From IMG/VR virus record IMGVR_UViG_3300027909_000363, positions 1-30,555 of that record: a DNA stretch of 30,555 bases, one strand, 5' to 3'. How positions within the stretch are numbered: position 1 is the stretch's first letter; the number at the start of each line of letters is the position of its first letter. Shown piece after piece: positions 1 to 30,555 of this stretch. The notes beneath the pieces were generated by a model. That model did not search any database and was not told where the DNA came from. It was given only the letters and a program-made list of their open reading frames with translations. The stretch is from a virus. The position numbers and the translations under genes are program-made.

Positions 1-1
1 T

Positions 2-127
2 CCCCCGGCAGTAGCGCATTTCGCCGGCCGTGCCGGCGAGCTGGCCGCGCTTAGCGGTCTGCTGCGCGCCGAGAGCAGCGCCACGGTGGTGATCTCCGCG
101 ATCGGTGGTACCGCCGGCGTGGGCAAG
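2..127 (+). pseudogene. NB-ARC/AfsR-like ATPase fragment, interrupted by element A
   Basis: Reading frame 2 from the window edge translates to a peptide with AHFAGRAGELAALSGLL and then VVISAIGGTAGVGK. This is the region just before, and including, the Walker A P-loop (GxxGxGK[T/S]) of NB-ARC/STAND ATPases of actinobacterial AfsR/SARP-type regulators. The family pattern is then lost: the expected Thr after GVGK is replaced by Pro, and the frame runs to a stop at 248-250 inside the recombinase gene. The break coincides with the predicted crossover of the adjacent serine recombinase. I infer that element A integrated here and split the host gene. The 5' part lies outside the window and the 3' part should lie to the right of element B. 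Confidence 0.75.
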
Positions 128-150
128 CCGGACCCTGGCTTTGTGCGGAC
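105..150. other. attL: predicted attL of element A
   Basis: The sequence GGCAAG, coding the Gly-Lys of the interrupted P-loop, is followed after 5 nt by ACCCT, one base, and GCTT (132-141). The same arrangement, GGCAAG then TCCCT, one base, GCTT at identical distances, occurs at 16006-16025 upstream of the second recombinase. Left of the core the sequence is host NB-ARC code. Right of it the sequence leads directly to the recombinase start. By symmetry of the internal site at 15994-16025, the crossover dinucleotide would be the AA at 125-126. This is inference from alignment of the two sites. No empty target is visible. Confidence 0.6.
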
Positions 151-170
151 TTCCGTGCAACGATGTGGTC

Positions 171-1652
171 GTGACCAGACCACGCACCGGCAAGACCCGC
201 CCGACGCCCACCAGCGACGTCGCCGGCACCTACGTCCGGATCAGCGATGACCGGGAGTCCGAGGAGGCCGGCGTCACCCGCCAGACCGAGGACACCGTCG
301 CCCTGTGCGCCACGCAGAACCTGCGGATCCACCGGGTGTACTCCGACAACGACACGGGCGCCTCGACGCGCTCACGCAAGCCACGCCCGGGGTACGACGC
401 ACTCCTGGCCGATGCCCGCGCCGGGACGATCGGCGTGATCGTCGCCTACTCCTCGTCGCGACTGACCCGCCGGCCGATGGAGCTGGAGGCCCAGATCAAG
501 CTCGCCGAGGAGTGCGGTACCCGGTTCGTGTACGTGCGCTCCCCGTCCTTCGACCTGAACTCCGCGGACGGCCGGCAGGTTGCCCGGATGCTCGCCGCAT
601 CCGACGCGGCCGAGGCGGAGAGAACCGGTGAACGGGTGTCCCGCGCGGCCCGGCAGCGGGCAGAGGAGGGCGGCCACAACGGCGGGAGGCGGCGGTACGG
701 GTTCCTCGCCGACGGCGTGAGCGTGGATCCGGACGAGCGGGACGTCCTGCGCGCGGTCGCCGAGCAGCTGCTGGCCGGGGTGCCGTTGCGCGCGGTCTGC
801 GCGGACCTGAACCGCCGCGGCGTGCCCACCACCACCGGCGCGGGCCGCTGGTCCGGGCAGACCCTGCGGGACGCGCTGACCAAACCGTCGTGCGCGGGGA
901 TCACCGTGCACGACGGCGAGCCGGTCGGCCGGCTGCCCGGGGATCCGATCCTGCCCCAGGACGTCTGGGCCGCGGTGCGGGACAAGCTGTCCGAGCCGTC
1001 GGTGTCGTGGGTCGACCGGAACGGCACGCCGCGCACCGCCCCCCGCTACACGAGCACCGGGCGCGAGCCGACGTGGCTGCTCTCCGGGATCGCCAAGTGC
1101 GTGTGCGGGGCGCCGTTGGACGCCGGACCCCGGCAGGCGTACCGCTGCCGCTCGTTGCGGGCCGGTCCGGGTGGTGGTGGGCACGTGCGACGCGACGCCG
1201 TTGCGTTGGATGCCTACATAACCGCGGTGGTGGTCGAGCGGCTGTCCCGCAGCGACGCGGTCGACCTGTTCACCCGCCCGGTGACGGACATCGACGTGCC
1301 GGCACTGCGCCGGAAGGCGACCGCGCTGCGCGAGATCCGGGACCGGTACGCGGCCCACCTCGGCCGGGGCGAGGTGCCCGACGACATGGACGCGGTTGAG
1401 TTCGCGGTCGCCCGTCGCGCCAACCGCGACGCGCTCGCCGAGGTCGAGGCCCGGCTGTCCACGGCGAGCGTCACGTCCCCGGCCGCCCCGCTGCTCGGTG
1501 CCGCCGATGTCCGCGAGGTGTGGGAGCGCCTACCGCTCGGGCAGCGCCGCGCCGTCGTCGCCGAACTGCTGGACATCACCGTGTTGCCGGCCCGGCGCGG
1601 GCGTGGGTTCGACGCTGACGCGGTACGCATCGAGCGTGCCAAGCACGCGTAG
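171..1652 (+). CDS. large serine recombinase (integrase) of element A
   Basis: The 493-residue product has the layout of large serine recombinases. An N-terminal resolvase/invertase catalytic domain carries the Y-x-R-x-S motif (Tyr21, Arg23, Ser25 as likely nucleophile) and the SSRLTRRPMELE region. A Recombinase domain follows, with a zinc-ribbon region around CVCGAPLDAG and YRC, and a C-terminal coiled-coil/helical part. The GTG at 171 is preferred over the in-frame ATG at 105 because it matches the start of the second recombinase (T-R-P-R-T after the initiator) and because 105 would lie across the att site. It lies beside the predicted attL, as integrases of this family usually do, and should catalyse integration and, with a directionality factor, excision. 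It is a close paralogue of the protein at 16055-17482, with long identical stretches in the catalytic domain. Confidence 0.95.
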   Translation: MTRPRTGKTRPTPTSDVAGTYVRISDDRESEEAGVTRQTEDTVALCATQNLRIHRVYSDNDTGASTRSRKPRPGYDALLADARAGTIGVIVAYSSSRLTRRPMELEAQIKLAEECGTRFVYVRSPSFDLNSADGRQVARMLAASDAAEAERTGERVSRAARQRAEEGGHNGGRRRYGFLADGVSVDPDERDVLRAVAEQLLAGVPLRAVCADLNRRGVPTTTGAGRWSGQTLRDALTKPSCAGITVHDGEPVGRLPGDPILPQDVWAAVRDKLSEPSVSWVDRNGTPRTAPRYTSTGREPTWLLSGIAKCVCGAPLDAGPRQAYRCRSLRAGPGGGGHVRRDAVALDAYITAVVVERLSRSDAVDLFTRPVTDIDVPALRRKATALREIRDRYAAHLGRGEVPDDMDAVEFAVARRANRDALAEVEARLSTASVTSPAAPLLGAADVREVWERLPLGQRRAVVAELLDITVLPARRGRGFDADAVRIERAKHA

Positions 1653-1681
1653 GACCGGCGTCAGACTCCGGTCGGGCCGCT
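1653..1681. terminator. shortened hairpin between convergent recombinase and tape-measure genes
   Basis: Arms GACCGG (1653-1658) and CCGGTC (1668-1673) surround a 9-nt loop, immediately after the recombinase stop codon. Read on the minus strand it follows the tape-measure gene. The left arm and loop match the strong 14-bp-arm hairpin at 29863-29899 in element B. Here the distal arm keeps only 6 of the 14 bases, because the homology stops at the recombinase stop codon. It is probably still a terminator for the minus-strand operon, but a weaker one. The truncation marks a rearrangement breakpoint. Confidence 0.6.
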
Positions 1682-1703
1682 TCGCTGTCCTGGCGGGGAA
1701 GTA

Positions 1704-1730
1704 GTCCGCCCCGCGCGCGCGGGGAGCGGC
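1704..1730 (-). repeat. solitary GC-rich hairpin repeat (single-copy version of the element B array)
   Basis: Read on the minus strand this 27-mer begins GCCGCTCC, has an alternating CG core, and ends GGGGCGGAC. It is identical, base for base, to the fifth repeat (29668-29694) of the array after the element B tape-measure gene. Its flanks also match element B: the GCTGACCGGTTCT stretch from the tape-measure stop codon on one side, and CTTCCCC, CCAGGACAGC and the terminator arm on the other. The ends can pair as CCGCTCC with GGGGCGG, including one G-T(U) wobble, so the transcript would form a hairpin. No variable unit is present here. Confidence 0.85.
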
Positions 1731-1745
1731 AGAACCGGTCAGCTA

Positions 1746-3761
1746 CTACTGCCCCAGGGCGAGCTGCACGTTGCCGCCGCCGTCGTTGATGATCTCGATT
1801 CGCAGCATCTTGACGATCTCCCGGGCGAGCCCGCTGGTCATCCCCGGGTCGACCGTCAGCGTGCCGGACAGACGTCCGCCGCCGCTCATCCGCGGCGGCG
1901 GCATCGCGTTGTACCCGCCGCTGGCCGGGGTCACGTTCGCGTACCGCGGGACCACGTCCATGCCGTGCCAGCCGGCCATCTCCGAGAGCAGACCCGCGGC
2001 GCGGCGCTGGGAGATACCGCGCTGGGGGACGGCGCCTTCCTTGCCGGTGCCCGGCTCGCCGATCAGCATCGCCGGCTTGCTGGTGATCAGACCTCGCTGG
2101 GCTTTGGCGATGCCGCCCTTGGCGTAGAACTGAATGTTGGTTCCCACGACCCGGGTGGTGACCGTGCCCGGGATGCCGCCGATGACCTGCCGGTAGCGGC
2201 TCATCTTCGTGATCGCCGTATCGAGGCCGGGGGTCTTCACCTCGGTCTGCACGGCCGGCGGGAACCCGCCGAGACCGGCGAGCAGCTCGTCGACCTTCGT
2301 CTTGCTCAGCCCCAGCTCCCGGCCCAACGCGTACACCTTCTGGATGTTCTTGGCGTACGCCGCGTCCGCGGCCTCCAGGGTGACCTTCTGGTCGAGCTGG
2401 GCGTCGCGCATGCTCAGGGCCGCCGACGCGGCGGCGAGGACCGCGCGGGCGTTCTCGCGGCCCTTCTCGCCGGTGATGTCCAGGCCCTTGCCGTTCTCCC
2501 GGACCGACTCGGTCATGGCGTCGAGCGCCTCTTCGAAGTCGATCCGGGAGCCGGTGATGCCGAGCATCCCCCGGTACAGCTTGCCGGTCGCGTCGGCCAT
2601 CATCTCCAGGCCCACGGCGGACGCGCGGGCCTGCTGGGCGATCTTGCGGAGCGGGTCGGCCTGCTGAATGTCCTTGAGCAGCTTGACCTGACCGCCGTCG
2701 ATCAGCGCCAGCGGGCCGCCGGTGAAGCCGGCGATCTTACGGGTGAAGGCGTACGACTCGCTCAGGTAGCTGACCAGGAACCCGGCCGCCGCAACCGTTC
2801 CCTCGATGGCGATGAACGCATCGTGCAGACCGACGCTGATCGCCTCGGAATGCTCGCCGACCTCCTCGAACGTGAGCCCCAGCGACCGGCCCAGCGCGGG
2901 CAGGTCCCGCGACAGCACGGCGAAGACCGGGCCGGCGTCCTCCACCATGGAACGGATCCCGGGCAGCAGGCCCTTCGTGAAGCCGATGCCGGCGTCCACC
3001 AGCGGGTCGACCAGTTTCGCCGACGCCCTCAGGGTTGCCTCGACCTCGGGCCTGATCTCCGCGCGCCACGCCTTGCCGGCCTTGCCGATGCCCGCGAGGG
3101 TCGGCTGCACGAACGTCTCGGCGACGATGGCCTTGAAATCACCGGCGACCGTACCGCCGAACTCCTTCGCGGCCGCCTTCACCTTCGGGTCGGTGAACGC
3201 ACCGGCGACGCCCACCCCGACACCGCCGGCCCCGGCGCCGCCCACCAGCGCCGCGCCGACCACCGAGCCGATCAGGGGCGCCGCCGCGGACGCTCCGGCG
3301 ACCAGCGCCAGCGTCAGCGGAGAGCCGACTGCCCGGGAGAACAGGCCGGCGAAGGCCGCGCCGCTCTTGGCTCCCGCACCCGCGGCGGACGTTCCGGCGC
3401 CGACGGCCGCCACCTTGGCCATCTTGCGAGCGGCCTCATCGGCCTCGTCGCCGACGTCGTCAAGTTCCCGGCGCACCGCGCGGAGTTTGGCCAACGTACG
3501 CCGCTCATCGCCGAACGCCCGTTCAAGATCGGCCCGTTTGACCTCGTCGCTGGCCCGGGCGATCTCCCGGGCAAGCTCCTTGACCTTCCGGCCGGTAGCT
3601 TCCAGCTTCTTGTCGAGCAGCGCGGCGTCGGACGCGGTGTCCTTCAACTCGTCGCCGAGCTTGCCGACCTTGTCGTCGAGCTTGTCGAAGCCCTTCGCAG
3701 CGTCGAGCAGGCCCTGGCGGTCGCTGCGGGTCTCAACGTCGAGGCGTACCGGGCGGGGCAT
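1746..3761 (-). CDS. phage tail tape-measure-like protein, element A
   Basis: The 671-residue product has tape-measure architecture. Charged helical, coiled-coil-prone sequence covers about residues 15-120. A long Gly/Ala-rich hydrophobic stretch (about 120-195) could span membranes, a helical middle follows, and the C-terminal part has GGIAKAQRGLITSKP and GWHGMDVVPR. Start (MPRP.RLDVET) and end (DGGGNVQ.ALGQ) match the protein at 27486-29408. In phages such proteins set tail length and enter the host envelope with the DNA. It starts 3 nt after the protease gene, and no tail chaperone or tail-tube gene precedes it, which is unusual. It is the last gene of the minus-strand series and is followed by the solitary repeat and hairpin. 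The family call is by architecture and paralogy, not by a search. Confidence 0.8.
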   Translation of the reverse strand: MPRPVRLDVETRSDRQGLLDAAKGFDKLDDKVGKLGDELKDTASDAALLDKKLEATGRKVKELAREIARASDEVKRADLERAFGDERRTLAKLRAVRRELDDVGDEADEAARKMAKVAAVGAGTSAAGAGAKSGAAFAGLFSRAVGSPLTLALVAGASAAAPLIGSVVGAALVGGAGAGGVGVGVAGAFTDPKVKAAAKEFGGTVAGDFKAIVAETFVQPTLAGIGKAGKAWRAEIRPEVEATLRASAKLVDPLVDAGIGFTKGLLPGIRSMVEDAGPVFAVLSRDLPALGRSLGLTFEEVGEHSEAISVGLHDAFIAIEGTVAAAGFLVSYLSESYAFTRKIAGFTGGPLALIDGGQVKLLKDIQQADPLRKIAQQARASAVGLEMMADATGKLYRGMLGITGSRIDFEEALDAMTESVRENGKGLDITGEKGRENARAVLAAASAALSMRDAQLDQKVTLEAADAAYAKNIQKVYALGRELGLSKTKVDELLAGLGGFPPAVQTEVKTPGLDTAITKMSRYRQVIGGIPGTVTTRVVGTNIQFYAKGGIAKAQRGLITSKPAMLIGEPGTGKEGAVPQRGISQRRAAGLLSEMAGWHGMDVVPRYANVTPASGGYNAMPPPRMSGGGRLSGTLTVDPGMTSGLAREIVKMLRIEIINDGGGNVQLALGQ

Positions 3762-3764
3762 CGG

Positions 3765-5306
3765 CTACCCGGCCAACAGCTGGTAGACGTCGAGGTCGCG
3801 GCGAATCTCGACGAGCCTTGCGTGGGCCTGCGAGTCGGTCATCCCGCGGGCGTACCGCTCCGCCGCCGCCGGCTTGCCGCGGTGCCGGAAGGCCCGGGCG
3901 CGGGACACCCGGACCCGGGCGTCCAGCTCACGCTCGATGCCGCGCAACTCGGTCCGAAGCTGGCCCTCACCAGGCCGACCGGAGGCTGCCGCGGCGATCT
4001 CCATCGCCTGCCGGACCGACATGGCCGGGCCCTCGTCCTGGCGGGCGATCGGCTCGCCGTCGATGCTCAGGACTCGCGCCTCCGGATCCGCCGGCTCCGC
4101 CGCCGGGCCGGTCTCCACCAAGTGTGCACGGGTGATCTCGAAGACTGGCCAGACGTCCCGGCCGTTCGGCGCCAGCTTGCGGTCGGGCAACGGCCGCAAG
4201 CCCTCGACCAGCGCGCGGACCGACATGCCCGGCAACACGCCGGTGCGGATCGCCTCCACCACCTGGTCCACCAGCGCGGTGTCGAGCAGAGCGCAGTGCA
4301 CCTTCACCAGCCCGGACCGCGTCTCGACGATGCGGCGCACCTCGCCCAGCGCGGTGCGCAGGACTTCGCTGCGGCTGCCGTCGGCGGCCAGCGCGTGTCC
4401 GAGGACGACCGGCAGGGCGTGGTTCTCCTCGTCGAAGACGGGATTAAGCGCCGCCCTCGTGAAGACCTGCCAGCACGGCTCGCCGTGGTCGTCGACGGCG
4501 ACCACCGGGACGTCGAGGCGCAGCGCGACGGCGACCATCTCGCGCGGCGGATCTCCGTAGCTGGCCCAGCTCGGCAGCCGGTACGCGCTGCGCTCCTCGG
4601 CCGCCCGCACGGCCACGCGGCTCGGTGCTGGCTGGACCCTGGTCGTCGTGGGCGTCCACGGGTCTTCCTCGTCGGGTTCGTCGAGGGTGGTCAGGTCCGC
4701 GGCGAGCCGGACCTCGGCTGCCAGCTCGCGGACCAGCGCGCGGCGCTCGTCAGGGCCGAAGGACGCCAGGATAGAGCGCACCGACACGGAGGTGGAGTCG
4801 TAGGCGGGGAACACGACGGGGCCGATCTCATGGGTGTCGGCGTCGCGGATCTCCCGCAGGTCCACGTCGTCGGAGCGGCGGGTCCACCGATCTCCCTGCG
4901 GATTGGTGGGCACCTCGAAGCGGAACGACATCCCCTTGACCGTCTTGGCGGCGATCGCCTTGCGGATCGGCTCGACCAGCGGGTCGTCCATCAGCCGGGC
5001 CCGCACATACAGGCCCTTGCGGTCCTCCGGGTTGATCTCCTCGATGGAGGCGATGGGTACGGCGCCGACCCGGGGGTCGCGGCCGTGTTCCCACTGCATC
5101 ACCGGCATCCGCCGGGACAGGGAGCGGGTGAACGCGCCGGGGAGGATGACCTCGTCGAAGTCGCCCTGCAGGTCCCGGATGCGGGCCGGGGAGTTGTAGA
5201 CGGCGGCGTAGCCCTCAAGGGTCCGCCCGTCGTCACCGCCGCGGGTTTCGAAGTCGAAGCTGCGCAGGCACAGGCCGAGGTCACGGGCGCGGCCGTACCT
5301 GGTCAT
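3765..5306 (-). CDS. prohead (HK97 family) serine protease with two protease-like domains
   Basis: The 513-residue product begins like an HK97-type capsid maturation protease: LEGYAAVYNSP, then a catalytic-type His74 in QWEHGRDPRVG and Ser127 in VKGMSFRF, with VFPAYDSTSVSVRS closing the domain near residue 178. After an acidic linker a second region (about 243-395) repeats the pattern, with His304 in VLGHALAADG and Ser362 in LPGMSVRAL, so it reads as a diverged tandem copy. The last 100 residues are charged and helical. Family members are usually about 200-250 residues long. These enzymes process scaffold and capsid protein, yet no capsid gene is seen in the window. Its start overlaps the preceding 76-aa gene by 4 nt, and the tape-measure gene follows 3 nt after its stop. 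The second domain could be non-catalytic. The first assignment is firm and the duplication is inferred from motif spacing. Confidence 0.85.
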   Translation of the reverse strand: MTRYGRARDLGLCLRSFDFETRGGDDGRTLEGYAAVYNSPARIRDLQGDFDEVILPGAFTRSLSRRMPVMQWEHGRDPRVGAVPIASIEEINPEDRKGLYVRARLMDDPLVEPIRKAIAAKTVKGMSFRFEVPTNPQGDRWTRRSDDVDLREIRDADTHEIGPVVFPAYDSTSVSVRSILASFGPDERRALVRELAAEVRLAADLTTLDEPDEEDPWTPTTTRVQPAPSRVAVRAAEERSAYRLPSWASYGDPPREMVAVALRLDVPVVAVDDHGEPCWQVFTRAALNPVFDEENHALPVVLGHALAADGSRSEVLRTALGEVRRIVETRSGLVKVHCALLDTALVDQVVEAIRTGVLPGMSVRALVEGLRPLPDRKLAPNGRDVWPVFEITRAHLVETGPAAEPADPEARVLSIDGEPIARQDEGPAMSVRQAMEIAAAASGRPGEGQLRTELRGIERELDARVRVSRARAFRHRGKPAAAERYARGMTDSQAHARLVEIRRDLDVYQLLAG

Positions 5307-5533
5307 CTCGTCGCCGCCCTGCGCTTCGCCCTAGCCGCCCATTGCTCGCGGCCGTCGGACCAGCCCAGCCGGACCGCCGCAACCGACCAGCGCACGGCGT
5401 TCACGGCGGCGAGGACGATGCCCGCGGCCAGCCAGCCGATCGCGTACAACACTGCGGCGACGACGGTCAGGAGCGCCTTGCGGATCTCGACCGGCCTCGC
5501 CTCGACCGTCACCCGCTCGGCCAGTGTCGTCAT
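5303..5533 (-). CDS. small single-pass membrane protein
   Basis: The 76-aa product has one hydrophobic segment of about 20-25 residues (LLTVVAAVLYAIGWLAAGIV and onward, residues about 21-46), then a basic tail ending AKRRAATR, which suggests a cytoplasmic C-terminus. It overlaps its neighbours by 4 nt on both sides (ATGA), so it is translationally coupled to the 66-aa gene and the protease. I recognise no family. Small membrane proteins of this kind are common in actinophage and plasmid operons. A holin role cannot be excluded or supported. Confidence 0.7.
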   Translation of the reverse strand: MTTLAERVTVEARPVEIRKALLTVVAAVLYAIGWLAAGIVLAAVNAVRWSVAAVRLGWSDGREQWAARAKRRAATR

Positions 5534-5730
5534 GCCGCCGCCTCACGCTCGTCGTCAGCGCGGCCGGCGGACGGCACGCCGCGGCCCGGCAAATGCACGG
5601 CGCGCCCATCGTCGACGTAGGACGGCTCTCCGCCGGCCGCACGCTCGTCCAGGCCCTCGAACCGGAAGCCCAGTCGCCGCAGCGCAGCGACCGCGTCACG
5701 TTCCTTCTGCCGCGTGTTGCGCACCACCAT
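5530..5730 (-). CDS. hypothetical protein, 66 aa
   Basis: The ATG at 5730 opens a short product beginning MVVRNTRQKERDAVAALRRL. It is basic at the N-terminus, contains GFRFEGLDERAAGGEPSYV in the middle and has an acidic end. It overlaps the preceding excisionase-like gene by about 35 nt and the next gene by 4 nt. No family is recognised. The coupled layout and coding-like composition support it being real. Confidence 0.55.
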   Translation of the reverse strand: MVVRNTRQKERDAVAALRRLGFRFEGLDERAAGGEPSYVDDGRAVHLPGRGVPSAGRADDEREAAA

Positions 5731-6088
5731 CGACTCCTCTCCGGCGCTCCAGTCCTGCCACGTACGCCCGTAGGTCGTCGACCGCGATCTTCTGCGTGCC
5801 CCCGACCCGCACCCGGGGGATCGCGCCGGCCGCAACCAACCGGGACAGCGACCGAGGGGACACGTTGAGGACCCGTGCGGCCTGCTCGTAGCTGACAAGG
5901 AGACGGTCCATCCCACCGTCCTCTGTGTCCAGTTGTGGCGCTGATTGGCGCCCGTTGGCGAGCAGAGCAGCGAGAGCGGCCACGTCGAGCGGGACGTAGA
6001 CCCCGGCCTCCCGGCACCGGCGGGTGAAGTCCCCCAGCACGCGCGCCGCATAGCGCAGCGTCGCCCGCTCGGCGTCATCGATCGTCAT
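5696..6088 (-). CDS. excisionase-like HTH DNA-binding protein
   Basis: The C-terminal half reads LLVSYEQAARVLNVSPRSLS, then a short turn and GAIPRVRVGGTQKIAVDDL. This is the winged-helix/HTH_17 pattern of Xis and MerR-type excisionases: a helix, a turn around the VSPRS segment, and a wing before IAVDDL. The N-terminal 70 residues are helical and unrecognised. I chose the ATG at 6088, nine bases after GGAAGG; the ATG at 6094 is closer to it and also possible. It is a plausible recombination directionality factor for the serine recombinase, or a local repressor. It follows the 345-bp non-coding stretch at 6095-6439 and heads the series into the protease and tape-measure genes. Confidence 0.75.
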   Translation of the reverse strand: MTIDDAERATLRYAARVLGDFTRRCREAGVYVPLDVAALAALLANGRQSAPQLDTEDGGMDRLLVSYEQAARVLNVSPRSLSRLVAAGAIPRVRVGGTQKIAVDDLRAYVAGLERRRGVDGGAQHAAEGT

Positions 6089-6094
6089 CGTCAT

Positions 6095-6439
6095 CCACCT
6101 TCCGCATGCGTGGCGCGCAAGGGATCGAGAGGGACGGGAGGGGGCTGGGGGCAACACGGCCGAGGCCAAGATCGCCGACCCAACTGCAAAGGTCGCTGCC
6201 CCCGTCTACGGGTTCCAGGGATCGCGATCTTGTGGAACTCGGCCCGTTGCCATCGACGGAGAGTGATGTCCGTTTTGCTCCCGCGAGGCTTCTCGGACCC
6301 TTCTGATTCAGTTCGGAGTCCACTGTGGACGATCGCAAGATCGCGCGAAGAGAGAAACGGGCGTGGCGACTCGGGTCGCTCGGCGCGGGCCATGATCCAT
6401 GTCGCCGGTACCCCCCGGGGGTACCCCTGCGCGCCGTAG
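6095..6439. promoter_or_regulatory. non-coding stretch with palindromes upstream of the excisionase-like gene
   Basis: No reading frame here looks coding: long frames are rich in Arg and Pro and lack recognisable features. Two perfect palindromes stand out. One is GTCCAC-T-GTGGAC (6318-6330). The other has arms GGTACCCCC and GGGGGTACC around one base (6407-6425), close to the end of the TerS-like gene, where it could act as a terminator. The first half-site, GTCCAC, recurs in the long inverted repeat at 23600-23631 in element B. The stretch probably holds the promoter and control site for the late minus-strand genes. No clear -10/-35 pair was identified. Confidence 0.45.
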
Positions 6440-6691
6440 TCACGCGCACGACGGCTGACCGTCGGCGTGCGGGCGTCGCCATCGGCCATCGGCGTACAGC
6501 TCGATCGCCAGCGGCTCGCCGCAGTCCGCGCAAACGAAGTCCTGCACCTCGCCCGGCGCGATCACGGCCAGCAGCGGCGCGGTCCGGCCGGGCGCGACGG
6601 TCGCGAGCTTGGGGCCGTGCCGGTCGGCCCGGTACGTTCCGTGACGTCGATGCAGTTCGATGGGTTTGGGCGGACGGCCGGTCCGTGCCAT
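6440..6691 (-). CDS. terminase small subunit-like N-terminus with Zn-ribbon tail, 83 aa
   Basis: The product starts MARTGRPPKPIELHRRHGTY, closely resembling the conserved N-terminus of P27-family phage small terminases (GRPPKPxxLKxLxG). It follows an HNH gene, which is the usual position of small terminases in cos phages. It is much shorter than the 110-150 residues usual for that family, and its C-terminal half instead carries a Cys pair (FVCADCGEPLAIEL). GGGAG lies 5 nt upstream of the ATG at 6691. It could be a truncated or repurposed DNA-recognition subunit. No large terminase follows in element A. Confidence 0.5.
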   Translation of the reverse strand: MARTGRPPKPIELHRRHGTYRADRHGPKLATVAPGRTAPLLAVIAPGEVQDFVCADCGEPLAIELYADGRWRRPHADGQPSCA

Positions 6692-6889
6692 AACGGCTCC
6701 CATTCCTGGAGATCTTGAGTTTCGCCAACGCGTATGCGAAGCAGATCTGTTGGGTCGGCGATCCGGCACCCGGCCGCCGGTACCCCGCCCGCCCGGGGGT
6801 GCCCTGCCTGACGTGGTGGTCGCGGGAAAATCCGCGGGCCGAGGTACCACGGACCGAGGCGAGATGGGTGAAGGGTCGGGCGATCCGCG
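6692..6889. other. 198-bp gap with inverted repeat between HNH and TerS-like genes
   Basis: I found no convincing gene on either strand. On the minus strand just upstream of the TerS-like start there is an imperfect hairpin: AGATCT and TTCGC face GCGAA and AGATCT across an ACGCGT-containing loop (about 6710-6759). It may regulate or attenuate expression of the TerS-like gene. Confidence 0.3.
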
Positions 6890-7261
6890 TCACGAATGCC
6901 CGCACCTCCGCCCCCGGGTACGCCCACCACGAGCGCTGTTGTGCTTGCGGCAGCGACACACGAGGTTGGCTCTGTCGTTCGTGCCACCATGCACGCGTGC
7001 GATCACGTGATCGCACGTCAGCGGGTTGTCCGGCGTGCCGGTGGTGCCGCAGTCGCGGCAGCAACCCTCCTCGGCGATGACCTGGGCGCTGATGCGACGC
7101 CAGTCTGCGCCGTACCCGCGCTCCGTGCTCGAACCGCGGGCCGCGTCGCGGCGCCGGTTGCGTTCCCGCTCGTACGCCGCCGCGTGCTCCGGGCACCTGG
7201 TGCCCTCGGCCAGGCGGCGACACTCGACTCCGGGTAGGCCGAGGCAGGGCCGTAGCGGCAT
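6890..7261 (-). CDS. HNH endonuclease, element A
   Basis: The 123-aa product from the ATG at 7261 (MPLRPCLG) has an N-terminal Cys cluster (CLGLPGVEC, then CPEH), a basic linker, and an HNH core: CCRDCGTTGTPDNPLTCDHV followed by HGGTNDRANLVCRCRKHNSA. The DHV His and the terminal H-N pair are the expected metal-binding and catalytic residues. Phage HNH proteins of this size next to terminase genes help in cos cleavage and packaging, and the TerS-like gene lies downstream. A diverged relative is at 22891-23229. The GTG-initiated frame overlapping its stop looks like a shadow, not a gene. Confidence 0.9.
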   Translation of the reverse strand: MPLRPCLGLPGVECRRLAEGTRCPEHAAAYERERNRRRDAARGSSTERGYGADWRRISAQVIAEEGCCRDCGTTGTPDNPLTCDHVIARVHGGTNDRANLVCRCRKHNSARGGRTRGRRCGHS

Positions 7262-7262
7262 G

Positions 7263-7433
7263 TCAGGCCTCCTCGCCGAGGATCCGCGCAACCCGTTCCC
7301 AGGTCCGCCCGACCTCGACCAGCTCCAAGTACTCGCCGAGGACCGCGAGCAGCTCCTCCGGCGTCATGTCCATCACGCTGCCCTCGGTGTAGCCGAGGTC
7401 AGCCGCGGCCCGCAGTATCGGCTCGATGTTCAC
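7263..7433 (-). CDS. hypothetical protein, 56 aa
   Basis: A GTG at 7433, in a 4-nt overlap with the previous stop, opens an acidic helical product with DMTPEELLAVLGEYLELVEV and GRTWERVARILGEEA. The stop codon lies 1 nt before the HNH start, so the two are translationally coupled. No family is recognised. The acidic two-helix form could be a protein-binding adaptor. Confidence 0.6.
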   Translation of the reverse strand: MNIEPILRAAADLGYTEGSVMDMTPEELLAVLGEYLELVEVGRTWERVARILGEEA

Positions 7434-7687
7434 CGGTTCTCCACTTCCGCGCGTAGCCGGACCCACATCGACATGTCGAGCAGCATCGCTCGGTACGCGG
7501 CCACGTCGCTGTCGTAGAGCGACATGCCTAGATGCCAGCACACGGAGACCAGGCCGGCGATGACCGCGAGCGGGTCTTCCGGTGCGTCCCGCTCCGCGGT
7601 AGCCGGATCGCCGTCCCAGTCGAGCCGCTCGACGAGCAGGTCGAGCGCTGCCAACTGCGCGGCCGTCGCCGCGTCCAAGTCGTTCAT
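7430..7687 (-). CDS. hypothetical protein, 85 aa
   Basis: The ATG at 7687 has GGAGGA six bases upstream and overlaps the preceding stop by 4 nt. The product is mostly helical (MNDLDAATAAQLAALDLLVE, then AVIAGLVSVCWHLGMSLYDS) and ends MWVRLRAEVENR. No family is recognised. It lies in a chain of overlapping tiny genes between the replication ATPase and HNH. Confidence 0.6.
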   Translation of the reverse strand: MNDLDAATAAQLAALDLLVERLDWDGDPATAERDAPEDPLAVIAGLVSVCWHLGMSLYDSDVAAYRAMLLDMSMWVRLRAEVENR

Positions 7688-7857
7688 CGCCGCTCCTCCA
7701 GCCTCCAGTGATGAAGGCACCGAACGTCGCCGGCGAGCCGCGGGCGGACGCAACTGTGTACGACGCAGCGGCGTTTCGGCGGGCCCGGCTCGACGTAGGG
7801 CTGTTCGCGGTTCGCACCTCGGCCGCGTCCACGTCCGCGCGAACCCCGGGCCGTCAC
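7684..7857 (-). CDS. small Cys/His-rich protein, 57 aa
   Basis: GTG at 7857 overlaps the preceding stop (GTGA) and its TGA overlaps the next ATG (ATGA), so it fills the gap between its neighbours exactly. The product is very basic at the N-terminus and then reads EPGPPKRRCVVHSCVRPRL, followed by CLHHWRLEERR. The C-x4-C and C-x-x-H pattern suggests one zinc-binding knuckle, as in many short actinophage proteins. The overlap on both ends and the motif are the evidence. The function is unknown. Confidence 0.6.
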   Translation of the reverse strand: MTARGSRGRGRGRGANREQPYVEPGPPKRRCVVHSCVRPRLAGDVRCLHHWRLEERR

Positions 7858-8219
7858 GACTCACTGTCCGTCCACGCGGACCGCCGCTGACGGTGGCGTA
7901 TGTGCTGCGCCTCGGCCATGGTGATCTGACCGTGCGTCGGCGAGAGGCACCGGTCCGGCTGGCCGCATTCACAGCGGTCGCCGGGAGCGTGCAGCGGACA
8001 CCCGGGGTGCGGGTAGGCAACCCCGGCCGCCGGTACGCCGACGTCGGCCGGGAGCACGCACAGGCCATCGCACGCCGGTGCCGGACGTCGTAGCGCCTCG
8101 CTATGCCGGCGGCAGATCAAGGTGCCGGCCTCGACCGCCTCGGCGCAGCCAGCCACCACGCACCGGCTCCCGGTCGAGGTGACCGGCCGGGGGCCGAGGC
8201 GGTTCGGGCGGCGGGTCAT
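7854..8219 (-). CDS. Cys-rich small protein, 121 aa
   Basis: The N-terminal 45 residues (RPNRLGPRPVTSTGSRCVVA, then GCAEAVEAGTLICRRHSEAL) are nearly identical to the 51-aa protein at 22324-22479 in element B: a C-x4-C then C-x2-H cluster typical of a small zinc knuckle. This copy adds a second Cys-rich half (CDGLCVLPADVG, CPLHAPGDRCECG, CLSP). It could be a DNA- or RNA-binding accessory protein of the replication module. The shared block shows the two elements exchange small genes. Confidence 0.65.
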   Translation of the reverse strand: MTRRPNRLGPRPVTSTGSRCVVAGCAEAVEAGTLICRRHSEALRRPAPACDGLCVLPADVGVPAAGVAYPHPGCPLHAPGDRCECGQPDRCLSPTHGQITMAEAQHIRHRQRRSAWTDSES

Positions 8220-8232
8220 GCCGTTCTCCGGT

Positions 8233-8348
8233 GGGACGACCTGACCTCGCCGGAGGTGGCCGTCCAGTGGTCGTCCCCCCTATAAGGGGGACGACCTGAC
8301 TGGAACCTCGTCCGGGACGAGCTGGGACGAGCTGGGACCGGGACGACG
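8233..8348. repeat. iteron-like GGGACGA repeats, possible replication origin
   Basis: Five direct copies of GGGACGA(C/G) start at 8233, 8288, 8314, 8324 and 8340. The first two are identical for 13 nt, the third and fourth overlap as GGGACGAGCTG, and the fifth is GGGACGACG. An inverted copy at 8270-8280 pairs with the second to form a perfect hairpin. The cluster occupies the gap just beyond the stop codon of the RepA-like ATPase gene. Short direct repeats beside a Rep gene are characteristic of iteron origins. I infer an origin, but no AT-rich unwinding region is evident beyond TATAA in the hairpin loop. Confidence 0.5.
8270..8295. terminator. perfect 10-bp hairpin after the RepA-like gene
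   Basis: Arms GTCGTCCCCC (8270-8279) and GGGGGACGAC (8286-8295) enclose CTATAA. Position after the ATPase gene and before the next minus-strand gene fits an intrinsic terminator or attenuator. Because its arms are iteron copies it may instead be part of an origin. Confidence 0.55.
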
Positions 8349-8349
8349 T

Positions 8350-9483
8350 TCACGACCGAACCCCCTCGTCGAAGCGCCTTACGAGCGTGTGTAGCCGCGC
8401 ACCTCGCGGTCCCGTCGCCACACTGACAAACCCTTCATCGAGAAGGGCGGCCAGCGCCTGCCGGATATAGGTCGACTTGCCGGTCACCCGGTCCTCGATG
8501 CCCTGCTTATTCAATGGCTCACCCGCCCGCTCCAGTGCTTCGGTGATCTTCTTCATCAGCGCCGTCGGTCTCGGCCTGGCGTCCCCGGTAACCGGGACGG
8601 AAAGGCTGGTCTCCACAAAGGACTCGTCATGGCTGACGATCTCCATCGTGGTGAGCCAGAACAGGCCCTCCCCGGCCGCTAGCGCGTTGCGCCGGAGCTG
8701 GCCGGGCCGGTCCTTCGCCACGTACACCGTCGACTTGCCGGTACGGCCGACACCGAACGGCACGCGGTTCTCCAGTACGTACGCCGCGCCGTTGATGCCG
8801 TTGAGCTTGTGCACGCCGCCGAGGGCGTACCGACCGCGTCCCTCGGCGCTTTTCGTCACGTGGTCCAGCGCCACCGACGCTGGCCCCTGCCCGGCGATCC
8901 AGCGCGGCAGCAGCCGGCCGAACCGGGCCACGTCGGAGTTGTCCTTCAACTCCAACCCGTGCAACGTCATGGCCTCGGTGACGCCGTCCTGGACGACGAG
9001 CGTCGGCCGGAGGTCGCCCAGCGCCTCCGCGAGGTCGTCCCGGTTACCGGGGACGGTCAGCGGGTCCTCGGGCCGGATGTAGGCGAACCGGTCGCGGATG
9101 TGCTCGACCAGCGCGCCGAGCGCCATCAGCCGGCCCACCACGCCGCCCTCGTCGTCCTCGAAGTCGAGGTACAGAGCGGCCTTGCCGGCGGCGAGCTCGT
9201 CGCGGACGGCGATCAGCGCGAACCACGTCTTGCCGGCCTCGGACTCGCTGGCGATGGAGTGCACCCGGCCCGGGTAGAACAGACCGGCGCCGTCGTCACG
9301 TCGTCCCACCGTGGGACGGGGTGTCACGTACCGGCCGGACAGGACGTCGTCCAGGTCCACCGGACGCCAGGTCCGGGGTACCCGCTCGGTGCGTTCCTCG
9401 TCCAGCTCGGCGAGGTACCGGGCGTCGGCGCACTTGAGGCAGTCGGCCGCCGGCTCGCCGTGCTCGCATCGGTCGTCGGTCAT
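8350..9483 (-). CDS. RepA-like AAA ATPase (replicative helicase/initiator)
   Basis: The 377-aa product has an N-terminal Cys cluster (CEHGEPAADCLKC). A RecA-fold ATPase follows, with Walker A SESEAGKTW (about 79-87), an acidic ALYLDFEDDEGG strand end (about 103-114), and TLVVQDGVTEAMTL as a second conserved strand. The C-terminal 70 residues look like a winged helix (ALERAGEPLNKQGIEDRVTG). This is the pattern of RepA/AAA_25 helicases of plasmids and actinophages. It would unwind DNA at the element's origin, and iteron-like repeats lie just beyond its stop. The start overlaps the end of the SprT-like gene by 4 nt. Confidence 0.85.
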   Translation of the reverse strand: MTDDRCEHGEPAADCLKCADARYLAELDEERTERVPRTWRPVDLDDVLSGRYVTPRPTVGRRDDGAGLFYPGRVHSIASESEAGKTWFALIAVRDELAAGKAALYLDFEDDEGGVVGRLMALGALVEHIRDRFAYIRPEDPLTVPGNRDDLAEALGDLRPTLVVQDGVTEAMTLHGLELKDNSDVARFGRLLPRWIAGQGPASVALDHVTKSAEGRGRYALGGVHKLNGINGAAYVLENRVPFGVGRTGKSTVYVAKDRPGQLRRNALAAGEGLFWLTTMEIVSHDESFVETSLSVPVTGDARPRPTALMKKITEALERAGEPLNKQGIEDRVTGKSTYIRQALAALLDEGFVSVATGPRGARLHTLVRRFDEGVRS

Positions 9484-10118
9484 GCGACACCGCCCGGTAC
9501 GCGTCCTGTGCCGGAGCAGTGTGGACAGTCCACCATGGACGTGTCCCCGGTATCAGGGACACGTGGACGGTAGGCACCCCGGTAGTAGTCCAGCGGCGTG
9601 ACACAGTGCGGCCACTGTGCAGCCAAGGGCAGGTTGGACCCGCCACGGTTACGGGGGACAACGGGCGCTAGCCCGAGCGCGTCACCGATTCGGTTCGCCA
9701 CCATGGCGAACATCGGCCCATGGCCGTGGTAGCTCGGTTCGGTCGTCCCGGTTACCTCGCGGTGGTACTGGTGGACCGCCTCGTGCATCAGCACGTCGAG
9801 CACGAACAGCCAGCGTCCCTGCAGGTCGCCGGACACCCGCGGATGCGTCCCCGACAACAGGGACGGCCGAATCCGTATCTCCAGCCGGGAGCCCCAAGAG
9901 GAGACCGGGCAGCACTGGCCGTACACGCTCGGCTTCGACGGTTCGGTCAGCGTGATGTACGGCTCGACCATCACCCCGGCGAAGTAGGTCTCGTTCACGT
10001 GCCGCCAGTGGTTGCGTAGACCGAGCAGCCTGGTCCGGTCCGGTTCCTCGGCGTGATGCTCGACCCAGGTCCAGTAGTCCATGCGGTGCGCCACGATCGG
10101 CTCTGCGAGTGTCGTCAC
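9480..10118 (-). CDS. SprT-like zinc metalloprotease
   Basis: From the GTG at 10118 (GTGA overlap with the previous stop) the 212-aa product has HEAVHQYH (His112, Glu113, His116) and, about 15 residues on, YHGHGPMF. This is the SprT/Spartan active-site arrangement: HExxH plus a third His. The C-terminus carries CPHCSGTGRV, a DnaJ-like CxxCxGxG half zinc-finger. SprT-like enzymes of eukaryotes remove proteins crosslinked to DNA. In this replication/recombination operon the protein could clear bound protein from element DNA or attack a host factor. The role is inference. Confidence 0.85.
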   Translation of the reverse strand: MTTLAEPIVAHRMDYWTWVEHHAEEPDRTRLLGLRNHWRHVNETYFAGVMVEPYITLTEPSKPSVYGQCCPVSSWGSRLEIRIRPSLLSGTHPRVSGDLQGRWLFVLDVLMHEAVHQYHREVTGTTEPSYHGHGPMFAMVANRIGDALGLAPVVPRNRGGSNLPLAAQWPHCVTPLDYYRGAYRPRVPDTGDTSMVDCPHCSGTGRVPGGVA

Positions 10119-10393
10119 GCGGCCACCCCGAATCGCTTCGAGCGGTGACCGGTACCGCGGTACTCGTACCCGTCCGGGTAGCCCAACCGCCGGTAGTTCT
10201 GCTCGGCCAGCCGCTCGAAGAGCCGCGTCCGCTCGGCGACCCGGTCCTCGTACGAGCGCCGGCCGACCGGGCGCCAGGCCGCTTCGAGTTCGGCGTGACC
10301 CTCGGCGATCCGGTGCCGTTCGTAGTACCGGCCGGCATCCCAGGAAAGCGCGGCGAGATAGGACACCTCGCGGTCCGTCCACTGGCGACTCAT
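10115..10393 (-). CDS. hypothetical protein, 92 aa
   Basis: The product starts MSRQWTDREVSYLAALSWDA and is rich in Arg, Glu and Tyr (YYERHRIAEGHAELEAAW, RLFERLAEQNYRRLGYPDG), so it is predicted to be helical. It overlaps both neighbours by 4 nt. No family is recognised. Its position between the Zn-ribbon and SprT-like proteins suggests a replication-module accessory role. Confidence 0.6.
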   Translation of the reverse strand: MSRQWTDREVSYLAALSWDAGRYYERHRIAEGHAELEAAWRPVGRRSYEDRVAERTRLFERLAEQNYRRLGYPDGYEYRGTGHRSKRFGVAA

Positions 10394-10653
10394 CCGGCAC
10401 CTCCCGCCCGGTAGCCGTGGATCCCCAGCACCGCGGCGCGGGCGTCGAGGTCGTCGACTCCGCGCAACGCCTTGACCGCGCTGACCCGCTTCGCCCACTC
10501 TTCCGGCGGCAGCTCGCACGGCGCCACCGGCTCGTAGTAGCCGCACCCGGCCGCGGTGCACTCGACGACCTCGGTCACCGCGCCGTCGAGGTCCTCGTCC
10601 GGACTGACGTCGAGCCGGAGCGGCCACGAGCAGCGCGGGCAGTACCGGCTCAT
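10390..10653 (-). CDS. small zinc-ribbon protein, 87 aa
   Basis: CPRC near the N-terminus (YCPRCSWPLRLDV) and VECTAAGCGYYEPV thirty residues on form a C-x2-C / C-x4-C ribbon. A helical C-terminal half contains WAKRVSAVKALRGVDDLDAR. It is coupled by 4-nt overlaps to the TOPRIM gene before it and the 92-aa gene after it. It is likely a nucleic-acid or protein adaptor. The specific function is unknown. Confidence 0.6.
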   Translation of the reverse strand: MSRYCPRCSWPLRLDVSPDEDLDGAVTEVVECTAAGCGYYEPVAPCELPPEEWAKRVSAVKALRGVDDLDARAAVLGIHGYRAGGAG

Positions 10654-12233
10654 GGCGCACCATCCGGTGGAGCGTGAGTCTTGGCCCGACGGTAGGCAGC
10701 CAGCTGATCGCGCCAGCCTCTACCGGAGTCGTAGAGCAGCGCCTCCCGGTCGACGTCCGGCTCCGCCGGTTCCGGTCGCTCCGGCAGCTCGGGGTCGAAG
10801 TCGTCGACGAGTCGACGAGCGCGTTCGGCCAACCCGTCGAGACGGTCCTGGTAGGGCGCGAGGTCCGCCAGCAACTCCGCCGCCAGGGCCTCGACGCGTT
10901 CCCGGATGGGCGCTTGCGCCTCCCGGAGTTCGGCGCCCAGCCCGTCGAGACGTTCCCGGAACGGTTCCTGGACGTCGACCAACTCGGAGGCGAGTAGGTC
11001 GAGTTCGTCCTGGTACCGCTCGCGGATCGTGTCGACCTCGGCCGCCAGATCGTCGAGGTTGGTGCATACGGCCGCGGTGCCGTCCTCCCACTGTGTGTCG
11101 ACCGCATCCCGCGCGGCCCGTTCGGCCCGATGGAGCGCCGATCGCAGGGACCGGTCTGTGTACGGCTCTGCGGCCCGGCGCACTAGGCGAGCGAGGACAC
11201 CCGGATGCAACGCCTCCAGTGCGTCCAGCTCGACCGCCCCCGTGCCGTTGCGGGCCTCGAAGCCCGCCGCACGCTTGTCGGTCTCTTTGATCGGGACGCG
11301 CGGCAACCGGTACTCGGCGACCTGATCGCGGGTGAGTACCAGCGGGTCCAGCGTGATCGGGACTTCCACCTTGAGCTGGTCGCGCCAGAACTGCGCCTGC
11401 CGGGCGACCGCCGTCGGCATGTGCTCGCCGGCCGGGTCGAAGTCGCTGACGTAGAGCACGTGTGCGGGCTTGTCGTGGCGCTCCGCCCGGCGCAGCAGGC
11501 TGACTGCAGCCGTAATCGACTGGTTGCCGACTCCGGTCACCAGATTGACGTTCAGCCCTCGGCACAGAGGGCCGAGGATGTCCTCCATCGTGGACTTCTC
11601 GACCCACACCTCCAGCAGCACCGGCTGGTCGTCGTCGTCGTAGTCGTACCCGGCAACCAGGCCGTCGGGCCGTGTCGGCACCGTCGGTCGGTCATCCCAC
11701 TGCACGCTCCATGGGTCGAAGGCTTGCAGCTTCCACCGGTCGATGGTGGGCATCCACAGCGTGCCGATCGTCGGCAGCGACCAGTCGGGCCGCCACCGTT
11801 CCCACCCCCACGACCAGGACGGCTCGACCGGCTCGCTGCGAGGCTGGCGGTTGATGACCGGATCCGGGTTGCGGCGGTCGACGAACGCCTCGGCGTCGAC
11901 CAGTCCGAGGATCCGCGCGGACGCGGCCGCGTTGCAGAGGCCCGTCCAACAGGTCTCCGTGTTCTCGTATGGCAAGCCATGAGAGGTCAGTGATCCGGTG
12001 GAAAGCACCTGATAGTGGGCACGCCGGAGATGGATGCCGCGGGTGTACCCGAAGCGCTGCCACAGGTCGGCGAACCACTCCGCGGCGCGGAGGTGCGCCG
12101 CGGTGCCCTTATAGAACGGGTCGTTATCCGGCGCCAGGGCCAGCAGCTCGCGCACGTTGCGCAGCCCGAGTTCCCGGACGGCCGCCTTGTGCTCCTCCGG
12201 ACCGCGGGGGTTCCTGCTTGGTTCTGCGTTCAC
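10650..12233 (-). CDS. TOPRIM-domain protein with C-terminal coiled coil
   Basis: In the 527-aa product, VWVEKSTMEDIL (Glu212) and, 50 residues on, LYVSDFDPAGEHM (Asp264, Asp266) are the Glu and DxD motifs of a TOPRIM fold. The intervening GVGNQSITAAVSLLRRAE and downstream basic region fit TOPRIM enzymes acting on DNA ends, such as topoisomerase VI A/Spo11-like or OLD-like proteins. The N-terminal 130 residues (RYxxRG-like YTRGIHLRRAHYQVLSTG) may be the winged-helix partner domain. Residues about 385-490 are a long heptad-like coiled coil. It sits between an ERF annealing protein and SprT-like protease. A nuclease or topoisomerase role in replication or recombination is likely. Which one cannot be decided here. 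Confidence 0.75.
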   Translation of the reverse strand: MNAEPSRNPRGPEEHKAAVRELGLRNVRELLALAPDNDPFYKGTAAHLRAAEWFADLWQRFGYTRGIHLRRAHYQVLSTGSLTSHGLPYENTETCWTGLCNAAASARILGLVDAEAFVDRRNPDPVINRQPRSEPVEPSWSWGWERWRPDWSLPTIGTLWMPTIDRWKLQAFDPWSVQWDDRPTVPTRPDGLVAGYDYDDDDQPVLLEVWVEKSTMEDILGPLCRGLNVNLVTGVGNQSITAAVSLLRRAERHDKPAHVLYVSDFDPAGEHMPTAVARQAQFWRDQLKVEVPITLDPLVLTRDQVAEYRLPRVPIKETDKRAAGFEARNGTGAVELDALEALHPGVLARLVRRAAEPYTDRSLRSALHRAERAARDAVDTQWEDGTAAVCTNLDDLAAEVDTIRERYQDELDLLASELVDVQEPFRERLDGLGAELREAQAPIRERVEALAAELLADLAPYQDRLDGLAERARRLVDDFDPELPERPEPAEPDVDREALLYDSGRGWRDQLAAYRRAKTHAPPDGAP

Positions 12234-12406
12234 CGGTCACCTCGGCAGTCCGGCCCCTGCGGCACGTTCCTGTGGTGCGGGTTGCCGCAGCCCTCGGTGA
12301 CGCAGAAGAGGCTCCCGGCCGCGAACCGGCAGCTCTCGTGCTTGTCGGCGCAGAGCGGGCAGTCGCGCCGCTCGTACTCGATCCAGCCGCGCCGGGTCTC
12401 GGTCAT
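12230..12406 (-). CDS. small Cys-rich protein, 58 aa
   Basis: ATG at 12406 and TGA at 12230-12232 overlap the ERF gene stop and the TOPRIM gene start by 4 nt each. The product MTETRRGWIEYERRD continues CPLCADKHESCRF and FCVTEGCGNPHH, giving two Cys pairs for one zinc ribbon. It fills the gap between two confident genes exactly. The function is unknown. Confidence 0.65.
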   Translation of the reverse strand: MTETRRGWIEYERRDCPLCADKHESCRFAAGSLFCVTEGCGNPHHRNVPQGPDCRGDR

Positions 12407-13152
12407 GCGACACCGCCCGGCGTCTCCTCGTGCGGCTCCGCGAGCGCCTGCTGGAGCAGGTCGATCGCGATGCCGGCCTCGTCGACCGTGAGCGACTTGG
12501 TGGTGGTGACCGGGCGGCTGAGCTTTGACGAGAGGTAGGGGAGGTAGTCCTCGCGCTTGGGCATGCCGGCGTCGGTGAGCAGCTTGTGCAGCAGCTTGCC
12601 CTGCTGGTCGGTGATCAGCCGCGGTTCGTCCGACTGACCAGTGCGGCGCGCCGGTCGCTTGCGTGGCTCACTCTCGACCGCGGGGCGCGTCGCCACGGCA
12701 TCGTCGTCGTCGTCCTCGGACACGGCGCCGACCGCGGACATCAAGCTGTAGCGGCGTGCGTAGCTGATGATGCTGCCGGTCAACTGCGGCGCGGCGTTCG
12801 CCGGCAGCGGGAAGTCTCCGCCGCGCTCTTCGCCGCTGGCCGGGTGGACCAGGGCGTACCGCAGGACGAAATGCCCGTCCTCGCGCAGCGTCGGGTACGC
12901 CGTGAACGCCAGCCCGACCTCGGTCATCCCCGGGTACAGCGCCCGGGTCACCTGGGCCAGGTTGGCGTAGGAGTAGGTGTACTTCCCGCGCTGCGACTCG
13001 ACGACCGCCCGCTCGCTCTTCTCGATGCGGGGCAGGCGCGCCTGTAGCGCCACCAGGGCAGCGGCGAGACTCTCGAGACTCTGCGGTACCCTCGGGGTGT
13101 CGGTGTTGCTGGGGCCGCCCTCTCGGGGGCGGCTTTGGTCTGTCTGGCTCAC
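12403..13152 (-). CDS. ERF-family single-strand annealing protein
   Basis: The 249-aa product carries the ERF-type pattern: KYTYSYANLAQVTRALYPGM, EVGLAFTAYPT, then GSIISYARRYSLMSAVGAVS followed by an acidic EDDDDDA run. These proteins of phage P22 Erf type promote annealing of single strands for recombination or circularisation. The C-terminal 75 residues (ITDQQGKLLHKLLTDAGMPK and onward) form a separate helical domain seen in many phage annealing proteins. It starts with a 4-nt overlap after the 77-aa gene and is early in the operon. Element B uses a different annealing family at the same place. Confidence 0.9.
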   Translation of the reverse strand: MSQTDQSRPREGGPSNTDTPRVPQSLESLAAALVALQARLPRIEKSERAVVESQRGKYTYSYANLAQVTRALYPGMTEVGLAFTAYPTLREDGHFVLRYALVHPASGEERGGDFPLPANAAPQLTGSIISYARRYSLMSAVGAVSEDDDDDAVATRPAVESEPRKRPARRTGQSDEPRLITDQQGKLLHKLLTDAGMPKREDYLPYLSSKLSRPVTTTKSLTVDEAGIAIDLLQQALAEPHEETPGGVA

Positions 13153-13382
13153 GCCGCCGCACCGCCCCCCGCGGGCGGGACCAGCAGGGCGGCCAGCCGC
13201 TCGGCCTGGCCAGGCTCGAACGGCCCAAGCTCGTCAACGATGCGCCGGACACGGTCTTCGGCGACCGCGTTGCGGAGGTCGCGCCTAGCTCGCTCGATCT
13301 GCTCGGCGGTACCGCCGTCGCGGATCAGTAGTCCGAGCCTGCCGCGGGCAGGGTGGGATGTAGTCGTAGTCGACTTCGCCAC
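13149..13382 (-). CDS. small helical protein, first gene of the element A early operon, 77 aa
   Basis: GTG at 13382 starts a product ending LGPFEPGQAERLAALLVPPA. The end matches the 65-aa protein at 17818-18015 (EQRARLAALLAPPA), which holds the same first position in element B. The middle (IERARRDLRNAVAEDRVRRI) is a basic helix. GGAG lies eight bases upstream. The start codon lies inside a stable inverted repeat (13375-13425), so translation may be regulated. The family is widespread in actinobacterial mobile elements, but its function is unknown to me. Confidence 0.7.
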   Translation of the reverse strand: MAKSTTTTSHPARGRLGLLIRDGGTAEQIERARRDLRNAVAEDRVRRIVDELGPFEPGQAERLAALLVPPAGGGAAA

Positions 13383-13425
13383 GGGTTATCTCCGGGTATG
13401 CGAAAAACCCAGAGCCCGTGGCGAA
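13375..13425 (-). promoter_or_regulatory. 11-bp inverted repeat masking the start codon of the first early gene
   Basis: On the minus strand TTCGCCACGGG (13425-13415) is followed by a 29-nt loop and CCCGTGGCGAA (13385-13375). The second arm contains the GTG start and next two codons of the 77-aa gene. The loop holds its ribosome-binding sequence (CCGGAG) and a further GGGTT/AACCC pairing. A transcript starting upstream would fold so that the start is hidden. This suggests translational control or an RNA switch, which is inference from the pairing. Confidence 0.55.
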
Positions 13426-13480
13426 GGACATGAGGCTCTCTGACGTGCCGGCCATCGGTGCGCGGCTGACGCAGTCGATG

Positions 13481-13783
13481 CTACAGCTTCAGCCGTGCCA
13501 GTCGGGACAGGTCGATCGCGACACGCTGACGCGTGCGCGCGGACTCGGCCAGCAGCGTGGCCAGCATCTTGCGGTACCGGCCCGCGCGGATCCGCGGCTT
13601 GCGGATGCACCGGCGGCAGTCGTATTCGATGTACACCCCCGGCAGCGCCAAGGTCGCCGTGAGCATCCGGTCGACCGTGGTTGAGTCGTCGACCACCCAG
13701 GTTTGTAGGATCCACTCCCGGTGCTGACCATCGTCGGTGCAGTACAGCACGATCGAGCGGCGGTCCGTCGTCACGGTCGTCAC
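13481..13783 (-). CDS. hypothetical protein, 100 aa
   Basis: The product begins MTTVTTDRRSIVLYCTDDGQ with beta-like alternation. Its middle has YDCRRCIRKPRIRAGRYRKM, a C-x2-C beside a very basic stretch, and it ends ARTRQRVAIDLSRLARLKL. It overlaps the preceding 63-aa gene by 4 nt, so it belongs to the right-end cassette. The cassette of element B lacks it. A nucleic-acid-binding role is plausible from the charge, but no family is recognised. Confidence 0.6.
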   Translation of the reverse strand: MTTVTTDRRSIVLYCTDDGQHREWILQTWVVDDSTTVDRMLTATLALPGVYIEYDCRRCIRKPRIRAGRYRKMLATLLAESARTRQRVAIDLSRLARLKL

Positions 13784-13971
13784 GACGCCTCCTCGGTTTC
13801 GAGTACCTGGAGGATCTGAGCGCGGAGCCGGTCCGCGTCCTGGGTACGGCCGTCCGTCAGCGCCGCGCTGAACGCGACCAGCAGCCTGACCTCCCGCGAA
13901 CGCCTGAGCGCGCGATGCTCGCCGATCTCCACCCCAAGATCAAAGATCATGATGGCCTCGTCCTCGGTCAT
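13780..13971 (-). CDS. conserved cassette protein 3, 63 aa (element A)
   Basis: MTEDEAIMIFDLGVEIGE, then HRALRRSREVRLLVAFSAAL and a helical tail. It has a clear homologue in element B at 29915-30109. The acidic start and basic helix could form a small helix bundle. It overlaps both neighbours by 4 nt. Conservation at the same end of two otherwise rearranged elements suggests a role tied to that end, for example control of excision, which is inference. Confidence 0.7.
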   Translation of the reverse strand: MTEDEAIMIFDLGVEIGEHRALRRSREVRLLVAFSAALTDGRTQDADRLRAQILQVLETEEAS

Positions 13972-14195
13972 GCTGCCGCCTCCTGTGCCCAGCCCAAGAT
14001 CAGCTCTTGCGCAGCGACCTCGGACAGGCCGCTGACGTACCGGTGCCGCCGCCCCAGCCGCTCGGCGATCCAGATCTCGCCACCGGCTGCCCGGGTCGCC
14101 TTCGCGACCAAGGTGCCGTCCACGTAGGCCAGGAGCTGGCCTGCCCACTCCCGGCCGAGGTTGTCCCGACCGCGCACCACGCGAACCTCAGCCAC
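13968..14195 (-). CDS. conserved cassette protein 2, 75 aa (element A)
   Basis: GTG at 14195 overlaps the stop of the preceding gene by 8 nt. The product VAEVRVVRGRDNLGREWAGQ has a beta-rich first half (LLAYVDGTLVAKA), then basic ERLGRRHRYVSGLSEV and a helical end. The homologue at 30106-30336 keeps the two ends (GLSE..A.ELL..WA.EAA) but is strongly diverged in the middle. The function is unknown. Confidence 0.65.
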   Translation of the reverse strand: MAEVRVVRGRDNLGREWAGQLLAYVDGTLVAKATRAAGGEIWIAERLGRRHRYVSGLSEVAAQELILGWAQEAAA

Positions 14196-14439
14196 TGCGA
14201 CGCCCCAACCACGCGGCACCGCTGCGGGTCTGCCGATCGAGAGTCGAGAGCAGCACCCGCGGGCCGGGCGGGGCGAAGTGGTTGAGCACCTCGACGCGCT
14301 GCTCCGGGGTGAGGTCGCCGACGTGGGCGTACAGACCGAGCAAGGTCGCGGCGGTGCGGCGGCAGTCGACGCGGAAGTGCGCGAGCGCCTCGACCGCGCG
14401 GACCACGGCGTCAGACGTTGATGGTGAAGAATGCTCCAC
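14188..14439 (-). CDS. conserved cassette protein 1, 83 aa (element A)
   Basis: GTG at 14439 follows AGGAGGGGCT, a strong ribosome-binding site. The product is helical (VVRAVEALAHFRVDCRRTAA, LGLYAHVGDLTPEQRVEVL) and ends WLGRRSG. Its DNA from 14188 to 14414 differs at only three positions from 30329-30555. Adjacent genes are far more diverged. It is the first gene of the minus-strand cassette, transcribed from the palindrome-rich region shared with the plus-strand HTH gene. Confidence 0.75.
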   Translation of the reverse strand: MEHSSPSTSDAVVRAVEALAHFRVDCRRTAATLLGLYAHVGDLTPEQRVEVLNHFAPPGPRVLLSTLDRQTRSGAAWLGRRSG

Positions 14440-14607
14440 AGCCCCTCCTGGTGGGGGTTAGGCCCCGGGTCACGGTGTTCACGCACCGCCGGGGCCGCTT
14501 GAGTTATGCCGCGTACGCTACTCGTGTGCGGCCGCGCACGGTAGGTACGCGCGGCCGCAACATACCGGGTGTATGTGGCGCAAACCGGGGCATGGGAGCA
14601 TGGCCGC
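14440..14607. promoter_or_regulatory. divergent control region with 10-bp inverted repeat
   Basis: The 168-bp gap lies between the minus-strand cassette and the plus-strand HTH gene. It holds the perfect arms GCGGCCGCGC (14528-14537) and GCGCGGCCGC (14549-14558) around 11 nt. CATAC/GTATG arms follow at 14561-14575, and GGCCCCGG faces CCGGGGCC near 14461-14496. The small HTH protein encoded next could bind these sites. No confident promoter hexamers are seen. Confidence 0.5.
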
Positions 14608-14850
14608 GTGCTCGGTGACCTTGAGGCCGCAGTTCGTGCCTACCGGGCGGCACAGGCCGCCGTGGGGGCCGCTGAGCGCGCCGTCGGCGAAGCCAGGACC
14701 CGCGTACCGGCAGCGCGGGAACGGCTGCATGCCGCCATCGTGGCGGCCGCGCGGGACGGTGTACGTCAGGCCGACCTCGTCAAGATGACCGGCTACAACA
14801 GGGAGAGCATTCGGCGGATCTTGCGCGCCGGCGGCATCGAACCCGAGTAG
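14608..14850 (+). CDS. small HTH DNA-binding protein, 80 aa
   Basis: From GTG at 14608 the product has an Ala-rich helical half (LGDLEAAVRAYRAAQAAVGA) and then AAARDGVRQADLVKMTGYNR followed by ESIRRILRAGGIEPE. The latter is a helix-turn-helix of the type found in many short actinobacterial regulators. GGGAG lies about 11 nt upstream; the in-frame ATG at 14569 would lie in the palindrome region and is less likely. It probably regulates its own promoter and that of the divergent cassette. Confidence 0.7.
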   Translation: MLGDLEAAVRAYRAAQAAVGAAERAVGEARTRVPAARERLHAAIVAAARDGVRQADLVKMTGYNRESIRRILRAGGIEPE

Positions 14851-14921
14851 TGCTCCGAAGGGAGCCATGTCGTCGCTGGCCAGAAGCTTACAGCCGTGAC
14901 AAAATAGCGTACGCTGTAGGC

Positions 14922-15167
14922 GTGGGTACCGGCAACTGCGCGCACTGCGGCGAGCCATTGAAGACAGTCCATCGGAGCGACGCCCGGACATGCAGCGACC
15001 GGTGTCGCCAGGCTTTCCATCGTGGCGACCCACCGGTCCGGGGTGCGTGCTGGTGTGGCTGCGGAGAGTTGATCACTCGACGCAACCAGGTCTGGCACAA
15101 ACCAGCCTGCCGACAGCGCGCCCGCCGACGTCGGCAGGCCCGACTCCGCGGCATCGAGCCGGACTAG
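14922..15167 (+). CDS. small zinc-finger protein, 81 aa
   Basis: GTG at 14922 opens GTGNCAHCGEPLKTVHRSDA, followed by RTCSDRCRQAFHRG, a treble-clef-like C-x2-C ... C-x3-C cluster. A second half has CWCGCGELI and CRQRARRRRQARLRG. Such proteins resemble DUF2116/MYM-like zinc fingers of actinobacteria. A TACGCT hexamer about 6 nt before the GTG, and no Shine-Dalgarno, suggest a leaderless transcript. It is probably nucleic-acid-binding. Confidence 0.65.
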   Translation: MGTGNCAHCGEPLKTVHRSDARTCSDRCRQAFHRGDPPVRGACWCGCGELITRRNQVWHKPACRQRARRRRQARLRGIEPD

Positions 15168-15184
15168 CCGGTCGGGAAGTGGGT

Positions 15185-15222
15185 GGATATGCAGAAAAAC
15201 AAGCTGTCGGAACTGCATATCC
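15185..15222. repeat. inverted repeat GGATATGCAG / CTGCATATCC
   Basis: Perfect 10-bp arms at 15185-15194 and 15213-15222 enclose 18 nt, just after the zinc-finger gene. The AT-rich arms differ from the surrounding DNA. It may be an operator or the first part of a terminator region. Confidence 0.5.
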
Positions 15223-15267
15223 CCGGGTGCTACTGAGGGTCCAAGCCCACGGACGCGGGGACCTTCC

Positions 15268-15305
15268 AAGATCCCGCCTGATGTGAGCCGATCAGACGGG
15301 ATCTT
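15268..15305. terminator. bidirectional terminator hairpin
   Basis: AAGATCCCG, one base, CTGAT (15268-15282) pair with ATCAG, one base, CGGGATCTT (15291-15305) across an 8-nt loop. It sits between the convergent zinc-finger and DUF2637 genes, the expected place for a bidirectional terminator. The outer A/T pairs give a short T-run on both strands. Confidence 0.75.
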
Positions 15306-15318
15306 GCGCTCCTCAGGC

Positions 15319-15891
15319 TCACCGGGCACTGCCGAGCGGCCGCCCGGTCAGCGGCGAGGAGGCCGTGCGCCGTAGCCGGGGGACGGCCGGACTGGTCGGT
15401 GCCGGCAGCGGAGCAGACGTAACCGCGGCCACCGGGTGAACCTGCTCGGTTGGCGATTCAACGGACGTCCGGTGAATCTGGGTCGCCTCGGGAAGCGTCT
15501 CTTCGCGCCGAGAACTGGCGGTCTTGCCGCGCCGGGACAGCAACTCGACGACGAGCAGCAGCGCCACCGCGGGCCACGCCGCGACGAGCCGGGCGCCCCA
15601 GGTCGGCTGGGCGCTGGCGACGTTGGCTCCGACGGTGGCGAGCACGCCCACCGCGAAGGCGATCCGGGCGGACAGCCGGGGCTTGCGGCCGTTGCGCCGG
15701 TCGTCGACCATCGCGGCGGAAGCGACGACCAGCAGGCCGTCTACCGATAACGGGAGCACGAGCGCGACCTCCTCGCGCTCGCCGACCATCCGCGCGACGT
15801 GCACCTGGTGCGACCAGGACGACCAGGCCGCGATGCCGGCGACCGCTCCGGCGCCGATCGTGGAGGTCAGACGGGTGATGTTGAGGTTCAC
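15319..15891 (-). CDS. DUF2637-type membrane protein
   Basis: GTG at 15891 follows GGGAGGGACC. The 190-aa product has several hydrophobic segments: STIGAGAVAGIAAWSSWSHQ, LPLSVDGLLVVASAAMV, ARIAFAVGVLATVGANVASA and LVAAWPAVALLLVVELLSRR. A Pro/Ser/Thr-rich cytoplasmic tail follows. This is the DUF2637 pattern, common on actinobacterial plasmids and integrative elements and of unproven function. It lies at the right end of element A, transcribed away from the A/B junction. A counterpart in element B would lie beyond the window. Confidence 0.8.
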   Translation of the reverse strand: MNLNITRLTSTIGAGAVAGIAAWSSWSHQVHVARMVGEREEVALVLPLSVDGLLVVASAAMVDDRRNGRKPRLSARIAFAVGVLATVGANVASAQPTWGARLVAAWPAVALLLVVELLSRRGKTASSRREETLPEATQIHRTSVESPTEQVHPVAAVTSAPLPAPTSPAVPRLRRTASSPLTGRPLGSAR

Positions 15892-15993
15892 GGTCCCTCC
15901 CGGGACTCGGGCCGCGGAGCACCAAACCCCGGAGGGCTGTGCTCGACGCGGAAGCTTGGGCGGCCGGTTGGCCTGGTCCCCATTATGCACGCT

Positions 15994-16025
15994 AAGCCAG
16001 GGATCGGCAAGACAGTCCCTAGCTT
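15994..16025. other. A/B junction, composite attP-like site
   Basis: AAGC, one base, AGGGA (15994-16003) faces TCCCT, one base, GCTT (16016-16025), symmetric about the AA at 16009-16010 within GGCAAG. This is the two-half-site symmetry expected of a serine-integrase attP. The right half matches 127-141 at the left end of element A at the same spacing. I infer that the left half is the right arm of element A and the right half the left arm of element B, meaning the elements are integrated in tandem. Confidence 0.6.
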
Positions 16026-16054
16026 TGTGTGCACAGCCGTGGGATGCTGGGGGC

Positions 16055-17482
16055 ATGACCCGACCGCGCACCAGCAAGGCCCGCCCGATGCCCACCAGTG
16101 ACGTCGCCGGCATCTACTCCCGGATCAGCGACGACCGGGAGAGCGAGGAGCTGGGCGTCACCCGCCAGGCCGAGGACTGCGCCGCGCTGGCCGCCACGTT
16201 CGGCCTGAGCGTGCACCGGGCCTACTCGGACAACGACACCGGCGCGTCGAGCAAGAGCCGCAAGCCCCGCCCCGGGTACGACGCGCTGCTGGCCGCCGCC
16301 CGGGCCGGGACCATCGGCGTGATCGTCGCCTACTCCTCGTCGCGGCTGACCCGCCGGCCGATGGAGCTCGAAGGTCAGATCAGGCTCGCCGAGGAGTGCG
16401 GGACCCGGTTCGCCTACGTGCGCTCCCCGTCCTTCGACCTGAACACCGCGGACGGCCGGCAGGTCGCCCGGATGCTCGCCGCGGCGGACGCGGCGGAAGC
16501 GGAGCGCACCGGGGAACGGGTGGCGCGGGCCGCCAAGCAACGCGCGGAGAACGGCGGCAACCACGGCGGCCGGCGCCCGTTCGGCTTCTGCCCGGACGGC
16601 GTGACCGTGGATGCGGCCGAGGCCGCCGAGATCGTCAACGCCGCCCGGCAGATCCTGGCCGGTATCTCGCTGCGCTCCATCGCCGCCGACCTCAACGCCC
16701 GCGGCGTGGCCACGGCCACCGGGGCGGGCCGCTGGTCCGGTCAAGCCGTCCGCGACATGCTGGCCCGCCCACGCACCACCGGCCTGACCGTCCACGATGG
16801 AGCGGTGGTGGGCCGGCTGCCCGGGGAGCCGATCCTGCCCGAGGACACGTGGCGGGCAGTGTGCGACCGCCTCGACGCCGGCGCGTCGAGCACGCTGACC
16901 GGCCGCCCGCCCGCGTGGCTGCTCAGCGGGATCGGCCGGTGCGTGTGCGGCGCGCCGCTGGACGCCGGACCGCGGCAGGCGTACCGGTGCCGCACCCTGC
17001 GCGCCGGGGCCGGCGGCGGCGGACACGTGCGCCGCAGCGCGCCCGCGCTGGACGCCTACGTCACCGCGGTGGTTCTCGGCCGGCTGTCCCGCGACGACAC
17101 CGCCGACCTGTTCGTCCGCCCGCAGGCCGGGGTCGACGTGGCCGCCCTGCGCCGTCAGGCCGCCGTACTGCGGGAGCGCAAGGGCAAGCTCGCGGCGATG
17201 CTCGGCGCCGGGGACATGGACGACGTCGAGTACACGGCGGCGGCCCGCGCCAACCGGGACCGGCTCGCCGCGGTCGAGGCCCAGCTTGCCGGGGCGGCGC
17301 AGACGTCCCCGGTCGCCGCGCTGGTCGGCGCCGACGACATCGCCGCCCGGTGGGCCGGGCTGTCCCTGGGTCAGCGGCGCGCGATCGTCGCGCTGCTGGT
17401 GGATGTGACCGTGCTGCCGACCGTCCGCAAGGGCCGCGGGTTCGACCCGGACGCCGTCGCCATCACGTGGCGGACATCGTGA
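16055..17482 (+). CDS. large serine recombinase (integrase) of element B
   Basis: The 475-aa product parallels the 171-1652 protein. It has the catalytic Y-x-R-x-S with Ser25, RLTRRPMELEGQIRLAEECG, a Recombinase domain with NARGVATATGAGRWSGQAVR, the zinc-ribbon region CVCGAPLDAGPRQAYRCRTL, and a C-terminal helical/coiled-coil part. ATG at 16055 follows TGGGGG; upstream in-frame codons are through the att site. Conservation covers the full length, with the C-terminal part more diverged. Shared half-sites suggest both recombinases recognise the same or very similar att sequences. Confidence 0.95.
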   Translation: MTRPRTSKARPMPTSDVAGIYSRISDDRESEELGVTRQAEDCAALAATFGLSVHRAYSDNDTGASSKSRKPRPGYDALLAAARAGTIGVIVAYSSSRLTRRPMELEGQIRLAEECGTRFAYVRSPSFDLNTADGRQVARMLAAADAAEAERTGERVARAAKQRAENGGNHGGRRPFGFCPDGVTVDAAEAAEIVNAARQILAGISLRSIAADLNARGVATATGAGRWSGQAVRDMLARPRTTGLTVHDGAVVGRLPGEPILPEDTWRAVCDRLDAGASSTLTGRPPAWLLSGIGRCVCGAPLDAGPRQAYRCRTLRAGAGGGGHVRRSAPALDAYVTAVVLGRLSRDDTADLFVRPQAGVDVAALRRQAAVLRERKGKLAAMLGAGDMDDVEYTAAARANRDRLAAVEAQLAGAAQTSPVAALVGADDIAARWAGLSLGQRRAIVALLVDVTVLPTVRKGRGFDPDAVAITWRTS

Positions 17483-17817
17483 AGGAGTCTCCCGCGCGTC
17501 GCGATGCGTACGCACCTCGCGTCCCGTAGCGTGCTTGTCGGCGGCCTCGTATGGGCCGCGGCGCAACCGGCCCCGGACCGTGAACCGATCCTGTGTCCGC
17601 AGTCAACCGGCAGGGCGAAACCCACCGGCTGCCTGGCCTGAGGATCGGGGCAACGCACAACGCGTCGGTGCGCGACACGGGTAGCTGAACGAGTGGGACT
17701 GCGCTAGGGCCACCCCCGCCGCCGTCGCCGGTCGAAGGGCCGGAGTACCCCGGGCTTCCGTCAGGACCTGCAGGTGTTCGATCCCGAACACCGGCCCCCC
17801 GACGGGAGCCCCTTTCC
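17483..17817. promoter_or_regulatory. intergenic region with operator-like palindrome before the element B early operon
   Basis: The 335-bp stretch has no convincing gene. Near its right end GGTGTTCG (17773-17780), four bases, CGAACACC (17785-17792) make a perfect 8-bp palindrome typical of a dimeric repressor site. It lies 26 nt before the first early gene. GGGAG follows at about 17804 as the ribosome-binding site. The promoter presumably overlaps or precedes the palindrome, but no certain hexamers are visible. Confidence 0.5.
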
Positions 17818-18015
17818 GTGTCCAGAGCCCAGATTCTGTCCACCCGGCTGGCCGCCCGCGTGCGCCACTACCCCGGTGCGGACCACACCGAGCTGCGCGC
17901 CGAGCTGGCCACCGCGAAGGCCGAGCAGTACCTAGAGAAGCTCATCGCGTCCGCGCCGCCGCTGTCGGTCGAGCAGCGGGCCCGCCTGGCCGCTCTGCTC
18001 GCGCCGCCCGCATAG
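17818..18015 (+). CDS. small helical protein, first gene of the element B early operon, 65 aa
   Basis: GTG at 17818 gives SRAQILSTRLAARVRHYPGA, a helical middle, and LSVEQRARLAALLAPPA. The end matches the 77-aa protein that opens the element A operon. Both precede a single-strand annealing gene. The function is unknown. A 157-bp gap without features follows. Confidence 0.65.
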   Translation: MSRAQILSTRLAARVRHYPGADHTELRAELATAKAEQYLEKLIASAPPLSVEQRARLAALLAPPA

Positions 18016-18172
18016 ACCCGTCCCAGGCACCAGAGGGGCGGTCATCACTTTGGCAGGTCAAGGCCACCCCCCTGGGCCCTTCACCAACCGGCCGTAACCG
18101 GCTGGCGACCTGACGCTATCGACGCGTGTGCATGGTCGCCAGCGGATGATCGGCCGAGAGAGGCCCCATCCG

Positions 18173-18997
18173 ATGGATCCAACAGACGAAAGAACCGGCC
18201 CCCACCACGAGGCCGGTCCCGACATCACCACCGAGAGCGTATCGCAGGCCACCGAGAACGCCGTGAACGTAGCCGCCATCCTGCGGGCACCGTTCCCGCC
18301 GGAGAAGATCGGCAAGCTGCCACGGGTCACCTGTGCCGCCTGCCGCGACGCCCGTACGCGAGTCTGCGAGCAGCACAGCAAGACCCGGTGCGACGAGTGC
18401 GGCAACTGGATCACCGGTGCACACCTGCACCTGGACTACGTCGGGCACGCCGACGTGACCGACCGCCTCCTCGAGGCCGACCCGGCGTGGACGTGGACGC
18501 CGCTGGCGCTCGACCCGCGCGGCCTGCCGGCGATCGACGAGAACGGCGGTATGTGGATCCTGCTGACCGTGGGCGGGGTGACCCGCCTCGGGTACGGCGA
18601 CGCCGCGGGCAAGCGCGGCGGCGACGCGGTGAAGGAAGCCATCGGCGACGCCATCCGGAACGGCGCGATGCGCTTCGGTGTGGCGCTGGACCTGTGGCGC
18701 AAGGAACCCCCGGCGGTCGAGGAGTCCGAGCCGCGGCGGCGACCAGCCGCTCCCCGGCGCCGGAGCACCGAGACCGCGGACGGGAAGGCGCCGCAGAACC
18801 CGGTCCTGCAGACGCTGATGATCGAGTTCCGGAAGCGCGGCTACGCGACATCCGAAGCTCGACGCAAGTACTCCTCGGAGCGCCTCGGGTTTGAGGTGAA
18901 GGAGAACAGCAGCCTCTCCGACGAGCAGATGCGCGCCATCACGAAGGCGCTCATTGACGGCGTCGGCGTGGACACGCCCGAGGTGCCGCATGAGTGA
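18173..18997 (+). CDS. Rad52/Sak-like single-strand annealing protein
   Basis: From ATG at 18173 (GAGAGAGG upstream) the 274-aa product has a Cys-rich insert (VTCAACRDA, CDECGNWI). It then reads HLDYVGHADVTDRLLEADPA, WTWTPLALD, MWILLTVGGVTRLGYGDAAG and KEAIGDAIRNGAMRFGVALD. This last pattern is the annealing core shared by actinophage Rad52/22-like proteins. A linker and helical C-terminal domain (about 200-274) follow. It would anneal single strands during replication or recombination, taking the role that ERF has in element A. Upstream ATGs at 18128 and 18146 are in frame but lack good sites. Confidence 0.8.
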   Translation: MDPTDERTGPHHEAGPDITTESVSQATENAVNVAAILRAPFPPEKIGKLPRVTCAACRDARTRVCEQHSKTRCDECGNWITGAHLHLDYVGHADVTDRLLEADPAWTWTPLALDPRGLPAIDENGGMWILLTVGGVTRLGYGDAAGKRGGDAVKEAIGDAIRNGAMRFGVALDLWRKEPPAVEESEPRRRPAAPRRRSTETADGKAPQNPVLQTLMIEFRKRGYATSEARRKYSSERLGFEVKENSSLSDEQMRAITKALIDGVGVDTPEVPHE

Positions 18998-19142
18998 GAT
19001 GCGGTACGCACCGATCCGCCTCGACACCGGGCGCAACCACGACATGGCCGAGCTGGATGGTGACCGGCCGGTCTGGGCCTGGTACGACAGCTTCAGTGGC
19101 GTGTGGCGACACCGGCTCTCCACTCCGGGTGGTGCCGGATGA
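18990..19142 (+). CDS. hypothetical protein, 50 aa
   Basis: ATG at 18990 overlaps the previous stop by 8 nt, and its stop overlaps the next ATG by 4 nt. The product MSEMRYAPIRLDTGRNHDMA contains WAWYDSFSGVWRHRL, aromatic and beta-like. The double overlap supports it. No family is recognised. Confidence 0.6.
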   Translation: MSEMRYAPIRLDTGRNHDMAELDGDRPVWAWYDSFSGVWRHRLSTPGGAG

Positions 19143-19906
19143 CCGAGCGCGAGCGCATGACGAAGGCCGACCGCGACAACCTCATCCGGCTGGTGAGGCT
19201 GCGGGCGCGGCAGGCGAAGCAAGAAACCGAGACGCGCGAGCGGATCCTCCTCGCCGAGGTAGAGGACCAGGTCGCCGCGGAGTACTCCCGGCGCGACGAG
19301 TTGTGGGCCGAGGCCATCGTCATCGCCGAGGAGGCGGCGAGGAAGGCGAACGAGCTGATCGTCGCCCGGTGCGCCGACCTTGGGATTCCCGCCTCGCAGG
19401 CGCCGACCCTGAACACCTACTGGATGTCCCGATCCCGGTCGTTCGGCGACCCGAAGCGGCGGGCGGAGCTGCGCAAGGTCGCTCAGACGAAGCTGGCCGC
19501 GCTGACCAAACAGGCGAAGACCCTGATCGACGCCAAGGCGCTGGACGTGGAGACCGCGCTGGTGGTCGGCGGACTGGAGACCGACGAGGCCCGGGACCTC
19601 GTGGCCGCCCTGCCGACCGCCGACCAGCTCATCCCGGCGCTCGGGCTGCAGGACCTCGGGGTGAAGGGCTGGCAACCGCCGGAAGGCGTGGCCGGTGAAC
19701 TGCTCACCCCGTTGACTACGGCGGACCGCAAGCGTCGCCGGATCCTGCGCGCGATCGAGGCCAACCCTGACGCGTCGGATCGGCGCATCGCCGAGTTGGC
19801 CGGCTGCGATCACAAGACCGTGGGCGTCCTCCGGCGGGAGCGTGGGGAACTCCCCACGTCTGCCGGGGAATTCCCCACGGAGTCCACACCGGACGGTGCG
19901 CCGTGA
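19139..19906 (+). CDS. coiled-coil HTH protein, 255 aa
   Basis: The N-terminal two-thirds is charged and helical (RLRARQAKQETETRERILLA, EAIVIAEEAARKANELIVAR). The C-terminal part reads RRRILRAIEANPDASDRRIA followed by ELAGCDHKTVGVLRRERGEL, a clear helix-turn-helix of the kind seen in ParB-like and MarR/Lrp-type proteins. It may act as a replication-linked DNA-binding or partition protein, or as a regulator. ATG at 19139 is in a 4-nt overlap. Identity beyond this is uncertain. Confidence 0.7.
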   Translation: MTERERMTKADRDNLIRLVRLRARQAKQETETRERILLAEVEDQVAAEYSRRDELWAEAIVIAEEAARKANELIVARCADLGIPASQAPTLNTYWMSRSRSFGDPKRRAELRKVAQTKLAALTKQAKTLIDAKALDVETALVVGGLETDEARDLVAALPTADQLIPALGLQDLGVKGWQPPEGVAGELLTPLTTADRKRRRILRAIEANPDASDRRIAELAGCDHKTVGVLRRERGELPTSAGEFPTESTPDGAP

Positions 19907-20112
19907 TCCCCTACGGCCACGACTACACGTGCGACCACGGCGAGCCGCCCGGCTGGTGCCGCGCCCGCGGCTGCCCGCACAACGATGACGCGGCCGCCGA
20001 CTCGCGGGACGCCAGTCCGTGGGCGGATCCGTGGGCGGAGCCTCCCCCGCCGGAGCCAGACGCCGTGCTGGCAAAGGTGATCCCCTTCCCGATGCACCGG
20101 CGGCGCCGGTGA
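19903..20112 (+). CDS. small Cys/His-rich protein, 69 aa
   Basis: GTG at 19903 overlaps the previous stop (GTGA). YTCDHGEPPGWCRARGCPHN gives one Cys/His zinc knuckle. A Pro- and acid-rich middle (WADPWAEPPPPEPDAV) and a basic MHRRRR end follow. Its N-terminus resembles the CEHGEPAADCLKC start of the element A ATPase. Here the knuckle is a separate gene in front of the primase-helicase. Confidence 0.65.
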   Translation: MIPYGHDYTCDHGEPPGWCRARGCPHNDDAAADSRDASPWADPWAEPPPPEPDAVLAKVIPFPMHRRRR

Positions 20113-22148
20113 GCGGCTATGGCGCGCGGCTGTTCGACCGGCACGCGCAGATGCTTGCCGACTCGGCGATCTCGCCCGAGGTCGCCGAGGCCCGCGGGTA
20201 CGTCACCGTCGACGTCAAGAAGCGGTTGGCCGAGTTGGGCTTCGCCGGCTACCAGCAGCGGGTGCCCGGTCTGCTCGTGCCGGTCTACGACGAGACCGGA
20301 GCGGTCGCGCTGCACCAGTACCGGCCGGACAGCCCACGGACCACGCAGGCCGGGAACACCGTGAAGTACGAGACGCCCAACGGGACGAGGATGGCCGTGG
20401 ACGTGCCGCCCGGCGCACGTGGACAGCTGGGGGATCCGGCGGTTCCGCTGTGGGTCACCGAGGGCGTCCGCAAGGCCGACGCAGCCGTGTCGGCCGGGCT
20501 GTGCTGCCTCGGGCTGCTCGGCGTATGGAACTGGCGCGGCACCAACGACACCGGCGGCGCAACCGTGCTCGCGTTCTGGGAATCGGTCGCGCTCAAAGGC
20601 CGAAAGGTGTTCCTGTGCTTCGACTCCGACGTGATGACCAAGCGGCAGGTGCATGACGCGCTGGTCCGCCTCGGCGGGTTCCTGACCCGCCGAGGCGCCA
20701 CCGTGGCGTACGTGTACCTGCCCGCCGGTGACGGCGACAAGGTCGGACTCGACGACTACCTCGCCGACGGCGGGGCTGTCGAGGACCTGGTCCGTGATGC
20801 TCGAGACCGGCCGGCCGCACCGGTCGACATCCAGGAACAGCTCACCCCCGCGGCCCCACCGGCGGCACCGTCCACCCTGGACGACACGGTGACCGTGTTC
20901 CGCCGGTGGCTCTACCTCGACGACCCGGCGCCGCTGTACGCGCTCGCCGCCGCGCTGGTCGCCAACCGGGCACCCGGCGACCCCGTGTGGCTGCTGCTGG
21001 TCTGCGCACCCTCAACCGGCAAGACAGAGCTGCTGTCGGCCGCCGGACGGCTGCCGTGGGTGCGGTCCGCGTCCACGCTCACCGCGTCGAGCCTGCTGTC
21101 CGGCACCAGCAAACGCGACCGCGCCAAGGACGCCACCGGTGGCCTACTGCGCCAGATCGGGGACTTCGGGGTGATCCTGGCGAAGGACTTCACGTCGGTG
21201 CTCGCGCAGAACCGCGACACCCGGGCCGAAGCGCTCGCCGCACTACGCGAGGTGTACGACGGCAGATGGGACCGCGCGGTCGGGTCCGACGGCGGCCGGA
21301 TGCTCACCTGGACCGGCAAAGCTGGCCTAGTTGGCGGAGTCACCCCTGCCATCGACCGGTACGGCGCGGTCATCTCCGCGCTCGGCGACCGGTTCCTCAT
21401 GCTGCGCATGCCCGACGTCAACGCTGAGGCCGCCTACCGCGCCGCCCTGCGCCACGGCGAGCACGAGCAGCGGATGCGCAGAGAGCTGCGCGAAGCCCTT
21501 GCCGGACTCGTCGAACACGCCGACCGCGGCCGGGTCAACCGCGAGTGGACAGACGAGCAGGCCGACCAGCTTGGGGCGCTGGCTGTCTACACCGCCCGGA
21601 CGCGCACCGGCGTCGAACGTGACGGCTACACGCAAGAGGTTCTGTACCTGCCCCAGATCGAGGGCCCCGGGCGGCTGGTGAAGGCGTACGCCCGGCTGTT
21701 CGGTGGCCTGGTCGCCATCGGCTGCGACGAGGGCACCGCGTGGTCCGTACTTGCCCGGGTTGCTATCGACTGCGCTCCCGCCGTGCGGACCACGCTGATC
21801 CGCGAACTACTGCGCCACGGCGAGCCTGTGCGTACCGCGACCATCGCGGCCGCGGTCGGCATGGTGACGAAGACCGCCTCCCGGCACCTGGAAGACCTGT
21901 CTCTGCTGAAGGTGGCCGAGCGGTCGAAGACCGGCGCCGGCACCAACTCCCCGGACCTGTGGATGGCGACGACATGGCTACGCGAGCACTGGCCCGAAAG
22001 TAGGACTCAGATGTACCAACCATCCCCCAACCCCCACGGAGTGGAGGCCAACGATGACGACCATCACGGGCACTCCTACCCGCCCCCTCGTACATCTCTG
22101 TCCCACTCGGAGGAGCTGTTGTGGAACCTCTACCTGGAGGAGCCCTGA
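20109..22148 (+). CDS. TOPRIM (DUF3854-like) primase with P-loop helicase domain
   Basis: GTG at 20109 (GTGA overlap) opens a 679-aa product. A TOPRIM-like domain has LWVTEGVRKADAAVSAG (Glu118) and KVFLCFDSDVMTKRQVHDAL (Asp172, Asp174), then VGLDDYLADGG, as in DUF3854 proteins of plasmids and phages. An ATPase domain follows with a P-loop LVCAPSTGKTELL (about 298-310) and a C-terminal winged helix (IAAAVGMVTKTASRHLEDLS). It should prime and unwind the element's DNA, replacing the RepA-like ATPase of element A. Gene order after the annealing protein is conserved in type but not in family. Confidence 0.8.
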   Translation: MSGYGARLFDRHAQMLADSAISPEVAEARGYVTVDVKKRLAELGFAGYQQRVPGLLVPVYDETGAVALHQYRPDSPRTTQAGNTVKYETPNGTRMAVDVPPGARGQLGDPAVPLWVTEGVRKADAAVSAGLCCLGLLGVWNWRGTNDTGGATVLAFWESVALKGRKVFLCFDSDVMTKRQVHDALVRLGGFLTRRGATVAYVYLPAGDGDKVGLDDYLADGGAVEDLVRDARDRPAAPVDIQEQLTPAAPPAAPSTLDDTVTVFRRWLYLDDPAPLYALAAALVANRAPGDPVWLLLVCAPSTGKTELLSAAGRLPWVRSASTLTASSLLSGTSKRDRAKDATGGLLRQIGDFGVILAKDFTSVLAQNRDTRAEALAALREVYDGRWDRAVGSDGGRMLTWTGKAGLVGGVTPAIDRYGAVISALGDRFLMLRMPDVNAEAAYRAALRHGEHEQRMRRELREALAGLVEHADRGRVNREWTDEQADQLGALAVYTARTRTGVERDGYTQEVLYLPQIEGPGRLVKAYARLFGGLVAIGCDEGTAWSVLARVAIDCAPAVRTTLIRELLRHGEPVRTATIAAAVGMVTKTASRHLEDLSLLKVAERSKTGAGTNSPDLWMATTWLREHWPESRTQMYQPSPNPHGVEANDDDHHGHSYPPPRTSLSHSEELLWNLYLEEP

Positions 22149-22327
22149 TGACCGAGTACCTGCTCACCGTCCTCGTCGCCGAGCTACACCGAACCGGGCT
22201 CTACCGCGACCGGTACACCATCGCGTCGCGGCTGACCGGCAGGCGGATCAGCGACCTGGACCAGTTGAGCACCGACGAGCGGCACCGGATGATCCGGGCC
22301 GTCCGGATGCGGGTGCTGGTCCCGTGA
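22148..22327 (+). CDS. hypothetical protein, 59 aa
   Basis: ATG shares one base with the previous stop (TGATG). The product MTEYLLTVLVAELHRTGLYR continues with ASRLTGRRISDLDQLSTDER and RHRMIRAVRMRVLVP. It is helical and basic at the end. No family is recognised. Translational coupling on both sides supports it. Confidence 0.6.
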   Translation: MTEYLLTVLVAELHRTGLYRDRYTIASRLTGRRISDLDQLSTDERHRMIRAVRMRVLVP

Positions 22328-22479
22328 CCCACCGTCCGAACTGCCTCGGCCCCCGGCCGGTCACCCGTACCGCATCCCGGTGCGTGGTGGCCGGCTGCGC
22401 CGAGGCGGTCGAGGCCGGCTGCCTGATATGCCGGGTGCACGCCGAGGCCCTGCGGCCCGCGCAGGTGGTCGCACCGTGA
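22324..22479 (+). CDS. small zinc-knuckle protein, 51 aa
   Basis: GTG at 22324 overlaps the previous stop. RPNCLGPRPVTRTASRCVVA and then GCAEAVEAGCLICRVHAEAL match the N-terminal third of the 121-aa protein at 7854-8219 almost residue for residue, but this copy ends after the first zinc cluster. It shows exchange or fusion of small genes between the two elements. Confidence 0.65.
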   Translation: MTHRPNCLGPRPVTRTASRCVVAGCAEAVEAGCLICRVHAEALRPAQVVAP

Positions 22480-22661
22480 CAACCGAGGCGTACCCGCCGG
22501 TGCATCCGCTCTGCCGATGCCCGACCGAGGCGGTCGGATTGAACAGACGCGACAGGCGCAGGTTCCGCACCGCGGTCACGCTCGCCGTCGAGCACCGGGC
22601 CGGATGTCCGTTGGCGCCACCGATGCAGACCGGACGCTGGGCACCCAGGAGGGGGACGTGA
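22476..22661 (+). CDS. hypothetical basic protein, 61 aa
   Basis: GTG at 22476 overlaps the previous stop by 4 nt. The product includes YPPVHPLCRCPTEAVGLNRR, then DRRRFRTAVTLAVEHRAGCP, ending RWAPRRGT. Cys and Arg content suggest a nucleic-acid-binding or zinc-binding peptide. No family is recognised. Confidence 0.55.
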   Translation: MTTEAYPPVHPLCRCPTEAVGLNRRDRRRFRTAVTLAVEHRAGCPLAPPMQTGRWAPRRGT

Positions 22662-22891
22662 AGGTACCCGAGAACGTCACCATCGCCCTGGCGCTGATCG
22701 CCGGACTGCTGCGCGGCGACGAGGAAGGCGTCAACGAGCTGATCGCGGACGTGCCCACAATGGAGCTGATCGGTGCGCTCGTGGGCGTGGCCACGCAGTG
22801 GGGCATCAGGGCCTACGGCAGCGAGAGGAAGTTGAACCTGTTCCTCAAGTTCGCGCTGCAGCGGATGGCCGAGAAGGAAGCAGGCCAGTGA
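22658..22891 (+). CDS. hypothetical helical protein, 77 aa
   Basis: GTG at 22658 follows GGAGGGGGAC and overlaps the previous stop by 4 nt. The product has VTIALALIAGLLRGDEEGVN and ELIADVPTMELIGALVGVAT, two amphipathic or mildly hydrophobic helices, and ends FALQRMAEKEAGQ. The stop shares a base with the HNH start (TGATG). The function is unknown. Confidence 0.6.
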   Translation: MKVPENVTIALALIAGLLRGDEEGVNELIADVPTMELIGALVGVATQWGIRAYGSERKLNLFLKFALQRMAEKEAGQ

Positions 22892-23229
22892 TGGGCTTCC
22901 CGCGCCCCTGCCTGGACTGCGGGCGCCTGAGCACCGGCTCCCGCTGCCCAACCCACCAGGCCGCCCACGACCGGGCCCGCAACGCCCGGGTGGACGCCCA
23001 GCGCCCGAGCACCACCCGGCGGGGCTACGACAGCGCGTGGGAGCGGGTGCGCCTGGTGGTGCTGCAGCGCGACCGGTGGACCTGCCACTGGTGTGGAGGC
23101 GCGGCGCGCACTGTCGACCACGTGGTCGCGCTCGCCCGGGGTGGTCCGCGGCTCGACCCGGCCAACCTCGTCTCGAGTTGCGGGTGGTGCAACTCGTCGC
23201 GTGGCGGGCGGACGCGGCGGAAGGCATAG
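22891..23229 (+). CDS. HNH endonuclease, element B
   Basis: The 112-aa product has an N-terminal Cys cluster (PCLDCGRLSTGSRCPTHQAA) like the element A enzyme, then RDRWTCHWCGGAARTVDHVV and GGPRLDPANLVSSCGWCNSS. The CxxC pairs, DH and N residues are those of an HNH fold. It would nick or cut DNA and, by analogy with cos phages, may assist terminase, whose large subunit gene lies 443 bp further in the opposite orientation. It is the last gene of the plus-strand early series. Confidence 0.9.
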   Translation: MGFPRPCLDCGRLSTGSRCPTHQAAHDRARNARVDAQRPSTTRRGYDSAWERVRLVVLQRDRWTCHWCGGAARTVDHVVALARGGPRLDPANLVSSCGWCNSSRGGRTRRKA

Positions 23230-23672
23230 ACGGTGCGTACGTGTGTACGAAGAGGCCAAGCGGAGATCGTTACGTTGAGCGTTGATCCATCCGCCGCGCT
23301 CACGCAGAGCGACTGAGGCGCTGGCACAGGTTGATCGAGGAGTGGCAGCCACCCACAGTAGTCGCCAGCCCCGCGGGCTCGCGCGCTAACCCGTGGTGGG
23401 AGGGCGGGGATTGCATAACCGCAGGTCAGAGGCTCGTAAGGCCCGGTTTCTTTGATCATGACCTGACGCGACCCACTTCCCTCGGCCGACTCTCAGTTAC
23501 ACACCGTGACGGCCCAAGATCAAGAAGGGGGTAACTACCAAATTACCACTCTTTGATCTTCACTCTGATTACATAGAGTAGTCGCGGGGGAATGTCCTAT
23601 TCTACTGTGGACGGTACTGTCCACAGTAGAACATGTCACCGGACATCGGCGGCTGACGATTGACTTCGAGAG
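23230..23672. other. 443-bp non-coding region between convergent HNH and terminase genes
   Basis: No frame looks coding. The composition changes to AT-richer DNA from about 23440, with runs such as CCAAATTACCACTCTTTG and GATTACATAGAGTAG, and repeated GATCA/GATCTT-like words. A strong inverted repeat sits near the right end (separate entry). A cos site, a small RNA or an att remnant could lie here. I see no specific mark of any of them. Confidence 0.4.
23600..23631. terminator. 13-bp inverted repeat, probable bidirectional terminator
   Basis: TTCTACTGTGGAC (23600-23612), six bases, GTCCACAGTAGAA (23619-23631) are perfect arms. The position between convergent genes, 41 nt past the terminase stop, fits a bidirectional terminator, although no T-run follows. 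The inner half-site GTCCAC is shared with the palindrome at 6318-6330 in element A, so a protein-binding site is an alternative. Confidence 0.6.
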
Positions 23673-25118
23673 TCACCACACGCTCTGCAGTACGTCGTAC
23701 TCGGCCTCCTCGGGCTGCCGGGCCCGGTCGAAGGCCATCACCGCGGCGACCGCCGCGTCAATTCTCCGCCGCGAATGTTTGTGCTCCTTGGCTAGCCGGG
23801 TGCCGCGCGAATCGGCCTTGAGCACCGCGTTGCCCACGTGCCGGGCCAGCCGGGCGTCGCCGGAGTGGGTCAAGCCGCCGTTGAGCGCGGCCTCGAAAAA
23901 CGCCTGCGTCGCCGGGGTCATCCGCGACGGCGACTGTGGATACTCGACGACCGGTAGGCCTTCGGCCTGCAGCGCCTGCATGGTACGGGTCCACCGGAAC
24001 GGGTCGCAGGCGATCTCCCGGACCTGCCAGCGGCGGCATGCCGACCGGATCGCGTCCTCGACGTCGACGACCGGGACGCGGTAGTCGGGCCGGCCCTCCG
24101 GCGGCTCCCACAACTCGGCGACGTCCACGTGCGGCACGTCGCCGACCGAGACCGCCACCACGGCGGTGCAGTCCTGCGAGAACGACCCGTCCAACCCGAG
24201 CACCACCGGTGCGCCATCCGGAATCGGTCCCGGCTCCACACAGGACTCCCACACGCCGAGCGGCATCCACCGCTCTTCGTCGGCGACCCATTGGCCGAGG
24301 CGGTAGCGGCGGAACGAGGATTCCCGGGTGGTGCGCAGGACCGCCCGCATCGCGTCGATGTGCAGGAAGTCGCCGAGCGCCGGGTTGCCGATGTGCCACG
24401 CCCGTTCGTCGTCCAGCTCGCAGCCGGGCGGTGCGGCGAACTCGGCGAAGTAGAACGACTCGGCACCGCGGCGGCCGTGCTCGACGAGCTCCCACATCAC
24501 GCTGTCCGTGTCCCCGGCCGGCGTCGAGATGGCCAGCGTCAACCCTCGCTCGCGCTTGCCGGCGGCCAGCGACACCGCCTCCCAGGTGTCCCGGGTGACC
24601 ACGTGCAGCTCGTCGACGATCGCGAGGCTGGGGTCGTACCCCTGCAGCGCGGCGGCCTCGGCCGGCAGCGGGTAGAGCGACGAGTCCGTGCCCGGTAGGT
24701 AGAGCCGGTTCTGGAAGATCTGGCAGCGGGCCGAGAGCGCCTCGTCCAGCTCGACCATCCGGCGGGCGGTGTTGAACACGATCCGGGCCTGCCGCTCGTC
24801 GGAGGCCACGCACAACACCTGTGCTCCCTCCACCCCATCGGCGAAGAGGCCGTAGAGGCCCAGCGCGGCGGCCAATGTGGACTTGCCGTTGCCGCGGGGG
24901 ATCGCCACCAACCCCTGGCGTGGCCGAGGGTCGTCGAACAGGCCGCACACGATGTCGCGCTGCCAGTCCCGCAGCCGCAGCCGCCGGCGTGCGCCGGTGC
25001 CCTTCGGTGTGGTCAGGAACTTCTCGCAGAACGCGATCACCCGCGCCCCGCCGGTCCGGGGCAGCCGGCGTAGGTCCAGCGGCGCGTCCAGCACGCTCGC
25101 CTTCGGCCCTGCTCTCAT
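23673..25118 (-). CDS. terL: phage terminase large subunit
   Basis: The product of 481 aa has the full ATPase and nuclease layout. Walker A is VAIPRGNGKST (about 71-81), Walker B LAIVDELHV (Asp169, Glu170), and the coupling region ISTPAGD. RNase H-like nuclease acidic positions are at GLDGSFSQD (Asp310), ACDPFRW (Asp373) and RRIDAAVAAV (Asp455). I prefer the ATG at 25118, which follows ACGAGGG; the ATG at 25139 lacks a ribosome site. It would cut and pump DNA into proheads. It is transcribed away from the plus-strand structural genes, unlike the usual phage order, and no small subunit or portal gene is adjacent. Confidence 0.95.
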   Translation of the reverse strand: MRAGPKASVLDAPLDLRRLPRTGGARVIAFCEKFLTTPKGTGARRRLRLRDWQRDIVCGLFDDPRPRQGLVAIPRGNGKSTLAAALGLYGLFADGVEGAQVLCVASDERQARIVFNTARRMVELDEALSARCQIFQNRLYLPGTDSSLYPLPAEAAALQGYDPSLAIVDELHVVTRDTWEAVSLAAGKRERGLTLAISTPAGDTDSVMWELVEHGRRGAESFYFAEFAAPPGCELDDERAWHIGNPALGDFLHIDAMRAVLRTTRESSFRRYRLGQWVADEERWMPLGVWESCVEPGPIPDGAPVVLGLDGSFSQDCTAVVAVSVGDVPHVDVAELWEPPEGRPDYRVPVVDVEDAIRSACRRWQVREIACDPFRWTRTMQALQAEGLPVVEYPQSPSRMTPATQAFFEAALNGGLTHSGDARLARHVGNAVLKADSRGTRLAKEHKHSRRRIDAAVAAVMAFDRARQPEEAEYDVLQSVW

Positions 25119-25139
25119 CGGCCACCCTCGTTCCGCCAT

Positions 25140-25284
25140 GAAAGGACCGGCGCGCCGCTGGCCCTAACTCCTATCTAGCTAGTAGGAGTTTGGCGCATAC
25201 TGAGCCCTAGCGGTGGTGGCCGGGCCGTACTCGCAGGTCCAGCCCGGCCACCCGGCGTCAGACCTGCGAGCAGGAGTGACCGAT
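25140..25284. promoter_or_regulatory. divergent control region with palindrome AACTCCTA...TAGGAGTT
   Basis: Between terL and the plus-strand structural genes, AACTCCTA (25166-25173), nine bases containing CTAGCTAG, TAGGAGTT (25183-25190) form a near-perfect 25-bp palindrome. The placement midway between divergent starts makes it a good candidate operator for coordinate control of late genes in both directions. AGGAG at 25272 serves the first plus-strand gene. No certain promoter hexamers are identified. Confidence 0.55.
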
Positions 25285-25452
25285 ATGGCTCTCACGACCG
25301 AAAGTTTCAGCACCGCGCAGGGCCCCGGCGGGCTCAGCAGTGACAGCAACCCGGCGACCGCCGCGATGCTCGCCTTCCTGGGCGTGCCGAAGAAAGCGAC
25401 GAAGGCCGGCAAGGGTAGCGGTCGGGGCGGCGGCCGCGGCGGCGGCCGGTGA
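25285..25452 (+). CDS. small protein with Gly-Arg tail, 55 aa
   Basis: ATG at 25285 has AGGAG eight bases upstream. MALTTESFSTAQGPGGLSSD, then AAMLAFLGVPKKATKAGKG and a low-complexity SGRGGGRGGGR end. The RGG-like tail suggests nucleic-acid binding or disorder. It heads the plus-strand structural series. No family is recognised. Confidence 0.6.
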   Translation: MALTTESFSTAQGPGGLSSDSNPATAAMLAFLGVPKKATKAGKGSGRGGGRGGGR

Positions 25453-25679
25453 GAGTCGTCATGCGCGTCGCGGTCTCCGGCACCCGGTCGGGGGTTGACG
25501 GTGCCCGCGTCGACTGGCCGCCGATCGGCGAGCTCCTCGAATGCGACGCCGCGGAGGCTCAGGACCTGATCGCCGGTGGGATGGCGTCCACCGAGGCCGA
25601 CTGGGCGGAGTACCTGCGCCTACGCGCTGCCGAGCACGCCGAACGGCTGCATCTACAGGGGCAAAGGACATGGGTGTGA
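25449..25679 (+). CDS. hypothetical phage-type protein, 76 aa
   Basis: GTG at 25449 overlaps the previous stop. VAVSGTRSGVDGARVDWPPI, then GELLECDAAEAQDLIAGGMA and a helical basic end. The order, a beta-strand SGTRxG start, WP, then an acidic helix and AAGxA motif, resembles small proteins encoded between head genes of actinophages, but I cannot assign a function. Confidence 0.6.
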   Translation: MRVVMRVAVSGTRSGVDGARVDWPPIGELLECDAAEAQDLIAGGMASTEADWAEYLRLRAAEHAERLHLQGQRTWV

Positions 25680-25960
25680 GCGGCGTCGAGTACGCCGACG
25701 GGCACCGTGGTACGAGCCCGTTCCCGACCGCGTGGGGCATCCCGCCGCGGGACGAGACGGAACGCCGGCGCTGGGTGCACATGAACGCGACCCGAGCGAT
25801 GGCATCGGCGCCGCCGCGGGGTCGGCTCTCCGGCGTCCGGGCGATGGCGCAGCTGCGGGACCGGATGCTCGAGGCCCGCCGGGTGGAGATGCCGCAGGCG
25901 TCCGCGCCGCTGGCGCTGCTCGTCGAGCTGCAACGCCGACGCTGGGATCCGGCCGCGTGA
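25676..25960 (+). CDS. hypothetical protein, 94 aa
   Basis: GTG at 25676 overlaps the previous stop (GTGA), matching the other junctions in this operon; the in-frame ATG at 25670 is an alternative. VSGVEYADGHRGTSPFPTAW, GIPPRDETERRRWVHMNATR, and a helical end rich in Arg. It lies directly before the protease gene, where a portal gene is usual, but it is far too short and lacks portal features. Confidence 0.6.
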   Translation: MSGVEYADGHRGTSPFPTAWGIPPRDETERRRWVHMNATRAMASAPPRGRLSGVRAMAQLRDRMLEARRVEMPQASAPLALLVELQRRRWDPAA

Positions 25961-26688
25961 GGCCCGACACGGCGGACCGCCGCGAGCGGCGCTGGACATC
26001 GGCGCCGGTGGAGTTGCGCGGTCGCCCCGGCGACCGACTCCGCATCGGCGGGTACGCGGCGAAGTTCGGGAAGTACAGCCACGACCTCGGCGGGTTCGTG
26101 GAGGTGCTGGACCCGGTGGTGTTCAACGGCTCCCGCGGCCGGGACTGGCCCGGTGTGATGGCCCGCTACAACCACGACGACAACATGCTGTTGGGTACGA
26201 CGGCGGCCGGCACGCTGACGCTGGCGCTTGACGCTGTCGGCCTGGACTACGACGTCGATCCGCCGCAGCACCGGTCGGACGTGGTCGAGCTGGTGCAGCG
26301 TGGCGACGTGCGCGGCTCGTCGTTCGCGTTCCGGCTGCCGAGTGGCGGCGGCGACGAGTGGGGCCTCTCGGAGCAGGGCTACCCGATGCGGAGGCTGGTG
26401 CAGGCGATCCTGGTCGACGTCGCGCCGGTGAACATGCCCGCCTACGCCGACACCTCCGTGGCGTTGCGCTCGCTGGCCGTGGCAAAGGATGTGCCGTTCG
26501 ACGAGGTCGAGGAATTGCGCGAGGCGGGGGAGCTGCTCCGGCTCTTCCGGCGCACGGACCGGCCGTACGTGCGCCGACCGCGGCCGACCCTGCAACCGCC
26601 GGCACCGGTCACCCTCAGCGGCGCGGAGGCGCTGCTGCGGTTGCAGGGCCGTCGGCTTGACCCTGACCCGCGGGAGGTGGCGGCGTGA
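25957..26688 (+). CDS. prohead (HK97 family) serine protease, element B
   Basis: The 243-aa product from GTG at 25957 has RIGGYAAKFGKYSHDLGGFV, catalytic-type His73 in ARYNHDDNMLLGTT, LALDAVGLDYDVDPP, and VRGSSFAFRLPSG with Ser121/122. DVAPVNMPAYADTSVALRSL closes the domain. This is the canonical HK97-type prohead protease of typical length. The element A relative has a second domain. No major capsid gene follows; the next gene encodes 61 aa. Its substrate may therefore come from another phage. Confidence 0.9.
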   Translation: MRPDTADRRERRWTSAPVELRGRPGDRLRIGGYAAKFGKYSHDLGGFVEVLDPVVFNGSRGRDWPGVMARYNHDDNMLLGTTAAGTLTLALDAVGLDYDVDPPQHRSDVVELVQRGDVRGSSFAFRLPSGGGDEWGLSEQGYPMRRLVQAILVDVAPVNMPAYADTSVALRSLAVAKDVPFDEVEELREAGELLRLFRRTDRPYVRRPRPTLQPPAPVTLSGAEALLRLQGRRLDPDPREVAA

Positions 26689-26870
26689 GCACCGACGACC
26701 TCGGGCTGTTGCTACCGGACGACCTCATGGCAGCGCTGAAGGCGCAGTACGGCGAGGTACAGACGGCGGCGTACGTCTCGCTGGCCCGCGCCCGTGGCGT
26801 GAGCGTGCGGGCGGTGCTGGCCGCCGCGGTCCGCGACGACCTCGTCAGCATCGTGCGGTCGGAGGCCTGA
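26685..26870 (+). CDS. hypothetical protein, 61 aa
   Basis: GTG at 26685 overlaps the previous stop. STDDLGLLLPDDLMAALKAQ, YVSLARARGVSVRAVLAAAV and RDDLVSIVRSEA give an amphipathic helical product, possibly ribbon-helix-helix-like or a dimerising peptide. It occupies the place of head-tail and capsid genes in ordinary phages. No function is assigned. Confidence 0.55.
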   Translation: MSTDDLGLLLPDDLMAALKAQYGEVQTAAYVSLARARGVSVRAVLAAAVRDDLVSIVRSEA

Positions 26871-26918
26871 CGTGCCGCGCCAAGCGGCGAATCCCCACGA
26901 TAGCAAGGAGCTAAATCC

Positions 26919-27344
26919 GTGCGTATCCAACTGTCCGAACAGGACCGCAAACGCTTCGACATCACCGAGGAGTGGCTGGACTTCGACCTGCTACGAATGC
27001 GAGTCCGCGACTCCATCTTCCTGCAGTCCGTCGGTTACCCGAACCGGGAAGACTGGTCGCAGGCGCTGCGGGGCCGGCCCGTGCTGGAGAACGGATCCCA
27101 CGTCTACGAGTACGACGCCGACGGGCAGAAGAAGATCGGCGACGATGGGATGCTCGTGGTCAAACGGGGCCCGTACGAGCAGCTGGCGTGGGACGCCCTC
27201 ATCTGGCTGTGCCTGCGAAGTCACGGCGTGGCCGTCGCCTGGGAAGACCTCGAATACGACGAGCGCGGCCTGCAGGTCCGCTACGACGACGAGGCCCAGG
27301 GAAAAGCGACCCCTTCGGCGACGGAGACCTCCGAGACCTCGTAG
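26919..27344 (+). CDS. tail assembly chaperone (G-type), 141 aa
   Basis: GTG at 26919 follows AAGGAG. The product has DFDLLRMRVRDSIFLQSVGY, then GPYEQLAWDALIWLCLRSHG and LEYDERGLQVRYDDEAQG, ending in a Thr/Ser tail. It lies directly before the tape-measure gene, with a canonical -1 slippery heptamer near its end and an overlapping -1 frame, which is the layout of lambda gpG/gpGT. It should coat the tape-measure protein during tail assembly. Element A has no equivalent. Confidence 0.8.
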   Translation: MRIQLSEQDRKRFDITEEWLDFDLLRMRVRDSIFLQSVGYPNREDWSQALRGRPVLENGSHVYEYDADGQKKIGDDGMLVVKRGPYEQLAWDALIWLCLRSHGVAVAWEDLEYDERGLQVRYDDEAQGKATPSATETSETS

Positions 27345-27481
27345 CCGAGTACGCCGCCGACATGATGATGCTGTTCCCGTCGGTGCGCTGGGACGAGCTG
27401 GAAGACCTGCCCCACGACCTGTGGCTGGCCATGAAAGCCCGGGTCGACGCCTGGCGTGAAGGAAAACTCCCGGGAAGGTAA
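27299..27481 (+). CDS. frameshifted extension of the tail assembly chaperone (GT-type)
   Basis: GGGAAAA at 27299-27305 is positioned G-GGA-AAA relative to the G-type frame, exactly the X-XXY-YYZ rule for -1 slippage, and close to lambda's GGGAAAG. After slippage reading continues through SDPFGDGDLRDLVAEYAADM and DELEDLPHDLWLAMKARVDA to the stop at 27479-27481, adding 58 residues to give a 187-aa fusion. The extension has no good start of its own and ends 4 nt before the tape-measure ATG. Confidence 0.8.
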   Translation, partial: GKSDPFGDGDLRDLVAEYAADMMMLFPSVRWDELEDLPHDLWLAMKARVDAWREGKLPGR

Positions 27482-27485
27482 GCCG

Positions 27486-29408
27486 ATGCCCCGACCGATC
27501 CGGCTCGACGTCGAAACCAAGTCCGACACCCGCGGCATCGACCGCACCGCGAAGGCCACCGACAAGCTCGACGACGGGTTCAGCGAGCTGTCCCGTGACG
27601 CCGCCCAACTCGACAAGCGGATGTCCGCGACCCGCCGGGAGATGGCCAGGCTGGCCGGGGAACTCTCCCGCACCGTGGACCAGGTCGAGCGGACCCGGTT
27701 GGACAAGGCGTTCACCGGTGAGGCGCAGGCGTTGTCCAAGTTGCGCCGCTACCGGTCGGCGCTGGACGAGGTCGCCGACCAGGCCGACGAGACCGCCCGG
27801 CGGATCGCGAGAATGGGCGCGGTCGCCGCTGCCACCCCGAAGGGCGGCGGCGTACCGGGCGGCGGGCTTTTCTCGATGCCGCTCGGCTCCCCGGTGCTCG
27901 CCGGTGGGATCGGGGCCGGCATCGCGGGAAGCCCGCTGATCGCTGGCGCCGCGTCCGGCGCGGTGGTGGGCGCGCTCGGTCTCGGCGGTGTCGCGGCAGG
28001 GCTGGCGGCGGCATTCCAGGACGGCACCGTCAAGGCGTCCGCGGCGTCGCTGGGTCACGAGATCCGTGACGACTTCTTCGCCGCCGGGCAAGGGTTTGCC
28101 GACTCCGCCCTGGACAGCATCGACAAGGTACGGCAGGCGTGGCGGTCCGAGTTGAACCCCGAGTTCCGCGCCATCACCGCAGCGTCGGAGAAGCTGCTCG
28201 CCCCGCTGACGGACAGCGGGATCGACTTCGTCGCCACCGTGATGCCGTCGATCCGGCACGCGATCGAGCGGGCCGCCCCGGTCGTCGACGCGATCGGCCG
28301 GGGCGTCGAACGGTTCGGCGAGGCGTTCGCGTACGCGTTCGAGCGGTTCGGCGACAACGCCGAGACCTCCGGGGACGCGTTGGGGGACGTACTGACCAAC
28401 ACCGCGAACATAACCGCCGGGCTCGCCGCCGGGGTCGACCAGTTGGTCAAGGTCTATAGCGGTTTCGTAGCCGTCCGGGAGGCCGCGAAGGAGGTCGGCG
28501 TCGAGGTCGGCTCGTGGGTCGGCATCGGCGGAGACTCCAAGCGGCTGCTCAAGGAGATCGGTGAGGTCGGGTCGGAGTCGGTCGGCGGCGTCGGCAAGGC
28601 GGCCATCGACGCCCGGCGCGAACTAGAGGACATGTTCGCCGCAATCGAGGATGGCGTTCACCGGTTCTTCGGGTTGGAAGTGGCCCAGGACGGCGTCGCC
28701 ACCGCAGTGCAGCGGCTGAAAGAGCAGCTCGCCGAGCAGCGCGAGGAGCACGTCAAGGGCGCTGGCGCGCTGACCGGGTCGACGCAAGCGGCCCGAGACA
28801 ACCGCGAAGCGGTGCGGACCCTGGTGGACAAGTACGTCGCTCTCGCCGAGCAGAACAAGACCGCCGGACAGAGCAACGAAGGACTGCGCGGCCAGTTGAT
28901 CAAAACGTTGACCCAGCTCGGATTCAACCGCGCCGAAGCGGAGAAGTACGCGGACGCGCTCAAACTCATCCCCACGTCGAAGGTCACTACCGTCAAGGTC
29001 AAGTTCGTGTCCGACTCCTCGCAGTACCACCCGCCGAAGGTCGGGCCCGGTCAGTACGTCGCGCAGGACAAGGGCGGCATCGTGAAGGCGCAGACCGGCC
29101 TGATCACCAGCAAGCCGACCGTCCTGTTCGGGGAGCGGCAGACCGGCATGGAGGCATTCGTGCCGAAGCTCGGGATCTCCCGCCAGCGCGCCGCGAGCCT
29201 GCTCGGTACGGCGGCCGGCTGGCACGGCATGGACGTGGTCCCGCGCTCCGGGTACAACTCGATGCCGCCGCCACGGACGGCCGGCAACCGGAACACGGTG
29301 ACCGTGCGGTTCGACTTCACCGGCATCGGGGACGACTTCGCCCAAGCGATCCGCAAGCGGGTCATCTCCGACGGCGGCGGGAACGTACAGCGCGCCCTGG
29401 GGCAGTAG
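27486..29408 (+). CDS. phage tail tape-measure-like protein, element B
   Basis: From ATG at 27486 (AAGG upstream) the 640-aa product has a charged helical N-terminus (IRLDVETKSDTRGIDRTAKA and onward). A Gly/Ala-rich hydrophobic segment (about 125-195, GSPVLAGGIGAGIAGSPLIA) and a long helical middle follow. The C-terminal GGIVKAQTGLITSKPTVLFG and GWHGMDVVPRSGYNSMPPPR are shared with the element A protein. A tail chaperone pair directly upstream confirms the role. The length would fit a siphovirus tail of roughly 90-100 nm by the usual 1.5 angstrom per residue, an inference. The hairpin array begins 15 nt after its stop codon. Confidence 0.9.
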   Translation: MPRPIRLDVETKSDTRGIDRTAKATDKLDDGFSELSRDAAQLDKRMSATRREMARLAGELSRTVDQVERTRLDKAFTGEAQALSKLRRYRSALDEVADQADETARRIARMGAVAAATPKGGGVPGGGLFSMPLGSPVLAGGIGAGIAGSPLIAGAASGAVVGALGLGGVAAGLAAAFQDGTVKASAASLGHEIRDDFFAAGQGFADSALDSIDKVRQAWRSELNPEFRAITAASEKLLAPLTDSGIDFVATVMPSIRHAIERAAPVVDAIGRGVERFGEAFAYAFERFGDNAETSGDALGDVLTNTANITAGLAAGVDQLVKVYSGFVAVREAAKEVGVEVGSWVGIGGDSKRLLKEIGEVGSESVGGVGKAAIDARRELEDMFAAIEDGVHRFFGLEVAQDGVATAVQRLKEQLAEQREEHVKGAGALTGSTQAARDNREAVRTLVDKYVALAEQNKTAGQSNEGLRGQLIKTLTQLGFNRAEAEKYADALKLIPTSKVTTVKVKFVSDSSQYHPPKVGPGQYVAQDKGGIVKAQTGLITSKPTVLFGERQTGMEAFVPKLGISRQRAASLLGTAAGWHGMDVVPRSGYNSMPPPRTAGNRNTVTVRFDFTGIGDDFAQAIRKRVISDGGGNVQRALGQ

Positions 29409-29423
29409 TAGCTGACCGGTTCT

Positions 29424-29842
29424 GCCGCTCCTCGCGCGCGCGGGGCGGACGCCTTTCCACTTCGGGAAAGTTTCCCGAAGTGATGCCGCTCCTCGCGCGC
29501 GCGGGGCGGACGTGGTGTGCGGAATTCCCCAACGCGTTGGAGAATTCCGCACCTCGCGCGCGCGGGGCGGATGGCTGATACAAATTTGGTTCAGTCTCGA
29601 ATCGGGCCGCTCCGCGCGCGCGAGGGCCGGACATCCAGGAGAGAGCTTATCTGGATTAATGACCTTGGCCGCTCCCCGCGCGCGCGGGGCGGACATTCAA
29701 CGGAAGCCTGTTGAATTTCGGTGATCCGAAATTCCGCAAGGCTCTTGCGGAATCCGCTCCCCCGTGCGCCCGGGGCGGACAAAGAAGAAGACAAGACGCT
29801 CTCTTCTTCTTCCGTCGCTCCCTCGTACGCCCCGGGGCGGAC
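29424..29842 (+). repeat. hairpin-repeat array: seven GC-rich repeats with six palindromic variable units
   Basis: Repeats are at 29424-29450, 29485-29511, 29546-29572, 29606-29632, 29668-29694, 29753-29780 and 29814-29842. Most begin GCCGCTCC and end GGGGCGGAC around a CG-rich core. The last two are more diverged and slightly longer. Variable units between them are 34, 34, 33, 35, 58 and 33 nt. Each holds a different palindrome: arms ACTTCGGGAAA (unit 1), TGCGGAATTC (unit 2, running into repeat 3), CTGA and CAAATTTG (unit 3), ATCCAG (unit 4), several arms including ATTCCGCAAG and AATTTCGG (unit 5), and AAGAAGAAGA (unit 6). The units are much AT-richer than the window. No cas gene is present. 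It would be co-transcribed with the tape-measure gene up to the terminator at 29863. Confidence 0.85.
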
Positions 29843-29862
29843 ACTTCCCCACCAGGACAGCA

Positions 29863-29899
29863 AGCGGCCCGACCGGAGTTTGACGCCGGTCGGGCCGCT
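29863..29899 (+). terminator. strong terminator after the hairpin array
   Basis: AGCGGCCCGACCGG (29863-29876) and CCGGTCGGGCCGCT (29886-29899) are perfect 14-bp arms around nine bases, followed by CTTGTGG. It closes the plus-strand late operon and lies before the convergent cassette. Element A holds the same left arm and loop but only part of the other arm (1653-1681). Confidence 0.85.
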
Positions 29900-29914
29900 C
29901 TTGTGGTGCATGTC

Positions 29915-30109
29915 CTACTCGGTGCCCTCCTCGCGACCGAGCTCGCCGAGCAGTTGCCGCCGAAGGCGGGCCGCGTCCTCGCTACGGCCGTCCGTCAACG
30001 CCTGCGAGAACTCGGTCACCAGCCTGAACTGACGCGAGCGCCTGAGCGCGCGCTGCTCGCCGATCTCCACCCCAAGATCGAAGATCATGATGGCTTCGTC
30101 CTCGGTCAT
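29915..30109 (-). CDS. conserved cassette protein 3, 64 aa (element B)
   Basis: MTEDEAIMIFDLGVEIGEQR, then ALRRSRQFRLVTEFSQALTD and an acidic-basic helical end. It is the homologue of 13780-13971, with identical first 18 residues and diverging after about residue 30. ATG at 30109 overlaps the previous stop by 4 nt. It is the last gene of the cassette here, because the 100-aa gene of element A is missing and the terminator region follows. Confidence 0.7.
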   Translation of the reverse strand: MTEDEAIMIFDLGVEIGEQRALRRSRQFRLVTEFSQALTDGRSEDAARLRRQLLGELGREEGTE

Positions 30110-30336
30110 GACGCCGCCTCTCCTGCCCAGGTGATCAACAACTCTCGGGCCTGGATCTCGGATAGGCCCGTGACATGGCGCGTGTCGCCCGTCCTGCGGG
30201 CTATCCACTTCTCCGGCACCGAACCGGCCACCCGCGCAGCAGTGCCGACCACACGGCCGGCCACGGTCGCCAGCAGTAGGCCCGGCCGGTCGTAGCCGGA
30301 CTCGTCGCGCGCGTGCTCCACCTTGATCTCAGCCAC
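30106..30336 (-). CDS. conserved cassette protein 2, 76 aa (element B)
   Basis: GTG at 30336 overlaps the preceding stop by 8 nt, as in element A. VAEIKVEHARDESGYDRPGL, a small hydrophobic beta-like LLLATVAGRVVGTAA, and VTGLSEIQARELLITW near the end. Homologous to 13968-14195, mainly at both ends; the middle is very different, unlike the neighbouring gene whose DNA is nearly identical. Confidence 0.65.
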   Translation of the reverse strand: MAEIKVEHARDESGYDRPGLLLATVAGRVVGTAARVAGSVPEKWIARRTGDTRHVTGLSEIQARELLITWAGEAAS

Positions 30337-30555
30337 TGCGACGCCCCAACCACGCGGCACCGCTGCGGGTCTGCCGATCGAGAGTCGAGAGCAGCACCCG
30401 CGGGCCGGGCGGGGCGAAGTGGTCAAGTACCTCGACGCGCTGCTCCGGGGTGAGGTCGCCGACGTGGGCGTACAGACCGAGCAAGGTCGCGGCGGTGCGG
30501 CGGCAGTCGACGCGGAAGTGCGCGAGCGCCTCGACCGCGCGGACCACGGCGTCAG
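30329..30555 (-). CDS. conserved cassette protein 1, partial at window edge (element B)
   Basis: The 5' end lies outside the window. The visible part (VRAVEALAHFRVDCRRTAAT to WLGRRSG) is the same protein as 14188-14439, with one visible difference (VLDHF for VLNHF). The underlying 227 nt differ at three positions. The rest of the right end of element B, by comparison with A, should hold an HTH gene, a zinc-finger gene and a DUF2637 gene. Confidence 0.7.
   Translation of the reverse strand, partial: DAVVRAVEALAHFRVDCRRTAATLLGLYAHVGDLTPEQRVEVLDHFAPPGPRVLLSTLDRQTRSGAAWLGRRSG

Follow-up and report, generated by a model that had tools for sequence, protein, structure and literature searches.

A modular array of hairpin repeats and exchangeable units at a convergent phage gene junction

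Genomic setting and anatomy of the array

The window, henceforth meaning the whole 30,555-bp stretch of DNA analyzed (positions 1 to 30555 of viral record IMGVR_UViG_3300027909_000363), carries two related elements. They are represented by two serine integrases (105–1652 and 15524–17482) that are 66–67% identical, and by two prohead-protease/capsid genes and two tape-measure-like genes, with one set on each strand. The window is accordingly either a pair of tandem prophages or a chimeric assembly of two related elements. A direct repeat of ~600 bp was also observed (13823–14414 versus 29961–30555, 82%). The genes discussed below encode a tape-measure-like structural protein of 650 aa (27456–29408, plus strand), its 671-aa paralogue (1746–3761, minus strand), an ERF-family single-strand annealing protein (12403–13152, minus strand) and the product of a small opposing gene (29915–30208, minus strand). 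A host search using tail and primase profiles returned only distant relatives, in the Streptosporangiales (Spongiactinospora, 54% for the primase) and in one single-genome order, and the array described here was not present in the contigs of those relatives.

In what is taken to be a small actinobacterial phage, the array occupies 29424–29843 on the plus strand and consists of seven GC-rich hairpin repeats of ~27 nt (R1–R7) interleaved with six unrelated units (S1–S6), which confirms the seven repeats and six units of the first-pass annotation with coordinates accurate to one or two bases. The order at the junction is the tape-measure-like stop codon, 15 nt, the array, a 14-bp hairpin and the opposite-strand gene at 29915–30208, which makes the junction convergent. 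This position directly behind the last structural gene supports the earlier suggestion of a structured RNA ending the tape-measure transcript. R1 (TGCCGCTCCTCGCGCGCGCGGGGCGGACG, 29423–29451) starts 15 nt past the stop codon and is identical across 29 nt to R2 (29484–29512), from which it is separated by exactly 32 nt. R3 (29545–29573, a CCGCACC variant), R4 (29605–29633) and R5 (29667–29695) show 83–90% identity with few differing positions. R6 (29754–29781) and the terminal R7 (29814–29843) are degenerate internally and retain the outer stem (U)CCGCUCC/GGGGCGGA, which is bulged in R7. The 3′ ends of the repeats, given by GGGGCGGAC or a variant, fall at 29450, 29511, 29572, 29632, 29694, 29780 and 29842, resulting in repeat-to-repeat steps of 61, 61, 60, 62, 86 and 62 bp. 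The reported period close to that of type I-E arrays is thus real, with steps of 60–62 bp bar one of 86.

The units, likewise given on the plus strand, differ in sequence and in the hairpins they form. S1 (29452–29483, 32 nt) contains the 25-nt palindrome CACTTCGGGAAA G TTTCCCGAAGTG, and S2 (29513–29552) is a 36-nt palindrome, GTGCGGAATTCCCCAACG/CGTTGGAGAATTCCGCAC, whose right arm extends into R3 and explains the T-to-A change in that repeat. S3 (29574–29604) forms an imperfect hairpin of 20–24 nt, S4 (29634–29666) an imperfect hairpin of 24 nt, S5 (29695–29753) three consecutive hairpins, of which the first is referred to as S5a, and S6 (29782–29813) the hairpin AAGAAGAAGA...TCTTCTTCTT with 10-bp arms. 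The 14-bp hairpin beyond R7 (29863–29899), AGCGGCCCGACCGG..CCGGTCGGGCCGCT, lacks a U-tract and resembles a bidirectional terminator. Counting this end hairpin, seven repeats and eight unit hairpins, the previous estimate of at least 13 hairpins plus a terminator was a fair one. The lengths of the single-hairpin units between stems are tightly clustered (34, 35, 36, 36 and 37 nt), and five lengths within 3 nt would have a p of ~0.006 if they varied like the palindromes (sd 6.2). GC content of the units ranges from 0.35 to 0.58, compared to 70% for the genome.

Inverted-repeat scores of the units were compared with those of 1,719 real actinobacterial I-E spacers. The scores of S1, S2, S5 and S6 were reached by only 0–1.2% of the spacers, whereas that of S4 was borderline (13%) and that of S3, whose hairpin has an internal loop, did not stand out (77%). 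The claim that all six units are palindromic consequently stands for S1, S2, S5 and S6, is weak for S4 and fails by score for S3. The array region folds far more stably than shuffled sequences, with z-scores of −10.4 on the plus strand and −9.1 on the minus strand. The G-U argument that the stems pair solely in the sense RNA was not borne out, as both strands fold extremely and at about equal energy: summed hairpin energies, sense versus antisense, were −135.7 versus −132.6 kcal/mol for the units and −150.5 versus −154.1 kcal/mol for the repeats. No U-tract terminator site was present in the array region (0 sites), and Rfam gave no match for the array at gathering level and only noise below it.

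The near-equality of the strands, together with the two-fold symmetry of the sites, several of which are loopless, and the exact identity of units across elements described below, would be expected if the palindromes acted as DNA, serving as sites for different dimeric regulators (e.g. the repressors of competing phages) in a sponge or decoy array. The perfectly symmetric arms of 12–18 bp, however, exceed usual operators, S4, S5a and S6 have asymmetric centers of 8–12 nt, and unit copies were not seen in the vicinity of promoters or repressor genes. A DNA-level binding array is therefore considered very unlikely.

Related loci and exchange of units

Outside the array, the window contains a single further copy of the repeat, at a paralogous site (1704–1731, minus strand). 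This solitary copy follows the gene for the 671-aa paralogue, is convergent with an integrase gene and is identical to R5 over 27 nt (1704–1730). Its flanks are those of the array, with CAGTAGTAGCTGACCGGTTCTG before and CTTCCCC-CCAGGACAGC after, and it appears to be a natural empty site. The same flanks around a single repeat suggest that the array is an expansion of, or the source for, a one-repeat junction. BIMEs and REP arrays similarly have a palindromic repeat alternating with other motifs in intergenic DNA 3′ of genes. Their repeat is dispersed over many intergenic places of a genome, with a RAYT transposase, while the repeat described here is confined to the array and one further site, the units are themselves palindromes and unique, and the array is phage-borne.

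The array is known from three independent contexts: the window, L008/L037 and L033. L037 is the 15,901-bp contig 3300050500_000621, and L008 and L013 are parts of the same contig. Given its 40-bp terminal overlap, L037 is probably complete and circular, with a size of ~15.9 kb. It carries an integrase, a primase, a capsid protease and a tape-measure-like gene and has no match to the terminase of the window, which is 99% identical to that of another element, L036. L037 and L036 could be satellites or else phages of very small size.

Behind the homologous gene, the layout in L008/L037 is repeat, S3, R4, S5, repeat and a new unit. S1, S2, S4 and S6 are missing; in L008, S4 and R5 are absent from between R4 and S5, and the place of S6 near the end is taken by the new hairpin unit, GTGTAGAG...CTCTACAC. 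The shared units S3 and S5 occur in the same order as in the window and match over 35/35 nt (S3 with its flanks) and 58/58 aligned nt (S5), i.e. with 0 mismatches in 93 aligned nt. R4 matches over 26/26 nt, while the matching repeats taken together differ from those of L037 by 4 mismatches plus gaps, and the last 400 nt of the neighboring gene differ by 54 mismatches and 43 gap columns. L008 also keeps the outer arms of the 14-bp end hairpin around a different inner stem. An additional minus-strand gene (L008 8259–8879) lies between the array and this conserved hairpin, indicating that the junction takes up genes too.

In L033, another metagenome contig, the last structural gene is non-homologous and its TAG stop codon directly abuts the repeat. 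The first repeat is followed by S5a, two more palindromes, a second repeat, an inverted S3 (29 nt identical), a gap and S1, of which 25 nt are exact. The matches to S1 and S3 end at the edge of the palindromic unit. Beyond S1 lies a cluster of 24–36-nt palindromes, mostly without intervening repeats, for a total of ~14 hairpins; the 61-bp rhythm is missing, a step of 99 occurs, and the array region folds with a z-score of −12.0. Two paralogous perfect palindromes at 9933–10076 are 70% identical. The 12 positions at which they differ make up 6 symmetric pairs (P = 1.5e-5 for random placement), and 5 of these pairs swap one Watson-Crick pair for another. Hairpin symmetry has thus been maintained despite sequence change, which may be due either to selection or to a hairpin-correcting mutation process.

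Judging from these alignments, units are exchanged whole between elements whose neighboring genes are strongly diverged or unrelated. This supports the notion of a modular array of captured palindromes. The identical unit sequences are equally consistent with recent exchange, sequence-specific binding or a structure-only role, a point counted against the barrier proposed below.

Copies of the array were not found by blastn or tblastn among 50,697 phage and 72,556 plasmid records, and the exact repeat was absent from the viral and genome collections searched. A degenerate repeat pattern retrieved L013, L033 and unrelated singles from those collections. A 20-mer of S3 was also found in L032, where the match covers the palindrome only in an unrelated context and was judged to be chance. 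Nothing quite like this array was encountered in the collections searched.

The exactness of units across unrelated flanks, their inversion in L033, their occurrence with and without repeats and their GC content (below that of the genome) would also fit selfish mobile hairpins, i.e. short palindromes inserting into intergenic DNA and into one another with no benefit to the phage. GC clusters of yeast mitochondria, or double-hairpin elements, are a parallel for such selfish insertion, being short palindromes that likewise accumulate in intergenic DNA (PMC4478555). In contrast to these clusters, the array is ordered, has a common repeat and is carried by phages. Additionally, there is one copy per element, no transposase-like partner was seen, and, apart from the one 20-nt match in L032, neither the window nor the other loci contained a unit outside the arrays. 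Selfish insertion is thus regarded as unlikely.

Comparison with type I-E CRISPR arrays

For comparison with CRISPR systems, cas6e loci were gathered from 297 actinobacterial genomes, 40 regions were taken, and I-E repeats and ~1,700 spacers were derived. The core of the array repeat, GCTCCCCGCGCRCGCGGGG, is common to actinobacterial I-E repeats such as CTGCTCCCCGCGCACGCGGGGATGGACCC. When 746 kb around I-E loci were searched with a covariance model built on the array repeat, the best matches shown were mostly I-E repeats (E ~0.03–0.13). A resemblance to I-E repeats as good as that of R5/R1 was displayed by 1.2–1.9% of a control set of 425 hairpins, which includes some with the appearance of orphan CRISPR repeats, and by 0.4–2.3% of random GC palindromes. 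The array repeat therefore resembles I-E repeats beyond ~98–99% of GC-rich control hairpins (p ~0.004–0.02).

The resemblance does not extend through the whole repeat. I-E repeats combine a CCCCG..CGGGG stem with an ATNNNCC-like 3′ handle, whereas the stem of the array repeat is followed by CGGAC, so that it differs from them in the stretch that would form the crRNA 5′ handle. R6, R7 and L8c have lost the I-E-type inner stem and kept the outer one, which is absent from I-E repeats. Spacing corresponds to 29 nt of exact repeat plus 32 nt between R1 and R2, with steps of 61, 61, 60, 62 and 62 bp, yet steps of 86 bp and, in L033, 99 are also present. No cas families were detected among the window proteins scanned, no full-length protospacers for the units were found in the 50,697 phage or 72,556 plasmid records, and no array with the exact repeat was found in the species genomes scanned. 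I-E spacers from 46 loci matched these phages no better than a reversed-spacer control.

An ordinary CRISPR array is not supported on these grounds (no cas genes among the proteins scanned, no protospacers in the records searched, no array with the exact repeat in the species genomes scanned, the wrong handle and palindromic units). One form that it could take is a mini-CRISPR array carried by the phage, with spacers directed at other phages. Such virus-borne mini-arrays exist (PMC6858448), and with them and with type I-E arrays the array shares the 29 + 32 nt rhythm, the repeat core, conserved unit order and identical proximal and degenerate distal repeats. It differs from them in the decayed inner stem and the repeat-free stretches of L033 in addition to the features named above. 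The units are also more palindromic than nearly all of the 1,719 I-E spacers and lower in GC, and the L033 matches stop at palindrome edges. A mini-CRISPR array is accordingly considered highly improbable.

The same resemblance could instead reflect mimicry, in which the repeat copies a host type I-E repeat, host Cas6e/Cas7 bind the phage transcript, and the self-folding units act as inert guides. Racrs, which mimic repeats as solitary units, are established, and two I-E Racrs have been shown to work (PMC10651486). The solitary copy at 1704–1731 would then be a solitary repeat unit and the array its multi-copy, Racr-like version. In favor of such a decoy are the 61-bp step made of a 29-nt exact repeat plus 32 nt from R1 to R2, the shared core and the covariance-model matches, the conserved unit order, the identity of R1 and R2, the degenerate distal repeats and the solitary paralogue. 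The I-E-like stem with a degenerate 5′ handle also recalls Racrs, and RacrIF1 inhibits through the product that lies 5′ of the Cas6 cleavage site, for which a degenerate 5′ handle would be harmless (PMC10651486). Unlike Racrs, the array lies at a gene 3′ end and not behind its own promoter, is multi-copy with self-folding spacers, and would be only a putative inhibitor. The likeness beyond GC-rich hairpins is limited to p ~0.004–0.02, the non-I-E outer stem is retained where the inner I-E-type stem is gone, CGGAC stands in place of ATNNNCC, the palindromes of L033 stand mostly without repeats between them and without the 61-bp rhythm, and the exact repeat occurs in no genome of the species collection. 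A CRISPR-mimicking RNA decoy is thus rather unlikely. The more specific proposal of a multi-copy RNA anti-CRISPR, in which the 29 + 32 rhythm with exchangeable self-folding palindromes as spacers would load Cas6e/Cascade with inert guides and the single-repeat paralogue would be ancestral, is viewed as quite unlikely.

A proposed barrier at convergent gene ends

In the window, L008/L037 and L033 alike, the array sits where the structural operon abuts genes of opposite orientation. Stem-loops lacking a U-tract are common as terminators in GC-rich bacteria, and a stem-loop behind the gene end is present both in the window and in L033, where the repeat stands directly at the stop codon; the U-tract that follows the stem in the classical intrinsic terminator is lacking. 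Our preferred reading, advanced tentatively and at somewhat less than even confidence, is that the array is a hairpin barrier assembled from modules by recombination, and probably a bidirectional 3′-end or terminator region without U-tracts. This barrier is favored on the basis of place and structure, which are common to the three independent contexts, and not of the repeat rhythm.

According to this proposal, the string of hairpins that follows the final structural (late) gene, at the point where the operon meets opposite-strand genes head-on, would stop or trim transcripts arriving from either side. The near-palindromic repeat would supply 27–29 bp of homology for recombination, perhaps assisted by the ERF annealing protein of the phage, a candidate shuffling agent. 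Modules of unit plus repeat could thereby be gained, lost, reordered or inverted and then passed among co-circulating mosaic phages. Termination and any benefit to the phage are inferred, and selection, as opposed to hairpin-correcting mutation, may be the reason for the maintained symmetry.

Bidirectional or tandem U-tract-less intrinsic terminators resemble the array in that their hairpins directly follow stop codons where genes converge, are strand-symmetric and lack a U-tract. The array differs from them in its ~15 hairpins, common repeat, near-constant spacing and whole-cassette exchange. Several points count against a barrier. The 15 hairpins far exceed the need of termination, no U-tract is present in the region, and several palindromes are loopless, which is not required of RNA hairpins. 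The absence of an array after the homologous gene of L007 was also weighed against it; in that case the operon continues past the gene, which accounts for the absence. Additionally, the barrier leaves the 34–37-nt length of the single-hairpin units and the 61-bp step unexplained. The first-pass annotation had considered the locus a candidate for an undescribed system, and no single reading of that kind was established. A cluster of hairpins between converging genes is a simpler explanation for where the array lies and for its symmetric folding, although not for the exact spacing.

The array has the form of a non-coding phage cassette system, in which interchangeable hairpin modules of ~36 nt at a fixed genomic address are swapped letter-perfect. 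As a 3′-end barrier, it would show how convergent operons are insulated in GC-rich phages lacking U-tract terminators. Should the likeness to I-E repeats prove functional, the array would constitute a multi-copy RNA anti-CRISPR that could be tested in any I-E actinobacterium. In either case, it cautions that a CRISPR-like spacing in phage DNA does not by itself identify a CRISPR array.

Other palindromes were noted in the window. A 32-nt near-perfect palindrome of array-like style (23600–23631) follows the terminase gene at another convergent junction and was counted in favor of the barrier. In L036 (7989–8020) it is inverted with respect to its ~98% identical flanks, which may be a sign of hairpin-mediated loop inversion. 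Behind the gene at 8350–9483, 2.5 exact copies of GGGACGAGCT (8314–8338) are located beside a 28-nt hairpin (8269–8296).
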